Under the pieces are notes generated by a model, which was not told the origin of the DNA, made no database searches, and saw only the letters and a program-made list of their open reading frames with translations. A DNA stretch of 64,000 nt from Alphaproteobacteria bacterium (GTDB taxonomy: Bacteria > Pseudomonadota > Alphaproteobacteria > Caulobacterales > Aquidulcibacteraceae). Position 1 is the stretch's first letter, and the number at the start of each line of letters is the position of its first letter. The stretch lies in contig JAUIJZ010000005.1 in assembly GCA_030430715.1 (NCBI GenBank), forward strand, positions 1-64,000, written 5' to 3'. A program made the position numbers and the translations under genes. This document shows positions 1 to 64,000 of the stretch, one piece after another.

Positions 1-687
1 GAAGTTGATGTAGAGGCTAAGCGCACCGAAGGTGGTGGTCACAGCAGTCGCGCGCGCATCACCGCCCACCTGATAGTACATGAACTTCAGTCGCTGCGTG
101 TCGAACGCGGTCAAGCCAGCGAAGATCAGCACACCGATAACGGAGATCGCAAAACTCAGCGCTGAGCTTGCGATGAACATATTCACGATCGAGGCAATGA
201 TCAGACCGATCAGCCCCATGATGAGGAAAGTGCCCCAACCGCTCAGATCCTTCTTGGTCGTATAGCCCCAGAGGCTAAGCGCGCCGAAAGAAGCCGCGGT
301 CACCAAGAATGCCTTGGCAACGATAGCGATGCCGTCAGGCATGTTGCCGTACACGAGGACGATCGACCCCAGGCCGATTCCCATGAACGTCACAACGCTC
401 CAATAAACGATATTGGCGGCGATTGGAGATGGGTTCTTCATGACGAAGCTGGAGATGAGAAGGATCGCCAACGGGCCAAACATCACAACATAGCCAAGCG
501 GCGGCGCCAGCAAGGTCATGTAGAGCGCCGGCGTGGTGCCGACGACGTAAGCGAGTATGCCTGACAGAAGCAGGCCAAGACCCATCTTATTGTAGATGGC
601 CAGCATGAAGCTGCGCAGGCCGGCATCGACCGCCATGTCCGCGCGGCCGGTCGGAATCGACCGCGCCCCGGTGTGGTAGTCGCTCAT
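1..687 (-). CDS. Bax inhibitor-1/YccA family membrane protein (3' end outside window)
   Basis: The reverse strand reads open from an ATG at 687 to the left edge (229 codons), so the C-terminus is missing. The product begins MSDYHTGARS and contains about six to seven strongly hydrophobic segments separated by short loops, such as LGLLLSGILAYVV and SIVLVYGNMPDG. It ends within FDTQRLKFMYY, a typical late BI-1 (TMBIM, UPF0005) motif. The family comprises inner-membrane proteins, some of them calcium-leak channels; the bacterial YccA member interacts with the FtsH protease. A perfect AAGGAGG Shine-Dalgarno lies 7 bases before the ATG, which fixes the start. It is transcribed away from the PBP gene. 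The family call is firm; the specific role is unknown. Confidence 0.88.
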   Translation of the reverse strand, partial: MSDYHTGARSIPTGRADMAVDAGLRSFMLAIYNKMGLGLLLSGILAYVVGTTPALYMTLLAPPLGYVVMFGPLAILLISSFVMKNPSPIAANIVYWSVVTFMGIGLGSIVLVYGNMPDGIAIVAKAFLVTAASFGALSLWGYTTKKDLSGWGTFLIMGLIGLIIASIVNMFIASSALSFAISVIGVLIFAGLTAFDTQRLKFMYYQVGGDARATAVTTTFGALSLYINF

Positions 688-731
688 CAATTAACCTCCT
701 TGCCGCTGGGGAATCCTAGCGGCGTTCCCTA

Positions 732-762
732 ATTATATGGCTGCGCCGCCCTCCACGAGCAA
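732..762 (-). promoter_or_regulatory. Possible sigma-70 promoter for the BI-1 gene
   Basis: On the reverse strand an exact TATAAT (732-737) stands about 45 bases upstream of the start codon, in otherwise GC-rich DNA. A TTGCTC match (757-762) lies upstream with a long 19-base spacer. The -10 is convincing and the -35 is weak. The rest of 688-928 shows no gene. Confidence 0.35.
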
Positions 763-928
763 GAGAAAGCGGGCGCCTGTATCGGTTGCGCCTAAGCAGG
801 AGGCAGGCCACATTTCGCATGCGAACCAGTTGTGTCCTCACGCGTTACCGCAAGATGCTGCGGAACTTACACTGGAGGCAGGGACCGCGGTAGAATCGCG
901 CTAGATCGGCGCGAGAAAGTGAGCCGGG

Positions 929-3259
929 GTGGCTGACGAGAACGATCCTACCGGGCCGAATTCCGACCCGCCGCGCGCATCGAACGGAGATGCGCCTACT
1001 CCGCGTGAGCCAAGCGCAGCGGACGGCAACCCGTCTGCGCGCGAGACGCCAGCGGTCACGCCGCCTGAGCAAGCCTCAGAGCAACCCAGCGGCGATAGTG
1101 AAGCACAATTACCCTCCAATTATTTTCAAGAAAAAGCGTCCGAGCCGCCGCCCGAAACGGCGTCTCTCATCAATCGCGCCCGCGCGCGATTGGGCGCCGC
1201 CTATAGGGGGACTCGTGCATGGACGCAGCCGCGGCTCGTCGCCTTTACTGGCTCCGCACGCGCCTTTGGAGGCGAGATCCTTTCCCGGCTGCGGCGTATG
1301 CGCCCTCCACGCACCATGCGCGAAGCCGCAATCTGGAGCGGCTGGGCCGCCGGAGGCGTTCTGGCCGTCATCGTCGGCTTTTTTGTCTACGTTACCTGGG
1401 ACATGCCCTCCACCGACGACGTGTGGGAAGCAAGACAAGCACAATCGATCACTTTCTTGGATCGCAATGGCCATGTCATTTTGCGGGAAGGCGCTCAGAA
1501 CGCGCCTCCTGTCGATCTCGCATCGCTACCCCCATACGTCGCACAAGCATTCATAGCGATCGAAGACCGCCGCTTCTACAATCATTGGGGCGTCGATGTT
1601 TCTGGCATGATGCGTGCGGCGGCGGAAAACCTCCGTTCGGGCCGGGTCGTCCAGGGCGGCTCGACAATGACACAGCAGCTCGCCAAGAACCTCTTTCTCA
1701 CCAATGAACGCTCGTGGCGACGCAAATTCCAGGAAATGGCGCTTGCGGTTTGGCTTGAGGGCCGTTTCAGCAAGGATGAAATCCTCGCGCTTTACCTATC
1801 GCGGGTTTATTTTGGCGCCGGCGCCTACGGTGTCGAAGCCGCTGCGGAGCGCTATTTTGATCGTCCTGCGCGCGAACTAACATTATTGCAATCGGCCATG
1901 CTGGCCGGACTTGTTAAGGCGCCTTCGCGCCTCAATCCGGCGCGTCAGGATATAGCCGCCGCTCGCGATCGCGCCGAACTCGTCCTCGCTAACATGGTGC
2001 AGGAAGGCTTCATCAGCGACGCCGAGCGCCATGCAGCGATGCAAGAAGAACTCGTCATCAGCCGGCGCAATCCTGCTGGTGTCCTCGGCTATTACCGCGA
2101 TTGGGTCGACCCCCTGCTCAACGAGGTTATCGGCGCACAACGCGACGACTTCATTATCGAGACGACGCTCGACCTTGCAGCGCAGCGCGCAGCGGCCGAA
2201 GCGGTGGAGGAAGTTCTCGCCGAGCAGGGCGAAGACCGTCGCGCCGGCCAAGGCGCCGCACTTGTGCTTGACGATACAGGCGGCGTGCGGGCGATGGTTG
2301 GCGGACGGGATTACGATGTGAGCCAATTCAACCGCGTCACGCAAGCGCGACGTCAGCCTGGCTCATCCTTCAAGTTTTTCATCTATCTCGCCGCGATGGA
2401 GAATGGCCTCACACCCTGGAGCATCCGTGAGGACGCGCCGATCACCATTTCGATAGAGGGTCAGCCGGACTGGACGCCCGGCAATTACACGCACGAATAT
2501 CATGGGGCGGTTTCTCTGGCGTCCGCCTTCTCGAACTCATTCAACATGGTGGCGATCCGCGTCGCCAACGAAGTCGGCGGCGACAATGTGATCGACGTTG
2601 CGCGCCGTCTTGGCGTTCAATCGCCACTGCACAATTATCACTCGTTGGCCCTGGGCGCTCAGGAAGTCACATTACTGGAAATGACACAGGCCTACGGCGC
2701 CATGGCAAGCGAAGGCATGCCTGTTGAAGCACATGGCATCATCCGCATTCGTCGCGCCAACGCCAATGAGACCATGTGGAGTTGGCGACCCGAGCGCGCC
2801 CTCCGCGTCATCGATGAGCAGCCGCTGCGCTACATGAACATGATCATGCGCAGAACCGTGGAATCAGGAACAGGCACGCGCGCGCGTCTTGAGAACCGCG
2901 AAGTCGGTGGGAAAACCGGCACCGGCAATGATTACCGCGACGCTTGGTTCATTGGCTTCACACCTGGCATGGTTGCCGGCGTTTGGGTGGGCAACGACAA
3001 TTTCAGTGAAACCGGTCGCGTCACCGGCGGCTCATTGCCGGCGGAAATATGGGCGCGCATTATGCCAACTGCGCTGCGCAATTCTCCGTCACGGCCGCTG
3101 ATCATGCCAACCGACGAAGATTACAGCATTGGCGTCCCTGGCCCCGAAGTCGCCAGCGTCGCGGTTATCGGCGCGCCCATAGGCGCCGTGGTCGGCGCAC
3201 CTGCACCGCCACCACCCGACACGGAAGACCGCTCTCTCGACTTTGGCCCCGAAGGTTGA
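929..3259 (+). CDS. Bifunctional penicillin-binding protein 1A family (glycosyltransferase/transpeptidase)
   Basis: This is a 776-residue class A PBP, which polymerises lipid II glycan strands and cross-links the peptides in the periplasm. Residues 1-130 are a long Pro/Ala/Glu-rich cytoplasmic tail. One membrane anchor follows at about 137-157. The GT51 domain carries the catalytic Glu motif IEDRRFYNHWG (E212) and QGGSTMTQQLAKN. The transpeptidase domain has SSFK (nucleophile S479), SFN (537-539) and KTGTG (662-666). All catalytic motifs are intact. The start is GTG, chosen from the reading frame; only a weak GAG precedes it. The unusually long disordered N-tail is the odd feature. It converges on the N-acetylmuramidase gene. 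Paralogues are common in this group, so I give no gene symbol. Confidence 0.93.
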   Translation: MADENDPTGPNSDPPRASNGDAPTPREPSAADGNPSARETPAVTPPEQASEQPSGDSEAQLPSNYFQEKASEPPPETASLINRARARLGAAYRGTRAWTQPRLVAFTGSARAFGGEILSRLRRMRPPRTMREAAIWSGWAAGGVLAVIVGFFVYVTWDMPSTDDVWEARQAQSITFLDRNGHVILREGAQNAPPVDLASLPPYVAQAFIAIEDRRFYNHWGVDVSGMMRAAAENLRSGRVVQGGSTMTQQLAKNLFLTNERSWRRKFQEMALAVWLEGRFSKDEILALYLSRVYFGAGAYGVEAAAERYFDRPARELTLLQSAMLAGLVKAPSRLNPARQDIAAARDRAELVLANMVQEGFISDAERHAAMQEELVISRRNPAGVLGYYRDWVDPLLNEVIGAQRDDFIIETTLDLAAQRAAAEAVEEVLAEQGEDRRAGQGAALVLDDTGGVRAMVGGRDYDVSQFNRVTQARRQPGSSFKFFIYLAAMENGLTPWSIREDAPITISIEGQPDWTPGNYTHEYHGAVSLASAFSNSFNMVAIRVANEVGGDNVIDVARRLGVQSPLHNYHSLALGAQEVTLLEMTQAYGAMASEGMPVEAHGIIRIRRANANETMWSWRPERALRVIDEQPLRYMNMIMRRTVESGTGTRARLENREVGGKTGTGNDYRDAWFIGFTPGMVAGVWVGNDNFSETGRVTGGSLPAEIWARIMPTALRNSPSRPLIMPTDEDYSIGVPGPEVASVAVIGAPIGAVVGAPAPPPPDTEDRSLDFGPEG

Positions 3260-3282
3260 ACAGCCGCCGCCGCCTGAGCGGG

Positions 3283-4119
3283 CTATGCCATCGGGTTGGA
3301 TTTTAGCCGCTGGTAGGCTTGCGCCATTTTCACGTCGTACTGATTAGCCGCGTAGCCTGGACCATTGTAGGCGCGCGCGAACGCCGCCCAATCCTTACGC
3401 TGTAATTCATCTGTCAGATTGTTGGCGCGGACAAAGCCAACAAACGCATCAAGCTGGTCGCGCTCCGAACGCGCAAGCTTCGACACATATTCATGGGCGT
3501 TGGCCATGCCTAGATTCGAGAAATTCTGACCAAGCACTTGAAAGCGTCCGTAACTAGCGCTTTGCAACGCAGCCTCAGCGTTCAGTTCGAAAGCTTGCGC
3601 CAATTGCGCCCACCGATCAGCCTGGCTGCGTGGATAGCCACCCGGCGTGCGATTAGAAATGTTCGGATGGCTGGCATCGAATTGCGAGCTTGTTTTGCGC
3701 GAGAACAAATGCCGCTCGAACAAAATTATCGGCCTGCCATCGTTTGCAAAGCCGCCAAGCGGCCCTGACTCGACTTCAGCAACAGCCGCGACGGCTTCCC
3801 ATTCCGCGCCGAGTTGCTGCGCCACGGCTTCGAAATCGGCGCGCGTCAGCGGCGAGCGATCTTGGACCTTCAGGGATTCCAAATAGCTCCCCTGCTGTAT
3901 CGGCGGAACCGGAGCCGGCGGCGAAGCTGGCGGCAATGGCGCAACCGGAGGCGGAAGCGGCGGTGAAGGCGCTTGAGGCGCGGGCGTAATCGGCGGTGGC
4001 GACGCCGGAGGAGAAGGCGGCGGCGCAGGCGGCCTCGCTGGCGGTGGCGGCGGCGGCGGCGGTGAACTGGAGCGCGAGCGCCCAAAGATTAGCTGAAATA
4101 GCGCCGAGACTATGCTCAT
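3283..4119 (-). CDS. N-acetylmuramidase-domain protein with poly-proline N-terminus
   Basis: The product is 278 residues. A short hydrophobic N-terminus (MSIVSALFQLIFG) is followed by a proline/alanine tract (about residues 19-73, with runs of up to eight Pro). The C-terminal part resembles the N-acetylmuramidase family (PF11860) of phage endolysins: EVESGP with likely catalytic E117, GRPIILFERHLF, SYGRFQVLG and ARAYNGPGYA. It should cleave the MurNAc-GlcNAc bond of peptidoglycan. I chose the ATG at 4119 because GGAGG lies 5 bases upstream; the frame stays open to 4200 but without such a site. There is no clear cleavable signal peptide. It could be a host cell-wall enzyme or a domesticated phage lysin; no other phage genes are nearby. 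Confidence 0.8.
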   Translation of the reverse strand: MSIVSALFQLIFGRSRSSSPPPPPPPPARPPAPPPSPPASPPPITPAPQAPSPPLPPPVAPLPPASPPAPVPPIQQGSYLESLKVQDRSPLTRADFEAVAQQLGAEWEAVAAVAEVESGPLGGFANDGRPIILFERHLFSRKTSSQFDASHPNISNRTPGGYPRSQADRWAQLAQAFELNAEAALQSASYGRFQVLGQNFSNLGMANAHEYVSKLARSERDQLDAFVGFVRANNLTDELQRKDWAAFARAYNGPGYAANQYDVKMAQAYQRLKSNPMA

Positions 4120-4287
4120 GATCCCCTCCAGCCGGCTAGCGAGCGATCGCCCCGAGGCCCGTCCCTGGCCTCGCGCGGCGAGATACGTGGCGTTAACCAC
4201 ATCCGCGCCGCAGGCGAAAGTCAGAAGTGCGCAAAGCGCCCTTTCGTCGCCGCCACTCCACTGGCAATAAGGGTGCGCAGCAGCAGC

Positions 4288-4363
4288 GCCGCCTTAGCTC
4301 AGCTGGTAGAGCATCTGATTTGTAATCAGGGGGTCGGGGGTTCGAGTCCCTCAGGCGGCACCA
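4288..4363 (+). tRNA. tRNA-Thr (anticodon UGU)
   Basis: The 76 bases fold as a standard cloverleaf: acceptor GCCGCCT paired with AGGCGGC, a D-arm with AGCTGGTAGA, an anticodon stem TCTGA/TCAGG, the loop TTTGTAA giving anticodon TGT, and a T-arm with GGTTCGAGTCC. The discriminator is A and the CCA end is encoded. It decodes ACA (and other ACN codons by wobble). The region 4364-4577 downstream shows no supported gene. Confidence 0.97.
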
Positions 4364-4577
4364 CTGTTTTCAATGGCTTAGCCCCTACGATTTTCGTTCA
4401 TCCCCGGGCTTTCTCACCGCGCGACGAAACAAGGCGAAATTACACGCAATACGCGCAGGGACATGCGCGCCGAGCATCGGCAATACCGCCCCGCACGGCT
4501 TAGGCTCAAAATTTTTCTTGTACAACTGGCGACGCCCACGCTCGAAAGCCTTGCAGACGCCCAGACGGGCCTATTCC

Positions 4578-5585
4578 CTATCCGAACTTTTTACGCAGCA
4601 ACGGCGCAACTCGCGAGGAGAAAGCCTTGAGGAAACGAGCCTGGTCAGGACCAGGCGCATGGAAGACAAGATGATTGAAGCCTAGAGCGACGTATTCTCC
4701 TACGCGCTCCACCACCTCTTCGGGATCTGCGGATACAATCCAGCGTGATGCCGCACGTTCTACCGGCAACGCATCGGACAGCTTTTCCATTTCGAGCGGG
4801 TCTTCGACATTCATCTTCTCGTCTGGAGTCAGCGCCAACGCCGCCCAGTATCGAGTGTCTTGTAGCGCCTTGTCGCGGTCCTCATCGAACGACACCTTCA
4901 TCTCAATCATACGATCGAAACCCGGATCAGATGCGCGGCCAGAGGTTTCGAGACCTAGCTGAACATTCGGCAGCAAGGTCTCACGATAAAGTTCGCGCTT
5001 CTTGCCGCTCGTGCAAATGAAGCCATCGCCTTCCATACCCGCAAGCTTGGCGATGAATGGGCCTGCAGCCGCAATATAAATCGGCACCGGCTGCTGCGGC
5101 CGATCATAAATCGTCGCAACTTCAGTACGGTAGAATTGGCCCTCAAAGGACACACGTTCTTCAGCCCAGAGCGTTTTTATTAGCTTGATCGCTTCGCGAA
5201 ACCGCGCCGTACGTTCTTTTTGCTCAGGCCAGTGCATTCCCGAAGACGGTACTTCGTTCAAGGATTCGCCTGTGCCGATCCCCAATACGACGCGCCCTTC
5301 GAAAAGGCAGCCAAGAGTCCCAAAAGCTTGGGCGACGATCGATGGGTGGTGGCGAAACGTAGGCGTAAGCACGCTCGTTCCGATTGTAATTCGTGTGGTT
5401 CGAGCCCCCAAGGCGCCAAGCCACCCAAGAGAGTATGGCGCATGCCCCCCCGTATGACGCCAAGGTTGGAAATGATCGCTGATCCAGACTGAGTCCAGGC
5501 CAGCGCCTTCAGCCAAGACAGCGTAGTCTAGCAGCTCCCGGGGACCGAATTGCTCCGCTGACGCCTTATAACCGAGCTTGATCAC
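4578..5585 (-). CDS. LLM-class oxidoreductase, F420-dependent glucose-6-phosphate dehydrogenase-like
   Basis: The product is 335 residues and colinear with mycobacterial Fgd1 (336 residues) as I recall it. Shared blocks include KLGYKASAEQF, SDHFQPWRH, GHAP, LGTSVLTPTFR-type GTSVLTPTFR, GTGESLNE, DGFICTSGK, EMEKLSDALP, RWIVSADPEE and NHLVFHAPG. H38, W42 and E107 correspond to the Fgd1 active-site His40, Trp44 and Glu109. The two lysines and the arginine used for sugar-phosphate binding also appear conserved. Fgd transfers hydride from glucose-6-phosphate to coenzyme F420. I start at GTG 5585 because AAGGAT precedes it and the N-terminus then matches the family. A longer TTG start at 5639, abutting the TetR stop, is possible. 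Another LLM-family substrate cannot be excluded. Confidence 0.85.
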   Translation of the reverse strand: MIKLGYKASAEQFGPRELLDYAVLAEGAGLDSVWISDHFQPWRHTGGHAPYSLGWLGALGARTTRITIGTSVLTPTFRHHPSIVAQAFGTLGCLFEGRVVLGIGTGESLNEVPSSGMHWPEQKERTARFREAIKLIKTLWAEERVSFEGQFYRTEVATIYDRPQQPVPIYIAAAGPFIAKLAGMEGDGFICTSGKKRELYRETLLPNVQLGLETSGRASDPGFDRMIEMKVSFDEDRDKALQDTRYWAALALTPDEKMNVEDPLEMEKLSDALPVERAASRWIVSADPEEVVERVGEYVALGFNHLVFHAPGPDQARFLKAFSSRVAPLLRKKFG

Positions 5586-5639
5586 TTGTACCGATCCTTG
5601 AGCCCTATCAGAAACGGATCCGTCTCTGACGCGCACCAA

Positions 5640-6236
5640 TTATGATGAAGGTTCTGTTGCCGAGATTGAAGGCATTACAACGAGCTTATCGACAATTCTG
5701 GCTATATCTTGCGTAGATAAGGGCTCGCGCTGTCGAAGCCACCACGCCATGATCTCGATCATGGCAGAAACCGAAAACACGACGTTCAAGTCACCAGGAA
5801 GCCATGACTCAAAGACCTGCTCCTCGGCGGCGCGCCGCTGGGCGGCGCGCACAAACTCTTCTTTCAGCGTGGCTGCGGCGCCGCCGGTAAGCAGCGCCGC
5901 CCAGAGCTTGCGGTGTTCCCAAACATACGCGCAGAGCGCTTGAGACGAGGCGCGGCTATCGACGGTGTAAAGAATAGGGAGCGTCATCCCCAGCAAGCGC
6001 CGGATCTCGCTCGCTGTCACATCGTGCAGCAGCGCATCCTTATCGACATAGTGCCGGAAGAAAGTCGCGTAGCCGATGCCGGCCCGCGCAGTAATGTCCC
6101 GGATCGTGACCTGATCGAACGATTGCTCTTCGAGCAATGACAAGAGCGCATTGCAGAGCGCAGGCTTCGTCCGCGTCGTTCTCTTCTCTTTCGTAAGAGC
6201 AGACTCAGCGCCCGATTGTCGATTCACAAACTGCAC
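5640..6236 (-). CDS. TetR/AcrR family transcriptional regulator
   Basis: The product is 198 residues. The N-terminal helix-turn-helix (about residues 40-75: FDQVTIRDITARAGIGYATFFRHYVDKDALL) is the standard TetR DNA-binding signature. The C-terminal two-thirds is helical and presumably binds ligand and dimerises, with no recognisable ligand class. The Fgd-like gene follows it immediately on the same strand, and the cytochrome P450 is divergent across a 152-base spacer. The simplest inference is that it represses both the P450/ferredoxin unit and its own transcript. The exact start is uncertain: several codons upstream of the HTH could serve. Confidence 0.88.
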   Translation of the reverse strand: MQFVNRQSGAESALTKEKRTTRTKPALCNALLSLLEEQSFDQVTIRDITARAGIGYATFFRHYVDKDALLHDVTASEIRRLLGMTLPILYTVDSRASSQALCAYVWEHRKLWAALLTGGAAATLKEEFVRAAQRRAAEEQVFESWLPGDLNVVFSVSAMIEIMAWWLRQREPLSTQDIARIVDKLVVMPSISATEPSS

Positions 6237-6297
6237 CCTGAGCTACGAATACGCCCGCATTGATATACCATGTGCCGATAAGGCGCAATTTGGCTGA

Positions 6298-6327
6298 TTG
6301 ACACGGAACAAACCCAATCTCTATTTA
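6298..6327 (+). promoter_or_regulatory. Probable promoter of the cytochrome P450 gene with flanking repeats
   Basis: A perfect -35 TTGACA (6298-6303) is followed after 18 bases by TATTTA (6322-6327), about 60 bases upstream of the P450 ATG. It is bracketed by inverted ATTGATA/TATCAAT half-sites (6259-6265 and 6337-6343). Two direct copies of ATAAGGC (6278-6284 and 6342-6348) also lie around it. These are plausible operator elements for the divergent TetR protein. The promoter is well supported by sequence; the operator role is inference. Confidence 0.55.
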
Positions 6328-6388
6328 AACACTATGTATCAATAAGGCCTCGCGCCTTGGGACCGCATCGTCGCAGGAAGGAACAGCC

Positions 6389-7951
6389 ATGACCTCTGTT
6401 GATAAGGCCATACATTGGGACCCCTACAATCCTGCCTATTTCAACAATCCGCACCCCGTGTTCACACGCCTGCGCGAAGAGGCCCCCGTTTATTACAACG
6501 AGGAGTATGATTTTTACACGATCAGCCGGTACGAGGACGTGCAGGCAGGCTTGGCAGATTACCGCACCTTCAGCTCCAGCCGCGGCGATATTCTCGAGTT
6601 CATCAAGGCCAACAATCCTGTTCCCCCTGGCGTGTTCATCATGATGGACCCTCCGGTCCACACAGCATATCGCAGTCCGCTGACCCGATTTTTTACGCCA
6701 AAGAGGGTCGCATCGCTTGAACCGCAAATTCGCGATTTCTGCGCCAAATCACTGGATCCATTGATTGAGAGCGGTGAATTTAACTTCATCGAGAACCTCG
6801 GCAAAGAAATGCCGATGCGTGTCATCGGCATGCTGCTTGGCGTGCCGGAAGAAGACCTGAAAACCGTACAAAGCGATGCCGACGCCAAGCTTACAACGGA
6901 AGCTGGCAAGCCAATGGATCTCACAGAGCACACCTTCGTCGGCGCTGGCTTCGAAGATTACATCGACTGGCGCATGAAGAACCCGTCCGATGACGGCATG
7001 ACGGAGATGCTGAACCTCGAGTTCAAGGATGAGACCGGCGCTGTGCGCAAGCTGACGCGCGACGAAGTTGTCATTATTTGCAGCATGCTCGGCGCCGCCG
7101 GCAATGAAACCACCAACCGTTTGATTGGCTGGACCGGCAAAGTGCTTGCCGAGCACCCCGATCAACGCCGTCAAATCTACGAAAACCGAGCCCTGATTCC
7201 GCAAGCGATTGAGGAAATTCTTCGCTACGAACCTCCGGGCCCATCCGTGGCGCGCTACGTAGCCAAAGATGTTGAACTGCACGGTGTAAAAATTCCAGAA
7301 GGCAGCTCCGTTTGCATGCTTGTCGCCGCCGCAAACCGCGATGGACGCAAATTCGCCAATCCGAACAAATTCGACATTCAGCGCGAGCGTTTGCCTCACC
7401 TTACTTTCGGCCAGGGTTTTCACGCCTGCCTGGGCAATGCCTTGGCGCGCATTGAAGGCCGTATCGCCCTCGATGAAGTGCTAAACCGCTTCCCGGACTG
7501 GGAAGTCGACCTCGACAACGCCTATCTAACCTCGACCTCAACCGTGCGCGGCTGGGAGACGCTTCCGGCCTACACGTCAAAGGCAAAGCGGCGTCCGGGC
7601 GGCAAAAAAGCGGCGCAAGCCGCGCCGCAAGCCAACACACCCGCCCCCATTCCCGGCGCGGAAAGCTGGAAGCTCACGATGAAAACACCGATGGGCCCTC
7701 AAGAAATGACGGCCCATCTTGTACGGAAAGGCGACGCCTTAACCGGCCGGCTCGACAGCCCACAAGGCTCCGAAAGCATCAGCCATGGCAAGATTTCTGG
7801 AAATACTTTGACGTGGACCGTGTCGGTCACGAAGCCCGCCCCGATGCAATTGGGTTTCGAGGTACAAATCAACGACAATGCCCTCGCGGGCCACGCCAAA
7901 TTGGGCGCGTTCGGCAAGGCCGATATCGTCGGCGAACGCATTTCCTCTTGA
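6389..7951 (+). CDS. Cytochrome P450 with C-terminal beta-rich extension
   Basis: The product is 520 residues, versus about 400-420 for a soluble bacterial P450. The P450 fold is complete: I-helix GAAGNETT (235-242), ExxR (E276/R279), and heme-binding FGQGFHACLG with thiolate C347. P450s insert one oxygen atom into a C-H or similar bond using two electrons from a ferredoxin. After a Lys/Ala/Pro linker (about 397-423) comes a roughly 95-residue domain containing TPMGPQEM, GDALTGRLDSPQG, GNTLTWTV and KLGAFGKADIVGER. This looks like a small beta-barrel seen in no ordinary P450. A strong AGGAAGGA site precedes the ATG. The ferredoxin gene follows by 82 bases and is the likely redox partner. The substrate is unknown. 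Confidence 0.93.
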   Translation: MTSVDKAIHWDPYNPAYFNNPHPVFTRLREEAPVYYNEEYDFYTISRYEDVQAGLADYRTFSSSRGDILEFIKANNPVPPGVFIMMDPPVHTAYRSPLTRFFTPKRVASLEPQIRDFCAKSLDPLIESGEFNFIENLGKEMPMRVIGMLLGVPEEDLKTVQSDADAKLTTEAGKPMDLTEHTFVGAGFEDYIDWRMKNPSDDGMTEMLNLEFKDETGAVRKLTRDEVVIICSMLGAAGNETTNRLIGWTGKVLAEHPDQRRQIYENRALIPQAIEEILRYEPPGPSVARYVAKDVELHGVKIPEGSSVCMLVAAANRDGRKFANPNKFDIQRERLPHLTFGQGFHACLGNALARIEGRIALDEVLNRFPDWEVDLDNAYLTSTSTVRGWETLPAYTSKAKRRPGGKKAAQAAPQANTPAPIPGAESWKLTMKTPMGPQEMTAHLVRKGDALTGRLDSPQGSESISHGKISGNTLTWTVSVTKPAPMQLGFEVQINDNALAGHAKLGAFGKADIVGERISS

Positions 7952-8033
7952 TCCGCCTAAAGCGCGAGGCTGACGCCCGGAACATCACCTGCGCGCCCGC
8001 CGATCGCCGCCATCAGTGAGAGTATAACCAGAC

Positions 8034-8354
8034 ATGCCCAAAATCACCTTCATCGAAAGCGACGGCCGCGAGCACGAGATCGAAGCTCAGACTGGCGCCT
8101 CAGTCATGGAAATGGCCCGAGCACACAACGTTCCTGGGCTAGACGCCGATTGCGGCGGGGGCTGCTCATGCGGCACATGCCACGTCTATGTCAGACCCGA
8201 ATGGCGCACGCATATCGGCGAGCCAAACGAGTTTGAAGTCGCCACTTTAGAGTTCGCTGTCGACGTCGAGGCAAACAGCCGGCTCTCTTGCCAAATCAAA
8301 ATTACCGACCAACTTGACGGCTTGGTTGTCACGCTGCCCGCAAGCCAACGATAA
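8034..8354 (+). CDS. [2Fe-2S] ferredoxin, adrenodoxin/putidaredoxin type
   Basis: The product is 106 residues with the vertebrate-type/putidaredoxin cysteine pattern: C40-x5-C46-x2-C49 and a fourth ligand at C86 (RLSCQ). The surrounding sequence (VPGLDADCGGGCSCGTCHVYV) is characteristic of electron donors to class I P450s. One extra cysteine, C44, lies inside the cluster loop. It lies just downstream of the P450 on the same strand, so electron transfer to that enzyme is the natural inference. No dedicated ferredoxin reductase is adjacent. Confidence 0.95.
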   Translation: MPKITFIESDGREHEIEAQTGASVMEMARAHNVPGLDADCGGGCSCGTCHVYVRPEWRTHIGEPNEFEVATLEFAVDVEANSRLSCQIKITDQLDGLVVTLPASQR

Positions 8355-8467
8355 GTTTGGGCGAATGGGGCTCGTTCCCCGACGCCGACCGGGGTCAGCG
8401 GCGCTTGGCCGCATTTTCTCCACAGCGCTAGTGCGTGACATGTGCGGTGAACCAAAGGGGATTTCAG

Positions 8468-8959
8468 ATGCGCAAACTTCCGATCGCGCCTATGGCCGCT
8501 CTACTTCTGGCGCTTGCCGCTTGCGGCCCGACCGAAAGCCCCTCCTCAAGCTCTGCCCCGCAAACACCGGCAGCGCCCTCCACGCCCGCACCTGACGTAG
8601 CTGAATTGCAGGCGCGTGTTGCGTCGCTTCCGGCGCCGTATGACGCCGCCGATTATGAAGCTGGACGTCGCGTGTTTGCGCAGTGCCGTTCCTGCCACAC
8701 GACCGATGCCGGCGGCGGCAATCGCGTCGGACCCAACCTGCATGGCGTATTCGGCCGTGAGATTGGGACACAAGACGGCTTCGCCTACTCGCAACCTGTG
8801 CAAGAAGCGGATTTTGTCTGGGATGCCGATCAACTCGATGACTGGCTCGCGAACCCACAAACGTTTTTGCCTGGCAACCGCATGGCATTCGCTGGTGTGC
8901 GGAACGACGAACAGCGCCGTGACGTGATCGCTTATTTGCTGGTCGAAACCGCCGACTAA
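8468..8959 (+). CDS. Lipoprotein cytochrome c (class I, c2/c-552 like)
   Basis: The product is 163 residues. A signal sequence ends in the lipobox LALAAC (C19), predicting a lipid-anchored periplasmic protein. A low-complexity Ser/Ala/Pro spacer follows (about 20-45). Heme is bound by CRSCH (73-77), and a distal methionine lies in GNRMAF (M139). The GPNLHGVFGREIG block is typical of soluble c-type cytochromes that shuttle electrons to terminal oxidases. I place the start at ATG 8468, which has AAAGGGGA upstream and begins a sensible signal peptide; the open frame reaches 8435. It converges with the RND permease (4-base gap). Confidence 0.9.
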   Translation: MRKLPIAPMAALLLALAACGPTESPSSSSAPQTPAAPSTPAPDVAELQARVASLPAPYDAADYEAGRRVFAQCRSCHTTDAGGGNRVGPNLHGVFGREIGTQDGFAYSQPVQEADFVWDADQLDDWLANPQTFLPGNRMAFAGVRNDEQRRDVIAYLLVETAD

Positions 8960-8963
8960 TTCG

Positions 8964-11900
8964 TCACTCGGCGGGCCGCGTCAGCGCTTCTTTCTGTTCG
9001 TAAGATTCGATCTCAAGCGCCGTCGCCTCGGGTGACTTCGTGTAGCGCGCGAGCAGATCGTAGAAGATCGGCACCACGAACAACGTCATCAGCGTCGCAA
9101 TTGATAGCCCGAAAAAGATGACGACGCCGATCGTCAATCGGCTCTCGGCGCCGGCGCCATGCCCTATGATAAGCGGCACAACACCGATCACTGTTGCGAT
9201 TGATGTCATCAATACAGGACGCAAACGTAAATCCGCCGCCTCTAAAATAGCGTCTCGGATTGACTGTCCCTCATCGCGCAACTGATTGGCGAACTCCACA
9301 ATCAGGATGCCGTTCTTCGCCGCGAGTGCGATCAGAATGATCAAACCGATCTGGCTATAAATGTTGAGCGTCTGATCGAACACAAACAGTCCGAACAAGC
9401 CGCCGGCAACCGCCAAAGGAACGGCGAGCATAATAACAAAGGGATGCACGAAGCTTTCGAACTGCGCGGCCAACACGAGGAAAACGATTAGCAGGGCGAA
9501 ACCAAAAGCGAATACGATGGCCCCGCTCGCTTGCTGAAATTGGCGCGCCGCACCCGTATACGCGATTTGAATTGGCAGATTGCCGATCTCAGCACGCGCA
9601 ATTTCCTCGAGTTCCTGAATTGCATCGCCAATCGCGTAGTCGCCAGCGGTCGATGTGCCGATTGTAATAGCGGCCTGCCGGGTCATCCGACGTCGTTCAG
9701 AGGTGTCGCCTTCGGTTCGCAAGCTTACGACTGTCGACAGCGGGACCAGCTCACCCGTCCTATCCGAACGAACATATTTATTGGAGAGATCGCTCACATT
9801 GGAACGCTCATCTCGTTCGGCCTGTAGATAGACGTAATATTCTTCGCCATGGTCGGTGATCGTATTCACACGCCGCTGGCCCATTGTCGCTTCCAGCGTC
9901 CGGCCGATCGCTTGAACGGAAATACCAAGCGCAGCCGCGCGCTCTCGATCAATGTCCACCAGTACGCGAGGTGAGGTCGGCTGATAGTCCATGCGTGGAC
10001 GCATGAAGATGGGGTTTTCCGCCACTCTCGCCACGATGCGCTCGGCGACGGGCGCCAGCTGCTCGTAGGTTGCGCCAAGCAGAACAATCGATGCGCCGTC
10101 GCCACCACGTTGCGCCAATGGGCTGATCGAGCGCGCCCGTATCGTTGCACCTGGAATTTGCGAGAAACGCTGGTTCAACTCCGTTTCGATTTCAGCCGCG
10201 CTACGGTGGCGATCTTCCCAATTGGCAAGTCCTGCACGCGCCATACCGGAATTGAAACCGCTGCCGCCGAAGCCAGGTACGGAAAGCATGATTGAGCTCA
10301 TCTCGCCGCTTTCCACATATTCGAGAAGTATTTGCTCAGCCTCCCCCATCACCCGGCTCATGTATTCATAGCCAGCACCCTCGGGGCCATTGCCGAAAAC
10401 AATCATCTGCCCACGATCTTCTGAGGGCGTGAGCTCAGAAGAGAGCTGCGTAAAGATGATTCCGCCGAGCACAATCACGGCGCCGAAGCCGGCAAAGACC
10501 ATAGGCTTCGCCTGCATCGCAGCTTCCAGAGACGCGCGATATGAGGCGCGCAGTTTCGCAAGCAATTTGTCCACGAACCGGGAAAGCCGCGTGCTCGTCT
10601 TTACGGACTTGACCAGCTTGGAACACATCATGGGTGACAGCGACAACGCGCAAAACGCTGAAATCACGATCACGCCCGCAATTGTTGCGGCCAATTCGAC
10701 AAACAGCCGCCCAACATAGCCGCCGACAAAGAGAAGTGGCGCAAAGACAGCCACAAGCACGGCCGAGGTGGCGATAATGGCGAAGAAGACCTGTCGGCTG
10801 CCGCGTTCAGCCGCCACGAGAGGCGGCTCACCATACGTGTCCACGCGACGCTGCACGTTCTCCAGAACGATAATAGAATCGTCAACGACCAGCCCGATCG
10901 CAAGCACAAGCGCCATCAGGGTCAAAAGGTTGATCGAGAACCCGAAAACAGAGAGCACGAGAAAAGCGCCGATCATGCACACAGGGATGACCGCCGTTGG
11001 GATCAACGCCGCTCGCCAAGACCCCAGGAACAAATAGATCACCGCAACAACGAGCAGCGTACATTCGAGCAGAACCTGCCACACGCGTTCGATAGCCCGT
11101 TCGATAAAGAGCGTGGAATCGAACAGCAGGACCATTTCCACGCCTGGCGGCAACTCGGCCTCGATACGGGCCATCTCCGCCTTAACCGCCTCGGACACGT
11201 CCAATGCATTCGAGCGCGATTGCCGGACGACGCCCAGACCAACCTGATCGACGCCATTGCCGCGGAAAATACGCCGGGTTTCATCCGGCGCGATTTCCAC
11301 CCGCGCCACATCACCCAAACGCACGACAGCCGCGTTAACATCGCTTGCCGGGCGCAACGGCAGGCGTTCGAATTGTTCTGGCGTCTCAAATGCGCGCGTC
11401 ACGCGCACCTGATAATCTCGCTCCTGACTCTCAACCGTCCCAGCCGGCAACTCAACATTCTGCGAGCGCAGAGCGTTTTCAACGTCTTGCACCGTCATCC
11501 CACGCGCGGCGAGCGCGTTCGTGTCGAGCCATATCCGTAATGCGCGGCGAACGCCTCCGAACTGAACACTGGCGACACCGTCCAAAACCGAAACCCGATC
11601 GACGATGTAGCGGTCGATATAATCGCTGAGCTCAAGGCGGCTCATCGTGGCCGAGCGCAACGCGTACCACATGATTGGATCTGCGTCGGCGTCGGCTTTG
11701 CTGATGACCGGATCGGTGATGTCAGCCGGCAAACGCCCTCGCGCACGATCAACGGCGTTGCGAACATCGTTCGCTGCGTCTTCCAAATCGCGATCCAGCG
11801 TAAATTCAATCGATACTGAGGATCGACCATCCCTACTTGTGGAGCGAATGAGGTCGATGCCTTCAATGCCTGACAATTGGTCTTCGATCACCTTCGTGAT

Positions 11901-12086
11901 CTGTGTCTCGACAACTTGAGCCGACGCCCCCGGATAGCTCATGCTGATTGAGACGACCGGTTGGTCGACATCGGGCAGTTCACGCAAAGGAAGCGACGTG
12001 AAGGCAATCGCGCCGAACACGATGATGATGAACGAAAACACCATCGCCAACACAGGCCGGCGAACGGAGAGATCAGAAAGCGTCAT
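8964..12086 (-). CDS. RND efflux permease, HAE1/AcrB-MdtB family
   Basis: The product is 1040 residues, the usual length for a proton-driven RND multidrug pump of the inner membrane. The N-terminus ([13 protein letters not shown]) is the first transmembrane helix. There are two large periplasmic loops, including [20 protein letters not shown] and the porter motifs. The RND signature helix [17 protein letters not shown] carries the paired aspartates needed for proton relay. The second half repeats the pattern ([19 protein letters not shown]). The adaptor gene lies 9 bases upstream in the same operon. No outer-membrane TolC gene is present here. Substrates cannot be told from sequence. Confidence 0.95.
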
Positions 12087-12095
12087 GTTCGGTTT

Positions 12096-13280
12096 CTAGC
12101 CGCGGGGCCGAAGAGCGCCGCTCGTTGCGGGCTCGACACCAGCTGCACTCGAAGGGGCGTCTTCCACACGCACGGGCATGCCTGGCCGCGCCATTTGAAC
12201 CCCCTCCGTAATGACAAAATCGCCAGGCGCCAGGCCGGAGATGACTTCCGCCATCCCATTGGAACGCTGGCCCGTCTGAATCTGGATGCGCTCGACAATG
12301 CGACCCTCTGCGCCCTCGTTGGCGCGCAGGACGAATGAATCGCCGGCTTCTTCGAGCACAGCGATTTCCGGCACGGCCAGCATTTCACGCGGGTTGGAAC
12401 GGACCTGCACGGTCATGAGCATGCCGGGACGGAGCAATTCACCACGATTGGGAAGCAATGCGCGCACGCGCACCGTCCGGGTTGTGGGATTCACACGGGT
12501 ATCGAAATGATCGATCGTTCCTGAAAACTCTTGATCAGGGAAAGCCGCTGTACGCGCAACGATGCGCACGCCTTGCGCAATCCGCGCGATCTGCGTCTCA
12601 GGGACATCGAAGTCCAGTTTAATCTGGGTGATATCGTCGAGCGTTCCAATCTGATCGCCAGGACGGACATATTGGCCAGGGCTTGCGCTGCGCAAACCAA
12701 CAATGCCCCCGAACGGCGCGCGAATGGTGCGATCATCAATGCGCGACGCGCCCGCATTCAGGCGCGCCTCGGCAGCCTCGGCATTCGCACGCACGGTGTC
12801 GATGCGCGCCTGAGAAGCGAAACCACGTTCGTACAATTCTTCAAAACGCCGCAATTCCTCCTGCGCCGCCTGATTGGCGGCACGCACTTCCGCAAGCGAC
12901 GCGGCTTGCTCAACGCTGGACATCTCCACCAAGACTTGGCCCACGCGCACGCGGTCTCCACTGTCGAAGCGAATCCGGCGGATCGTATCTGCGACCTTCG
13001 GTGTAATGATGATGCTTTCGCGCGCTTGCGCTGTGCCGAGCGCCTGCACCCCATCACTGAATGTATGCGTTTCCGCCATCACACCGGAAACCAACATCGC
13101 CTCTCCGGGACCGCCAGGGACGCCAGGACCACCTGCACCAGCTTGGCCCGCACTCGCCGACGCAAACGCTCCGGCGACGCCCTCAAAGACCGTTTTGCCA
13201 AGAACGACCACCGCCATCAGCGCAATGGCGCCCGCCACCACCGCGGCAAAACCATATCGTCGGAAAAACCCTGCTAGCAT
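12096..13280 (-). CDS. RND efflux periplasmic adaptor (membrane fusion protein)
   Basis: The product is 394 residues. An N-terminal membrane anchor (about 10-30) is followed by a Gly/Ala-rich stretch. The lipoyl-like half motifs are split by an alpha-helical hairpin (SVEQAASLAEVRAANQAAQEELRRFEELYERG). The sequence then continues with IRAPFGGIVGLRSASPGQYVRPGD and the beta-barrel region. This is the HlyD/MdtA/AcrA architecture that links an inner-membrane pump to an outer-membrane channel. It is the first gene of the two-gene efflux operon; AGGGAAG precedes the ATG. No regulator is adjacent. Confidence 0.94.
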   Translation of the reverse strand: MLAGFFRRYGFAAVVAGAIALMAVVVLGKTVFEGVAGAFASASAGQAGAGGPGVPGGPGEAMLVSGVMAETHTFSDGVQALGTAQARESIIITPKVADTIRRIRFDSGDRVRVGQVLVEMSSVEQAASLAEVRAANQAAQEELRRFEELYERGFASQARIDTVRANAEAAEARLNAGASRIDDRTIRAPFGGIVGLRSASPGQYVRPGDQIGTLDDITQIKLDFDVPETQIARIAQGVRIVARTAAFPDQEFSGTIDHFDTRVNPTTRTVRVRALLPNRGELLRPGMLMTVQVRSNPREMLAVPEIAVLEEAGDSFVLRANEGAEGRIVERIQIQTGQRSNGMAEVISGLAPGDFVITEGVQMARPGMPVRVEDAPSSAAGVEPATSGALRPRG

Positions 13281-13339
13281 GGCGCTTCCCTAAACTAGAC
13301 GTTTTGCCGAAATATGTCTGCCGGAAGCGCTCGCAACGC

Positions 13340-14026
13340 TCAGTCCCGCACGCGACTCCATATGCCTAACACGAGAGCAGGTTCGAGGTCCTCGCCATCA
13401 AGTCGCATACGCACGCCCAGTTGAATACCGCGTTCATGCCGATCAAAGCGCGTCAGGCTCAGTTGCATCTTAACGCTTTCGTCACCCTCATCGGGAGCGT
13501 CGATGAACAACTGCCCCATGGCCAACCAATTCTCAGCAGGGCGCCAGCCTGTCGTTAGATCCAAGCGCGCGCCATTACACCCACCGTCCAGAAGACGACC
13601 GGCCAATTCCACGTTTGCGAATGCAGTTTCCCCGAGCCCTCTTCCGCCCAGCCAACGCAGTTCCGCGCCGCCTTCGCCACAATTCCCAGGCGGATCGGAC
13701 CGCCAGAGCGCACTAGCCTGCATGGCTACGATATTCGGCCCCTCGCGGAACACCGCCCGCTTTACCCCCGCCAGCGCCTCACCACGCCACCCGTCTTCGA
13801 GCGCAACGCTTTGCTCAATCCAAGAGGTCGTCACCACCGCGTAGCGATCGCCTATTGGCGCTTCCACATATCCAGACGTTTCATAGGTCCGGACGCTGGC
13901 GCGTTCGCCTGCGGCTCCCCCCCAAATCTGCTGTCCGTCCTTGGGCGCCAGCCATGCGCCAGCCCATGCCTCAGGCAAGAGGGCCGAGAGCAATGCAAGC
14001 CCCGCCCCGAGCAAAATGCGCCGCAT
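13340..14026 (-). CDS. Secreted hypothetical protein, possibly a small outer-membrane beta protein
   Basis: I do not recognise this 228-residue protein. A clear signal peptide (MRRILLGAGLALLSALLPEAWA, about residues 1-22) predicts export. The remainder has alternating polar/hydrophobic stretches such as DRYAVVTTSWIEQSVAL and ERGIQLGVRMRLDG, and it ends in an amphipathic strand near the C-terminus (LEPALVLGIWSRVRD). That is suggestive of beta structure at the outer membrane. Two cysteines (in PPGNCGEGG and GGCNGA) could form a disulfide. It lies between the efflux operon and the aldolase gene, on the same strand as both. Confidence 0.7.
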   Translation of the reverse strand: MRRILLGAGLALLSALLPEAWAGAWLAPKDGQQIWGGAAGERASVRTYETSGYVEAPIGDRYAVVTTSWIEQSVALEDGWRGEALAGVKRAVFREGPNIVAMQASALWRSDPPGNCGEGGAELRWLGGRGLGETAFANVELAGRLLDGGCNGARLDLTTGWRPAENWLAMGQLFIDAPDEGDESVKMQLSLTRFDRHERGIQLGVRMRLDGEDLEPALVLGIWSRVRD

Positions 14027-14093
14027 TGTTCCCCCTCAAGCCCTGGAAACGCCAAGGTTGCAGAAAAGCAATGCCCCGCCAAGTTTGGCCAGT

Positions 14094-14852
14094 TCAGGCG
14101 TCGTAACCTGGGTTGCGCCGATCCAGCTTCCGCATCAAGCCAGGCCAAGCGAGTTGCGACACCAACGGCAAGCCCTTTGATTGTTCGATGGCTTCGCGTT
14201 GCGCGGCCTCTGGCGCAACAAGCGCATGAGACGCTCCCCCGCTCAATGCAATTGCTTGCTGGGCGCAGGCGCGTTCGAGAAAGTAAATCGCCACGAACGC
14301 GTCGGCCGCATTGCTTCCGATCGAAAGAGTTCCGTGATTCCGAAGCAGGAAAAGTTTTTTGTCGCCGAGGTCTCGCACCAAACGCTCGCGCTCATCCAAA
14401 TTAAGCGCCACGCCCTCATATTCGTGAAACGCGAGCTGCGGCAAAACCAGCAACGCGTTTTGGGTAAGTGGCAAGAGCCCATGCTGCTGAGCTGAAACCC
14501 CTACACCGGCATCTGTATGCAGATGGATCACGCACAGAGCATCTTCGCGCGCGGCGTGAATGGCGGAGTGGATCGTGAACCCCGCCGGATTGATGAAATG
14601 TGGTGTCGGCGCGACGATGTCGCCATCCAAATTCACCTTCACCAAAGATGATGCCGTGATCTCCTCGAAGAGCATGCCGTAAGGATTGATCAGGAAGTGA
14701 TGTTCAGGGCCGGGCAAGCGCATCGAAATGTGCGTGAAGATCATGTCGTCCCAGCCATGTAGTGCGACTAATCGGTAGAGGGCGGCGCAATCGACCCTCG
14801 CGCGCCATTCCTCGGCGCTTACACGCGATTGCAGGGATGCGTCATCGGCCAT
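14094..14852 (-). CDS. Class II aldolase/adducin family protein
   Basis: The product is 252 residues with the class II aldolase fold. Metal ligands are visible in VIHLHTDAG (two His) and RNHGTLS (third His). The FTHISMRLPG segment near the N-terminus matches the substrate-phosphate loop of this family, and NPYGMLFEEITASSLVKV is also typical. Members include fuculose- and ribulose-phosphate aldolases and 4-epimerases. This longer, adducin-like type is often annotated without a known substrate. No sugar genes adjoin it. It is divergent from nadK. Confidence 0.9.
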   Translation of the reverse strand: MADDASLQSRVSAEEWRARVDCAALYRLVALHGWDDMIFTHISMRLPGPEHHFLINPYGMLFEEITASSLVKVNLDGDIVAPTPHFINPAGFTIHSAIHAAREDALCVIHLHTDAGVGVSAQQHGLLPLTQNALLVLPQLAFHEYEGVALNLDERERLVRDLGDKKLFLLRNHGTLSIGSNAADAFVAIYFLERACAQQAIALSGGASHALVAPEAAQREAIEQSKGLPLVSQLAWPGLMRKLDRRNPGYDA

Positions 14853-14918
14853 CGGTCGCTCTCCGCTTCAACCCATGTTATGAGTGGTAACCTGACCCTG
14901 GCCCAAGGCAAAGCCTCC

Positions 14919-15677
14919 ATGAAGCTCGCATTCACAGCCAACGCTCGCCCCGAGGCGCAAGAGGCGCTGGAGCGTCTGCGGCGGCTTTATGGCGAATGCT
15001 CTGAAGCAGATGCCGACATCATCGTCGCGCTTGGCGGCGACGGCCATATGTTGGAGACGTTGCGACGCCGACTGGAGGATCAGAAACCCGTCTACGGCAT
15101 CCATCGCGGCACGGTGGGCTTTCTGATGAATGAATTCATCGAAGAAGCCCTGCCCGAACGCCTGGAAAAAGCGACGCCGGTTCGGGTGCGCCCGCTCGTG
15201 GCCCGCTGCGAGACCCTCAGCGGCCAAGTCGTCACTGAGCGCGCATTCAATGAAGTCTCTCTTTTACGTCAGACCGCGCAAACCGCGCGCTTGCGGGTCA
15301 GCGTCGACGGCGCGGTGCGTATGCCCGAATTGCTTTGCGACGGCATCATGGTCGCCACCCCGGCGGGCTCAACCGCTTACAATTTCTCCGCGCACGGCCC
15401 TATCCTGCCGATTAATGCCCGCCTTCTAGCGCTGACTCCGATTAGCGCCTTCAGGCCGCGGCGATGGCGCGGTGCGTTATTGCCGCACACAGCTCACGTG
15501 CGCCTCGACGTGTTGGACCCTGAGCGCCGCAGCGTCAGCGCTTCCGCCGACAATCTGGAAACCCGCGATATTGTTTCAGCCGAAATTCGCGAAGATCCCA
15601 ATGCGGCGCTCACATTGCTCTTTGACAAAGGGCACGCCCTCGACGAGCGGATCCTGCGCGAGCAGTTCAACGTCTGA
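14919..15677 (+). CDS. nadK: NAD kinase
   Basis: The product is 252 residues. It phosphorylates NAD to NADP in the cytoplasm. The defining motifs are GGDGHML (the GGDG ATP/polyphosphate loop), GTVGFLMNEF, NEVSL and TPAGSTAYNFSAHGPI. The length fits the short alphaproteobacterial form. I start at ATG 14919 (MKLAFTANA), which begins the first beta strand directly. The open frame extends to 14829 but would add 30 residues without family resemblance and would overlap the divergent aldolase gene. Confidence 0.95.
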   Translation: MKLAFTANARPEAQEALERLRRLYGECSEADADIIVALGGDGHMLETLRRRLEDQKPVYGIHRGTVGFLMNEFIEEALPERLEKATPVRVRPLVARCETLSGQVVTERAFNEVSLLRQTAQTARLRVSVDGAVRMPELLCDGIMVATPAGSTAYNFSAHGPILPINARLLALTPISAFRPRRWRGALLPHTAHVRLDVLDPERRSVSASADNLETRDIVSAEIREDPNAALTLLFDKGHALDERILREQFNV

Positions 15678-15736
15678 GGCAAAGGCCACACTGACGTAAA
15701 CGGCGCATTCACCAAACCACCTCAAATTATGCGCCC

Positions 15737-16231
15737 ATGTCCAAGTCCAAGGCTCAATTCATCAACCCTAAGGATGTCGGCCTACCCGTGGTCGGCGGCA
15801 GAGGGCCAATCTTTGACGACGAAGCGCTGGCGCGCGCAGACCAAACCATGGAGGCCATGAGCGCCTCCTTCCAGCAATGGATCGACGCCGATGTAATACG
15901 CCTTCACGAAGCTCGCCTCAGCGCGGAACGCGCCGCATGGAGCGATCTCGCACTCGATCAGGTGCTTGGCGTGGCGCACGACATCAAGGGCATGGGTACA
16001 AGCTACGGCTACCCGCTAGCCACCCAAATTGCGGCTTCCCTGTGCCGCCTCATTGAAACGCCCGCGGGAAAAGCCGCCGCACGCGGCGAGCCCGCGCTGA
16101 TCCTGGCCCATGTGGACGCCCTGCGCGCGCTTGTGCGCGGTCAAATCAAGACCCGCGAGCATCCCGTTGGCTCCGCCCTGCTGGCGGCGCTTGACGGAGA
16201 GGTCGAGCGCCTTGGCGTTGCGCCTCGCTAA
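15737..16231 (+). CDS. Hpt (histidine phosphotransfer) domain protein
   Basis: The product is 164 residues and predicted all-helical. The motif GVAHDIKGMGTSYG (H81) is a variant of the Hpt phosphorylation site HxLKGxxxxxG, followed by a helix with LCRLIE. Hpt proteins relay phosphate between hybrid kinases and response regulators. The partner is not in the window. It is followed 63 bases later by an EAL-like protein on the same strand, so a link to signalling is likely but unproven. Confidence 0.75.
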   Translation: MSKSKAQFINPKDVGLPVVGGRGPIFDDEALARADQTMEAMSASFQQWIDADVIRLHEARLSAERAAWSDLALDQVLGVAHDIKGMGTSYGYPLATQIAASLCRLIETPAGKAAARGEPALILAHVDALRALVRGQIKTREHPVGSALLAALDGEVERLGVAPR

Positions 16232-16294
16232 CGTCCCTTTACCCTATTCAAGGTCCGCATTCTTAACCGCCGCGTGCGATGGTGACGTTTGCTT

Positions 16295-16954
16295 ATGAAC
16301 GTCATCCCATTCCCCCGTGCGGCTGCGCCTGAGCCACTCGCCTTTTCAATCGGCGCCCGCGTCGACCTGCGCATCGGCGCGACAGCCGCCGGCGTGGTGC
16401 GGCTGCGAGCGCCTGCCCACGAGGCATTCGGCTATTCCAATTTAGCGCGGCTTCTTCGGGGCGCGCGCATGGCATGGCGCGAGCGCGCACCGCACGCCGC
16501 ACTGGCGCTCATTGTACCCGGCGAAGTTCATACGGGATTGGACGTCGATCTCTTGAGCGATGCAGCCATCGAAGCTGGCTGTACACGCCGCAGCTTAAGC
16601 TTCGAACTCGACGAGCGAGAAATCGTGACCAACGGCCCCGGCCTCGCCGAGGATTTGCGTGCACGCGGATGGGGCGTAAATCTGCGCGGCGATCCGGACT
16701 GCCCTTTGCCATTCGGCGCGCACGCACGGGCGCTCTACAGTGAGGTGGTCTTGGCCGCTCCGGAATCTCCCGGCCCATACCTCGCATTGCAAGATGGCGA
16801 CCGCAGCCCGCTCGGGCGACGTATTTTGGCGACGCAAGCTGCCGGCATAATCTTGACCGCTGAAGGCGTTCGCAGCGCCTCTCATGCGCGCGTGTTAGCT
16901 ATCGCCGGATTTGATCGCGGCAGCGGCCCTTTCGCGGAAGCCAGCCTACGCTAG
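16295..16954 (+). CDS. Hypothetical protein, probable degenerate EAL-like domain
   Basis: The product is 219 residues, cytoplasmic, with no signal peptide. Several blocks run in the order expected of an EAL phosphodiesterase: VVRLRAP (for EALLRW), LSFELDERE (102-109, for LELTE), LRARGWGVNL (121-130, for LRxxGxxxxLDDFG), SEVVLA (for KID) and ILTAEGVRS (for VVAEGVE). The catalytic glutamate and the DDFG acids are replaced, so it would be inactive, perhaps a c-di-GMP binder or scaffold. I start at ATG 16295 rather than TTG 16289. The EAL assignment rests on my own alignment by eye and is tentative. Its end is 2 bases from the convergent DUF2336 gene. Confidence 0.6.
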   Translation: MNVIPFPRAAAPEPLAFSIGARVDLRIGATAAGVVRLRAPAHEAFGYSNLARLLRGARMAWRERAPHAALALIVPGEVHTGLDVDLLSDAAIEAGCTRRSLSFELDEREIVTNGPGLAEDLRARGWGVNLRGDPDCPLPFGAHARALYSEVVLAAPESPGPYLALQDGDRSPLGRRILATQAAGIILTAEGVRSASHARVLAIAGFDRGSGPFAEASLR

Positions 16955-16956
16955 AG

Positions 16957-18099
16957 CTACATAGCCGCCGCATTAGCGGTTCGCATATGTGTGGCGTCCA
17001 GCTTCTCCAAAAGATAATCGAGATCGTCCTTCGGAATCGACTGAAACAGCGTCAGCGTGCGTTCCAACATGCGCTGCCGGAATACGATACGATCCATCGC
17101 CGCGCCGTCGCGCTCTATGCTGTGATAGACATCAATCGCGGCGCGGAAAGAAGGAAACAGACGCGGCGGCAAACCGGCGCGGTCAAAAGCGGCCTTCAGC
17201 CCTAGCGGGCCACTATCGTGCACAAGCAGCCACATCCGCTGATGCGACATGCCTGCAAGCTCAGCCATGGCGTGCTCGACGAAATCCATCTGCCCGACGC
17301 AAAGCCCACGCATGAGCAATGCTGGCGTAAGTCGGCCGTTTAGATTGAGTTGCTGTACAAAGCGCCCGACATCCCGCTGACGCCCGGCCTGCTCAACGAC
17401 GTCCAGTGTCGCGCGCTCACGCGCGCCCACGGCCAGGTCGATCGCCAATTGCGGAGGCAATTCATGATTGTTCACGAGATGGTCAAACACCTCACCCGTG
17501 ACCAGCGAGATCAGCTTTTCGGTGATGACCACAGGCAATTCATCCCGGCGCACCATGGCCGCCGTAATGCTGGAAACACCAGAAAAACGGTCGATCACGA
17601 CGCCAAATCCACCCTCATCGAACTCCGCATTTTCGTTAGCGACCGCGCGTTCGACCACCGGCGCATCCGCATAGGCGGCAATGGCGCCCGTTACTGTCAC
17701 GCTTAGACGCTCTCTACTCGCGACGGCCAATTGCTTTTGCGGCGGGCTCGCGCGCACAATCTCCACCAAATCCGCATCGGTAAGCATTGGCGAATTTAGG
17801 ATCACAGGCAACGCGACGGATTCGATATCTTGCGCGAGCTTGTTAGCCAAATCGCGCGGCAGCTTGGATGAATTCTTCAGCGCCACCGCAAGCGCTCGCC
17901 GCACCAGGATCGCCGCATCGTCGGCCATAATTCCCAAAATGCCTTCCGCGTGCGCGCGCTCATCCGCCGAGAGTTCGGCCTCGTCGATGCATCGGCAAAT
18001 CTTATGCGCGGCGTGCGCACGCGTTTCCTCATCCGGACCTTTGACCAGCGTTCGAATATCGCTGTCGGTCAGGTTGGCGCGCATCGTGACAACGGACAT
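16957..18099 (-). CDS. DUF2336 domain-containing protein
   Basis: The product is 380 residues, soluble and largely alpha-helical, with HEAT-like repeats. It starts near MSVVTMRANLTDSDIRTLV and includes the recurrent pattern ILVRRALAVALKNSSKLPRDLANKLAQD. Long helical blocks follow, including AMVRRDELPVVITEKLISLV. This matches the DUF2336 family, which is characteristic of Alphaproteobacteria and has no established function. It sits opposite the EAL-like gene. Confidence 0.82.
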   Translation of the reverse strand: MSVVTMRANLTDSDIRTLVKGPDEETRAHAAHKICRCIDEAELSADERAHAEGILGIMADDAAILVRRALAVALKNSSKLPRDLANKLAQDIESVALPVILNSPMLTDADLVEIVRASPPQKQLAVASRERLSVTVTGAIAAYADAPVVERAVANENAEFDEGGFGVVIDRFSGVSSITAAMVRRDELPVVITEKLISLVTGEVFDHLVNNHELPPQLAIDLAVGARERATLDVVEQAGRQRDVGRFVQQLNLNGRLTPALLMRGLCVGQMDFVEHAMAELAGMSHQRMWLLVHDSGPLGLKAAFDRAGLPPRLFPSFRAAIDVYHSIERDGAAMDRIVFRQRMLERTLTLFQSIPKDDLDYLLEKLDATHMRTANAAAM

Positions 18100-18240
18100 G
18101 GCGGTTCTCGTGACGTTGGCGGCCCCCGACTCGCGTCAGAGGCTAGAAACCCCACCCTTTCGTGCGAGCCTTAATGAAGCCTTGAAATTGTTTCGGCTGT
18201 AGAACGCGATGCAGGCCACTGCCCGCTTTCACATTCGCAA

Positions 18241-19002
18241 TTAGAGGTCGCTGGAGCGTGGATATGCCGAAAGGGCGCGCAACGGATCGTTGCGCTGATC
18301 GTCCTCGCCGCCGCTGGTGAGTAAGGGCAAGAGCGCCATCGCAAACAGCGCCTGCGCAAGCGCGGGCGTCATGGGGGCCTCGCCAAGCCCAGAAGCCGCG
18401 TGGCTATTCAGCGCTGGCCCTTGCGCATCAATTGACAGCCGCTCCAATAAGCCTTGCGCTGAACGCGGTGCACCGTCGGCATAGAAAAGACCACGATTGG
18501 CGGCTGCTTCCCGTGGAAACAGCGCTGCGGCGTCTGGCGCGCCCTGCTGAGCCGCCTCGATCAGACGCACCGCCCCGCCCGCGCCCATGACATGCGCTGC
18601 ATACAATTCACCAGCATTCGGAGCGCGGCCAAGCCGCGCCTGCAATGCTTGCGCATTCTCGCGCGCTAATTCGCCTGCCATTCGCGCCGATAATTCCGGA
18701 TCGTTGCGCAGCGCCAGAATAGCGCGCCGCGTATCGCCATGAACACCTTGCTGCAGCGCGGCCGCTTCAGCACCAAGCCCGTGTTGCGCGCCATGCCGGC
18801 GCACCATGTCCAGCCACGTGCTGTCGATAAATTGGAAGAGGCCCGTCGCGCTCGACGTGCTTGCGCGCGCCAGAGGATTGAAAGCGCTCTCGCGTCGCGC
18901 GGTCTGCACAAGCAAAGCGAAATTCACACCCGTAGCGTCCGCCGCACGGCGAATGGCGGCTTGCACCGCGTCCGGGCCGACTGGCGCGATAGGATCGCTC
19001 AT
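18241..19002 (-). CDS. Lytic transglycosylase-like (SLT-fold) protein
   Basis: The product is 253 residues. The N-terminal lysozyme-like domain shows ARRESAFNPLA with likely catalytic E38, followed by SSATGLFQFIDSTWLD, the usual SLT signature. A later motif, AHVMGAGGAVRLI, is also typical. No signal peptide is seen, so export would need a non-classical route such as the flagellar system; the C-terminal part is Ala-rich and unremarkable. It should cut peptidoglycan glycan strands. A related arrangement occurs near flagellar genes in Caulobacter relatives, but none are seen here. Confidence 0.82.
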   Translation of the reverse strand: MSDPIAPVGPDAVQAAIRRAADATGVNFALLVQTARRESAFNPLARASTSSATGLFQFIDSTWLDMVRRHGAQHGLGAEAAALQQGVHGDTRRAILALRNDPELSARMAGELARENAQALQARLGRAPNAGELYAAHVMGAGGAVRLIEAAQQGAPDAAALFPREAAANRGLFYADGAPRSAQGLLERLSIDAQGPALNSHAASGLGEAPMTPALAQALFAMALLPLLTSGGEDDQRNDPLRALSAYPRSSDL

Positions 19003-19047
19003 AAAAACGAGCGCTCCGCCGATTTGGTAAAGGCAATGTAAATGCGT

Positions 19048-20121
19048 TTAGCGCGCGGCTGACGCCAGCTCGAAACGATCGGGCGAAAGCAGGGCCCATT
19101 CCGGCGCCAACGTTTCGCCCATCACATGAGCGGCGACAATCTCCGCCGTGACCGGCGCCAGCGTCCAACCGTTGCGCGAATGGCCTGCCGCCAAGATGAC
19201 ATCGCCGCTTGGGCCAATCATTGGCCAACCGTCCGGCGACATAGGCCGAACACCAGCCCATACTCTCGCCTGCACAAGCGGATCAGCCATGAACATGCGG
19301 GCTGTCGCTAGCAAATTGTCCGCCTGGCTCTGGTCCGGTTGACGGTCAAAGCGATCCAACTCCATCGTAGCGCCCAAGATCGTCTCAGCACCGCGACGCG
19401 TTAGATAGAAACCCGGCGCGTGCAGATTGCCCTCGAATGCGCGCGTCGCCTGAATGGTAACGATATTGCCTTTTGCGGGCCGCACATGCCGGAGCGCCGG
19501 CGCAGCCGCCAAGAGCGCTTCCGTCGCCCAGGCGCCTGGCGCAAGCACAATCGCGTCCGCCTCGAAGACTTCCCCTTCGTGGGTGAAAGCGGCGCCCCCG
19601 ATAACTCTCGCGACGTCCTGATTATAGCGAATGACAACACCGTGCTGGCGGGCGTCGAATGCCAAACCACTTAGAACTTGGAGCGGATCTGCTACGCCTT
19701 CTTCGGTAACGGCAATCGCATGATATGCGCCTGGCTTAAAGCCAAAACGCTGATGCAGCTGCCGCGCCGATAGCGGCCGCGCCTTGCGGCCAACGCTGAC
19801 GATGCGCGCCTGCAGCGCGACCGCGTCAGCCTCACTGGCGCGGAGATATACCGCTCCGTCAAAGCGCACCGCCCCGGCCCATGCAGCTTCCTGCTGCGCT
19901 TCGCGCCACAAATCCAGCGAGCGCAGCGCAAGCCCTTCGTGCAAAGCGCCCGCATCGTAAGGCGCCAGCATACCCGCCGCGGCCGCCGAAGCCGTGGGGC
20001 TGTTGACCGAACGGCTCTCCGCCTCGGCTTCGAGAAGCGTAACCTGGGCGCCCGCTTTGGCCAAACGTAGCGCACAGAACAGACCGATCACGCCCCCGCC
20101 GACAATAACGACGCTTTTCAT
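19048..20121 (-). CDS. thiO: FAD-dependent glycine oxidase ThiO-like
   Basis: The product is 357 residues of the DAO superfamily. The Rossmann motif VVIVGGGVIGL starts at residue 4, followed by the acidic end of strand 2 (LLEAE). ASAAAAGMLAPY is the region typical of ThiO, the C-terminal part has GVRPMSPDGWPMIG, and GHSRNGWTLAPVTAEIV closes the FAD site. ThiO oxidises glycine to iminoglycine for thiazole synthesis in thiamine biosynthesis. No thiG/thiS/thiE genes are adjacent, so another D-amino-acid-type substrate remains possible. Confidence 0.82.
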   Translation of the reverse strand: MKSVVIVGGGVIGLFCALRLAKAGAQVTLLEAEAESRSVNSPTASAAAAGMLAPYDAGALHEGLALRSLDLWREAQQEAAWAGAVRFDGAVYLRASEADAVALQARIVSVGRKARPLSARQLHQRFGFKPGAYHAIAVTEEGVADPLQVLSGLAFDARQHGVVIRYNQDVARVIGGAAFTHEGEVFEADAIVLAPGAWATEALLAAAPALRHVRPAKGNIVTIQATRAFEGNLHAPGFYLTRRGAETILGATMELDRFDRQPDQSQADNLLATARMFMADPLVQARVWAGVRPMSPDGWPMIGPSGDVILAAGHSRNGWTLAPVTAEIVAAHVMGETLAPEWALLSPDRFELASAAR

Positions 20122-20216
20122 GCCGCACGCGACGCAGGCGCGATCAGGGTGCGAACTATGGAATTAGGCATAAGCTGCTTATCGGGCTCGCCCGCTGCGA
20201 ACGCAACCACGCAGCC

Positions 20217-20843
20217 TCAAACTTCATAGACCAGCAGCATGGCCCGAACTGCCGCCTGCGCCAATTCCTCGATGGCGACCTTCCGTCCAGTCACGGCGCT
20301 CATCCGCTTCGCCGCCGCTTCAAGTCGCTTCACCGTCTTGGCGTCCAGTGTAAAGCTCTTGGCCGCCGCTGGCCTGCGCGCAGGCTTGGCCTGCTTCTTC
20401 GACGTTTTCTTTGGCGAAATCGCTTTCTTAGCTTTCACCGCCGCGAGCGCCGCCCTCATGCTGTCGACATGGGCGCGATCTTTGTCCTTTTCATGCTCCG
20501 GCAGCGCGCTGTACGGCTTGAACAATTCCCTAGGCTGATTTGGATCGCCTTTATTGCGCGCGATCCAGCGCTGATGAACATAGCGGGCCGCAGCTTCACG
20601 GTCCTTCGGATGCTTAAGCAATGCTTGATAGGCGTCGCGCGCGGCAGACCTATTGTCAGCCTGCGCTCTTGGATGAAGTTGCGACCACGGCTTGTTGATA
20701 TCCACCATCTCGCCGCCGCGCAGCCGCATGCGCGGCTTCTTTGCCTCACGCGGATTTGCCTTCTGGAATTTCCGACGCCAAGCATTGTGCGAACGCGACG
20801 CGAAATGTTCCACGGCTGCTTCGAGGACGTACTGGTCCTTCAT
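20217..20843 (-). CDS. Basic protein with tandem RyR-like repeats
   Basis: The product is 208 residues. Two related segments look like ryanodine-receptor (RyR) repeats: residues about 10-75 (SHNAWRRK, then INKPWSQLHPRAQADNRSAARDAYQAL) and about 88-132 (VHQRWIARNK, then LFKPYSALPEHEKDKDRAHVDSMRAAL). Each has H-x-x-W followed by a P-x-x-x-L-x-x-x-x-K-x-x-R helix. A Lys/Ala/Pro-rich linker (135-163) leads to a short helical C-terminus (LDAKTVKRLEAAAKRM). RyR domains in bacteria have no agreed function, though nucleotide or second-messenger binding has been suggested. The repeat call is my own pattern match. Confidence 0.6.
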   Translation of the reverse strand: MKDQYVLEAAVEHFASRSHNAWRRKFQKANPREAKKPRMRLRGGEMVDINKPWSQLHPRAQADNRSAARDAYQALLKHPKDREAAARYVHQRWIARNKGDPNQPRELFKPYSALPEHEKDKDRAHVDSMRAALAAVKAKKAISPKKTSKKQAKPARRPAAAKSFTLDAKTVKRLEAAAKRMSAVTGRKVAIEELAQAAVRAMLLVYEV

Positions 20844-20909
20844 TCTGCTGTAACCTCAGCCCGAAGCTTCAACGCTTATCAGAACCGGGTAACGGAAGCG
20901 CAAATTTCA

Positions 20910-20938
20910 GCCAGCGCATTCGCCTAGAATGCGCTGGC
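20910..20938 (-). terminator. Stem-loop downstream of the Mur-ligase-like gene
   Basis: A perfect 11-base-pair inverted repeat (GCCAGCGCATT / AATGCGCTGGC) encloses a 7-base loop. It begins 41 bases after the stop of the FolC-like gene in its direction of transcription. Only a short weak T stretch (GAAATTTG) follows, so it is either an imperfect intrinsic terminator or a 3' stabilising hairpin. Confidence 0.5.
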
Positions 20939-20978
20939 CACAAACGTATAGAGCCGTTAGCCATATCGCACCGGTCGC

Positions 20979-22202
20979 TCAAAAGAACGCCAAGTCCGTC
21001 AAATTAAGCCCCATGTGGATGGCCCGATATTCGGCGGCAAGGAAAAGCCCCCCCGCGACATAGATCGCCTGCTGTCCGCGTTCCATAATCGCTATCTGCC
21101 GCGCATCCGCCACCGAATTTGCAATCAAAACCTCAGCCGCGGGATTTGACTCTGCCGCATAGGCCGCGACCTCGTCTGCAGGCGCGCCCTTATGGTGAGC
21201 AGAGGCGCAAATGATGCGGTCGAAGCCCGGCGCTAACGCTGAAATGATCCCGCACACGTCCTTGTCGCGTGATGCGCCGCAGACCAACACGCCACGCCGC
21301 CCGCCCTGCATTGCGCGGAAGCCCTCTAACGACGCCTTAATCGCCGCAGGCGTGTGGCCGACATCGATAACGGTGAGCGGATCATGCTCGATAACCTCCA
21401 GCCTTCCAGGCCACTGCGCCCCGGCGAAAGCGGCCTCGACCTGCGCATCGCTCAAGGGACAAACGTCGCGCACCAGCGCGAGCGCTAATGCAGCGTTCTC
21501 CTGCTGATGCCGGCCGGCAAAGGGCGCACGAACATCCGCAAGCGCCGCCCCGTCCACCAGTATCGGCTCTACGCCGTGTCCGCCGCAATGCGCTTTAATG
21601 GCGTTCCATTGGCCGCGACATGAGGCGCCAATAAAAACACGTGCACCGCGCGGCGCCGCATCGAGCTTGTCTTGCGCGATCGCCTCCAGCGTGTCGCCAA
21701 GTAATTGCGTGTGCTCAAGATCTAGCGACGTCAGCGCTAAGCGTTTCGCCTGGATTAAACGTACGGGATCGAATCTGCCGCCGATCCCCGCTTCCCAAAC
21801 AGTATGCACACACTCACGCGCTGCGAACCACGATGCAGCGATCAAAAAGAGAAATTCAAAGCCGCCAATCTTTTCCGATAAATTGAGCGCATCGATCGCC
21901 CGCTTGACGCGCCTCCAATGTGTATCGAGCTCTGAGTCTGAAATTGCCGCGCCATCGATGACAAAACGCTCATTCAGCGCAAAAAGGTGCGGCGATGTAA
22001 ACAAACCCGTAGGTCGCCCGCTCTGACGCAACAACGCTGCGCTCATCGCCGCCGTTGAGCCCTTGCCATTAGAGCCGACCACAACAGCACCATGCTTGCC
22101 AAAGGTCGCGAGATTGACGCCCAGGTGCGCCGATAGCGCTTCAAGACGCGGAAAGCTCGGCCCATCGCCAAACTTCGGATACGGCACACGCCACATCTTC
22201 AC
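20979..22202 (-). CDS. Mur-ligase-family protein, folylpolyglutamate synthase (FolC)-like
   Basis: The product is 407 residues. The ATP-binding motif VVVGSNGKGSTAAM, the TGLFTSPHL segment, WEAGIGGRFDPV, LDLEHTQLLGDTLEAIAQDK and the C-terminal VIDVGHTPAAIKASLEG all belong to the FolC branch of Mur ligases. These join an amino acid to a carboxylate with ATP. It overlaps the ATP-grasp gene by 4 bases (GTGA) and has no folate or trp/accD neighbours, unlike housekeeping folC in this class. A specialised ligase acting with the ATP-grasp partner is therefore as likely as true folate synthesis. The start is GTG 22202; an in-frame ATG lies two codons later. Confidence 0.8.
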   Translation of the reverse strand: MKMWRVPYPKFGDGPSFPRLEALSAHLGVNLATFGKHGAVVVGSNGKGSTAAMSAALLRQSGRPTGLFTSPHLFALNERFVIDGAAISDSELDTHWRRVKRAIDALNLSEKIGGFEFLFLIAASWFAARECVHTVWEAGIGGRFDPVRLIQAKRLALTSLDLEHTQLLGDTLEAIAQDKLDAAPRGARVFIGASCRGQWNAIKAHCGGHGVEPILVDGAALADVRAPFAGRHQQENAALALALVRDVCPLSDAQVEAAFAGAQWPGRLEVIEHDPLTVIDVGHTPAAIKASLEGFRAMQGGRRGVLVCGASRDKDVCGIISALAPGFDRIICASAHHKGAPADEVAAYAAESNPAAEVLIANSVADARQIAIMERGQQAIYVAGGLFLAAEYRAIHMGLNLTDLAFF

Positions 22203-23161
22203 TTCAACGCAGATTCAAAATTAGCGCGCCAGATTGTTGTGATCAGATCCCAACGTCCGCCGTCTTCGAGCGTCTGAATCATCGGGTTTGAATTCACTTC
22301 GATCACAGTCAGCTCGCTAAGATCGCCCTGCGGAGAAAGGTCGAAAATATCGACGCCCGCAAGCGAAAGGCCAATCGCGTTTACCGCCGCGCGCGCAATC
22401 TGCGCCAATGGCTCGGGCGAGCCTTCGCGCAAGTCCGTCGCGCCGCCGCCGGCGGCGCGGTTGGCAGGCCCCTCCAATATGATGCGCGCGCCAAACGCCG
22501 GCCTATCGTGCATTGCCAACAACGAGCCTGCACTATCGCGCGCGCGCGTCTGCGCCGGCACTGTATCGCGCGGCAAAGCCGCCAAGAGCTCCTTCAGCGT
22601 GCTACGCCCGTCACCGGCTAGGCACGGCAATTCCTTCCGATAACAGAACAGCGCCTCACCGTTCAGCATGAAGACACGATGCTCAACGCCGCGCAGAAAC
22701 GGTTGAACCAGAATTGCGAAATGCTCGCGTGATACCCGGCAGAGATAATCCTCAAACGCATCACAATCGGCGATCACTTCAGCAAACAGCCCGTTCGAAC
22801 CCGATATAGGTTTGCAAAAGAGCGGATAATCCGCCGCCGCTGCATACGCTCGCGCATCCGCCGGCTCGCGGCCCGGCGAACGCATTTCCGCCCAGCGTTC
22901 CGTCACAAAAAACATGCGCCCCGGCACACAGGGCACGCCCGCCGCTTCCATGGCCTTGGCGCAAAATGCCTTGTCACGCGCCAGCGATGCCGCGCGGGCG
23001 TCGTTCAACGCGTATGGAACTCCGGCGCCCGCTGCAAATAATGCGCGGCGGCGGCCATCTTTGACCTCGAACAAATAGCCGTCGGCGCCATCTAGGGAGC
23101 GGAATACGTATCCGCATTGCGCAGCAGCGTGCGCGGCGTAGCGCGCGTGAGCGCTAAGAAT
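22199..23161 (-). CDS. ATP-grasp ligase, cyanophycin-synthetase-like, apparent AUU start
   Basis: The product is 320 residues from the proposed start. ATP-grasp features are LARDKAFCAKAMEAAGVP, LFCKPISGSNG, VQPFLRGVEHRVFMLNGEA, GDGRSTLKELL and the metal-binding VIEVNSNPMIQ. The HRVFMLNGE...GDGRST pattern recalls the ATP-grasp domain of cyanophycin synthetase. Conserved-looking sequence continues upstream of the first canonical start (TTG 23074). The frame is open to 23221 but holds no ATG, GTG or TTG. A strong AGGAGG (23169-23174) lies 7 bases before ATT 23159-23161, giving ILSAHARYAAHAAAQCGYVF. I therefore propose an AUU start. The product and substrate are unknown. Confidence 0.78.
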   Translation of the reverse strand: MLSAHARYAAHAAAQCGYVFRSLDGADGYLFEVKDGRRRALFAAGAGVPYALNDARAASLARDKAFCAKAMEAAGVPCVPGRMFFVTERWAEMRSPGREPADARAYAAAADYPLFCKPISGSNGLFAEVIADCDAFEDYLCRVSREHFAILVQPFLRGVEHRVFMLNGEALFCYRKELPCLAGDGRSTLKELLAALPRDTVPAQTRARDSAGSLLAMHDRPAFGARIILEGPANRAAGGGATDLREGSPEPLAQIARAAVNAIGLSLAGVDIFDLSPQGDLSELTVIEVNSNPMIQTLEDGGRWDLITTIWRANFESALK

Positions 23162-23260
23162 GACGCCGCCTCCTACCGCCTGAGCAGCGCGGCCAATATG
23201 CAGGGGAGCGCAACAATCCGTTCAAAATCAAACGCCCCGACCGGCATTCCCAATTGCACA

Positions 23261-23337
23261 TGGTACCGCCTCCCGGGCTCGAACCGGGGACCTCTGGATC
23301 CACAATCCAGCGCTCTAACCAACTGAGCTAAGGCGGC
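23261..23337 (-). tRNA. tRNA-His (anticodon GUG), lacking G-1
   Basis: The reverse strand gives a 77-base cloverleaf: acceptor GCCGCCT, D-arm AGCTCAGTTGGTTAGAGC, anticodon stem CTGGA/TCCAG, and loop TTGTGGA with anticodon GTG. The T-arm carries GGTTCGAGCC, and the end is AGGCGGT-A-CCA. The first pair is G1-U72 and the discriminator is A73. There is no extra G opposite the discriminator, unlike most bacterial tRNA-His. This is the known aberrant alphaproteobacterial form. Confidence 0.96.
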
Positions 23338-23419
23338 GCATGGGAGCGGAGGGAATAGACTTAGGCGTCTCCCCACGCAAGCGCCGCTCCTCCTTGCCCC
23401 AGGACCCGCCAGAGGATAA

Positions 23420-23449
23420 ACCGAAATGCTACCCTTGGTTGCATTCGGT
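23420..23449 (+). promoter_or_regulatory. Imperfect inverted repeat abutting the ligase ribosome-binding site
   Basis: ACCGAAATGC (23420-23429) and GCATTCGGT (23441-23449) form near-complementary arms around 11 bases. The right arm ends directly at the AGGAGG (23450-23455) of the ANL ligase gene. It may be an operator, or an RNA hairpin that affects translation. No known regulator motif is recognised. Confidence 0.35.
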
Positions 23450-23460
23450 AGGAGGCGCGC

Positions 23461-24816
23461 ATGCGCGATCAGTTAGGTGCATATTGGCTGAGATTGGAGC
23501 AAGGCGGCAGCCGTCTCGCCATAATAGACGGCGTCACAGGCCAATCTCTCAGCTACCGCGCCCTAGCCGACGCGTCCGACGCAGTCGCAGAAGCCCACTA
23601 CCGTACGAGCAAAAAAGCGCTGGTATTCCTGGCAGCCCACACTGATCTGGTCGGCATAACCCATTTCCTCGGCGCCCTACGCGCTGGACATGCAGTCCAC
23701 TTGCTCAACCCCGCCCTGTCAGCCGAGCGCCAAGCACAACTCGCCGCAATTTACCGGCCCGCTTTTAGAACCAACACAACAGAGAATGGCTATCAGACAC
23801 TGGCCTGCCCCGCGCCCTGCGCCAGCGTGCATCCAGATCTCGCGCTCCTCCTCTCGACGTCAGGCTCCACCGGCAGCGCCAAACTTGTGCGCCTCTCCGC
23901 CACAAATTTAACCGTCAACGCTCAGCAGATCGTGAAAGCGCTCAGCATAGATGAGAACGCGCGCGCTTATCTCAACTTGCCTCTTTCCTACACTTACGGG
24001 CTTTCGGTGTTGGCCAGTCATTTGGCGCAGCACGCATCTGTTCTCGCACACTCGGGTTCCTTCCTAGATGCGCGAACGTGGGAATTGGTGCGCCGACACG
24101 ATTGCAATTTTCTCCACGGCGTACCGAAGAGCTACGAACTCTTGCGCCTCGTTTGTGAGAAAGGATTACAATTGCCGCAGATCACAGCGTGCGCACAATC
24201 GGGCGGGCGTCTCGCGCCTGATCTGGCACGCTGGCTTATGCGCGGCCTCAATGATCGCATACGCGTCTACAAAATGTATGGCATTACCGAAGCCACCGCG
24301 CGCGTGGCCGTCCTTCCAGCGGACTTGCTCGCAGACAATCTCGAAAGCGTCGGCCTCGCTGTTTCAGGTAGTCAGTTCGAGTTGGGTCCGGAAGATGAAC
24401 TCATCTATCGCGGGCCCAATGTCATGATGGGCTACGCCACAGATGCGGCCGGACTCGCTCGCGGAGATGACCTAGGCGGCGTCCTGCACACCGGCGACAT
24501 CGGCCATATGAATGAAAACGGATTGATTTATTTAAGGGGACGACGGGACCGCATCTGCAAAGTCGATGGCGTTCGGATCAATTTGGATGAGCTGGAAAGC
24601 CGCTTCTTTTCGGATGTCCCCATCGCCGCTCTCTATATTGGAAACGCCATTCGGCTCTGCCACGAGAACGCAAGCAACACCGTTCGCGCGCGCTTAACGG
24701 CGCTTGCACGCACGCTTTCCATATCTCCGGCACACCTTGATTGCCGAGATGTCGGTGAATTGCCACGCTTGCCGAACGGCAAGCTGGATATGGCCGCGTT
24801 GCAACGAATCGCGTGA
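23461..24816 (+). CDS. ANL-superfamily acyl-CoA synthetase/adenylation enzyme
   Basis: The product is 451 residues, short for the family but with all core motifs: P-loop STSGSTGSAK, LPLSYTYGLSV, MYGITEATAR, HTGDIGH, GRRDRICKVDGVRINLDELES (hinge) and PNGKLD with the catalytic lysine. These enzymes activate a carboxylate as acyl-AMP and load it onto CoA or a carrier protein. AGGAGG lies 5 bases before the ATG. It converges with an acyl-carrier-protein gene 14 bases away, whose operon also encodes an SDR and a condensation domain. Loading of that carrier is the natural inference. The substrate is unknown. Confidence 0.9.
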   Translation: MRDQLGAYWLRLEQGGSRLAIIDGVTGQSLSYRALADASDAVAEAHYRTSKKALVFLAAHTDLVGITHFLGALRAGHAVHLLNPALSAERQAQLAAIYRPAFRTNTTENGYQTLACPAPCASVHPDLALLLSTSGSTGSAKLVRLSATNLTVNAQQIVKALSIDENARAYLNLPLSYTYGLSVLASHLAQHASVLAHSGSFLDARTWELVRRHDCNFLHGVPKSYELLRLVCEKGLQLPQITACAQSGGRLAPDLARWLMRGLNDRIRVYKMYGITEATARVAVLPADLLADNLESVGLAVSGSQFELGPEDELIYRGPNVMMGYATDAAGLARGDDLGGVLHTGDIGHMNENGLIYLRGRRDRICKVDGVRINLDELESRFFSDVPIAALYIGNAIRLCHENASNTVRARLTALARTLSISPAHLDCRDVGELPRLPNGKLDMAALQRIA

Positions 24817-24830
24817 AGTGAGCCCAGGCG

Positions 24831-25079
24831 CTAAGTTGCAGCGCTGGCCTGCTCTACGCCCAATCGGCCGCTCAGAATTACTGAAAGCGAACGTAAAGTT
24901 GGGCTTTCATAAATGTCGCCCGCGTCGAGCACGACAGCGAAACGTTCCTCGATACGCATTACAAGCATCATAACGGCAACGGAATCCGCGCCTAATCCGA
25001 AGAAATTGTCATCGGCGCCGACGGATTTTTGGCTCAATATTTCCGTCCACATCTCTGCAAGCTCTTGTTCGATTTTCAT
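24831..25079 (-). CDS. Acyl/peptidyl carrier protein
   Basis: The product is 82 residues. The phosphopantetheine attachment motif FGLGADSVAVM (S33) is intact within a four-helix carrier-protein pattern. It is clearly different from housekeeping AcpP (no DSLD motif) and resembles PCP/ACP domains of NRPS/PKS systems. It is the last gene of a three-gene operon after the SDR (15 bases) and the condensation-domain protein. It probably holds the acyl or aminoacyl intermediate. Confidence 0.93.
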   Translation of the reverse strand: MKIEQELAEMWTEILSQKSVGADDNFFGLGADSVAVMMLVMRIEERFAVVLDAGDIYESPTLRSLSVILSGRLGVEQASAAT

Positions 25080-25094
25080 CTATCGCCCCCCCAA

Positions 25095-25868
25095 TCAAGT
25101 CAGCAGCAAACCGCCATCTACGACCATCTCCGTTCCAGTGACGTAGGAGGCATCGTCAGAAACAAGCCATACCGCGGCTCCAGCAATTTCAGCAGGCCGT
25201 CCCACACGGCGCATAGGGATCGCACCCGACACCCTTTGCGCTGAATTCTCTCCCCACGCCCGCCGCAGCATCGGCGTCATCACCGCGCCAGGCATCACGG
25301 TGTTTATGCGGATATTGTTTGCTGCATTCTCGAGCGCCGCAGAGCGCGCAAGCCGCACGACTCCCGCCTTAGCCGCAGAATATTCCGCCCCCTGCGCGAT
25401 CGCCCGGTCGGCGCCAGTCGATGAAATCAATACAATTGAGCCGCCTTGTTCGCGCATCGCCTTGATCTGATATTTCAGACAAAAGAACATGCCGCGTAGA
25501 TTTAGCGCGCACCGCTTGTCCCATTCCTCAGCGCTTAATTCGTGGATCGGTGATCCCGCCGGCATTGTACCTGCGCAATTGATCGCGGCATCAAGCCGGC
25601 CAAACACTTCAATGCTTTTGTCAACGAGACGCTCGACAGCCGCTTCCTCGGTAATGTCGGCGGAGATAAACCGCGCACGCTCGTGCCGCGCTAATGTGTG
25701 TTCCGTCCATTTTACTTCATCGCGGCCCGCAACGGAAACCTTGCAGCCCGCAGCCAAGAGCCTCTCGACACAAGCCAAACCAATGCCGCTTGTGCCTCCG
25801 GTTACAATGACGACTTTGCCGGATAAACCGACCGGAGTCGTCACATCAGCGAGATCAGTCACGCACAA
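25095..25868 (-). CDS. SDR-family oxidoreductase (3-oxoacyl-ACP reductase-like)
   Basis: The product is 257 residues. The cofactor loop VTGGTSGIG (about residues 23-31), NCAG, the active-site Ser in LISSTGA, Tyr-Lys in YSAAKAG and the C-terminal VDGGLLLT define a classical SDR. Such enzymes reduce or oxidise a carbonyl/hydroxyl with NAD(P)H. It overlaps the condensation-domain gene by 14 bases, and the carrier-protein gene follows. Within the cluster it may reduce a carrier-bound intermediate. Confidence 0.93.
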   Translation of the reverse strand: MCVTDLADVTTPVGLSGKVVIVTGGTSGIGLACVERLLAAGCKVSVAGRDEVKWTEHTLARHERARFISADITEEAAVERLVDKSIEVFGRLDAAINCAGTMPAGSPIHELSAEEWDKRCALNLRGMFFCLKYQIKAMREQGGSIVLISSTGADRAIAQGAEYSAAKAGVVRLARSAALENAANNIRINTVMPGAVMTPMLRRAWGENSAQRVSGAIPMRRVGRPAEIAGAAVWLVSDDASYVTGTEMVVDGGLLLT

Positions 25869-27165
25869 CCTCCGCCAATTCCTGACAAAAGGCGCTTACA
25901 AATCTCGCTGCATTCGCTTCATCGCACGCGCCGGTCGAAAACCTCATCATGCCGCGAAGCTTCGCGCCATCACAACGGATTGAAAAATAGTGCGCGAGAT
26001 GCTCGTTCGGCCCGAGCGGTCTTTCCGGCAGAGAAAACGATGGCAAATATTGCGCGCCATCCGGCATCACAAATTTGCGCTCATAGATGAAATTGAAACT
26101 TGGGCCGACCACGGGCTTTTCCCGCCCCCACAATCGCGTCGGACTGAGCGCATGGCGTTTGTTCAGCGCCATAATTCCGCGCAAGCGATCCGCAGTCGCT
26201 TGCACCTTCTCGCCTTTTTCCACGCGCAAACGCACTGGCATTGGATCTGAAAGATTTCCAACCATATGCCGAAGCGCGCCCCGATCCCTTCGATCATCGA
26301 CAACCAGAACCCAGAATTCATCCTGATCCACGAAGCTGCGCAGCACGCGAAATTTCGCAGCAAGCAAGAGCATGACTAGAGTCACGCCCAGACGCGCGGC
26401 GAGCCTTTTTAATTCTGTGGTCAGCTGATGCGGGACGGCAAAACCGATCTCCCGGCGGTAGTGCGGCGTATCGAGTGCGTTTTTCTTAGGCTTGGGGAGC
26501 AAGGTCGTTGGCGCGCCTTCCCAAACACCATCCCAATAATATTCGGATTCCCTGCCAACTCGGGACTGCCCCCAACGCGCAAGTGCAGAAGCATAATAAG
26601 GATAGGCAAGCGTCTGCGGCGCTATGCACACAGGGGCCTGCCCAGAGCAATAATCAGCGAGGAACTGCTCTTTCAGAATACTGAGCGATACGAAGTCACC
26701 AACGAAATGATGCAGAACGAAGCATACAAAGTGCTTGTGCGTTGATCGACTGACGCAGAACAGCCTGAAAAAGCGCTCCTGCTCGATATCAAACGGCTGC
26801 CAGATCAATTCGCGCACGCGGTCCAACGCGGCGTCACGATCCGCATTGAGAACTTCGCACCGGAGCTTGATATCCGTAGGCGCGCCGAAACAAAAAGCGG
26901 GGCCGTCTTCCGTTTCCCGCACCTGCGCCGCCAAGATGGGATGCCGCGCAGCAGCGGCAACACCGCACGCCGCGACCCGTTCAAAATCCAAGTCACCGCT
27001 GATTGCCAGAATAGCGTGCGTTGCGTTCGCAACCTCTGGATAGGCGAAGGCGCCCTGCATGTAACGCCAAGCGGGCCGCACGAAATGCGCCATAGGCGCT
27101 ATGACTCCGTCGCACGGCGAATGCCTTTCTTCATCGGCAAGAAAGTCACTAAAGCTGCTCGTCAC
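25855..27165 (-). CDS. Stand-alone condensation-domain protein (NRPS C-domain-like)
   Basis: The product is 436 residues, the size of a single condensation domain. The motif LHHFVGDF (H152, H153, D157) is the HHxxxD active site. Supporting motifs are RHPILAAQV near the N-terminus, the IWQPFDIEQERFFRL segment, and MVGNLSDPMPVRLRV in the place of the usual VGxFVNTLPLR. Such domains join an acyl/aminoacyl carrier thioester to an amine or alcohol. The start is GTG 27165, and the ribosome-binding site is weak. It heads the C-SDR-ACP operon and is divergent from an MFS gene. No adenylation or thioesterase domain is fused. Confidence 0.85.
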   Translation of the reverse strand: MTSSFSDFLADEERHSPCDGVIAPMAHFVRPAWRYMQGAFAYPEVANATHAILAISGDLDFERVAACGVAAAARHPILAAQVRETEDGPAFCFGAPTDIKLRCEVLNADRDAALDRVRELIWQPFDIEQERFFRLFCVSRSTHKHFVCFVLHHFVGDFVSLSILKEQFLADYCSGQAPVCIAPQTLAYPYYASALARWGQSRVGRESEYYWDGVWEGAPTTLLPKPKKNALDTPHYRREIGFAVPHQLTTELKRLAARLGVTLVMLLLAAKFRVLRSFVDQDEFWVLVVDDRRDRGALRHMVGNLSDPMPVRLRVEKGEKVQATADRLRGIMALNKRHALSPTRLWGREKPVVGPSFNFIYERKFVMPDGAQYLPSFSLPERPLGPNEHLAHYFSIRCDGAKLRGMMRFSTGACDEANAARFVSAFCQELAEVVRD

Positions 27166-27348
27166 CGTGAAATCCGCTCATCACTTGTTGCGTGTTTCGG
27201 CTCGCCCAAACCACCCTTGCGTGCATTCGCTAGCATAACAATCTTTAGTTGCATAGCCGCTGCTTTGCAGCCATAAGCGGTCACGCAAATTCCTGCCTTA
27301 ACTCTGCTTGTTCGCCGCCCTCGGCAGTCGGCGGGCGACGAGGTCCGC

Positions 27349-28680
27349 ATGACTTCTTCCACTCCGTTCCCTGCTCCAGCGACACCAGGGGGCGCCCCAG
27401 GTCCTGCCGGCCGGTGGCAAGCAGCGCCCCCGTCGGAACTGCACGCGGCAGCTTTCAAAGGCCGAGAGATCGCCTGGATGGTGCTCGCCAATTTCGGTGT
27501 CTCGATGGCTTACATTATGCCGTTGGTTTACTCGCTGGCGCTCCGCATCGACGAACTCGCGCCGGGTCGACCAGAATTGCTCGGCTACATGACAGGCGCA
27601 GCGCAACTGACCTACCTCGTGGCCAGCCCGCTCATCGGCGCATGGAGCGATCGCACGCGTTCGCGTCTCGGCCGGCGGCGCCCTTTTATGATCGGCGGCT
27701 TGGCTATGGGCGTGATTGCGCTCCTCGCCCTCGCCACCGCCTCAACCATTCCCATGACTGGTGCGGCATGGATTGCGGCAATGCTCGGCTTTACGACTGT
27801 CTCAACATCAATCGTCGCGCTTCAAACGGATCGATTGACTGACAATCAGCGCGCTAAAGTCTCCGGCTTCACAGCGATCTCAAGTCAATTGGCCCCGGTC
27901 ATTGGTTTGGCTGCGCTTGCAAATCATACAGACAATACACTGCTGATCATTCTTATGCCGGGCGTGGTCGGCGTCGTTTGCTCACTTCCATTCCTGATCC
28001 TTGGAAAGGATATGGACTCACGCAATCTTGCGCGCCGTGACAGCACCTTTTCGCTGCCAGATCTCGCCGCTAATTATGCCATCAGTCCACGCGCGCATCC
28101 CGATTTCGCCTGGAATTGGTTGGGCAGATTGTTCTTCTTTCTTGGCCTCTACGCCAATACGACATTTCTGGCGTTTCTCTATGCGGAGCGCCTGGGTATC
28201 GACATCCGAGAAGTCGCGGGCGTGACAGCCATGATCGCGTTTGCTGGCGTCCTTGCCGCCTCACTTGGCGCCTTAGCGGGCGGATTGCTTTCGGATTTTT
28301 TGCGAAGGCGAAAAATTTTTGTTCTTGCCGCGTCGGCGATCTTCGCGACGGGCGCAACGGTCGATGCTTTTGCCTCCACACTCACGGCTTTCCTTATCGG
28401 CGGCGTTCTGATGCAGCTTGCGCTCGCTGTCTTCGCCGCTGTGGACCAGGCCATTGTCATGGCCACACTGCCGGACCGCGCACACATAGGGCGTTACTTG
28501 GCCATAGCCACATTTTCTCAAAAGATTCCGAGCGGGCTTGCCCCACTACTCGCCCCGTTACTGCTTGCCATCGGCGCCGGAAGCGGCGTGAACAATTACG
28601 CTCTGCTTTATCTGACCGGCGGCGCGTTCGCACTTATTGGCGGCGCGATCGTGGTGCTGAAAGTAAAAACCGTGCGCTAG
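27349..28680 (+). CDS. MFS transporter
   Basis: The product is 443 residues with about 12 predicted membrane helices after a Pro/Ala-rich N-terminal tail. The MFS loop 2-3 signature is present as GAWSDRTRSRLGRRRPFMIGG, split by hydrophobic helices on each side, and a second occurrence is GLLSDFLRRRKIFVL in the C-terminal half. This form resembles sugar-cation symporter/SLC45-type MFS proteins. It is divergent from the condensation-domain operon and could export its product, but a nutrient uptake role fits as well. Its stop overlaps the glutathione peroxidase stop in CTAG. The 27166-27348 spacer shows no gene. Confidence 0.92.
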   Translation: MTSSTPFPAPATPGGAPGPAGRWQAAPPSELHAAAFKGREIAWMVLANFGVSMAYIMPLVYSLALRIDELAPGRPELLGYMTGAAQLTYLVASPLIGAWSDRTRSRLGRRRPFMIGGLAMGVIALLALATASTIPMTGAAWIAAMLGFTTVSTSIVALQTDRLTDNQRAKVSGFTAISSQLAPVIGLAALANHTDNTLLIILMPGVVGVVCSLPFLILGKDMDSRNLARRDSTFSLPDLAANYAISPRAHPDFAWNWLGRLFFFLGLYANTTFLAFLYAERLGIDIREVAGVTAMIAFAGVLAASLGALAGGLLSDFLRRRKIFVLAASAIFATGATVDAFASTLTAFLIGGVLMQLALAVFAAVDQAIVMATLPDRAHIGRYLAIATFSQKIPSGLAPLLAPLLLAIGAGSGVNNYALLYLTGGAFALIGGAIVVLKVKTVR

Positions 28681-29171
28681 ACAGCTTTTTGTTCGAGCGC
28701 CTTCTCGATTTTATCCGCCAATGATTCAGGCTTGGCGGCGGGTCCGAAGCGAGCCAACACGCGTCCGTCGCGCCCCACCAGGAATTTAGTGAAGTTCCAT
28801 TTCACTCTACGCGTACCAAGCATACCGCGCTTGGCGGCCGTGAGATACTTGTAGACCGGATGCGCCGCACGACCGTTGACATCAACCTTGGCGAACATCG
28901 GAAAACTCACATCATAGGTGAGCGAACAAAATTTCTTGATCTCGTCCGCATCGCCCGGCTCCTGAGCGCCGAACTGATTGCAAGGAAAGCCCAAAACCTC
29001 CAAGCCGCGTTCGGCGTATTTGCGCGCCAGCGCTTCTAGGCCGCGATATTGCGGCGTGAAACCACACTTGCTCGCGGTGTTCACGATCAGCAGCACTTTA
29101 CCGCGATAGGATTCAAGCGACTGGTCGTGGCCATCAATGTCTCGTGCCGAAAACTCGTAGATTTGCGCCAT
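28677..29171 (-). CDS. Glutathione peroxidase (BtuE/Gpx family)
   Basis: The product is 164 residues. The active-site motif VNTASKCGFTPQY carries Cys in the place of selenocysteine, followed by GFPCNQFGAQEPG with the conserved Gln, and WNFTKFLV with Trp-Asn. It reduces hydrogen peroxide and lipid hydroperoxides, usually with thioredoxin as reductant in bacteria. It is cytoplasmic with no signal peptide. The gene converges on the MFS gene. Confidence 0.95.
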   Translation of the reverse strand: MAQIYEFSARDIDGHDQSLESYRGKVLLIVNTASKCGFTPQYRGLEALARKYAERGLEVLGFPCNQFGAQEPGDADEIKKFCSLTYDVSFPMFAKVDVNGRAAHPVYKYLTAAKRGMLGTRRVKWNFTKFLVGRDGRVLARFGPAAKPESLADKIEKALEQKAV

Positions 29172-29254
29172 CCGGTGCCTCGCGACGCCGCTCTAGCTCA
29201 TACATTGGCATTACCCTGAACGCGGCCTAAATCAGGGGTGAAGGAGCATAGCAC

Positions 29255-29818
29255 ATGGCCACACAATCACGGATGATCGAACTTGGCGCCGCCGCGCCGG
29301 ATTTCGCACTGACCGATCCGTCAGGCGGCGTCTGGGCGCTGGGCAAGGTTGCCGGCGACAAACCCGTGCTCGTCGCTTTCATCTGCAATCATTGCCCATA
29401 TGTGCTCCACATCGCCGACGCGTTCAGCGCTTTCGCACGCGAGTATCAGGATAAGGGCCTCGCGATTGTCGCGATCAACGCCAACGACATCGCATCACAT
29501 CCCGAAGACGCCCCCGACAAGATGGGCGAATTTGCGCGCGAACACGGCTTTGCCTTTCCCTATCTCTACGACCAAACGCAAGAGACAGCGCACGCCTATG
29601 GCGCTGTTTGTACGCCGGATATCTTCCTGTTCGATGCGCAAAAGAAATTGGCCTATCGCGGCCAGTTCGATGACACCCGTCCGGGCAACGGAACCGCCAG
29701 CGGCGCGGACATCCGTCGCGCTGCCGACGCAGTTCTTGCTGGTCGTGCGCCAAGTGGACAGCAACGGCCCAGCGTCGGCTGCTCGATCAAGTGGAAGCCG
29801 GGAAACGCGCCGAGCTAG
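29255..29818 (+). CDS. Thioredoxin-fold protein (redoxin/AhpC-TSA type)
   Basis: The product is 187 residues. The motif FICNHCPYV supplies a CxxC centre characteristic of a widespread cytoplasmic TlpA-like/redoxin family. The fold signatures GAAAPDFALTDPSG near the N-terminus and TPDIFLFDAQKKLAYRG (cis-Pro region) are clear. The C-terminus RPSVGCSIKWK is also typical. A thiol-disulfide or peroxide role is likely. GAAGGAG lies upstream of the ATG. It neighbours glutathione peroxidase, divergently. Confidence 0.92.
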   Translation: MATQSRMIELGAAAPDFALTDPSGGVWALGKVAGDKPVLVAFICNHCPYVLHIADAFSAFAREYQDKGLAIVAINANDIASHPEDAPDKMGEFAREHGFAFPYLYDQTQETAHAYGAVCTPDIFLFDAQKKLAYRGQFDDTRPGNGTASGADIRRAADAVLAGRAPSGQQRPSVGCSIKWKPGNAPS

Positions 29819-30573
29819 ATGCCACGCCGCGCGCCGAACAGGTGCACGTGAAGTCTGTCGGTGAAATTGAAGCCGTAATCCAGAATGCTTTGAGTCAGAA
29901 ACTGAGCACGCTGGCGCAGTGCATCGGACGTAACGCCTTCCGGCATGATATAGACACGGTGAGGCGCTATGCTGAATCGGTCGGCAAGCGCCGCCGCTTG
30001 CGCAACGTCAGCGGCATCGCGCGCGACGAATTTGAAGTAAGCATTGGCCAAACCGGCATAAGTCCGCAGCACTGCGGGATTGAGCGCAACAGCGGCATTG
30101 TTGCCGGAATGCGCCAATTTAGGCGACACAACAAAAAGATCGACCGCGCGTTCCAAGGCGCCCGGCACAATCGATCCATTGGTCTCGATTTCGATAAGAG
30201 GCGCGCGCGCTGCCTGCTTCAAAGCCGCAATCAAATGCTCAAGCGCATCGCGTTGCATCATCGGCTCGCCGCCGGTCAGCACCACACCCTCAGTAGACAA
30301 CTGCGCTACCCGCGCCGCGACATCGTCAATGTCGAGCCTAATGAGTTCTTCGCTTAGATCGAATTTATGCGGCGCGTCTGCGGCGTCGCGCACATGTGCA
30401 AAATCCGTCCCACGCCAATTCCACGTATAGGCGGTGTCACACCAAACACAGTGCAGATTACAGCCCGACAAGCGCACAAATGTGCGCGGACGGCCGGCCA
30501 TCGGCCCCTCGCCCTGAATCGAGCGGAAGATTTCCGCCTCGCCGGTTTCGGTACGCGCTAAACGAAGCTGCAC
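29815..30573 (-). CDS. queE: 7-carboxy-7-deazaguanine synthase (QueE)
   Basis: The product is 252 residues. It is a radical SAM enzyme with CxxxCxxC at C38, C42 and C45 (CNLHCVWC), preceded by the IFRSIQGEGPMAGRPRTF signature of QueE. Further motifs are VVLTGGEPMMQ, EIETNGS and VVSPKLAHSG. It converts 6-carboxytetrahydropterin to CDG on the queuosine/7-deazapurine route. The start is GTG 30573. No queC/queD genes lie in the window. It shares a CTAG stop with the convergent thioredoxin-fold gene. Confidence 0.94.
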   Translation of the reverse strand: MQLRLARTETGEAEIFRSIQGEGPMAGRPRTFVRLSGCNLHCVWCDTAYTWNWRGTDFAHVRDAADAPHKFDLSEELIRLDIDDVAARVAQLSTEGVVLTGGEPMMQRDALEHLIAALKQAARAPLIEIETNGSIVPGALERAVDLFVVSPKLAHSGNNAAVALNPAVLRTYAGLANAYFKFVARDAADVAQAAALADRFSIAPHRVYIMPEGVTSDALRQRAQFLTQSILDYGFNFTDRLHVHLFGARRGI

Positions 30574-30671
30574 GTCGAAGGCTTATCCCCGCACGGGCCA
30601 TCACGGAAGCGGTCAATTCCAACCAGACGCAATAGCCCTGCCATGGAGCTTCGCCTACGCTGAACCGAATC

Positions 30672-32042
30672 ATGGCCAAGCCAGACCACATCTTCACCTG
30701 CCAAGCATGCGGCGCGATCTGGCCCAAATGGGCCGGCAAGTGCGACGCCTGTGGCGAATGGAATACGCTGGTTGAGGAAGCCGCGCGTCCGGTCGTCCCA
30801 GGCGCGCTCGCAGCGCCAACCGGAAAAAAGAGCAAGCCCCTCGCCTTTGTCGAGTTGGCCGGTGACGCCGATCCCCCCGCGCGTCTCGCCACCGGCATTT
30901 CCGAATTCGATCGCGTCTGCGGTGGCGGCTTGGTGGCGGCGTCGGCAATTTTGATTGGCGGCGACCCAGGCGTTGGAAAATCTACCTTGCTGCTGCAGGC
31001 CGCTGCGGCGCTTGCACGTAAAGGCCACGTCGTCGCCTATGTCACCGGCGAAGAGGCCGAAGCGCAGGTGCAAGGCCGTGCGCGCCGCCTCCAGGCCGCG
31101 GATGCGCCCGTGCAGCTCGCGGCTGAAACCGACCTGCGAAAAATTCTCGATGGCCTTAAGGCGCTGAAGCCCGAAGTGGTGATCGTCGATTCCATCCAGA
31201 CGCTCTGGGCCAATGGCGTTGAGGCCGCGCCAGGCACGGTCGCGCAAGTGCGCGCCTGCGCCCACGAACTTGTACGTTTCGCGAAAAAATCAGGCGCGGT
31301 GCTGATCCTCGTCGGCCACGTCACCAAGGATGGACAAATCGCTGGGCCGCGCGTTGTCGAGCATTTGGTCGATGCGGTGATCTATTTTGAAGGCGAGCGC
31401 GGCATGCCATTCCGCATTCTACGCGCCGTGAAAAACCGCTTCGGACCTACCGATGAAATCGGCGTGTTTGAAATGATCGAGCATGGTCTGGTCGAAACCC
31501 CAAATCCCTCCGCGCTTTTTCTCGGCGCCAGCGGAGAACGTGCAAGCGGCGCAGCCGTTTTCGCCGGCGTCGAGGGCTCCCGTCCCGTATTGGTGGAAAT
31601 TCAAGCGCTGGCGGCGCCAACCGCCTATGGCACGCCCCGTCGCGCTGTCGTCGGCTGGGACACTGCGCGACTGGCGATGATCCTCGCGGTTCTGGAAACG
31701 CGCTGCGGCCTCTCCTTCTCAGGCCGCGACGTCTATCTCTCCGTCGCTGGCGGCCTGCGGATCACTGAACCCGCCGCCGATCTTGCCGTCGCCGCCGCGC
31801 TCATTTCGGCCCTGACAGATCAGCCCCTGCCCAATCAGTGCGTCGCCTTTGGCGAAGTCGCGCTCTCAGGCGACGTTCGCCCGGCCGGACGGGCCGATCT
31901 GCGGCTCAAGGAGGCCGCCAAGCTCGGCTTCAGCTCGGCATTGGCCCCTGGCCAGAAGAAAAATGGCGGCGGGGGCGCAGTGAAACTGCGCACGATCAGC
32001 CACATTTCCGAGCTGGCGGCGGTGCTTGGGGCTGCTGGCTGA
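30672..32042 (+). CDS. radA: DNA repair protein RadA/Sms
   Basis: The product is 456 residues. An N-terminal zinc finger has C10-x2-C13 and C24-x2-C27, the RecA-like core has Walker A GGDPGVGKST (96-105), and the RadA-specific KNRFG motif is present. A C-terminal Lon-like domain includes ALSGDVRPAG. RadA helps branch migration during recombinational repair. It leads a same-strand run radA-cvpA-purF. Assignment is secure. Confidence 0.97.
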   Translation: MAKPDHIFTCQACGAIWPKWAGKCDACGEWNTLVEEAARPVVPGALAAPTGKKSKPLAFVELAGDADPPARLATGISEFDRVCGGGLVAASAILIGGDPGVGKSTLLLQAAAALARKGHVVAYVTGEEAEAQVQGRARRLQAADAPVQLAAETDLRKILDGLKALKPEVVIVDSIQTLWANGVEAAPGTVAQVRACAHELVRFAKKSGAVLILVGHVTKDGQIAGPRVVEHLVDAVIYFEGERGMPFRILRAVKNRFGPTDEIGVFEMIEHGLVETPNPSALFLGASGERASGAAVFAGVEGSRPVLVEIQALAAPTAYGTPRRAVVGWDTARLAMILAVLETRCGLSFSGRDVYLSVAGGLRITEPAADLAVAAALISALTDQPLPNQCVAFGEVALSGDVRPAGRADLRLKEAAKLGFSSALAPGQKKNGGGGAVKLRTISHISELAAVLGAAG

Positions 32043-32128
32043 GGCTTTCCATCGCTGGCTGGGACGTCTATCCCATCCCCGGCGGCGGACTTGAGAATCG
32101 TGTCCGTCCGGGATGGGGAGAGCCGATT

Positions 32129-32725
32129 ATGGATCTGGGCCTGACCTGGTTTGATTTCGCCGCACTGGCCGTATTGGGTCTGTCAGGCGTCATGGCTTTC
32201 GCACGCGGCCTCATCCGCGAGCTATTTTCCATTATCGCCTTTATTGGCGCTGCAATCGGCGCGGTATTCTTCGCTGACATGCTGCGCCCGCTTGTCGAGC
32301 GCTTCACGCCCCTCTCGGGTTCGCTGGCTTCGGTAGCGGCTGGGCTGCTGATCTTCCTCGTGGTGTTCATCGCCATCACGGTGATCTCCTCCACGCTCGC
32401 TAAGCGCACACACGAATCGACGGAGATCGGCAGCTTCGACCGAGCCGCGGGGCTCGCCTTCGGCGTGCTGCGTGGCGTGGTGGTGGTTGCTCTGTTTGTA
32501 CTCCTGGCGCGCCAGGGCGACACCGAAACAAGTGCGGATTCCACCCAAGACGCCATTCTCGGCGCGCGGACCTATCCTATGTATTCTAGTGTGGCTAACG
32601 GCTTGGAGGCCGTGCTGCCGCAAGCACGCCAGCGCGCGCGTGATATAATCGACAACCAACAGGGCGAGTCGGCTCCGATCCCGCCGGCAGCACCGGCTCC
32701 GGAACCCGAAACGCCGTCCAATTGA
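32129..32725 (+). CDS. cvpA: CvpA family membrane protein
   Basis: The product is 198 residues. Four hydrophobic segments lie in the first 130 residues (LTWFDFAALAVLGLSGVMAF, IIAFIGAAIGAVFFADM, ASVAAGLLIFLVVFIAITV, GVLRGVVVVALFVLLA), followed by a cytoplasmic or periplasmic Pro/Glu-rich tail. FARGLIREL after the first helix is typical of CvpA, named for colicin V production. The CvpA-purF order, 6 bases apart here, is conserved across proteobacteria. I start at ATG 32129, with GGGGAG upstream. The frame is open back into radA, but that extension has no CvpA resemblance. Confidence 0.92.
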   Translation: MDLGLTWFDFAALAVLGLSGVMAFARGLIRELFSIIAFIGAAIGAVFFADMLRPLVERFTPLSGSLASVAAGLLIFLVVFIAITVISSTLAKRTHESTEIGSFDRAAGLAFGVLRGVVVVALFVLLARQGDTETSADSTQDAILGARTYPMYSSVANGLEAVLPQARQRARDIIDNQQGESAPIPPAAPAPEPETPSN

Positions 32726-32731
32726 GGACCA

Positions 32732-34258
32732 ATGACCGCCGAACGTCCCTCTCTCTCTTTCCTTCCGGACCCGGCGGACCCGGTCGATAAATGGGCTGAC
32801 GACGACAAGCCGCGTGAAGAGTGCGGCGTTTTTGGCGTATTCGGCACTGAGGACGCGGCCGTATTGACCGCGCTCGGCCTGCATGGCCTGCAGCATCGCG
32901 GCCAGGAAGGCTGCGGCATCGTCAGCTTCGACGGCGCCCGATTCCACCACGAGCGCCATCTCGGCCTCGTCGGCGAACATTTCTCCGGCGCCGATGTGCC
33001 CAAACGCCTGCCCGGGCAATCAGCCATCGGCCACACGCGCTACGCCACGCAGGGCGGCACCATCCTCCGCAACGTGCAGCCGCTGTTCGCCGATCTTGCG
33101 CTCGGCGGCTTCGCCATTGGTCACAATGGCAACCTCACCAATGCCCGCGAATTGCGCGAGCGGCTGGTAGAGGAAGGCGCCATCTTCCAATCCACCTCCG
33201 ATACAGAATGCATCCTGCAGCTGATCGCGCGCTCGCGGCGCGCCAAGGTGGTGGATCGCTTTGTCGACGCGCTGCACGACCTTCAGGGCGCCTATGCGCT
33301 GGTGTGCCTCACCAATCACATGATGATTGGCGCGCGCGATCCAGTCGGCATCCGCCCGCTCGTTCTTGGCGAACGCAACGGCGCGCCCATCCTCGCCTCG
33401 GAGACCTGCGCGCTGGACATGATCGGCGCGCGCTTCGTGCGCACGATCGAGCCGGGCGAAGTGCTGGTAGCCACACGAACACTCAACGGCGAGATCAAGC
33501 TCGAAAGCCACTTCCCGTTCCCGCGCCGCAAAGCGCGGCCATGCCTGTTCGAGTTCGTCTATTTCGCCCGGCCCGACTCGGTGGTGGACGGCCGCTCCGT
33601 CTATGAAATTCGCAAGCGCATGGGCATGCGCTTAGCCGAAGAAACCGGCGTCGATGCGGACGTCATCATTCCCGTTCCGGATTCCGGCGTGCCGGCAGCT
33701 ATGGGCTATGCCAAGCAATCCGGCATCCCTTACGAACTCGGGATCATTCGCAGCCATTATGCGGGCCGCACCTTCATCCAGCCGAAGCAGGAAATCCGCG
33801 CGTTAGGCGTTCGCCTCAAGCACGCCGCCAATCGCGCGATGATCGCCGGCAAACGCGTGGTGCTGGTAGACGATTCCATCGTGCGCGGGACGACATCGCA
33901 AAAGATCGTACAGATGGTCCGCGAAGCCGGCGCCAAGGAAGTTCACTTCCGCAGCGCCTCGCCGCCAATAAAGCACCCGGATTTTTACGGCATAGACATG
34001 CCGAGCCAAGATCAGCTCATGGCGGCGCAAATGTCGCTTGAGGACATGCGCAAGACGCTCTTAGTCGACACACTCGGCTTCCTGTCCGTCGACGGTCTTT
34101 ATTGGGCCATGGGCGAAGCAGCGCGCAACGCCGACAATCCGCAATTTACCGATCACGCCTTCACCGGCGACTACCCGACACCGCTCCGGGATTTGAACGC
34201 TGATCGCGCGTCCAAGGAATTCCAGCTTTCCCTACTGGCCGAAGAAGCGGCGGAATGA
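32732..34258 (+). CDS. purF: Amidophosphoribosyltransferase
   Basis: The product is 508 residues. It catalyses the first step of purine synthesis, making phosphoribosylamine from PRPP and glutamine. The N-terminal nucleophile hydrolase domain follows a 30-residue propeptide, with Cys31 in EECGVFGVFG as the predicted mature N-terminus. GLQHRGQEGCG and GHTRYAT are glutaminase motifs, and VVLVDDSIVRGTTS is the PRPP-binding loop. It overlaps the next SDR gene by ATGA. Confidence 0.97.
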   Translation: MTAERPSLSFLPDPADPVDKWADDDKPREECGVFGVFGTEDAAVLTALGLHGLQHRGQEGCGIVSFDGARFHHERHLGLVGEHFSGADVPKRLPGQSAIGHTRYATQGGTILRNVQPLFADLALGGFAIGHNGNLTNARELRERLVEEGAIFQSTSDTECILQLIARSRRAKVVDRFVDALHDLQGAYALVCLTNHMMIGARDPVGIRPLVLGERNGAPILASETCALDMIGARFVRTIEPGEVLVATRTLNGEIKLESHFPFPRRKARPCLFEFVYFARPDSVVDGRSVYEIRKRMGMRLAEETGVDADVIIPVPDSGVPAAMGYAKQSGIPYELGIIRSHYAGRTFIQPKQEIRALGVRLKHAANRAMIAGKRVVLVDDSIVRGTTSQKIVQMVREAGAKEVHFRSASPPIKHPDFYGIDMPSQDQLMAAQMSLEDMRKTLLVDTLGFLSVDGLYWAMGEAARNADNPQFTDHAFTGDYPTPLRDLNADRASKEFQLSLLAEEAAE

Positions 34259-34965
34259 ACCAGACAACAGAAAAGCGCATCGCGCTCGTGACGGGCGCGT
34301 CGCGCGGCATTGGCCGCGCCGTGGCGCTGGAAGCATCGCGCCAGGGCTTTCGCGTCATTTGCGTCAGCCGCGCGCAAAAGGCGCTCGAAAAGCTCGACGA
34401 TGATATCAAAGCCGAAGGCGGCGAAGCCACGCTCGTGCCGCTCGATCTACGCGATGCTGAAGCCATCAACCGGCTCGGCGCGGCGTTGTTCGAGCGCTTC
34501 GGACGGCTCGATGCGCTGGCGGGCTGCGCGGGCGTGCTCGGCGCACTGACGCCCGCCCACCAAGCCACAGCGAAGGTGATGGACGAAGTGATGGCGGTGA
34601 ACTTCACCGCAAACCACGCGCTGATCCGCGCCATGCACCCGCTGCTGCGCATTTCCGACGCTGGCCGCGCCGTGTTTCTCACCTCCGGGGTCACGAGCCG
34701 CCTGCGCGCCTATTGGGGGCCGTATGCCGCGTCCAAAGCCGCGCTCGAAGCCTTGGTTATCACCTACGCACAGGAACTTGGCGTTACACCCATCAAGGCC
34801 AATTTGTTCAACCCCGGCGCCACGCGCACTGCTATGCGTGCAAAGGCCTTCCCCGGGGAAGACCCCGAGACTCTTCCAACGCCGGAAGAGGTCGCGCCAG
34901 CCATCGTCGCCATGATGCAGCCCGGCTACGAGGAAAACGGCGCCCGCGTGCAGCGCCCGGCCTAA
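34255..34965 (+). CDS. SDR-family NAD(P)-dependent oxidoreductase
   Basis: The product is 236 residues. The cofactor loop LVTGASRGIGRA, NADP-selecting basic residues (VSRAQK), the active Ser region (LTSGVTS) and YAASKAALEAL (Tyr-Lys) are present. It is translationally coupled to purF (ATGA overlap), an order often kept in Alphaproteobacteria. The likely substrate is unknown; the context does not prove a purine role. Confidence 0.92.
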   Translation: MNQTTEKRIALVTGASRGIGRAVALEASRQGFRVICVSRAQKALEKLDDDIKAEGGEATLVPLDLRDAEAINRLGAALFERFGRLDALAGCAGVLGALTPAHQATAKVMDEVMAVNFTANHALIRAMHPLLRISDAGRAVFLTSGVTSRLRAYWGPYAASKAALEALVITYAQELGVTPIKANLFNPGATRTAMRAKAFPGEDPETLPTPEEVAPAIVAMMQPGYEENGARVQRPA

Positions 34966-34968
34966 GCC

Positions 34969-36150
34969 GTGGCGCAGCGCTTCGACGCAATCATTATCGG
35001 CGCCGGCGCTGCCGGGCTTTATTGCGCGCTGCATGCCGCACGACGCGGACGCCGCGTCGCGGTGCTGGAGCACAACGCCGAGCCCGGTGCGAAGATTCTG
35101 ATCTCCGGCGGCGGGCGCTGCAATTTCACCAATCTCAATGGCGACGATCCTACGCGCTACCTCAGCGCCAATCCGCATTTCGTCCGCTCTGCATTAGCGC
35201 GCCACACGCCGCAGGATTTCATCGCGCTCGTGCGCAAGCATGGCATCCCGTTTTACGAAAAGACACTCGGGCAATTGTTTTGCGACGGCGCCCGGTCATC
35301 GCAACGCATCGTGCGCATGTTGCTGGACGAGTGCGAGGCGAGCGAAGCGCACATCTATACCAATTGCCGCGTTCAAGATGTACGCCGCGCCGAGCGCTTC
35401 TCGATTGAAACCAGCCTCGGCGCATTCGAAACCGAATCAGTCGTGATCGCCACAGGCGGCCTCTCTATTCCCAAGCTCGGCGCAACGGCATTTGCTTTCG
35501 ATGTCGCCAAGCGCTTCGAGGTTTCGCTTATCGCCACACGGCCGGCGCTTGTGCCGCTCACATTCAGCGAAAGCGATCTATCTTGGATGCGCTCACTCGC
35601 GGGCGTCTCAGCCGATGTTGTCGCGCGCGCGGGCAAAGCAGCGTTTCGAGAAGCCGCGCTCTTCACCCATCGCGGCCTTTCCGGGCCCGCCATCCTACAA
35701 GCCTCGTCCTATTGGCGTGAGGGCGAAGCGTTGCGCATCGATTGGCTTCCCGAAGCTTCCGAAGATGCGTTCGTAAAGGCCAAGCGCGCGCGCCCCAAAA
35801 TTCAAGCGAAAACCATCCTTTCCGAGATGCTCTCCGATCGCCTCGCCAACGCGCTCGCCGACCGGCTACCGCACGGCCCGCTCACAGACATCAAAGACGC
35901 GACGCTGATCGCCGCCCTACAAACGCTCAAGGCCGCATCGCTGACGCCCACGGGCACGGAAGGCTACGTCAAAGCCGAAGTCACCGTAGGCGGCGTCGAT
36001 ACGAACGCGCTCTCGCAGCAAACACTGGAAGCGCGTGGCGTGCCCGGCCTCCACTTCATCGGCGAAGCCGTCGACGTCACGGGTTGGCTAGGCGGCTATA
36101 ATTTCCAATGGGCGTGGTCGAGCGGCTGGGCCGCAGCGCAATCGCTCTAA
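34969..36150 (+). CDS. BaiN/HI0933-type flavoprotein
   Basis: The product is 393 residues. The FAD-binding motif IIIGAGAAGLYCALHAARRG starts at residue 8, followed by KILISGGGRCNFTN, the signature of the HI0933/BaiN family, and VIATGGLSIPKLGAT. The C-terminus has AEVTVGGVDT and GLHFIGEAVDVTGWLGGYNFQWAWSSG split by normal sequence. Members are two-dinucleotide-binding flavoproteins; one gut member reduces bile-acid intermediates, and the housekeeping role is unclear. The start is GTG 34969, 3 bases after the SDR stop. Confidence 0.9.
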   Translation: MAQRFDAIIIGAGAAGLYCALHAARRGRRVAVLEHNAEPGAKILISGGGRCNFTNLNGDDPTRYLSANPHFVRSALARHTPQDFIALVRKHGIPFYEKTLGQLFCDGARSSQRIVRMLLDECEASEAHIYTNCRVQDVRRAERFSIETSLGAFETESVVIATGGLSIPKLGATAFAFDVAKRFEVSLIATRPALVPLTFSESDLSWMRSLAGVSADVVARAGKAAFREAALFTHRGLSGPAILQASSYWREGEALRIDWLPEASEDAFVKAKRARPKIQAKTILSEMLSDRLANALADRLPHGPLTDIKDATLIAALQTLKAASLTPTGTEGYVKAEVTVGGVDTNALSQQTLEARGVPGLHFIGEAVDVTGWLGGYNFQWAWSSGWAAAQSL

Positions 36151-37484
36151 TCCCCGTCCGCGAACGGATTCTTGCCCGCCTTCACGATCAGCCGGACTGG
36201 CGCGGCGTGCAGATCGAAAGCATCGCGCAAGCCGTTGACCAGATAGCGCTTATAGCTCTCCGGCATCTCGTCGGCGCGCGATGCGATCAGCACAAAGGTC
36301 GGCGGACGCGCTTTGATCTGCGTTAGATAGCGCGGCTTGATACGCTTGCCGCGTACAGCCGGCGGCGGATGACGTGCGATACTGGAATAGAGCCAGTCAT
36401 TCAGATCTTTGGTTTTGACCCGCGCCGTCCAATCGCCATGCGCCTCCTCAACCGACTTCATGAGGCGGTCCAGCCCCACGCCGGATAACGCCGCGACCGT
36501 CACAAGCGGCGCGCCGCGCGCTTGCGGCAGGCTCTCGCGCGCCACCAATTTCATTTCCTCGAAATGCGCGCGCGTATCCTCGACCTGGTCCCACTTCGCC
36601 AAACAGAACACCAGCGCGCGCCCTTCACGCACCACGAGATCGGCAATGGTCAAATCTTGTTTCTCGAACGCTTCGCCCGCATCCATCACCAACACGCACA
36701 CATCGGCGAATCGGATCGCGTGGAGCGTTTCGCTGACGGAGAGTTTTTCGAGCTTGGCCTGTACCTTCGCCTTGCGCCGCATGCCCGCCGTATCGACTAG
36801 CCGATAGCGCTTGCCGCGCCATTCCCAATCGACAGCAATAGCGTCACGCGTGATCCCCGCTTCCGGGCCCACGAGAAGACGATCCTGGCCGATGAGCGCA
36901 TTCACGAGCGTGGACTTGCCCGCGTTCGGTCTACCCACAATTGCAATATTGATCGGACGCTCGCCGCGCGCGGCGGCTTCGTCATCCTGCGTCGGCGCCG
37001 CGGCGACAATCGCCGCGTAGAGCTCGCCCATGCCTTCGCCATGCTCGGCCGAGAGCGGGATGGGTTCGCCGAGCCCGAGCGCATACGCTTCATTCAGGCC
37101 GACATCGCCGGCACGGCCTTCTGTCTTGTTCGCGGCAAGAATGACTGGCTTATCGGCGCGCCTCAGCAATTTGGCGAAGCTCTCGTCGACCGGCGTAATG
37201 CCCGCGCGCGCATCAACCACCAGCAGCACCACCTCCGCCGCCGCGATCGCGGCTTCGGTCTGCGCGCGCATGCGCGCTTCGAGCGATGCGTCGGTCGTGT
37301 CTTCGAAACCTGCCGTATCGATCAGGTCGAGATCGAGATCACCAAGCCGGCCTTTCGCCTCGCGGCGGTCACGTGTGACGCCGGGGGTGTCATCGACGAT
37401 CGCAATCCGTTTGCCCGCCAGCCGATTGAACAGCGTGGACTTGCCGACATTGGGACGCCCGACAATCGCGAGCTTAATTGACAT
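36147..37484 (-). CDS. der: Ribosome biogenesis GTPase Der (EngA)
   Basis: The product is 445 residues with two consecutive GTPase domains, GRPNVGKSTLFN (near residue 9) and GRPNAGKSTLVN, each with DTAG and NK/KWD motifs. A KH-like C-terminal domain (ending KNPFADGD) is present. Der is an essential factor in 50S subunit maturation. It is the last gene of the run yfgM-bamB-der, an order conserved in proteobacteria. Confidence 0.97.
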   Translation of the reverse strand: MSIKLAIVGRPNVGKSTLFNRLAGKRIAIVDDTPGVTRDRREAKGRLGDLDLDLIDTAGFEDTTDASLEARMRAQTEAAIAAAEVVLLVVDARAGITPVDESFAKLLRRADKPVILAANKTEGRAGDVGLNEAYALGLGEPIPLSAEHGEGMGELYAAIVAAAPTQDDEAAARGERPINIAIVGRPNAGKSTLVNALIGQDRLLVGPEAGITRDAIAVDWEWRGKRYRLVDTAGMRRKAKVQAKLEKLSVSETLHAIRFADVCVLVMDAGEAFEKQDLTIADLVVREGRALVFCLAKWDQVEDTRAHFEEMKLVARESLPQARGAPLVTVAALSGVGLDRLMKSVEEAHGDWTARVKTKDLNDWLYSSIARHPPPAVRGKRIKPRYLTQIKARPPTFVLIASRADEMPESYKRYLVNGLRDAFDLHAAPVRLIVKAGKNPFADGD

Positions 37485-37500
37485 GTGCGTCCCACTGAAC

Positions 37501-38853
37501 TCAGCGCAGAACGACCAAGCGCGCTTGGTCCGTTACAAGATAGATCTCGCCATTGGCGACGATCGGCGGAATGAAAACGGGCTGATCGACGTCCGCGCGC
37601 GCAACCACTTCGCCGTTTTGCGGCGACACGCCCACGACCTCGCCGATCGAATTAGCCAGCACGAGCCGTCCGCCCACCATTACAGGACCGGTCCAAGAGA
37701 GGCGTCCTTCGCGATCGTCCTCATCGCGATAGCGGCGAAGCTGACGCACCCAATAGACGCTGCCGGTGGCGCGATCGACGGCAACCAGTTCACCGTCGAT
37801 GCTGACGGCGTAAAGCACGTCGCCCGCGATCCACGGCGTCTGTGTCGAAGCGAAGGCGCGCGCCCAAATACGTTGTCCTGTGCGCAAATCGATCGCGGCC
37901 AAAATACCTGAATGGCTCGCGGCGAAGACAACCCCATTGTCCACTACGGGGCGGCCGGCAATGTCGTTGATCGCCGAAAGCGAGGTCAGCGCGCCGGAAC
38001 GCGAGAGCGATTCCGACCACAATTGCCGCCCATTGCCGCCTTGCAGCGCAACGATTTCACCAGAGGCGAATGGCGCGACCACAGTGTCGCCATCCACGGC
38101 GACGCTTGGCGCTGAAAGAATGCGCGCACTTTCTGCGATCGCCGGATGCGTCCATTGCACGTCGCCGGAGCCGGCGTCGAACGCCACCAATTCGCTATCA
38201 TTGGTAATGGCGAAAACGCGTCCGCCCACTACGCTCGGCGCCGAGTAGAACGGCGCACTGACTTGCGTGCGCCAAATCTCGTCGCCATTCGCGGCGTCGA
38301 GAGCGGCGATGTAGCCGAAACCGGTCGCCACGAAGACGCGCCCGCCGCTCACCGCTACGCCGCCGCCGCGCGCGCGGCTATCGCGCGACGCAACAGGCCG
38401 CAACGCGCGCGACCAAAGCCGGTCGCCATCGGAGGCATCCACCGCCTGCACGCGATGGTCGGCATCGAGGAAGAATAACCGCCCGCCGGCGATGACCGGC
38501 GGCGCGGCGATCTGCACTCTGTCGTTCGAGCCGGCGCCAATATCCGCGCGCCAAGCGCGTTCAAGCACAGCTGCGCCAGCAGAATGCGGAGGCGAATTGT
38601 CCGGCGTGCCGCCGGCCTGAGGCCATTCTGTCACCGTCGTCGTTGGCGGCGGCGTAATCGTGCGAGAGGCCAGCGCCGGGTCAGGCGTCAATTGCTGCTC
38701 AAACGCGAGGATCGAAATACGCTGGTCGCGCGGAATATCGGACGTGGATTCGTCATTGTTTCCACCCCAGGGCATCATGTTGCCGACTGTCGAGCATGCC
38801 GACAGCGCAGCCGCCAACGCCGCGATCGCGGCGACCGAACCAGCTCGGCTCAT
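37501..38853 (-). CDS. bamB: Outer membrane assembly lipoprotein BamB-like (PQQ repeats)
   Basis: The product is 450 residues. The lipobox LSAC within the first 20 residues predicts an outer-membrane lipoprotein. The rest is a beta-propeller of repeated units such as AVDASDGDRLWSR, ALDAANGDEIWRT and AIDLRTGQRIWAR, the PQQ-type blades of BamB. BamB assists the BAM complex in folding outer-membrane beta barrels. Location between yfgM and der supports the call. It overlaps the TPR gene by 4 bases. Confidence 0.92.
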   Translation of the reverse strand: MSRAGSVAAIAALAAALSACSTVGNMMPWGGNNDESTSDIPRDQRISILAFEQQLTPDPALASRTITPPPTTTVTEWPQAGGTPDNSPPHSAGAAVLERAWRADIGAGSNDRVQIAAPPVIAGGRLFFLDADHRVQAVDASDGDRLWSRALRPVASRDSRARGGGVAVSGGRVFVATGFGYIAALDAANGDEIWRTQVSAPFYSAPSVVGGRVFAITNDSELVAFDAGSGDVQWTHPAIAESARILSAPSVAVDGDTVVAPFASGEIVALQGGNGRQLWSESLSRSGALTSLSAINDIAGRPVVDNGVVFAASHSGILAAIDLRTGQRIWARAFASTQTPWIAGDVLYAVSIDGELVAVDRATGSVYWVRQLRRYRDEDDREGRLSWTGPVMVGGRLVLANSIGEVVGVSPQNGEVVARADVDQPVFIPPIVANGEIYLVTDQARLVVLR

Positions 38854-39566
38854 TTACTTTCTCCTTCAGAAGGCTCGGGCGTTTCGGCGCTCGCATCCGA
38901 TGCGGCAGGCGCGGCCGGCCCGATCACCGCCAGCGCCACCTGCGCGCGGTTGCGCACAACTTCCGGCGCGTTCAGCGCCAACGTCAGGTCTTCCATGGTA
39001 GAGCGCGCAAGATCCGCATCGCCCGCTTCCCACGCCTCAATGCCGAGCAGCTCCCGCGCGAGGAACGACATGTTGCCGCCATCATCGATTAGAGGCTGAA
39101 GCCGCGCACGCAGCGCTTCAAAATCTTGCGTGTCGGCGGCGATATAGGCCGCGCGCATTTGCGCACTCTCACGCATGACAGGATCATTGGCCAAGTCAGC
39201 GGCCTCATCGAATTTAGCGAGCGCAGCCTCAAGATCGCCCTGGTGCACGGCGATCGCTGCCTGTTCCATCGTCGCCATGGTCCGATAGGCGTTCGTGCCC
39301 TCATTGGTGATCTGCTCAAGGGCAGCGTTTGCGTCCTCGAAATTCCCAGCGCGGACCAATTCCAGCGCCGCAATGTAATCTTCGGACTGCGTTCGAGCCT
39401 GATTTGTCTGGTAGCCGGTCCATAATTGCCAACCGCCCAGCACCACTAGAAACACAGCAAATGCGCCGAGCAGCCAAGGCCCATAGCGCTTGAGCAGCGC
39501 CATCATGCGCTCTTGGCGCAAATTCTCGTCGACTTCCTGGACGAATGAATCGGTTTCGTTGGTCAC
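38850..39566 (-). CDS. YfgM-like TPR membrane protein
   Basis: The product is 238 residues. A short cytoplasmic N-terminus (FVQEVDENLRQERM) and one transmembrane helix (about 30-50, WLLGAFAVFLVVLGGWQLW) are followed by TPR-like helical repeats (ALELVRAGNFEDANAALEQI, EALRARLQPLID). This matches the YfgM family, periplasmic chaperone-like partners of the SecYEG translocon and PpiD. Its place before bamB and der mirrors the E. coli order. The acidic C-terminal tail is low complexity. Confidence 0.88.
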   Translation of the reverse strand: MTNETDSFVQEVDENLRQERMMALLKRYGPWLLGAFAVFLVVLGGWQLWTGYQTNQARTQSEDYIAALELVRAGNFEDANAALEQITNEGTNAYRTMATMEQAAIAVHQGDLEAALAKFDEAADLANDPVMRESAQMRAAYIAADTQDFEALRARLQPLIDDGGNMSFLARELLGIEAWEAGDADLARSTMEDLTLALNAPEVVRNRAQVALAVIGPAAPAASDASAETPEPSEGESK

Positions 39567-39628
39567 GCGTTCGAAATCCTGGCCTGTGCGACTCGGCGAA
39601 CACGAGCCCCCGGTAAAGCGCGCGCAAG

Positions 39629-40495
39629 CTAGCCGCGCTCGCCGCCTCCGGCAACGCGGGGCTGCCGCGCCTTTCCGCCGCCCAGCACATAGGTCTCGGC
39701 TGCGGCAGGAAAACGGCGAGTCCGGACATCGGCGGCATACTTGGATACCGCCTCGTCAATGACCCCTTTGATGTTTCCGTAGCGACGCACGAATTTAGGG
39801 GTCCAGTCGAAAAGCCCGAGCAGATCGTCCACCACAAGCACTTGTCCGTCGCAGGCCACGGAAGCGCCGATGCCAATGGTCGGCGCCATCACAGCTGCTG
39901 TAATTTCCGGGGCGAGACTCTCATCCACCCCCTCGACCACAATAGCGAACGCCCCCGCTTCGTCTGAAGCCCTGGCGGCTGCCAGCACCTGTTCACGCTC
40001 TTCCGGCGTACGCCCCTTGGCGCGAAATTTTCCATCCGCATTCACAGCCTGGGGTAAGAGCCCGACATGGCTCATCACAGGAATTCCGCGATCTACCAAA
40101 AACTTAACTGTTGGCGCGACGGTCACGCCCGCTTCAACCTTGACCGCCTGCGCGCAAGTTTCCTTCAGGACGCGGCTGGCGCTGGCAAACGCCTGTTCGG
40201 GGCTCGTTTCATAGGACCCGAACGGCAAATCGACCACTACAAGAGCACGCTCGGAACCGCGCATGACCGCTTGACCATGCAGGATCATCATATCGAGCGT
40301 CACGCCCACCGTGTTGGGCATGCCATGCACGACCATGCCAAGGCTGTCGCCAACCAGTAGGATGTCGCAATGCTGATCTAGTATCCGCGCCATCGGTGCT
40401 GTGTAGGCGGTGAGTGTCACAATGGGATCGCCGCCTTTGCGGCCCCGGATTTCCGGGGCGGTGATGCGGCGGACCGTTTCGACTTGTTTCGACAT
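39629..40495 (-). CDS. panB: 3-methyl-2-oxobutanoate hydroxymethyltransferase
   Basis: The product is 288 residues. It transfers a one-carbon unit from methylenetetrahydrofolate to ketoisovalerate, the first committed step to pantothenate and CoA. LTAYTAPMARILD, LLVGDSLGMVVHG and VMSHVGLLPQAVNADGKFRAKG (in parts) are the family motifs, as is IGIGAS with the preceding active-site Glu. I start at ATG 40495 (MSKQVETVRR); the longer frame to 40594 is unlike the family. No panC is adjacent. The 185-base spacer to the GST gene holds divergent promoters presumably, but no clear motif. Confidence 0.95.
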   Translation of the reverse strand: MSKQVETVRRITAPEIRGRKGGDPIVTLTAYTAPMARILDQHCDILLVGDSLGMVVHGMPNTVGVTLDMMILHGQAVMRGSERALVVVDLPFGSYETSPEQAFASASRVLKETCAQAVKVEAGVTVAPTVKFLVDRGIPVMSHVGLLPQAVNADGKFRAKGRTPEEREQVLAAARASDEAGAFAIVVEGVDESLAPEITAAVMAPTIGIGASVACDGQVLVVDDLLGLFDWTPKFVRRYGNIKGVIDEAVSKYAADVRTRRFPAAAETYVLGGGKARQPRVAGGGERG

Positions 40496-40680
40496 GATTT
40501 TATCCGAAAGCCACACTTTCTCTAGCCGTTCGCAGCCGCACACGCCAGCGACGTCGCCAGCCTCGCCTCTAGGGCTATGAAAATTCCCCACCAAGATCGA
40601 TGAGAGCAGGTGTGCCGTCGCTTGGTGGTTTCTCCTGCCTGGCGTTTACCGATCCCCCGCTATGCAGAAAGACAGAACCA

Positions 40681-41310
40681 ATGCTGACGCTCTACGCCCA
40701 TCCGCTCTCGTCCTATTGCTGGAAGGCGCTGATCGCACTCTATGAGAACGATACCCCGTTCGAGCTCCATCTGCTCGAAAGCGCCGAATCCTGGAGCAAG
40801 TTCAAAGAGCTCTGGCCGATTGGAAAGATGCCGCTCTTGGCGGACAGTGACCGCAACGCACTCATTCCCGAAGCCAGCATTATCATCGAGTATCTCGACG
40901 CGCACTATCGCGGCCGCACCCGTTTTATTCCTGACGATACAGAGCGAGCGCGCGAGGTTCGCCTGAAAGACCGGCTCTTCGACCTTTACCTGCAAGGCCC
41001 AATGCAACGCATCACAAATGAGATCCTCAGCCCGGAGCGCAGCAACACAGCCATAGCGCAAGCAAAGGAAAATCTGCGTACAGCTTACGGCGCGCTGGAG
41101 AGTAGTTTTGATAGCCGCTTTGCTGTGGGCGATACTTTCAGCATGGCTGATTGTGCAGCTTTTCCGGCGCTCTTCTATGGCGCTATGCGCACGCCACTCG
41201 ATGATTTTCCGAAGCTAAGCGCCTATCTTGAACGCCTTAAAAAACGCCCCAGCATTGCACGCGTATATAAGGAAGCAGAACCCTATCTGAACTACACGCC
41301 GAAAGAGTAG
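40681..41310 (+). CDS. Glutathione S-transferase family protein
   Basis: The product is 209 residues. The N-terminal thioredoxin fold starts LTLYAHPLSSYCWKALIAL, with the glutathione-contact Pro near GKMPLL and the SNAIL-like motif PEASIIIEYLD. An alpha-helical C-terminal half contains GDTFSMADCAAF, the capping-box region. It probably conjugates or reduces electrophiles in the cytoplasm. Start ATG 40681 is chosen because it begins directly with the first beta strand; the open frame to 40600 is not family-like. Confidence 0.92.
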   Translation: MLTLYAHPLSSYCWKALIALYENDTPFELHLLESAESWSKFKELWPIGKMPLLADSDRNALIPEASIIIEYLDAHYRGRTRFIPDDTERAREVRLKDRLFDLYLQGPMQRITNEILSPERSNTAIAQAKENLRTAYGALESSFDSRFAVGDTFSMADCAAFPALFYGAMRTPLDDFPKLSAYLERLKKRPSIARVYKEAEPYLNYTPKE

Positions 41311-41334
41311 TGGAACCCCTGTCGTTACGCTCGG

Positions 41335-41694
41335 CTAGCTAAACGCTTTCTCGTACGTCTCCGGCTTGAAACCGACGAAAACATTCCCGCCGATATCGAG
41401 CACGGGCCGTTTGATCATGGATGGTTGCGCAATCATCAGCGCAATTGCTTTTTGATCGTCGAGACCTGTTTTGTCCTTGTCCGCCAGCTTGCGGAACGTG
41501 GTTCCAGCGCGGTTGAGCAATACTTCCCAGCCCACTTGTTTGGCCCAGCGCTCAAGCGCAGCCTTCTCAACGCCTTCAGCCTTGTAATCATGGAACACGT
41601 AGTCCACGCCATGCTCATCGAGCCAGACGCGCGCCTTCTTCATCGTGTCGCAGCTCTTAATGCCATAAAGGGCGACGGACTTGTTTTTGCTCAT
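41335..41694 (-). CDS. ArsC/Spx-fold protein YffB
   Basis: The product is 119 residues with the ArsC-type thioredoxin fold. The motif YGIKSCDTMKKARVWLDEHG at the N-terminus has a single active-site cysteine, and NRAGTTFRKL and MIKRPVLDI are typical of the YffB family. Members resemble glutathione-dependent thiol reductases rather than arsenate reductases. It lies between two GST genes, consistent with a thiol-redox role, but its partner is unknown. Confidence 0.9.
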   Translation of the reverse strand: MSKNKSVALYGIKSCDTMKKARVWLDEHGVDYVFHDYKAEGVEKAALERWAKQVGWEVLLNRAGTTFRKLADKDKTGLDDQKAIALMIAQPSMIKRPVLDIGGNVFVGFKPETYEKAFS

Positions 41695-41744
41695 GCGCTG
41701 ATCCTAATGACGAAGGCGGAGATGTCATCACCGGAGGCTCGATC

Positions 41745-42377
41745 ATGGCCGACAAGCTAACCTTCTACACACACCCGATGTCACGCGGACGTATCGTGCG
41801 CTGGATGCTGGAGGAAGTCGGCCAACCGTATGATGCGGTTGTGCTGGACTATGCAACGAGCATGAAGGCGCCCGAATATCTCGCAATCAATCCCATGGGA
41901 AAAGTGCCGGCCATCAGACATGGCGATACTGTTGTGACAGAGGCAGCTGCAATCTGCGCTTATCTGGCGGATGCTTTTCCGCAGGCCAAACTCGCGCCGC
42001 CGCCGGGCGATAAGTTGCGCGGGCCCTATTATCGCTGGCTGTTTTACGGCGCAGGACCGGTCGAGATGATGGTCAGCATCCAAACACTTGGCATCGACGT
42101 CCCAGAAGAGAAAGGCCGCACTCTGGGCTATGGCTCGCGCGATGCCGTGCACGACGCTCTGGAGCAAGCCGTTTCAGGCCCCAACTATCTGCTCGGCAAA
42201 CAGTTCACGGCTGCTGATCTTTACCTCGGCTCACAGATCTGGTGGCGCCTGCAATTTGGAACGGTCGACAAACGCCCCTCGCTCGAAGCCTATGTCGAGC
42301 GCATTACCTCGCGGCCAGCAGCAGTACGAGCGCGTCAGATCGACGACGCGCTCGTGGCCGCATCTCCAAGAGCTTAG
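41745..42377 (+). CDS. Glutathione S-transferase family protein
   Basis: The product is 210 residues. The N-terminal domain reads LTFYTHPMSRGRIVRWMLEEVG, then NPMGKVPAIRHGD and TEAAAICAYLAD (SNAIL-like Glu-Ala). The C-terminal helical domain has GKQFTAADLYLGS. It is a second GST paralogue close to the first but of a clearly different subfamily. Its stop overlaps the convergent ferredoxin-NADP reductase stop in TTAG. Confidence 0.92.
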   Translation: MADKLTFYTHPMSRGRIVRWMLEEVGQPYDAVVLDYATSMKAPEYLAINPMGKVPAIRHGDTVVTEAAAICAYLADAFPQAKLAPPPGDKLRGPYYRWLFYGAGPVEMMVSIQTLGIDVPEEKGRTLGYGSRDAVHDALEQAVSGPNYLLGKQFTAADLYLGSQIWWRLQFGTVDKRPSLEAYVERITSRPAAVRARQIDDALVAASPRA

Positions 42378-43180
42378 CCCGCGAAAGCGCGCTCTACGAC
42401 AAACGTTCCCGGCTCATTGTTGGAGCCTTCGACGAAGCCGCGCGCTTCGGCGATCTCCTTCATATCGTTGAGCACACCCACCGATCCACAAATCATGATG
42501 CGGTCTTCAGCGGGATTGAAAGGCGCGGCGCCGAAGTGCGCGAAAAACGCGCCGTCTTCGATCAGGCGCGTAATGCGGCCCTGGAGCGGATGCGCGTCCC
42601 GCGTGAGGCTTGTTATATGGCGTAACTTCCCCACCGCGATCTCGCCGACGAGCGGATCTGCCAGCGTCTCATCTACGATGTCGGCGCCGTAAACGAGTTC
42701 AGGCGATGTGCGGCACGTATGCGTGAGGATCACCTCGTCGTAACGCTCATAGGTTTCGGGATCGCGGATCAAGCTCGCGAAGGGAGCAATGCCGGTGCCC
42801 GTCGAAACTAGGAACAAACGCTTGCCCGGCGTGAGCGCATCAAGCACCAGCGTGCCGGTTGGTTTCTTGCCGACGAGAACCTCATCACCGGGTTTGATAT
42901 TCTGCAGCTGACTGGTCAGCGGACCGGCAGGCACTTTGATTGAATAGAAAGCGAGCTCTTCAGCCCAAGCGGGGCTAGCGATCGAATAGGCGCGCAGCAG
43001 CGGCTTCGGCCCATTCATCAAGCCAATCATCACAAACTCGCCCGAACGGAAGCGGAGCGAAGCCGGACGCTCGCAAGTAAAAGCAAATAAGCTATCCGTA
43101 TAATGCTTCACGGTCGCGACGCGCGCCACGTGCACATTTGCCGGCGGTGCGATTGCGATGCTTTCTTGTTGATCAGCCAT
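42374..43180 (-). CDS. fpr: Ferredoxin-NADP+ reductase
   Basis: The product is 268 residues of the bacterial FNR type. FAD binding is shown by LLRAYSIASP, NADP(H) binding by VSTGTGIAPFASLIRD, and C-terminal motifs by MICGSVGVLNDM. The final segment VERAFAG matches the alphaproteobacterial FPR subclass that ends in aromatic-Ala-Gly. It moves electrons between NADPH and ferredoxin or flavodoxin. It lies 71 bases downstream of the sulfite-reduction operon on the same strand, so it may supply electrons for CysI (inference). Confidence 0.94.
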   Translation of the reverse strand: MADQQESIAIAPPANVHVARVATVKHYTDSLFAFTCERPASLRFRSGEFVMIGLMNGPKPLLRAYSIASPAWAEELAFYSIKVPAGPLTSQLQNIKPGDEVLVGKKPTGTLVLDALTPGKRLFLVSTGTGIAPFASLIRDPETYERYDEVILTHTCRTSPELVYGADIVDETLADPLVGEIAVGKLRHITSLTRDAHPLQGRITRLIEDGAFFAHFGAAPFNPAEDRIMICGSVGVLNDMKEIAEARGFVEGSNNEPGTFVVERAFAG

Positions 43181-43251
43181 ACTTGCTCTCAGCTCGCTCT
43201 GTGCCGCTCAGGGCGGCATCGTTTAGGGTATTAGATGGAGTAATGCGGCGG

Positions 43252-43806
43252 TCAGTTCAGACCGTGCTCCGCAAGACGCTTGCGAGCGTCCGTCACTAAT
43301 TCGTCGAAGCCTGCGCCCCGCTCGCGCAATGTTGTGCGCGATTTAGCGATGTCGTCCAGGGCTTCGCCCCAGCTTTCGGGAAAGGCTTCTTCAAGCCGCT
43401 CGCGCGCAGCACGCGCAACGGCTGGACTGGCGCCACCTGTTCCCGCGGCGAGCGTCAGTTTTCCGCGCCGCAATACCGCGGGCGTATGAAAATCACACAA
43501 GGCCGGAACGTCCTCGACATTCACCAGCACCCGCAGCGCACGCGCAACCGAGGCGATTGGCTTCGCCAGTTCTAGTGGCAAATCGGCAATCCAGATCGCG
43601 CGATACGCAGCCATTTCGGCGGTCTTAGGCAGATTCGAGCGCAAGCGCTGGCCCGATGCAAGCACAAGCTCAGCATCCGGCTCGTCCGAATAGACATCAG
43701 GATCAGCACCGGCAGCACGCAGCCATTGCAGACGACGCAGCGCAAGCTGCCCACGTCCAACCACGGCGACACGCGCTTCTTCTGGGTCAAGGTAAAGCGG
43801 GATCAT
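43252..43806 (-). CDS. Precorrin-2 dehydrogenase/sirohydrochlorin ferrochelatase domain (CysG N-terminal type)
   Basis: The product is 184 residues. An N-terminal Rossmann stretch PLYLDPEEARVAVVGRGQLALRRL gives the NAD-binding site. NVEDVPALCDFHTPAVLRRGKLTLAAGTGGASPAVAR (in parts) is the conserved CysG core with NVxDxxxxC and TxGxSPxxAR. It oxidises precorrin-2 and inserts iron to make siroheme for CysI. It is coupled to cobA by a 4-base overlap. A split arrangement replaces the single CysG of enterics. Confidence 0.9.
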   Translation of the reverse strand: MIPLYLDPEEARVAVVGRGQLALRRLQWLRAAGADPDVYSDEPDAELVLASGQRLRSNLPKTAEMAAYRAIWIADLPLELAKPIASVARALRVLVNVEDVPALCDFHTPAVLRRGKLTLAAGTGGASPAVARAARERLEEAFPESWGEALDDIAKSRTTLRERGAGFDELVTDARKRLAEHGLN

Positions 43807-44546
43807 GCTGCGTTCGCCGCATCTAGCGCGCCGCGCGCATGCGCCGCCACATCGCCAACAACCATGATCGCAGGCCCTGCGCCAAGCTGCGCGGCGAGCG
43901 CGGGTAAATCAGAAAGCATGCCGCGAATAACCTTCTCTTCAGTCCAAGACGCGCTCTCGATCAGCGCAACCGGGCGCTGCGGCGAAAGCCCGCGTTCGAT
44001 AAGCGCGTCGCGCACGCGTTCAGCATGCGTTGCGCCCATATAAATCACAGCCGTTTCAGCCGCCGCTGCCGCCTGCGCCCAGTGCGGGCTATCTTCCTCG
44101 CCGCGCCCCTTGCTAGGCGTCACGAACGTTACCGAGCGCGATACACCGCGCGAGGTGAGCGATGCGCCAAGAGCAGAAGCAGCCGCAAAACCAGCGCTAA
44201 CGCCTGGCACCGTTGCTACGCTCACGCCAGCAGCGCGACACGCTTCGAGCTCTTCGGTCGCGCGGCCGAACAAATGCGGATCGCCACCTTTCAAACGCAC
44301 TACGATTTGGTGGCGCTGCGCCATGCGCACCAGCAGACGGCAGATCAAACGCTGATCCATCGAAGGCCGCCCGGCGCGCTTTCCGACATTGTACAGCTTT
44401 GCCTTGGCCGCCAGCGCCAACACATCAGCGCCGACAAGTGCGTCGTACAGGACCACATCCGCCTCCGCTAGCAGGCGAGCAGCCCGCAACGTCAGCAGAT
44501 CGGCGACGCCAGGACCGGCGCCAACAAGATAGACTGCGCCGCTCAC
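43803..44546 (-). CDS. cobA: Uroporphyrinogen-III C-methyltransferase
   Basis: The product is 247 residues. SAM-binding motifs YLVGAGPGVADLLTLRA, VLYDALV, RLKGGDPHLFGRA and VPGVSAGFAAAS are complete. It makes precorrin-2, the precursor of siroheme. I take GTG 44546 as start because it gives a GTGA overlap with the cysH stop and MSGAVYLVGAG; the frame runs to 44582 but those codons lie inside cysH. Operon context (cysI, cysH fusion, CysG N-domain) shows its product serves sulfite reductase. Confidence 0.93.
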   Translation of the reverse strand: MSGAVYLVGAGPGVADLLTLRAARLLAEADVVLYDALVGADVLALAAKAKLYNVGKRAGRPSMDQRLICRLLVRMAQRHQIVVRLKGGDPHLFGRATEELEACRAAGVSVATVPGVSAGFAAASALGASLTSRGVSRSVTFVTPSKGRGEEDSPHWAQAAAAAETAVIYMGATHAERVRDALIERGLSPQRPVALIESASWTEEKVIRGMLSDLPALAAQLGAGPAIMVVGDVAAHARGALDAANAA

Positions 44547-45796
44547 GCCGCCCTCGTATTGGCTGCAGTGTGCAAACCGCACTCACGGCTGTCCTGATTT
44601 TCCCACCACCAGCGACCCGCGCGTGGATCTTCATCCGGGCGGATCGCCTTTGTGCACGGCTCGCAGCCGATCGACACATAGCCGCGCTGATAAAGCGGGT
44701 TCAGAGGGATATCGAAGCGGTTGGCGTAGGCGAGCACATCCGTCCACGTCCAATCCGCCAACGGATTATATTTCTGCATATCGCGCTCAGCGTCGCGCTC
44801 AGTTTCTGGCAGCGCGCCACGCGTTACGGCCTGCTCACGGCGTTGCCCCGTCACCCAAGCGCTTCGCCCTTTGAGCGCTGTATTAAGCGGCGCCACCTTA
44901 CGGATATTGCAGCACAACTTACGCAACTCGACGCTCTCGTAAAACGCATCGGCACCGTGCCGCGTAACGTAATCGCTCACCGCGCCGGCATCAGGCTTCA
45001 CGACCTCGATCTCGCGCCCATAACGCTGTTTTGTCGCCTCTACGAGATCCAGTGTCTCGCTGTGCAGACGGCCCGTGTCGAGCGTGAACACATCGATCGG
45101 CAGATTAAGGCGCGCGATCGCATCTGCGATCACCATATCTTCCGCCGACAGACTGGAAGCCAGCGCCGGACGGTTATGGCTCATGGCAATATTCTTAAGC
45201 GCAAGATCCAAGAGGCGCACCTTCGCATCAAGCAGCGCCGCCTCGCGGTCCGCCGCCGTGCCTGCCACCACCGCGCCCTGATAGGGAACGGAAAACGTGC
45301 CTAGAGCAGCCAGGGCGGTTTCACCGTTTTGATCAGCTCGCAATGCAAAGGAATCGAAGCCGACGCGCGCCAGCGCAAAAACTTGATCAGCAGTCACCGC
45401 GCCAATCGCACGCAACGGCCCAGCATAGTTCAGCCGCTTGCGCAGCAGGAATGCATGCGTGTAGCCGCGCCCATCGCCAATGCGGTGAAAGTCCACAGAA
45501 ATCAGCGGCACATCGCCAACACGGCCTTCAAGAGCGCGCACATCATCGGCCGGCTGAAGCAGGATCGCAGCGCCTTTCGGCGCGCCCTCTAACCAGTTCT
45601 GTAAAGAGACGTAAGCCCCATTCTCCCATTCGCTCGCCGACGGACCAGCCGGCGGCTTCACCACCGGGACGATCTTCCTACGCACGTCGCCCGCACCCTC
45701 ATTAGCAGGCTTGACGGGCTTCGGCGCGGGACGCTCTACAGCTTCACCGCGAATGAGTGCGCCTTTTTGCGCGTCGATTTCCAGCAACAGGCTCAT
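44543..45796 (-). CDS. DUF934-CysH fusion: (phospho)adenylylsulfate reductase
   Basis: The product is 417 residues. Residues about 1-180 match DUF934 (VPLISVDFHRIGDGRGYTHAFLLR and ADQVFALARVGFDSF, in parts), normally a separate small protein beside cysI. From about 185 it is CysH: SAEDMVIADAIARL, VFTLDTGRLHSET, RKLCCNIRKV (C295, C296), GCEPCTKA (C378, C381) and the catalytic ECGLH (C406). The paired Cys motifs indicate the [4Fe-4S] APS-type enzyme. It reduces activated sulfate to sulfite. It overlaps both cysI and cobA by 4 bases. Confidence 0.92.
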   Translation of the reverse strand: MSLLLEIDAQKGALIRGEAVERPAPKPVKPANEGAGDVRRKIVPVVKPPAGPSASEWENGAYVSLQNWLEGAPKGAAILLQPADDVRALEGRVGDVPLISVDFHRIGDGRGYTHAFLLRKRLNYAGPLRAIGAVTADQVFALARVGFDSFALRADQNGETALAALGTFSVPYQGAVVAGTAADREAALLDAKVRLLDLALKNIAMSHNRPALASSLSAEDMVIADAIARLNLPIDVFTLDTGRLHSETLDLVEATKQRYGREIEVVKPDAGAVSDYVTRHGADAFYESVELRKLCCNIRKVAPLNTALKGRSAWVTGQRREQAVTRGALPETERDAERDMQKYNPLADWTWTDVLAYANRFDIPLNPLYQRGYVSIGCEPCTKAIRPDEDPRAGRWWWENQDSRECGLHTAANTRAA

Positions 45797-47445
45797 GCTT
45801 GTGCTTGCTCCGAAATTTCGAGTGCAGGTTTGAACGGTTCAGCGCCAATGCGCTCGAACGTATCGATGAACGTCTCGCCGTTCTGACGTTGATTGAGATA
45901 GGTGCGGGCGATGCCTTCCACAATCGCCGGAATATCGTCTTCGCGCACCGCCTTGCCGAGCAAAGAGGCGAGCCGCCCGCCCTTATCGGCGCGGCCGCCG
46001 ACCAGCACTTGGTACCAATCTTCGCCGCCCTTTTCGACACCGAGAATGCCGATATGGCCGACATGGTGGTGGCCGCATGCATTGATGCAGCCCGACATCT
46101 TGATTGCGAGCGGCCCCAGTTCGCTTTCAATTGGCTCCAGCCGTTCTGCGACGCGCGCTGAGAGCGGAATCGACCGCGCATTAGCGAGTGAACAAAAATC
46201 GCCGCCCGGGCAGCAGATAATATCAGAGGCCAAACTGATATTGGGCCGGGCGAAGCCGAGCTTGTCCAGTTCAGCCCAGAGCTCGAACAGCTTGGCCCGT
46301 GCGACGTAAGGCAGAACCAGATTCTGGGTATGGTTCACGCGCACTTCGCTAAAACTGTAGCGATCGGCGATATCGGCGATCGCATCCATCTCGTCCGAGG
46401 TCGCATCGCCAGGCGCAATATCCTTGCGCTTCAAGCTGATATTTACCGCAGCATAATCGGGATGACGAACGTCAACGACATTCTGCGTCATCCATTCGCG
46501 GAAACGCGCATCTGTCGGCAAATTCTGCGACGCCGCTTCCGAAGGTGCGCCCAAAACAGGATCGACGAAATGCGCCGCAACACGATCGAGCGCTTCTTGG
46601 GTCAAGGTGTTTGGGCCGTTCTTCAGGTGCGCCCATTCTTCATTAGTAAGACGAGCGAACTCTTCAGCGCCGAGCGCTTCGACTTGGATCTTGATACGCG
46701 CCTTGAAGATGTTATCGCGACGGCCGAGTTTGTTGTAGGTGCGCAGAACAGCTTCGCTGTAGGTCAGCAATTCGGTCCAATGCAGATCGTCCTTGATCAC
46801 AGCCGCGATGCGAGGCGTCCGGCCCTGACCGCCGCCGACCAGCACTTTCATCCGCACTTCGCCAGCCTGGTCGCGATAAAGATCGAAGGCTAGGTCGTGC
46901 ACATAAATGGCGGCGCGATCTTCCTTGGCGCCGTTGAACGCAACTTTGAACTTGCGCGGCAGAGCCGCGAATTCCGGGTGCAGCGTCGACCACTGACGCA
47001 TGATCTCGCAATACGGACGAGGATCGACAATTTCGTCGGCCGCCACACCGGCAAAAGGATCGGTCGTGATGTTGCGCACGCATGAGCCGCTGGTCTGGAT
47101 CGCATGCATGCTCACGGTCGCGAGTTCAGCGAGGATTTTCCAGACGTCTTCAACCTTCGGCCAATTATATTGAAGGTTCTGGCGCGTGGTGAAGTGCACG
47201 TACGATCGATCGTAGCGGCGGGCGATCGAGGACAGCATGCGGACCTGCTCGGACGACAGCACGCCATACGGAATAGCGATGCGCAGCATCGGCGCATGCT
47301 TCTGAATGTAAAGGCCGTTCTGCAGGCGCAGCGGCTTGAACGCATCCTCGTCTAGAAGGCCGGCGAGATAGCGCTCGGTCTGGTCGCGAAACTGCGCAAC
47401 CCGTTCCTCTACGATAAGGCGATCTACGGCGTCGTAGCGATACAT
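45793..47445 (-). CDS. cysI: Nitrite/sulfite reductase hemoprotein (CysI type)
   Basis: The product is 550 residues with duplicated ferredoxin-like and siroheme/4Fe-4S domains. The cofactor cysteines are C412-x5-C418 (in CCPGGDFC) and C453-x3-C457 (SGCINACGHH). The substrate-binding Arg/Lys block lies around VHFTTRQNLQYNW and GSCVRNITTDPFAG. It reduces sulfite to sulfide with six electrons. I start at ATG 47445 (MYRYDAVDRL), as the longer frame to 47550 has no family match. It is the first gene of the operon that also encodes CysH and siroheme enzymes, so sulfite rather than nitrite is the expected substrate. Confidence 0.94.
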   Translation of the reverse strand: MYRYDAVDRLIVEERVAQFRDQTERYLAGLLDEDAFKPLRLQNGLYIQKHAPMLRIAIPYGVLSSEQVRMLSSIARRYDRSYVHFTTRQNLQYNWPKVEDVWKILAELATVSMHAIQTSGSCVRNITTDPFAGVAADEIVDPRPYCEIMRQWSTLHPEFAALPRKFKVAFNGAKEDRAAIYVHDLAFDLYRDQAGEVRMKVLVGGGQGRTPRIAAVIKDDLHWTELLTYSEAVLRTYNKLGRRDNIFKARIKIQVEALGAEEFARLTNEEWAHLKNGPNTLTQEALDRVAAHFVDPVLGAPSEAASQNLPTDARFREWMTQNVVDVRHPDYAAVNISLKRKDIAPGDATSDEMDAIADIADRYSFSEVRVNHTQNLVLPYVARAKLFELWAELDKLGFARPNISLASDIICCPGGDFCSLANARSIPLSARVAERLEPIESELGPLAIKMSGCINACGHHHVGHIGILGVEKGGEDWYQVLVGGRADKGGRLASLLGKAVREDDIPAIVEGIARTYLNQRQNGETFIDTFERIGAEPFKPALEISEQAQA

Positions 47446-47529
47446 GGATCTCAAGCCTGGATTGGGGACGCGTCCATCCCGTGAGCTCGAAACATGGCGT
47501 TCGCACCCGCAGCGAGCCAGGGCGCGAGC

Positions 47530-47579
47530 CTTAAGCGTGGCTTCAGTCACCCTAAAGACCTTAAGGCCGGACGCTTAAG
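47530..47579. promoter_or_regulatory. Cluster of three CTTAAG palindromes upstream of cysI
   Basis: CTTAAG occurs at 47530-47535, 47560-47565 and 47574-47579, with centres 30 and 14 bases apart. The outer two sit in inverted 9-base arms (CTTAAGCGT / ACGCTTAAG), and the middle one is the palindrome CCTTAAGG. They lie 85-135 bases upstream of the cysI start, between it and the LysR stop. A regulator binding site for the sulfate operon is plausible but unproven. Confidence 0.4.
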
Positions 47580-48513
47580 CTGTGTGGTCGGCTACCGCAT
47601 CGCCTTCAATAACCTGGCCCCGGAGCCATTCGAGGAAGGCTACCTGGGCCGGCTCGAACCGGCGTCCACGCGGCCAGACAAGCCAGTAGGCGAAGTTAAC
47701 TGGAGCGTCGGCCTCATGCAGCGGCGCAACGAGGCGTCCGTCGCTGATGTCCCGAAGCGCCAATTGCCGCTTAGCCAGGGCCACGCCCTTGCCGCCAATG
47801 GCGGCTTCGATGGCGAGGCTCGATTGATTGAAGCGGAGGCCGCGCTCGGTGTCGGCGCGGCGCAGATTGCGCGCCGCGAACCACATCGGCCAAGTCGGGC
47901 AGGATGGATCGCGCTCGGGCGCATCGTCATGAATGAGCGGCACCCCTGTGAGGTCTTCGGGCTTCTGCAACTCGCCATGCGTTTCGAGCAGGCGCGGGCT
48001 GCACACCACAACCACCGACTCCGTCATCAGGCGCTCGCTATAGAGCCCCTCATAGCCGCCCGGCCCGTAGCGAACGGCAATATCCATGTCGCTGCCGGCA
48101 AAATCGGTGAGCGCCATATCCGCTGACAGGCGCACTTCTACGTCCGGATAGAGCTCCTGAAACTTGCTGAGCCGGGGAATCAGCCATTTCGACGCGAATG
48201 AGGGCGCCGCCGAAATAGAGACGCGCCGTCCGCGCAACGAAGCACGCATGGCGCGCCCCGCCTGCAGCATCTCTTCCATGGCCGCGCCAGCATGGGTGAA
48301 GGCGGCCTGCCCGGCTTGGGTCAGCTCGACGCCGCGCCCTAGCCGTCTGAATAGCGGCTGGCCGGCAAATTCCTCGATGGCGCGAATATGCTGACTGACG
48401 GCGCCAGCGCTGATGCCAAGCTCGTCCGCCGCGCGCGCAAAGCTGCCCAGCCGCGCGGCCGCCTCAAATACTCTGAGGCTCAGAAATGGCGGCACCGCGT
48501 CTCTGGCTTCCAC
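47575..48513 (-). CDS. LysR-family regulator, GcvA-like
   Basis: The product is 312 residues. The N-terminal HTH (residues about 10-65) reads LRVFEAAARLGSFARAADELGISAGAVSQHI, followed by RRLGRGVELTQAG. The C-terminal periplasmic-binding-like domain includes FASKWLIPRL and DMDIAVRYGPGGYEGL, a pattern typical of the GcvA/AmpR subgroup. It is encoded on the same strand just upstream of cysI, 130 bases from its start. It may regulate the sulfate operon or an unlinked target; no effector is evident. Confidence 0.9.
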   Translation of the reverse strand: MEARDAVPPFLSLRVFEAAARLGSFARAADELGISAGAVSQHIRAIEEFAGQPLFRRLGRGVELTQAGQAAFTHAGAAMEEMLQAGRAMRASLRGRRVSISAAPSFASKWLIPRLSKFQELYPDVEVRLSADMALTDFAGSDMDIAVRYGPGGYEGLYSERLMTESVVVVCSPRLLETHGELQKPEDLTGVPLIHDDAPERDPSCPTWPMWFAARNLRRADTERGLRFNQSSLAIEAAIGGKGVALAKRQLALRDISDGRLVAPLHEADAPVNFAYWLVWPRGRRFEPAQVAFLEWLRGQVIEGDAVADHTA

Positions 48514-48578
48514 GCCCGCTTGGCTCCTTTGTGACGCTTTACAATAAGGAGCGTAGCGCCGCCCCGCCAGTGAAGCGG

Positions 48579-49661
48579 TTAAAGCAGACCGCGCAGCGCC
48601 AATTCAAAGGCGCTCAATTCCTCATCGGTCCCCACCGTGACGCGCAAGCAGTCCGGCATGCCGTAATTTTCCAGCCCGCGAATGATGATTCCTGAAGCGG
48701 CGAGCCCCGCTTCAATCTCACCGGCGCTGCGGCCCAGCTTTACCGGAACGCGGAACGTGACGAAATTCGTCGCTGAGGGGATAGGATCAAGGCCAAGGCC
48801 GCTGAGGAATTGATTGAGCCGCCCCCGGCCACGCTTTGCATGCGCGATCGAGGCCTCAACGAACTCCTCATCCTCCAAGCCGGCAACCGCAGCGGCTTCC
48901 CCAGGCACAGAGACGTTGAATGGCAGACGGATCGTGTTGAGCACGTCGATAATCGCCGACGGCCCGTACGCCCAACCCACACGCAGCGCGGCAAGCCCGT
49001 AAAGCTTGGAGAAGGTGCGCGTGACGATGACGTTCGGCGCATCGGCAAACATGGCGAAGGCGGCGTCGCCATCCTCATCGCCGAATTCGACATAGGCGCA
49101 GTCGTACACGAACAGTACATTTTCCGGCAGACGCTCGTGGAAGCGCTTGATCTCGCTGATCGGGATGGCTGTGCCGGTCGGGTTGGCGGGGTTGGCGATG
49201 AACACGACGCGCGTCTGGTCATTCACCGCCGCCAACATGGCGTCGACATCGACCGCATAATCTTTCTCCTGCGCCGAGATCACATCAGCGCCGGCCGCGC
49301 GCGCCGCGATAGCCCAAGCCGCGAACGCATATTGCGGCTGCACCATATTTTCGCCGGGTGACAAATAGGCTTGGCACGCCATCGAGAATATCTCGTCGGA
49401 GCCCGTGCCGAAGATCAGCCGCGCGGGATCAAGGTCGTGCTTCTTCGCGATCGCCTCGCGTAGCGTGTTCGAGCGTGGATCCGGATATTGGTGCAGCGCG
49501 CCCACCGCATCGCGATACGCCGCAGCCGCGCGCGGGCTTACGCCAAGCGCATTCTCATTGGCCGAGAGCTTGATCGGCTTGGCGAAGCCTTCAGCCTTGG
49601 CCTTGCCCGGCTTGTAAGGCTCGATGCCGGCTATGGTCGCCTTCGGGATGGGGCCGCTCAT
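48579..49661 (-). CDS. hisC: Histidinol-phosphate aminotransferase
   Basis: The product is 360 residues, a fold-type I PLP enzyme. Motifs are KLSANENALG, GTGSDEIF, FIANPANPTGT, YDCAYVEF (Asp for the PLP nitrogen) and RTFSKLYGLAALRVGW with the Schiff-base K219. It transaminates imidazole-acetol phosphate. It is the last gene of the his operon, overlapping hisIE by 4 bases. It is fully intact, in contrast to the HisC-like segment fused to HisB. Confidence 0.95.
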   Translation of the reverse strand: MSGPIPKATIAGIEPYKPGKAKAEGFAKPIKLSANENALGVSPRAAAAYRDAVGALHQYPDPRSNTLREAIAKKHDLDPARLIFGTGSDEIFSMACQAYLSPGENMVQPQYAFAAWAIAARAAGADVISAQEKDYAVDVDAMLAAVNDQTRVVFIANPANPTGTAIPISEIKRFHERLPENVLFVYDCAYVEFGDEDGDAAFAMFADAPNVIVTRTFSKLYGLAALRVGWAYGPSAIIDVLNTIRLPFNVSVPGEAAAVAGLEDEEFVEASIAHAKRGRGRLNQFLSGLGLDPIPSATNFVTFRVPVKLGRSAGEIEAGLAASGIIIRGLENYGMPDCLRVTVGTDEELSAFELALRGLL

Positions 49662-50269
49662 TTCGCGCGCTCTGCCAGAACGTCCATCACCTGCGACAGC
49701 GACGAGCCGCGCGAATAGAGCAGAACGGAGAGGTGGTAGAGCAAGTCCGCCGCCTCATCGTTCAACTCTTTCACATCGCCAGCCGCGCCGGCGAGCGCGG
49801 TCTCAACGCCTTCTTCGCCGACTTTTTGCGCAACGCGCTTGGGGCCCTTGGCCAACAGCTTCGCTGTCCAGCTTTCCTCAGGCGAAGCGGCGGCGCGGGC
49901 GGCGATGGTCTTTTCTAGCTCTCCCAAGCGCCCCAATCCAAGCGAAGCGTTTTCATCGAAGCAGGTCGCCGTGCCGCGATGGCAAGCGGGGCCAGTTGCA
50001 TCGACACGGAACAGCAACGTGTCATTATCGCAATCGATTTCAACGGCGACAATCTTCAGCCGATTTCCGGACGTCTCGCCCTTGCGCCAGCGACCGCCGC
50101 GCGAGCGTGAATAAAATGTCGCTTCGCCGCTCTCCAGCGTCTCGGCCAGCGTGTCGCGATTGACGTAAGCCAGCATCAGCACTTGCAGCGTCGACGCATC
50201 CTGCACGATGGCGGGCGCGAGACCGCCCTGCTTTGCAAAATCCACGCGGTTCAGAAGTTCTTCAGACAT
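49658..50269 (-). CDS. hisIE: Bifunctional phosphoribosyl-AMP cyclohydrolase / phosphoribosyl-ATP pyrophosphatase
   Basis: The product is 203 residues. HisI part: AYVNRDTLAETLESGEATFYSRSRGGRWRKGETSGN (in parts), with the metal ligands in DCDNDTLLFRVD and HRGTATCFD. HisE part (about 105-203): SWTAKLLAKGPKRVAQKVGEEGVE and DLLYHLSVLL, the MazG-like helical fold. It performs the second and third steps of histidine synthesis. It shares TAATG with the hisF stop. Confidence 0.95.
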   Translation of the reverse strand: MSEELLNRVDFAKQGGLAPAIVQDASTLQVLMLAYVNRDTLAETLESGEATFYSRSRGGRWRKGETSGNRLKIVAVEIDCDNDTLLFRVDATGPACHRGTATCFDENASLGLGRLGELEKTIAARAAASPEESWTAKLLAKGPKRVAQKVGEEGVETALAGAAGDVKELNDEAADLLYHLSVLLYSRGSSLSQVMDVLAERAK

Positions 50270-51033
50270 TACCGCACCTCAAACCCTGCGGCGCGCGAGG
50301 CGGCCTTTGCTTCGGCAATGCTCACGCGGTTGAAATGGAAAATGCTCGCGGCCAGCGCACCCGATACATCGGCGCCGGCAAAGACTTCGGGAAAATGTCG
50401 CGCGGCACCCGCGCCGCCCGAAGCGATCAACGGAATGGTGAGCCGCTCGCGCGCGGCGGCGAGCTGCGGGATGTCATAGCCATCGCGCACGCCGTCCTGA
50501 TCCATACAGTTCAGAACAACCTCGCCAGCGCCGCGCTCTTGCGCTTCGACAATCCAATCCAGCATGAGGCGCGGCGTGCGCCGTATGGTGCTGGCATCAC
50601 CTGTGTATTGGAAGGTCTGCCACTCGCCATCAATCTTGCGGCTATCGACGCCGACCACCACGCACTGCGACCCGGCGGCATCCGCGATCTCGGTGATGAG
50701 TTCAGGGCGCTCAAGCGCGGGTGAGTTGACCGAAACTTTATCGGCGCCGTGTTCCAGGCAAGCGATGGCCTGCTCCAACGTTCGAATGCCGCCCGCCACG
50801 CACAGCGGCACGTCGAGCGCACGCGCGACGCGCGCAAGCCAATCATAGTCCACAGTGCGCTGCTCGGCGGATGCCGTGATGTCGTAAATGACGATCTCGT
50901 CGGCGCCGCCATCGCGATAGCGCAACGCCAACTCCACCGGATCGCCCGCATCCGTGTGACCTTCGAAGCGCACGCCTTTGACGACGCGGCCGCCCTTCAC
51001 ATCAAGGCAGGGGATGATGCGTCTAGCTGGCAA
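50269..51033 (-). CDS. hisF: Imidazole glycerol phosphate synthase subunit HisF
   Basis: The product is 254 residues of (beta/alpha)8 fold. Catalytic Asp in IIPCLDVKGGRVVKG, GADKVSVNSPAL, GVDSRKIDG, VVLNCMDQDG (second catalytic Asp) and ASGGAGAARHF are present. It uses ammonia from HisH to make IGP and AICAR. I start at TTG 51033 (giving LPARRIIPC): GGAG lies 7 bases upstream and no better start precedes the first strand, so it overlaps hisA by 11 bases. The 51138 start would add 35 unrelated residues. Confidence 0.94.
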   Translation of the reverse strand: MPARRIIPCLDVKGGRVVKGVRFEGHTDAGDPVELALRYRDGGADEIVIYDITASAEQRTVDYDWLARVARALDVPLCVAGGIRTLEQAIACLEHGADKVSVNSPALERPELITEIADAAGSQCVVVGVDSRKIDGEWQTFQYTGDASTIRRTPRLMLDWIVEAQERGAGEVVLNCMDQDGVRDGYDIPQLAAARERLTIPLIASGGAGAARHFPEVFAGADVSGALAASIFHFNRVSIAEAKAASRAAGFEVR

Positions 51034-51745
51034 GGGCTTGCTCCAGCGTGAACTTCTTTTCGTAGAGCGCGCGCCCAATGATGACGCCCGCCGCGCCTGC
51101 GTCGCGTTGCGCGGGAATGTCGGCCAACGTGGCGACACCGCCTGAGGCTTGCACCTGCAGGTCCGGCCTGGCTGCGGCGAGCTGCTTGATCATCACTACG
51201 TTCGAGCCCGTAAGAATGCCATCGCGCGAAATGTCGGTGACCAGCGTGTGCGTCAGCGCGCTAGCCGGATAGAGCGCCAGCGCATCGGTCAGCGTCACGC
51301 CGCCGCCCTCGGCCCAGCCATGCACGGCGACTTCGAAATCCTCGCCTTTAGGCCTGGCATCGAAGGCGCAGCAAATACGCTCGGCGCCGAATTCCTTGAT
51401 CCAATCGCGCACTTCGTCTGGCCGCTTTAGCGCCGCCGAACCAATCACCACGCGAGCAACGCCGGCGTCCAGCAGCGCTTCAACATGCGCTTTCTCACGC
51501 ACGCCGCCGCCGCACTGGATCGACATATCCGTTTCGCGCGCCATGCGCGCGAGCAGCGCGTGCTGCGCCGGCGCTCCAACCTTGGCCCCGTCGAGATCGA
51601 CGACATGCGTCCATTGCGCGCCAGCCTTGGCGAAAGCGGCAAGTTGCGTCAGCGGATCGCCATATTGCGTCGACTGATCGAAGTCGCCGAGCGCAAGGCG
51701 CACCGCCACACCATTTTGCAGATCAATCGCGGGATAGATCAGCAT
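51023..51745 (-). CDS. hisA: ProFAR isomerase HisA
   Basis: The product is 240 residues, a (beta/alpha)8 barrel related to HisF. Motifs are YPAIDLQNGVAVRL with catalytic Asp, VDLDGAKVG, IQCGGGVR, VTDISRDGILTG (second Asp) and QASGGVATLADI. It isomerises the aminoaldose ProFAR to the ketose. It overlaps hisH by 7 bases. Confidence 0.95.
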   Translation of the reverse strand: MLIYPAIDLQNGVAVRLALGDFDQSTQYGDPLTQLAAFAKAGAQWTHVVDLDGAKVGAPAQHALLARMARETDMSIQCGGGVREKAHVEALLDAGVARVVIGSAALKRPDEVRDWIKEFGAERICCAFDARPKGEDFEVAVHGWAEGGGVTLTDALALYPASALTHTLVTDISRDGILTGSNVVMIKQLAAARPDLQVQASGGVATLADIPAQRDAGAAGVIIGRALYEKKFTLEQALAS

Positions 51746-52332
51746 GGCAGCCTCAAAAAGTTTTCAATGATGCGCGCGCCCACGGCGCCCGAGCGTTCAG
51801 GGTGAAACTGGCAGCCGAACACATTGTCCTTGCCGACCACCGCCGAAAAGCGCTCGCCATATTCGGAGCTCGCCAGCGTCGCATCGCCAAGCGGGCAAAT
51901 GTAGGAGTGAACGAAATAGACGTAATCGCCCGTCTGCACGCCTTCGAGCAGAGCATGCGAACGCTCAATGCTCAGCGCGCTCCAGCCCATGTGCGGAATG
52001 ATGAGGTCGCGCGCCTCGATGCGGCGCACACGGCCAGGCAAGAGCCCTAGCCCCGTCGCATCGCCCTCTTCGCTCGACTCGTAAAGAAGTTGTTGACCGA
52101 GGCAGATGCCAAGCAGCGGCTGCTTATAGGCGCGCAGCACATCGCGCAGCCCGCGCGCGTCGATCAGGCTCATGGCGTGCGCAGCCGCGCCGACGCCGGG
52201 CAGGATCACACGCTCCGCCGCCGCAATGCGCGCCGGGTCTTCGGTCAGCACCGCTTCGACGCCGAGGCGCTCAAGCGCAAACATGACCGACGCCGTATTG
52301 CCGACGCCGAGTTTGACAACCGCCGTGCTCAT
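51739..52332 (-). CDS. hisH: Imidazole glycerol phosphate synthase glutaminase subunit HisH
   Basis: The product is 197 residues, a class I glutamine amidotransferase. The nucleophile elbow is LLGICLGQQLLYE with its Cys, and catalytic His and Glu lie in FGCQFHPERSG. VILPGVGAAAHAM is the oxyanion-side loop. It supplies ammonia to HisF. It overlaps the HisB-fusion gene by 4 bases. Confidence 0.95.
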   Translation of the reverse strand: MSTAVVKLGVGNTASVMFALERLGVEAVLTEDPARIAAAERVILPGVGAAAHAMSLIDARGLRDVLRAYKQPLLGICLGQQLLYESSEEGDATGLGLLPGRVRRIEARDLIIPHMGWSALSIERSHALLEGVQTGDYVYFVHSYICPLGDATLASSEYGERFSAVVGKDNVFGCQFHPERSGAVGARIIENFLRLPC

Positions 52333-53669
52333 ATCGAGCCCTTCGTCGAGGCAATCGCTTCGCCTTCAATACGCACGGCCTGACGCAGCGCGCGGCCGAA
52401 CGCTTTGAAGCAGGCTTCCGTCTTGTGGTGATCGTTTTCGCCCGTCACCGAAACGTGAATCGATGCGCCCATCGCCTGCGACAGCGACCGAAAAACGTGC
52501 TCGGTCATCTCGGTTGGATACTCGCCAATCAGCGGCGCTTCGAAGTCGCCTTCGAATACCAGATAGGGGCGGCCGCCAAGATCGACGGAAACTTTCGCCT
52601 CCGCCTCATCCATGGGCAGCACGAAGCCGAAGCGGGCAATGCCGCGCTTAGCGCCGAGCGCCTGTTTCAAAGCTTCGCCCAGCGCGAGCGCGCAATCCTC
52701 AATCGTGTGGTGCGCATCGACTTCGAGATCGCCAGCGCATGTAAGCGCCAGCGAAAACCCGCCGTGCGTCGCGACCTGTTGCAGCATATGATCGTAATAG
52801 CCAACGCCCGTCTCGATCTCCGCCTTCGGGCCCGCATCGAGATCGACCTCGGCAACGATGCGTGTCTCCAGCGTTTCGCGCACCACTTCACCGCGCCGCC
52901 GCGCGTCACCTGGTTGATCGATGCCGAACGCTTCGAGCGCACGATTGTTTGCATCCGCATCGCGTACATCGAGCCGGAACGCGCCATCGCCGCGCCATTC
53001 GCCGGCGACATTAAGCTTGCGCAGTTCGGCGCGCGCTGCGTTCACATCAGACGGCATCACCACCACGAACGGACCTTCAGCCGCAACGGCATTACCTACT
53101 GCAGGCGACGCATTCAGCGCCAAAGCGAGCCGCGCGCGTTCAGCTTTCACTTCCGCGATACGCCGCTCGGTCGCACGCGTGCGCGAGGTATCGAGCACAG
53201 CCGTCGCCAGGCGTACGGTCGGCGTCGGCAAAGGTTCGCTCAGTTCAGCGAAGGCCGCGATCAGATCCGGCGTCGCGATAATCGCCGCGCATGGCGCGCC
53301 CGCGATCCCATACGCCATTTCAAGACTGCGGATCACGACGAGGCCGGGCGTGCGCGACGCCAATTCGGCCTGCGACGCGCCTTCCGAGAACTCGATCAAA
53401 CTTTCGTCAATCACTTCCAATGCGGACGATACAAAGGATTGGTTTTGCACGGGCGCGTCGCCATCACGGCTTGGCGTGGCGACGACCACAGCACTGGGAT
53501 CGAGACGCCGTGCCATGTCGACTGCGCGCGCCGCGCCCGCCACCGGCTGCACGCACTCGTCAGCGACGCCATAGACGGCCGCCATGCGTTTGCGCAGCGC
53601 ATCGGCAGCGCCGGGCGCACGCTGCAGCGCGGCTTCACCGGCAATGAGAGGCGGGAAAGGCGCGTCCAT
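52329..53669 (-). CDS. hisB: Fused truncated HisC-like domain and imidazoleglycerol-phosphate dehydratase (HisB)
   Basis: The product is 446 residues, against about 195 for ordinary HisB. The C-terminal part from about residue 258 is a complete dehydratase: YYDHMLQQVATHGGF, DAHHTIEDCALALGEAL and ENDHHKTEACFKAFGRAL carry the manganese-binding His/Glu. Residues about 20-250 resemble a degenerate histidinol-phosphate aminotransferase. AAVYGVADE, VIDESLIEFSEG (D88) and VIRSLEMAYGIAG align with HisC blocks, but the PLP lysine is Met118 and the central NPxNPTG portion is missing. No DxDGT phosphatase motif of enteric HisB is present. It overlaps hisD and hisH. Confidence 0.9.
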   Translation of the reverse strand: MDAPFPPLIAGEAALQRAPGAADALRKRMAAVYGVADECVQPVAGAARAVDMARRLDPSAVVVATPSRDGDAPVQNQSFVSSALEVIDESLIEFSEGASQAELASRTPGLVVIRSLEMAYGIAGAPCAAIIATPDLIAAFAELSEPLPTPTVRLATAVLDTSRTRATERRIAEVKAERARLALALNASPAVGNAVAAEGPFVVVMPSDVNAARAELRKLNVAGEWRGDGAFRLDVRDADANNRALEAFGIDQPGDARRRGEVVRETLETRIVAEVDLDAGPKAEIETGVGYYDHMLQQVATHGGFSLALTCAGDLEVDAHHTIEDCALALGEALKQALGAKRGIARFGFVLPMDEAEAKVSVDLGGRPYLVFEGDFEAPLIGEYPTEMTEHVFRSLSQAMGASIHVSVTGENDHHKTEACFKAFGRALRQAVRIEGEAIASTKGSI

Positions 53670-54958
53670 CAGCGCACCCGCACATCGGCGGCGCGAGCGT
53701 GCGCCTCCAATCCCTCAAGGCGCGCCAAGCGCGCGGCGGGACCAGCGAGGGCGCGCGCGCCTTCCGCGTTCATTTCCTGCACGACAAAGCTCTTCATGAA
53801 GGAGGTGACGCCAACGCCGCTCCATGCAGCGGAGGCGCCATCTGTCGGCAAAACGTGGCTCGGTCCGCAAATATAGTCGCCGAACGTCTCGGCGCTGAAC
53901 GCGCCCACGAACACAGCGCCCGCATTGTCGATGCTATCGACCAGCTTTTGCGGCGCCTTCACTTCAAGCGACAAGTGCTCGGGACCGTAAGCGTTGGCGA
54001 TGTCCGCCGCCTCGCCGACATCGCGCACGCGGAAGAGACGCGCCTGCGCCATTGCGGCGCGCGCGATCTCGGCGCGCGGCAGCGATTGCAGCTGACGCTC
54101 CAATTCACGCTCCACCGCTTCGATGACTGCGTCCGACGTCGCCGCGAGCAGAACTTGCGCATCCGGATCGTGCTCGGCTTGGCTCAACAGGTCCGCCGCG
54201 ACGATCACCGGATCGGCGCCATCATCGGCGATCACCATGAGTTCACTCGGGCCGGCGGGCACATCGATAGTCGGCCCGCCCGGAAGGGAAGCGGCATAGC
54301 GCTTGGCTTCAGCCACATAGGCGTTGCCCGGCCCGAAAATCTTCTCGGCCTTGGGCATGCCCGCGCCGAAGGTGAGCGCCGCGATCGCTTGCGCGCCGCC
54401 GATCAGCCAAAGCGAGTCCAAACCGCACGCCGCAGCCGCCGCGATCATCATCGGGTGGGCTTCGCCATCGCACCCCGGCGGCGTCACCGCCACGCGTTGT
54501 GGCACGCCCGCCACCCGCGCAGGCTCAGCCAACATGATGAGCGTCGAAAAGAGCGGCGCAGACCCGCCGGGCGCATAGAGTCCGCAGGCGCGGATCGGGC
54601 GCCACTCACGGCGACACCGCACGCCCGTCGCAACAATTACGTCTTGCGCAGCCGGCTTCGTCGCCTCGTGAAAGCTCTTCACATTGGCGACCGCCAATTC
54701 GAGCGCTTGAATATCTTCCGGCGCTACCGCCGCGCGCGCGGCATCGACCACCGCAGAGGTCAAAGTGAGTACACGCGGCGCGCGTTTGTCGAGTTTCATC
54801 GACCAGCGCTCAACACCGGCAACGCCGTCACGCTCCACGTCTTCGAAAATGGTGCGCACGACGTCCATCACTGCAACGTCGCGCCGGCGCGCCGGACGCG
54901 CCAGCGCTTCACCGCGCGCGGCTTCTGGAAGCGTCGTCCAATTGAGGCGTTTCATCAC
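53669..54958 (-). CDS. hisD: Histidinol dehydrogenase
   Basis: The product is 429 residues. It oxidises histidinol to histidine in two NAD-dependent steps. Family motifs include GLYAPGGSAPLFSTLIM, the VAEAKRYAASLPGG segment, DVPAGPSELMVIAD, DLLSQAEHDPDAQV with zinc ligands, and CGPSHVLPTDGASA. Length matches the family. It overlaps hisG by 4 bases and abuts the HisB fusion. Confidence 0.96.
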   Translation of the reverse strand: MMKRLNWTTLPEAARGEALARPARRRDVAVMDVVRTIFEDVERDGVAGVERWSMKLDKRAPRVLTLTSAVVDAARAAVAPEDIQALELAVANVKSFHEATKPAAQDVIVATGVRCRREWRPIRACGLYAPGGSAPLFSTLIMLAEPARVAGVPQRVAVTPPGCDGEAHPMMIAAAAACGLDSLWLIGGAQAIAALTFGAGMPKAEKIFGPGNAYVAEAKRYAASLPGGPTIDVPAGPSELMVIADDGADPVIVAADLLSQAEHDPDAQVLLAATSDAVIEAVERELERQLQSLPRAEIARAAMAQARLFRVRDVGEAADIANAYGPEHLSLEVKAPQKLVDSIDNAGAVFVGAFSAETFGDYICGPSHVLPTDGASAAWSGVGVTSFMKSFVVQEMNAEGARALAGPAARLARLEGLEAHARAADVRVR

Positions 54959-55824
54959 ATCATCTTTTCAATGGGCAGCACGAGGATGGCGGATGCGCCG
55001 GCGGCCTTAAGACGCTCCAGCGTCTCCCAGAACACGTTCTCCTGACACACCGCGTGCACAGCCACCGCATCGTCGCGCCCCGCGAGCGGCGTGATGGTGG
55101 GAGCGCCGGCGCCGGGCAGAATTTCCGAAATCTTCGGCAACGCAGAACGCGGCGCATTCATCATCACATATTTGGCGCCCTGGCTCGCCGTCACACCGCG
55201 GAAACGCTGCACGACACTTTCTGCCACCTTGTCCAGTTCAGGGCTCAGCTGCTTCGGTGCGCGCACCAGCACGGCTTCGCTCTTCAGCACCGGCTCCACC
55301 GCCACCAAGCCGTTGGCTTCGAGCGTTGCGCCGGTCGAAACCAGATCGCAGATCACGTTTGCCAGCTTCAGGCGCGGGGCCACTTCCACGGCGCCGCTCA
55401 GCGTGACGATGTCGGCGCTGACGCCATTGTCGGCCAAGAACTTGCCCAGCACGTTGGGATAGGAGGTCGCGATGCGCAGACCGTTCAGCGAACCAGGGCC
55501 CTTATAATCGAAGCCAATCGGGGTCGCTATTTTGAGGTCGCACTTGCCGAAGCCGAGGGGCATGACGACCTCGGACGCGCCCTTGCCGTGCTCTTCGAGC
55601 ACATTGAGCCCAACAATGCCGAAATCCGCCACGCCATCAGCGACGAAAGTCGGGATGTCGTCGTCGCGCACGCGCAGCAGGTCCACCGGCGCATTTTCGA
55701 CTCGATAGAAGAGGTCATTGGCCCCCTTCATCACCCGCAGGCCCGCCGCCTGGATCATCTCCAGGCTTTTATCGGCCAGACGGCCACTCTTCTGCATTGC
55801 GATGCAAATTCTGTCCGCGCTCAT
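54955..55824 (-). CDS. hisG: ATP phosphoribosyltransferase (long form)
   Basis: The product is 289 residues, the long HisG form with a C-terminal ACT-like regulatory domain (PGAGAPTITPLAGRDDAVAVHAVCQ, in parts). Core motifs: IAMQKSGRLADKSLEMI, DFGIVGLNVLEE, RIATSYPNVLGKFL and DLVSTGATLEANGL for PRPP. It catalyses the first, feedback-inhibited step of histidine synthesis. It overlaps the upstream TrpR-like gene by 4 bases. Confidence 0.95.
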   Translation of the reverse strand: MSADRICIAMQKSGRLADKSLEMIQAAGLRVMKGANDLFYRVENAPVDLLRVRDDDIPTFVADGVADFGIVGLNVLEEHGKGASEVVMPLGFGKCDLKIATPIGFDYKGPGSLNGLRIATSYPNVLGKFLADNGVSADIVTLSGAVEVAPRLKLANVICDLVSTGATLEANGLVAVEPVLKSEAVLVRAPKQLSPELDKVAESVVQRFRGVTASQGAKYVMMNAPRSALPKISEILPGAGAPTITPLAGRDDAVAVHAVCQENVFWETLERLKAAGASAILVLPIEKMM

Positions 55825-56123
55825 GAGCGGGCCTCCTGCAAACGGTCGAGCACCTGCCGGTAGCCCTGATATGGCATGTCCTTCAAAAACCGCGCGACGC
55901 GGACCACAGTCGCCGTGCTGGCCCCGGCCCGCTCGGCAATGTCACGATAAGACAGCTCGCCAGCATCCAGCAGCTGAGCAACGCGCCAACGCTCGGATAA
56001 AGCCCGGATCTCGCCAGGCGTGCAAAGGTCGGCGAGGAATGCTTCCACCTCCGCGCGGCTGCGCAGGGCAAGAATAGCGTCGGCTAGGTCAGCGCCTGAG
56101 GATAAATCTTGCTCTTGGGTCAT
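55821..56123 (-). CDS. YerC/YecD-type TrpR-related DNA-binding protein
   Basis: The product is 100 residues. TrpR-family features: DLCTPGEIRALSERWRVAQLLDAGE and SYRDIAERAGASTATVVRVARFL, the latter a helix-turn-helix. This YerC subfamily is often found beside his genes and is proposed to regulate histidine synthesis. It heads the operon here, with an ATGA overlap into hisG. I start at ATG 56123; another ATG lies two codons earlier. The remaining frame to 56309 has no family resemblance. Two TTTAGCG copies and TGATATCA precede the start as possible operator elements. Confidence 0.85.
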   Translation of the reverse strand: MTQEQDLSSGADLADAILALRSRAEVEAFLADLCTPGEIRALSERWRVAQLLDAGELSYRDIAERAGASTATVVRVARFLKDMPYQGYRQVLDRLQEARS

Positions 56124-56242
56124 GTCCATCTGTGATATCACGCTAAAACAGTTGGCGCAATAGGCGCTAAATGACGCCCCTAAGCCATGCGGAGCGGCAT
56201 GGTTAGTGTGCAAGATTGTGTTCCAAAACCCGCCTTTTGCGG

Positions 56243-56271
56243 TTGCGAAAGGGAAGGAAATTCGCTCTATA
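56243..56271 (+). promoter_or_regulatory. Probable promoter of the ilv-leu operon
   Basis: TTGCGA (56243-56248) and TCTATA (56266-56271) are separated by 17 bases. Transcription would start near 56278, only about 14 bases before the leader peptide start, with GGAG as ribosome-binding site. The spacing and AT content stand out against the GC-rich surroundings. Confidence 0.5.
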
Positions 56272-56291
56272 GCCCTTCTGGAGCCAATTAC

Positions 56292-56438
56292 GTGCATACG
56301 ACCGTTCATCGCCCTACCGCAATCGTAGCGACTGCTGTCGCCGCGGATGCATGCGCGTTGATTACTATCGGCCTCGTAAGTCTGCTCGGGCTGGTAATTC
56401 TACTTGTCCCCAATGCGGTGTGGCTGCCTGCGACCTAA
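56292..56438 (+). CDS. ilv leader peptide (branched-chain attenuator)
   Basis: This is a 48-residue peptide starting at GTG 56292 with GGAG 8 bases upstream. After a polar start (HTTVHRPT) it becomes rich in Val, Ile and Leu: the stretch ITIGLVSLLGLVILLV has 12 branched-chain residues out of 16. It ends 24 bases before an intrinsic terminator and just upstream of ilvD. Ribosome stalling at these codons when Leu/Ile/Val-tRNA is scarce would favour antitermination. It may also be a shadow of a membrane peptide, but the location and codon content fit a leader. Confidence 0.75.
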   Translation: MHTTVHRPTAIVATAVAADACALITIGLVSLLGLVILLVPNAVWLPAT

Positions 56439-56462
56439 ACCTCTAAAAGGATCGCCTACGAC

Positions 56463-56497
56463 ACCCCGCTCCGATTGAAGGCAGCGGGGTTTTTGTT
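56463..56497 (+). terminator. Attenuator terminator of the ilv-leu operon
   Basis: ACCCCGCT (56463-56470) pairs with AGCGGGGT (56483-56490) around a 12-base loop and is followed by TTTTTGTT, a classical intrinsic terminator located 34 bases before ilvD. A competing antiterminator is possible: GCTGCC (56423-56428), at the end of the leader ORF, is complementary to GGCAGC (56480-56485), and pairing there would disrupt the terminator stem. Confidence 0.85.
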
Positions 56498-56530
56498 ACG
56501 TGGTCAATCCAACTGAACCGGACCTTAAAT

Positions 56531-58249
56531 GTGAGCAAAGACCAGACACCGAACGGCTCCAAAGCGCTCCGCAGTGCTGTGGTCACGCGAGGCCCGAACC
56601 GGGCCGCCGCGCGCTCCTATCTGCGCGCGACCGGACTGGACGATGACGACTTCGCGCGGCCGATGATTGCGGTCGTGAACACCTGGTCCAACGTCACGCC
56701 CTGCAACATCCATTTGAACAGCTTGGCCGAGCATGTGCGCCGCGGCGTGCGCGAAGCCGGCGGCGTGGCTGTCGATTTCAACACGATCATGGTGACGGAC
56801 GGCATCTCCATGGGCACGCCCGGCATGAAGGCGTCGCTCATCTCTCGTGAAGTAATTGCAGATTCCATCGAGCTCGCGGTGCAAGGCCACCAGCTCGACG
56901 GCGTCGTGTGCATTGTCGGTTGCGATAAGACCATCCCGGCTGCAGCGATGGCGTTGGCGCGCATGGATCTGCCGGGCTGCGTTTTGTACGGCGGCACCAT
57001 CATGCCGGGCAAAATCGGCGGCAAAGAAATATCGATTCAAGAAGTTTTCGAGGCCATTGGCGCGCACGGCGCAGGCAAGCTAGACGATGCCGGATTGAAA
57101 GCGGTCGAGAGCGCGGCGTGCCCCGGCGCCGGCGCGTGCGGGGGGCAATTCACCGCCAACACAATGGCGATGGCGCTGTCGATGTTGGGCTTGTCACCCA
57201 TGGGCGCCAATGACGTGCCCGCTATCCATAAAGACAAACCCGAAGAAGCTGCGCGCTGCGGACGCTTGGCTGTCGAACTCACCAAGCAAGGCAAGAACGC
57301 GCGCCAGTTCGTGACGCGCGATGCGTTGATGAACGCCGCGATCGCGTGCTCAGCAAGCGGCGGGTCCACTAACGCCGTTCTGCATTTGACCGCCATCGCA
57401 GCGGAGGCAGAAATCGATTTCGGCATTGAGGATTGCAACACCGCCTGCGAGCGCGCCGACGTAATCTGCGACATCAAGCCTGGCGGCCAATACTTGGCGA
57501 GCCATCTGTTCGAAGCGGGCGGCACACGCCTGATGGCCAAGCGCTTGATGGATGCAGGTAAGATTGTCGATCAGCCAACTGTCTCCGGACGCAGCCTGTT
57601 CGAAGAAGTACGCGAAGCGCGGGAAACGGCCGGCCAAAAAGTCATCCGCAGCTTTGACGATCCGGTGATCCCGCGCGGCTCATACGCCGTGATCTACGGC
57701 AATCTCGCTCCCGAAGGCGCAGTCATCAAACTGGCCGGTCACAAGATCGAAAAGTTCGAAGGGCCGGCGCGCGTGTTTGATAGCGAAGAAGACGCCTTCG
57801 ACGCCGTACAAGCCGGGAAGATCAACGAAGGCGATGTCGTTGTCATTCGTCATGAGGGGCCCAAAGGCGGCCCCGGCATGCGCGAAATGCTGCAAGTGAC
57901 GGCCGCCCTAAAAGGTCGCGGCGTGAAGGACGTCGCGTTGCTGACGGACGGCCGCTTTTCCGGCGCCTCCTATGGCTTCGTCATCGGCCACGTTTCGCCC
58001 GAAGCCGCCGTTGGCGGCCCAATCGCGCGCGTGCGCGAAGGCGACATCATTACGATCGACGTGCCCGCCCGCACCATGGACGTGCGCGCCGATCTGAATT
58101 CGCGGACCGCGCAAGCGCCCGCTAGAGAAACGCCTGTCGGCGTTTTCGCGAAATACGCCGCTCTGTGTGCATCAGCATCGCAGGGCGCCGTGACCATCCC
58201 CAACCCGCCGCCGGCGCAGACGCGCGCGTCGGCCCAGACCAAGGCGTAA
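56531..58249 (+). CDS. ilvD: Dihydroxy-acid dehydratase
   Basis: The product is 572 residues. It dehydrates dihydroxy-isovalerate and dihydroxy-methylvalerate in Val/Ile synthesis. Fe-S ligands lie in [21 protein letters not shown] and [35 protein letters not shown] is the C-terminal signature (in parts). The start is GTG 56531. It is the first enzyme gene after the attenuator and is followed by ilvC after 4 bases. Confidence 0.96.
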
Positions 58250-58253
58250 ACAG

Positions 58254-59255
<1,002 letters not shown>

Positions 59256-59275
59256 ACGCGAAGCGAGATACCCTT

Positions 59276-61108
59276 ATGAGCACGAAGCCCAATATCCGCG
59301 CGGTGACCTCAAACGAGGCCGCACCGTTCATCGCTCCGCAAATGACGGGCGCGGAAATGGTCGTTCGCGCCCTTAAGGATCAGGGGGTCGATACGCTGTT
59401 CGGCTATCCGGGCGGGGCGGTACTGCCTATTTATGACGCTCTGTTCCAAGATAATGAACTGCGCCACATCCTGGTGCGGCACGAGCAAGGCGCCGGCCAT
59501 GCTGCGGAGGGCTATGCGCGCTCCACCGGCAAGGTTGGCGTCGCACTCGTGACCTCGGGGCCGGGCGCCACCAATGCAGTAACGCCATTGGCGGACGCCC
59601 TGCTCGATTCCATCCCGATCGTCGTCATCAGCGGCCAAGTGCCAACACACCTGATCGGCACCGATGCGTTTCAGGAGTGCGATACGGTCGGTATCACCCG
59701 CTCCTGCACCAAGCACAATTGGCTGGTGAAGGACGTGGGCGAGCTTTCCGCCATTCTGCACGAGGCCTTCGAGGTGGCACGCAGCGGCCGGCCTGGCCCG
59801 GTGCTGATCGACATTCCAAAGAACGTGCAATTCGCGACGGGCCCTTATTATCCGCCCGAACATGCGCCGCGTAAGTCAAAGCGGACTATGCGCCGCGTCG
59901 ACGCCTCGAAAATCATCGAAGCAATCGAGTTGATGGCTTCGGCCGAACGCCCCGTGTTTTACACCGGCGGCGGCGTGATCAATGCCGGCCCGAACGCCAG
60001 TCAGGCGTTACGCGCGCTGGTGCGCGAAACCAATTTTCCGATCACCTCCACATTGCTGGGGCTGGGCGCCTTTCCGGCATCCGAACCGCAATGGCTGGGC
60101 ATGGTTGGCATGCACGGCTCTTGGGAATCCAATCACGCCATGCACGATTGCGACGTGATGATCTGCGTTGGCGCCCGCTTCGACGATCGCGTTACCGGGC
60201 TCATCAGCGCCTTCAGCCCTAACTCGAAGAAAATTCACATCGATATCGATCCGTCCTCAATCAACAAGGTCGTGCAGACGGACGTCGCCATTGTCGCCGA
60301 CGCCGGAGAGGCCCTGGAAGCCTTGCTGGAAGCTTGGCGTAAGCATCGCCCGGCCGCCCGCCCGGTTACGTCGCAAGACTCCAAGAATGCGGCTTTGGCC
60401 GCTTGGTGGCAGCAGATCGATACTTGGCGCGCACGCAAAGGATTTGCTTATCGTCCGTCGGACGACGTGATCAAACCGCAGTACGCAATCGAGCGGCTCT
60501 ATCAGCTGACGAAAGATCAGGACGTCTACATCACTACCGAAGTGGGTCAGCATCAGATGTGGGCGGCGCAATTCTTTCACTTCAACGAACCGCATCGCTG
60601 GATGACCTCCGGCGGCCTGGGTACGATGGGGTATGGCTTGCCAGCAGCAATGGGCGTGCAGGCGGCGCACCCCGATGCACTTGTCATTGATATAGCCGGC
60701 GAAGCCAGCGTGCAGATGACTATGCAGGAGATGAGCGCCGCCGTTCAGCACAATCTCCCTATCAAGATTTTTATCTTGAACAATGAGTGGATGGGCATGG
60801 TGCGCCAGTGGCAGCAATTGCTGCATGGCGAGCGCTATTCGCACTCATATTCAGCCGCGCTGCCCGATTTCGTGAAGATGGCGGAAGCGTTTGGTTGCAC
60901 GGGCATTCGCTGCGAGTCGCCGGCTGAGCTAGACGAGAAAATTAAATTGATGATCGATACGCCCGGCCCAGTGATTTTCGATTGCCGCGTGGCGAAAGAA
61001 GAAAACTGCTTCCCAATGATTCCATCGGGCAAGCCGCACAATGAAATGATCCTGTTGGACAACTTCGTAGGCGACGAAATCGATGCCGCCGGAAAAACCT
61101 TGGTGTAA
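59276..61108 (+). CDS. ilvB: Acetolactate synthase large subunit
   Basis: The product is 610 residues, a thiamine-diphosphate enzyme. FGYPGGAVLPIYD and RHEQGAGHAAEGYARSTGK carry the catalytic Glu, VISGQVPTHLIGTDAFQE is the acetohydroxyacid region, and GEASVQMTMQEMSAAVQ with NNEWMGMVRQWQ forms the ThDP/Mg site (GEAS replaces the more common GDGS). It condenses pyruvate molecules to acetolactate. The small subunit gene follows after 5 bases. Confidence 0.95.
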   Translation: MSTKPNIRAVTSNEAAPFIAPQMTGAEMVVRALKDQGVDTLFGYPGGAVLPIYDALFQDNELRHILVRHEQGAGHAAEGYARSTGKVGVALVTSGPGATNAVTPLADALLDSIPIVVISGQVPTHLIGTDAFQECDTVGITRSCTKHNWLVKDVGELSAILHEAFEVARSGRPGPVLIDIPKNVQFATGPYYPPEHAPRKSKRTMRRVDASKIIEAIELMASAERPVFYTGGGVINAGPNASQALRALVRETNFPITSTLLGLGAFPASEPQWLGMVGMHGSWESNHAMHDCDVMICVGARFDDRVTGLISAFSPNSKKIHIDIDPSSINKVVQTDVAIVADAGEALEALLEAWRKHRPAARPVTSQDSKNAALAAWWQQIDTWRARKGFAYRPSDDVIKPQYAIERLYQLTKDQDVYITTEVGQHQMWAAQFFHFNEPHRWMTSGGLGTMGYGLPAAMGVQAAHPDALVIDIAGEASVQMTMQEMSAAVQHNLPIKIFILNNEWMGMVRQWQQLLHGERYSHSYSAALPDFVKMAEAFGCTGIRCESPAELDEKIKLMIDTPGPVIFDCRVAKEENCFPMIPSGKPHNEMILLDNFVGDEIDAAGKTLV

Positions 61109-61113
61109 CGCAC

Positions 61114-61683
61114 ATGGCCTTCAACGCTGACCCTCACGCCGACGAGCGCCCACAGGCCCGCACTCTGGCCGTGCTCGTGGACAACGAGCCAGGCGTATTG
61201 GCTCGCGTAGTCGGCATGTTCTCTGCGCGCGGTTTCAACATTGAGAGTCTAACAGTAGCCGAGACCGACAAGGCCGCGCATACCTCGCGCATCACTATCG
61301 TCACGCGTGGGCAGTCACACATCATCGAGCAGATAAAATCTCAGCTCGAACGCATCCTGTCGGTGCGCCAGGTCATCGATGTCACGCAAGACTCCGCGGG
61401 CGTTGAGCGCGAACTCGCCTTGGTGAAGGTGCGCAGCACCGGCGCCGAACGCATCGAAGCGCTGCGCGTGTCGGACATTTTCCGCGCCAAGGTGATCGAC
61501 ACAACACTGGAAAGCTTCATTTTTGAAATCACCGGCACAAGCAGCAAGATCGATGCGATCATCGAATTGATGCGTCCGTTGGGTCTTGTTGAGGTCTCTC
61601 GCACGGGCGTTCTCTCTATTCACCGCGGCCCAGAAGCTGATCCCACTGCGGAAACCCCGGCCGCGACAGCGGCCTCCAACTAG
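61114..61683 (+). CDS. ilvH: Acetolactate synthase small (regulatory) subunit
   Basis: The product is 189 residues. The N-terminal ACT domain starts LAVLVDNEPGVLARVVGMFSARGFNIESLTV (in parts) and binds valine or leucine for feedback inhibition. The C-terminal domain contains FRAKVIDTTLESFIFEITG and GLVEVSRTGVLSIHRG. It activates and regulates IlvB. After its stop, a strong Shine-Dalgarno belongs to a short leader ORF rather than to leuA. Confidence 0.94.
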   Translation: MAFNADPHADERPQARTLAVLVDNEPGVLARVVGMFSARGFNIESLTVAETDKAAHTSRITIVTRGQSHIIEQIKSQLERILSVRQVIDVTQDSAGVERELALVKVRSTGAERIEALRVSDIFRAKVIDTTLESFIFEITGTSSKIDAIIELMRPLGLVEVSRTGVLSIHRGPEADPTAETPAATAASN

Positions 61684-61701
61684 GAAGGAAGGAGCCGCAA
61701 T

Positions 61702-61803
61702 ATGAAGGAACGACTTAGGATCACGGCGCTGCTCCTTACGCGCGCCGTATCGCCGCCCTTCCAAGTTATTTATGTATCCGAGTCTGCATCATGTCATCCG
61801 TAA
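61702..61803 (+). CDS. Possible leucine leader peptide upstream of leuA
   Basis: This 33-residue ORF starts at ATG 61702 after GGAAGGAAGGAG, one of the strongest ribosome-binding sites in the window. The peptide begins MKERLRITALLLTRAV. Codons 10-12 are three Leu codons (CTG CTC CTT) lying in or at the loop of a perfect 7-bp stem, ACGGCGC (61723-61729) / GCGCCGT (61742-61748). It ends 13 bases inside leuA in another frame. leuA itself lacks a good Shine-Dalgarno, so coupled translation is likely. No T-run follows the hairpin, so it would act at translation rather than termination. Confidence 0.55.
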   Translation: MKERLRITALLLTRAVSPPFQVIYVSESASCHP

Positions 61804-63356
61804 GCAAAACCCAAGACAACAAAGACCGCATATTCATCTTCGACACCACCATGCGCGACGGCGAGCAATCGCCTGGCGCGGCCATGTCGCTGGACAACAA
61901 AATTGAGTTAGGCCGCCTGCTCGACCAAATCGGCGTCGACATCATCGAAGCCGGTTTTCCTGCTTCGTCGGTCGGTGATTTCGAAGCGGTGAAAGCCGTT
62001 GCCAGCATTTGCGAGAACGCCACCGTCGCGGGGCTGTCGCGCGCAAACGAAAAGGACATTCGCCGCTGCGCCGAGGCAGTTCGTCACGCCAAACGCGGCC
62101 GCATTCACACATTCATCTCCACCTCGCCGATCCATCGCAAGCACAAGCTGCAGATGGAAGCTCATCAGGTTTTAGAGCATGTCACTTCTAGCGTGACCTT
62201 AGCACGCAGCTTGGTGGATGACGTCGAATGGAGCGCAGAGGACGCCACTCGAACTGAGCGCGATTTCCTGAAGCAATGCGTTGAGGCCGCGATCAAAGCC
62301 GGCGCCGGCACCATCAATATCCCGGATACGGTCGGTTATTCCTATCCAGACGAGTATTCGGAATTGATCAAAGATTTGATCACTAACGTGCCCGGCGCCG
62401 ACAAAGTGATCTTCTCAACCCACTGCCACAATGATTTGGGGCTGGCCGTCGCTAATTCCTTGGCGGGCGTGCGCGCGGGCGCACGTCAGATTGAGTGCTC
62501 AATCAACGGCATGGGCGAGCGCGCCGGCAATGCGGCCTTGGAAGAAATCGTCATGGCCATGCGTGTGCGTGGCGATGCAATGCCTTTTGAAACACGCGTT
62601 GATTCCCCGCAACTGACCCGTATCAGCCAGGCCGTTTCGCGCATCACCGGATTTCCGATCCAATACAACAAGGCCATTGTCGGTAAGAATGCGTTCAGCC
62701 ACGAAAGCGGTATCCATCAAGATGGCATGCTGAAAAACGCGCAAACTTACGAGATCATGCGCCCCGAGGATGTCGGCCAAGGCCATACTAATCTGGTGAT
62801 GGGCAAGCTGTCCGGAAAGCATGCCTTCAAGAAGAAGCTGGAGGAATTAGGCTACACGCTGAGCGACAACGGCTTGATCGACGCCTTCGTCCGCTTCAAG
62901 GATCTGTGCGACCGCAAGAAGCAAGTGTTTGATGAGGACATCATCGCTCTTGTCGACGACCAAATCGCGCATGCAGACGACGCCATACAGGTCGCGCGCC
63001 TACGCGTTGTCGCTGGCACCGACGGCCCGCAAACGGCGGAAATTGACCTAAAGGTCGATGGTGAAAACATCTGGAAGACGGCGCGTGGCAATGGCCCCGT
63101 CGATGCGATCTTCAATGCGATCCGCGCGGCCGCGCCACACGAGGCGGTTTTGGAACTCTACCAAGTTCAAGCCGTCACAGAAGGCACCGACGCACAGGCT
63201 ACTGTGAACGTGCGTTTATCCGCCAACGGCCGTTCTGCTTCAGGGCGTGCTGCCGATGCGGATACGCTGGTCGCCAGCGCCCGCGCATATGTTGCCGCGC
63301 TCAACCGCCTGCAAGCGGTGACGGGCGTGCGCAGCGGAGGCGTCAATGTCGCCTAA
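61791..63356 (+). CDS. leuA: 2-isopropylmalate synthase
   Basis: The product is 521 residues. The catalytic domain has [32 protein letters not shown] and [17 protein letters not shown] long C-terminal regulatory domain (from about 390) is the LeuA dimer/leucine-binding part. It condenses acetyl-CoA with ketoisovalerate, the first leucine step, and is feedback inhibited by leucine. Its start overlaps the putative leader ORF and its stop overlaps leuC by 11 bases. Confidence 0.95.
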
Positions 63357-64000
63357 CGAACCGCGCACGACGCCCAAAACGCTGTTCGACAAAGTATGGG
63401 AGTCCAGAATCGTCACGCCGGAAACGTCGGACGCCCCTGGCCTGCTTTATGTCGATTTGCATCTCATTCACGAAGTCACAAGCCCGCAGGCGTTTGCGGA
63501 AATCGAATCGCGCGGCCTGAAAGTGCGCCGTCCCGACCGAACCTTCGGAACACTCGATCACTCGACGCCAACATTGCCGCCAAACGCGCAAGGGCTTCGT
63601 CCTTACGTGACCAAACAGGCCGAGAGCCAAGTCGAAACGCTGGAGCGCAATTGCGCCAAGCATGGCATCACGCTCGCAGGCTGGGACAGCGACGATCGCG
63701 GCATCGTGCACGTTATGGCGCCCGAGCTAGGCCTTACTCAGCCAGGGCAAGTCGTTGTGTGCGGCGATAGCCACACCGCCACGCACGGTGCTTTCGGCGC
63801 CATCGCATTTGGCATTGGCACATCTGAAGTGGGCCACGTGCTCGCAACGCAATGTCTCTTGCAGCGTAAGCCTAAGCGCATGCGCGTGACGGTCGATGGC
63901 AATCTGCGGCCCGGCGTATCGGCGAAAGACATGGCGCTCGCCATCATCGCTGAAATCGGCTTCGGCGGCGGCTCCGGCTATGCACTCGAATATGCCGGCG
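63346..64000 (+). CDS. leuC: 3-isopropylmalate dehydratase large subunit (3' end outside window)
   Basis: The frame opens at ATG 63346 with GGAGG 5 bases upstream and runs to the right edge (218 codons). The product begins [23 protein letters not shown] (in parts) and has [34 protein letters not shown] and [33 protein letters not shown] (in parts), all LeuC/aconitase-family motifs. The first Fe-S cysteine would be expected in the CGDSHT region; the other two lie beyond the edge. It overlaps the leuA stop by 11 bases. Confidence 0.94.

Follow-up and report, generated by a model that had tools for sequence, protein, structure and literature searches.

In the FAA/Oaa systems of gut Clostridia, a lone condensation (C) protein is reported to join an acyl group held on an acyl carrier protein (ACP) to a free amine, and a discrete set of A, ACP and C proteins is described as sufficient for amide formation (PMC13142362). 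The C proteins of these systems carry the motif (D/H)HxxxD, with the next residue given as Ser in 42%, Ala in 36% and Gly in 17% (PMC13142362). The gut fatty-acid amides also indicate, according to the same report, that minimal pathways can yield signalling molecules. The amide synthases of polyamine siderophores, VibH, SchH and PhbG, are likewise described as C proteins that stand alone and accept free amines (PMC7962358). A different arrangement is found in flagellin-glycosylation islands (FGIs): Aeromonas FGI group II is listed with an ACP, a reductase, an ANL ligase, LuxE and LuxC (PMC7874193), and the islands of Enterobacteriaceae are reported to carry LuxE/LuxC modules as well (PMC4875605).

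The locus described here lies in a stretch of 64,000 nucleotides (the window) and consists of five adjacent genes in 5.3 kb. The ANL acid ligase is a compact, stand-alone protein of 451 aa (23461–24816, plus strand; Pfam AMP-binding, 2.1e-33). On the minus strand follow a stand-alone PCP-type carrier protein of 82 aa, with the expected phosphopantetheine serine in LGADS (24831–25079; PP-binding, 6e-15), a short-chain dehydrogenase/reductase (SDR) of 257 aa with the motif YSAAK (25095–25868; adh_short_C2, 2.7e-62) and a free-standing NRPS-type C protein of 436 aa with a GTG start and the motif HHFVGDF (25855–27165; Condensation, 3.5e-28). The fifth gene encodes an MFS transporter of 443 aa, a possible exporter (27349–28680, plus strand; MFS_1, 1e-24). 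Pfam assigns one expected family to each of the five ORFs with E-values that place the assignments far beyond chance, all frames are open, and STSGSTGSAK, LGADS, YSAAK and HHFVGD are all present in the translations; the five genes and motifs named in the initial annotation are thereby confirmed. The C, SDR and carrier genes run in that order: the SDR gene starts, with TTG, 14 bp before the C gene ends, and a 15 bp gap separates the SDR and carrier genes. The ANL and carrier genes converge, 14 bp apart, and the MFS gene diverges from the C gene (183 bp). The five genes form three transcription units. A Pfam scan of five flanking frames detected no thioesterase, second carrier or NRPS module, and the C protein gives the only PF00668 match of the assembly at E 1e-3, in agreement with the earlier statement that these parts are missing. 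The C protein has a single Pfam domain and is not a multidomain C-A-PCP protein as in a modular NRPS. The defence-system library gave no match, and no match was found to viral contigs.

The FAA/Oaa set is among the closest known systems. Separate A, carrier and C proteins are encoded together in both, and no thioesterase is among the three Oaa proteins named in that report (OaaA, OaaACP, OaaC). Both have one carrier and no further C domain, here judged from the frames scanned and from PF00668 assembly-wide. In the motif HHxxxD both His and the Asp are kept here; the next residue is Phe, where the published C proteins mostly have another non-glycine residue, Ser or Ala. The ANL here belongs to the family found in LuxE/LuxC modules, possibly a difference from OaaA, and the island has an SDR and an MFS gene alongside. 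No OaaC-named sequence is among the 31 solved-structure matches of the C protein up to E = 10. With VibH, SchH and PhbG, as they are described, the locus has in common a stand-alone C protein that would pass an acyl group to a free amine. It differs from the VibH type in that the ANL is not best matched to aryl-acid ligases of the EntE kind, the SDR is not best matched to the catechol type, and other siderophore genes were not recognised in the window. By analogy, a mechanism like that of the FAA or VibH systems is plausible, whether or not the proteins belong to either family. The initial annotation recognised no matching cluster; this holds for the exact combination, which is unmatched in the sets searched, whereas the kind of chemistry is known from Oaa/FAA and VibH. 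By title and abstract, no description of this combination was found in the open-access literature on stand-alone C domains, LuxE/LuxC-ANL modules, FAA clusters and ANL-acyltransferase fusions. On this evidence, the locus is an intact-looking, rare gene set of a known general kind whose combination was not found described, and not a new class of system.

The C protein is most similar to NRPS C domains, which are its best solved-structure matches. Two NCBIfam models match it, an NRPS model (54.6 bits) and, second, a PapA5-family model, both far below their own cut-offs. In an alignment of the window protein with 15 C domains from long frames, the first His and the Asp of HHxxxD are invariant in all 16 rows, and the second His (position 153) is kept in 15 rows including that of the window. 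In the window protein the catalytic Asp is followed by Phe in place of the usual Gly; one other row (L093) also has Phe. A single-sequence structure prediction reached a mean pLDDT of 36.9 and was unusable.

Surveys of relatives, class, family and phylum, whose genome sets overlap, yielded no close relative of the C protein. Matches, each count including the genome of the window, were obtained in 7 of 61 relatives (E 1e-5), 16 of 385 genomes of the class (1e-10), 13 of 398 of the phylum (1e-16) and, for the family, in this genome alone out of 60 (1e-12). The class and phylum surveys scored at most four candidates per genome and may therefore have missed matches. Within the genus, 3 of 29 genomes matched at E 1e-5, always within frames of 1891–2693 aa. 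The other matches listed, with one exception, are C domains in NRPS-sized frames of at least 1116 aa with identities of 23–32%; in nine loci inspected among the top matches, three domains begin their frame and the other six are preceded by more than 1100 residues. The exception, G685, was rejected as a lone C protein, its 477-aa frame being cut by the end of an 8043-base contig. A Mesorhizobium candidate (L081) was rejected as a free C protein because the domain shares one frame with other pieces. Among 72,556 plasmid records, 248 matched, each below 60% identity, with the best-ranked at 27%. A scan of the contigs of 84,980 species required an exact match to one of six 8-residue stretches of the C protein and so rules out close relatives only; 29 stretches matched a pattern and one was confirmed as a 'relative' (L092). 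That frame carries a DUF772 transposase domain and was discarded as a chance match.

The ANL ligase has a wider family. It shows no separate Pfam match for the C-terminal domain, yet LPRLPNGKLD is kept at its end. Members turned up in 3 of the 60 other genomes in the set of relatives (E 1e-25), in 10 of 384 other genomes of the class (1e-35, with at most four candidates scored per genome; one is shared with the survey of relatives) and in 101 plasmid records (1e-20); in the same genus, only 1 of 29 genomes has the family at 1e-25, as a fusion to an acyltransferase-3-like (AT3) part. The 20 loci examined, with 30–42% identity to the window ANL, comprise every one of the 12 found in genomes and 8 from the 101 plasmid records. 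LuxE lies beside the ANL gene in nine, eight of which also have LuxC; a separate ACP is present in eight of the nine, and the ninth ends at its contig edge. The other type, 11 of 20, has ANL fused to a carrier and an AT3 part. Here the carrier segment is recognised by similarity in all 11 (Pfam PP-binding in seven), and Pfam Acyl_transf_3 matches eight, four of them over its cut-off; in L085, L086 and L091, which lack that match, the acyltransferase part was assigned by similarity to L076. Overall, the family goes with a dedicated carrier, which is beside or fused to ANL in 19 of the 20 loci. A protein like the window SDR is found in five of the nine LuxE-type loci, adjoining ANL or its ACP in four, and in 1 of the 11 fusion loci, where the match is weak (24%). 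No C-like frame was detected in any of the 20 loci at E 1e-3.

The best-matching ANL relative is from Nonomuraea (42%), in the order ACP-SDR-ANL-LuxE-LuxC. In a tree of 21 rows, the window ANL and the nine LuxE-type rows are on one side of a branch with support 98/97; the window branch is long, and a grouping with the AT3 fusions is not rejected (p-AU 0.076). The ACP-SDR-ANL-LuxE-LuxC module, which presumably makes an aldehyde, shares with the island an ANL placed, with that reservation, on the same side of the tree and SDR and carrier neighbours, and differs in that LuxE and LuxC are absent here, with an NRPS-PCP-type carrier and a C protein instead. The modules in these loci were equated with those in the accounts of flagellin-glycosylation islands (PMC7874193; PMC4875605) by gene names and order, not by sequence. 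The ANL-carrier-AT3 fusions (about 830–930 aa; L051, L076, L085) have the same ANL family, and in them too the acid is presumably loaded on the carrier and then given to a transferase; unlike the island proteins they are single polypeptides, with the AT3 part where the island has the C protein. The best solved relatives of the ANL are 3wvn, MenE and oxalate-CoA ligase. We take 3wvn to be VinN, a 3-methylaspartate ligase, in which an Asp of the pocket presumably holds the substrate amino group. In the alignment, this Asp is Thr in the window ANL, and in an 18-row family alignment the position is Ser, Thr, Cys, Ala or Val, never acidic. The replacement makes an ordinary amino-acid substrate unlikely; an amino acid bound in the usual manner is probably not what the enzyme activates.

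The carrier has the carrier domains of LgrA and PvdL as its best solved relatives and AusA as its best model. It matches PRK05691 at 587–654 and the C protein matches the same model at 701–971, both far below its cut-off. With PvdL also ranking high among the solved relatives of the carrier, the two proteins resemble a carrier-then-C unit. Compared with the 20 ANL loci, including the ACPs of the LuxE modules, the window carrier gave no match at E 1e-3. A single PF01648 match was found in the assembly, in a frame of 146 aa, a length that makes this phosphopantetheinyl transferase look AcpS-like; the PF01648 search found no Sfp-type transferase in the assembly to prime a PCP-type carrier. The SDR passes the cut-off of a broad glucose-1-dehydrogenase subfamily model, ranked first, and its closest solved relatives are assorted SDRs. 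It has the stretch AGRD after the glycine motif, which we take to suggest NADP(H). Its identity is 28–37% to five module SDRs and 26–30% to six other SDRs of the genus, two ranges that overlap. The MFS protein has no solved relative at E 0.01.

The island lies between a tRNA-His gene (23261–23337) on one side and a glutathione-peroxidase gene (28677–29171) on the other. For the right flank, nine same-genus loci around the glutathione-peroxidase gene were compared using greedy gene calls and one best match per frame. In all nine, as in the window, radA is at most about 4 kb from this gene. The ATP-grasp or FolC-like protein of the window is the best match of no frame in these loci, and the only matches there to island genes are remote (SDR 26–30%; ANL 26%, once). 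On the left, 24 of 29 same-genus genomes contain a match to the ATP-grasp gene at 22199–23074 at E 1e-20 (26 of 61, counting one genome of another genus and the host's own), and tRNA-His lies nearby in all seven relatives' loci examined. With each flank conserved, the five genes sit where two conserved neighbourhoods meet. Codon-adaptation-like values are 0.57–0.61 for the island genes and 0.62–0.78 for ten neighbours. Six of these neighbours served as the reference set, and the remaining four have values of 0.62–0.71; as the lowest neighbour value is 0.622 the gap is small. MFS was matched in none of the 29 same-genus genomes at E 1e-20. The C, ANL and MFS genes, the three covered by the same-genus surveys, are accessory genes, and it is fair to infer that the island was acquired from elsewhere. 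The assembly is a draft of 3.24 Mb in 172 contigs, rated 98.8% complete; no second genome with the full gene set was found in the sets searched.

We lean towards a discrete (type-II) NRPS-like acyl-conjugation system in which all five genes serve one pathway. The ANL would adenylate a carboxylic acid, probably not an α-amino acid, and load it on the 4′-phosphopantetheine of the neighbouring carrier. The free-standing C protein would then join the acyl group to an amine or alcohol that diffuses freely, and the small amide or ester so formed would need no thioesterase. The SDR, probably of the NADPH type judging from its cofactor loop, may carry out a reduction or oxidation on the acid, on the acyl group bound to the carrier or on the product, and the MFS protein may export the product. 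That the five genes act together is inferred, as are the sequence of reactions, the substrate and the export. Stand-alone activation, carrying and condensation, as proposed earlier, is still the best reading, since discrete A/ACP/C sets are reported to suffice (PMC13142362). Of the product proposed in the initial annotation, the amide or ester is kept; 'acyl-amino acid' is too specific as regards the acceptor, and on the acid side the pocket Asp of the amino-acid-activating relative is missing from the ANL. In favour of one pathway are the gene families and their motifs, the overlapping or abutting C, SDR and carrier genes, the island and low codon-adaptation values common to all five genes, the accessory nature of C, ANL and MFS, the dedicated carrier found with the ANL family, the likeness of carrier and C protein to a carrier-then-C unit, the Thr in the ANL pocket, and the presence of one carrier only, as in discrete FAA systems. 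Against it are the ANL gene, which is convergent and outside the C operon and whose relatives' loci (20 of 20) showed no C-like frame, the failure of the searches to find a second genome in which the genes travel together, the lone AcpS-like transferase and the Phe after HHxxxD. As to origin, we suggest only tentatively that LuxE and LuxC of an ACP-SDR-ANL-LuxE-LuxC module were replaced by a free C protein and a PCP-type carrier, independently of the FAA and VibH lineages; this is possible, and we would not presume it.

The ANL falls on the LuxE side of the tree (98/97), its gene is on the other strand, and no C-like frame was seen near any of its 20 relatives. This would also fit two unrelated pieces: a C-SDR-carrier operon using an outside acyl group, for example from host acyl-ACP or CoA, and an ANL (and MFS) serving another pathway such as acylation of a surface glycan. 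LuxE/LuxC modules are reported from flagellin-glycosylation islands (PMC7874193; PMC4875605), sugar-type genes were seen by eye beside the modules in several loci, and another contig of this assembly has a full-length LuxC-family gene. However, neither LuxE nor LuxC is beside the window ANL, the LuxC on the other contig lies in a stretch where no ANL-family gene was recognised and where the frame upstream of it gave no Pfam match, and the LuxC model also matches 9 of 14 control genomes. The carrier beside or fused to ANL in 19 of 20 loci has its only counterpart here in the PCP-type one, and the five genes share an island and similar codon usage. We therefore regard two separate pieces as rather unlikely. 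Even less weight falls on an assembly error or a transferred fragment without a working pathway. The set occurs once in the sets searched, in a draft of 172 contigs, at a break of conserved gene order and with no Sfp-type transferase seen; still, five open frames with intact catalytic motifs and overlapping or abutting ends are kept, and the contig continues through both conserved flanks, which makes this reading very improbable.

The C protein might form an ester, acting like PapA5 or ester-forming C domains on a hydroxylated lipid or sugar. The PapA5-family match (9.6e-5) and the fusion of the ANL family to AT3 domains elsewhere point this way, but that match reaches 21 bits against a cut-off of 396 bits, less than the score of the NRPS model, and among solved structures the best matches are NRPS C domains; an ester in place of an amide seems improbable. 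In catechol siderophore routes, EntA is the SDR part and EntE the ANL part. A vibriobactin-like catechol amide of the EntA/EntE/EntB/VibH type, for which the SDR would make dihydroxybenzoate, the ANL would load it and the free C protein would join it to a polyamine, has a similar inventory of parts, and VibH-type amide synthases are described as stand-alone C proteins (PMC7962358). The details give it scarcely any credence. No VibH-named chain is among the 31 matches of the C protein up to E = 10 in the solved-structure set, which may itself lack VibH. Ligases for 2,3-dihydroxybenzoate (2,3-DHB) are not the best solved relatives of the ANL and come only lower among the matches listed; EntE-type chains stand at the foot of 60 listed and are none of the 57 in a profile search at 1e-30. 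The 2,3-dihydro-2,3-DHB dehydrogenase model is 22nd of the 25 SDR models listed, below its cut-off, and inspection of the window's frames by eye revealed neither an isochorismate gene nor a receptor gene.

Discrete activate-carry-condense sets such as the one we favour here are small enough for quick expression and testing. Finding the acid used by the ANL would also inform the other systems that contain this family, chromosomal and plasmid-borne: the LuxE/LuxC loci and the acyltransferase fusions. The 183 bp between the C and MFS genes (27166–27348) is, from the layout, a probable control region; a promoter scan of it gave no match, and promoter and terminator scans in general gave no more matches than shuffled sequences. 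Two features of this spacer, of unproved significance, are a weak direct repeat (27188–27205 and 27217–27234, 72%) and the heptamer TTGCGTG, which occurs twice, with its inverse at 27282–27288.

The ATP-grasp gene and the FolC/Mur-ligase-like gene form a pair on the minus strand (20979-23074 of the window) that matches the two parts of cyanophycin synthetase. The ATP-grasp gene is found in 24 of the 29 same-genus genomes, and tRNA-His lies near it in all seven loci examined. Upstream of the TTG listed as its start, the frame stays open until a stop at 23222-23224, and in three relatives the frame begins earlier, with similar residues; the listed TTG is therefore probably internal. This stretch between the TTG and the upstream stop contains no ATG, GTG or TTG codon. 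With the frame extended to 22199-23180 (minus strand), the true start may be an ATT codon preceded by AGGAGG.

A full-length match to the LuxC family (179 bits) is located on another contig of the window's own genome (G000:C123:18748-19950). No ANL of the window gene's family was found near it, and the frame directly upstream has no Pfam match. At locus L079 (4223-11522), the ACP-ANL-LuxE-LuxC module is adjoined by a thiamine-diphosphate enzyme and, recognised by eye, NeuB-like and FabZ-like proteins; the module would perhaps produce an aldehyde for an unusual sugar.

On plasmids of Mycolicibacterium and Rhodococcus (loci L084, L085 and L086), iron ABC transporter genes adjoin the ANL-carrier-acyltransferase-like fusions. 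A single frame on a Mesorhizobium plasmid (L081:7710-10523) combines an NRPS C domain, an apparent short adenylation-domain fragment and a region that carries a lysine 2,3-aminomutase annotation, with panD and an ATP-grasp gene adjoining it.
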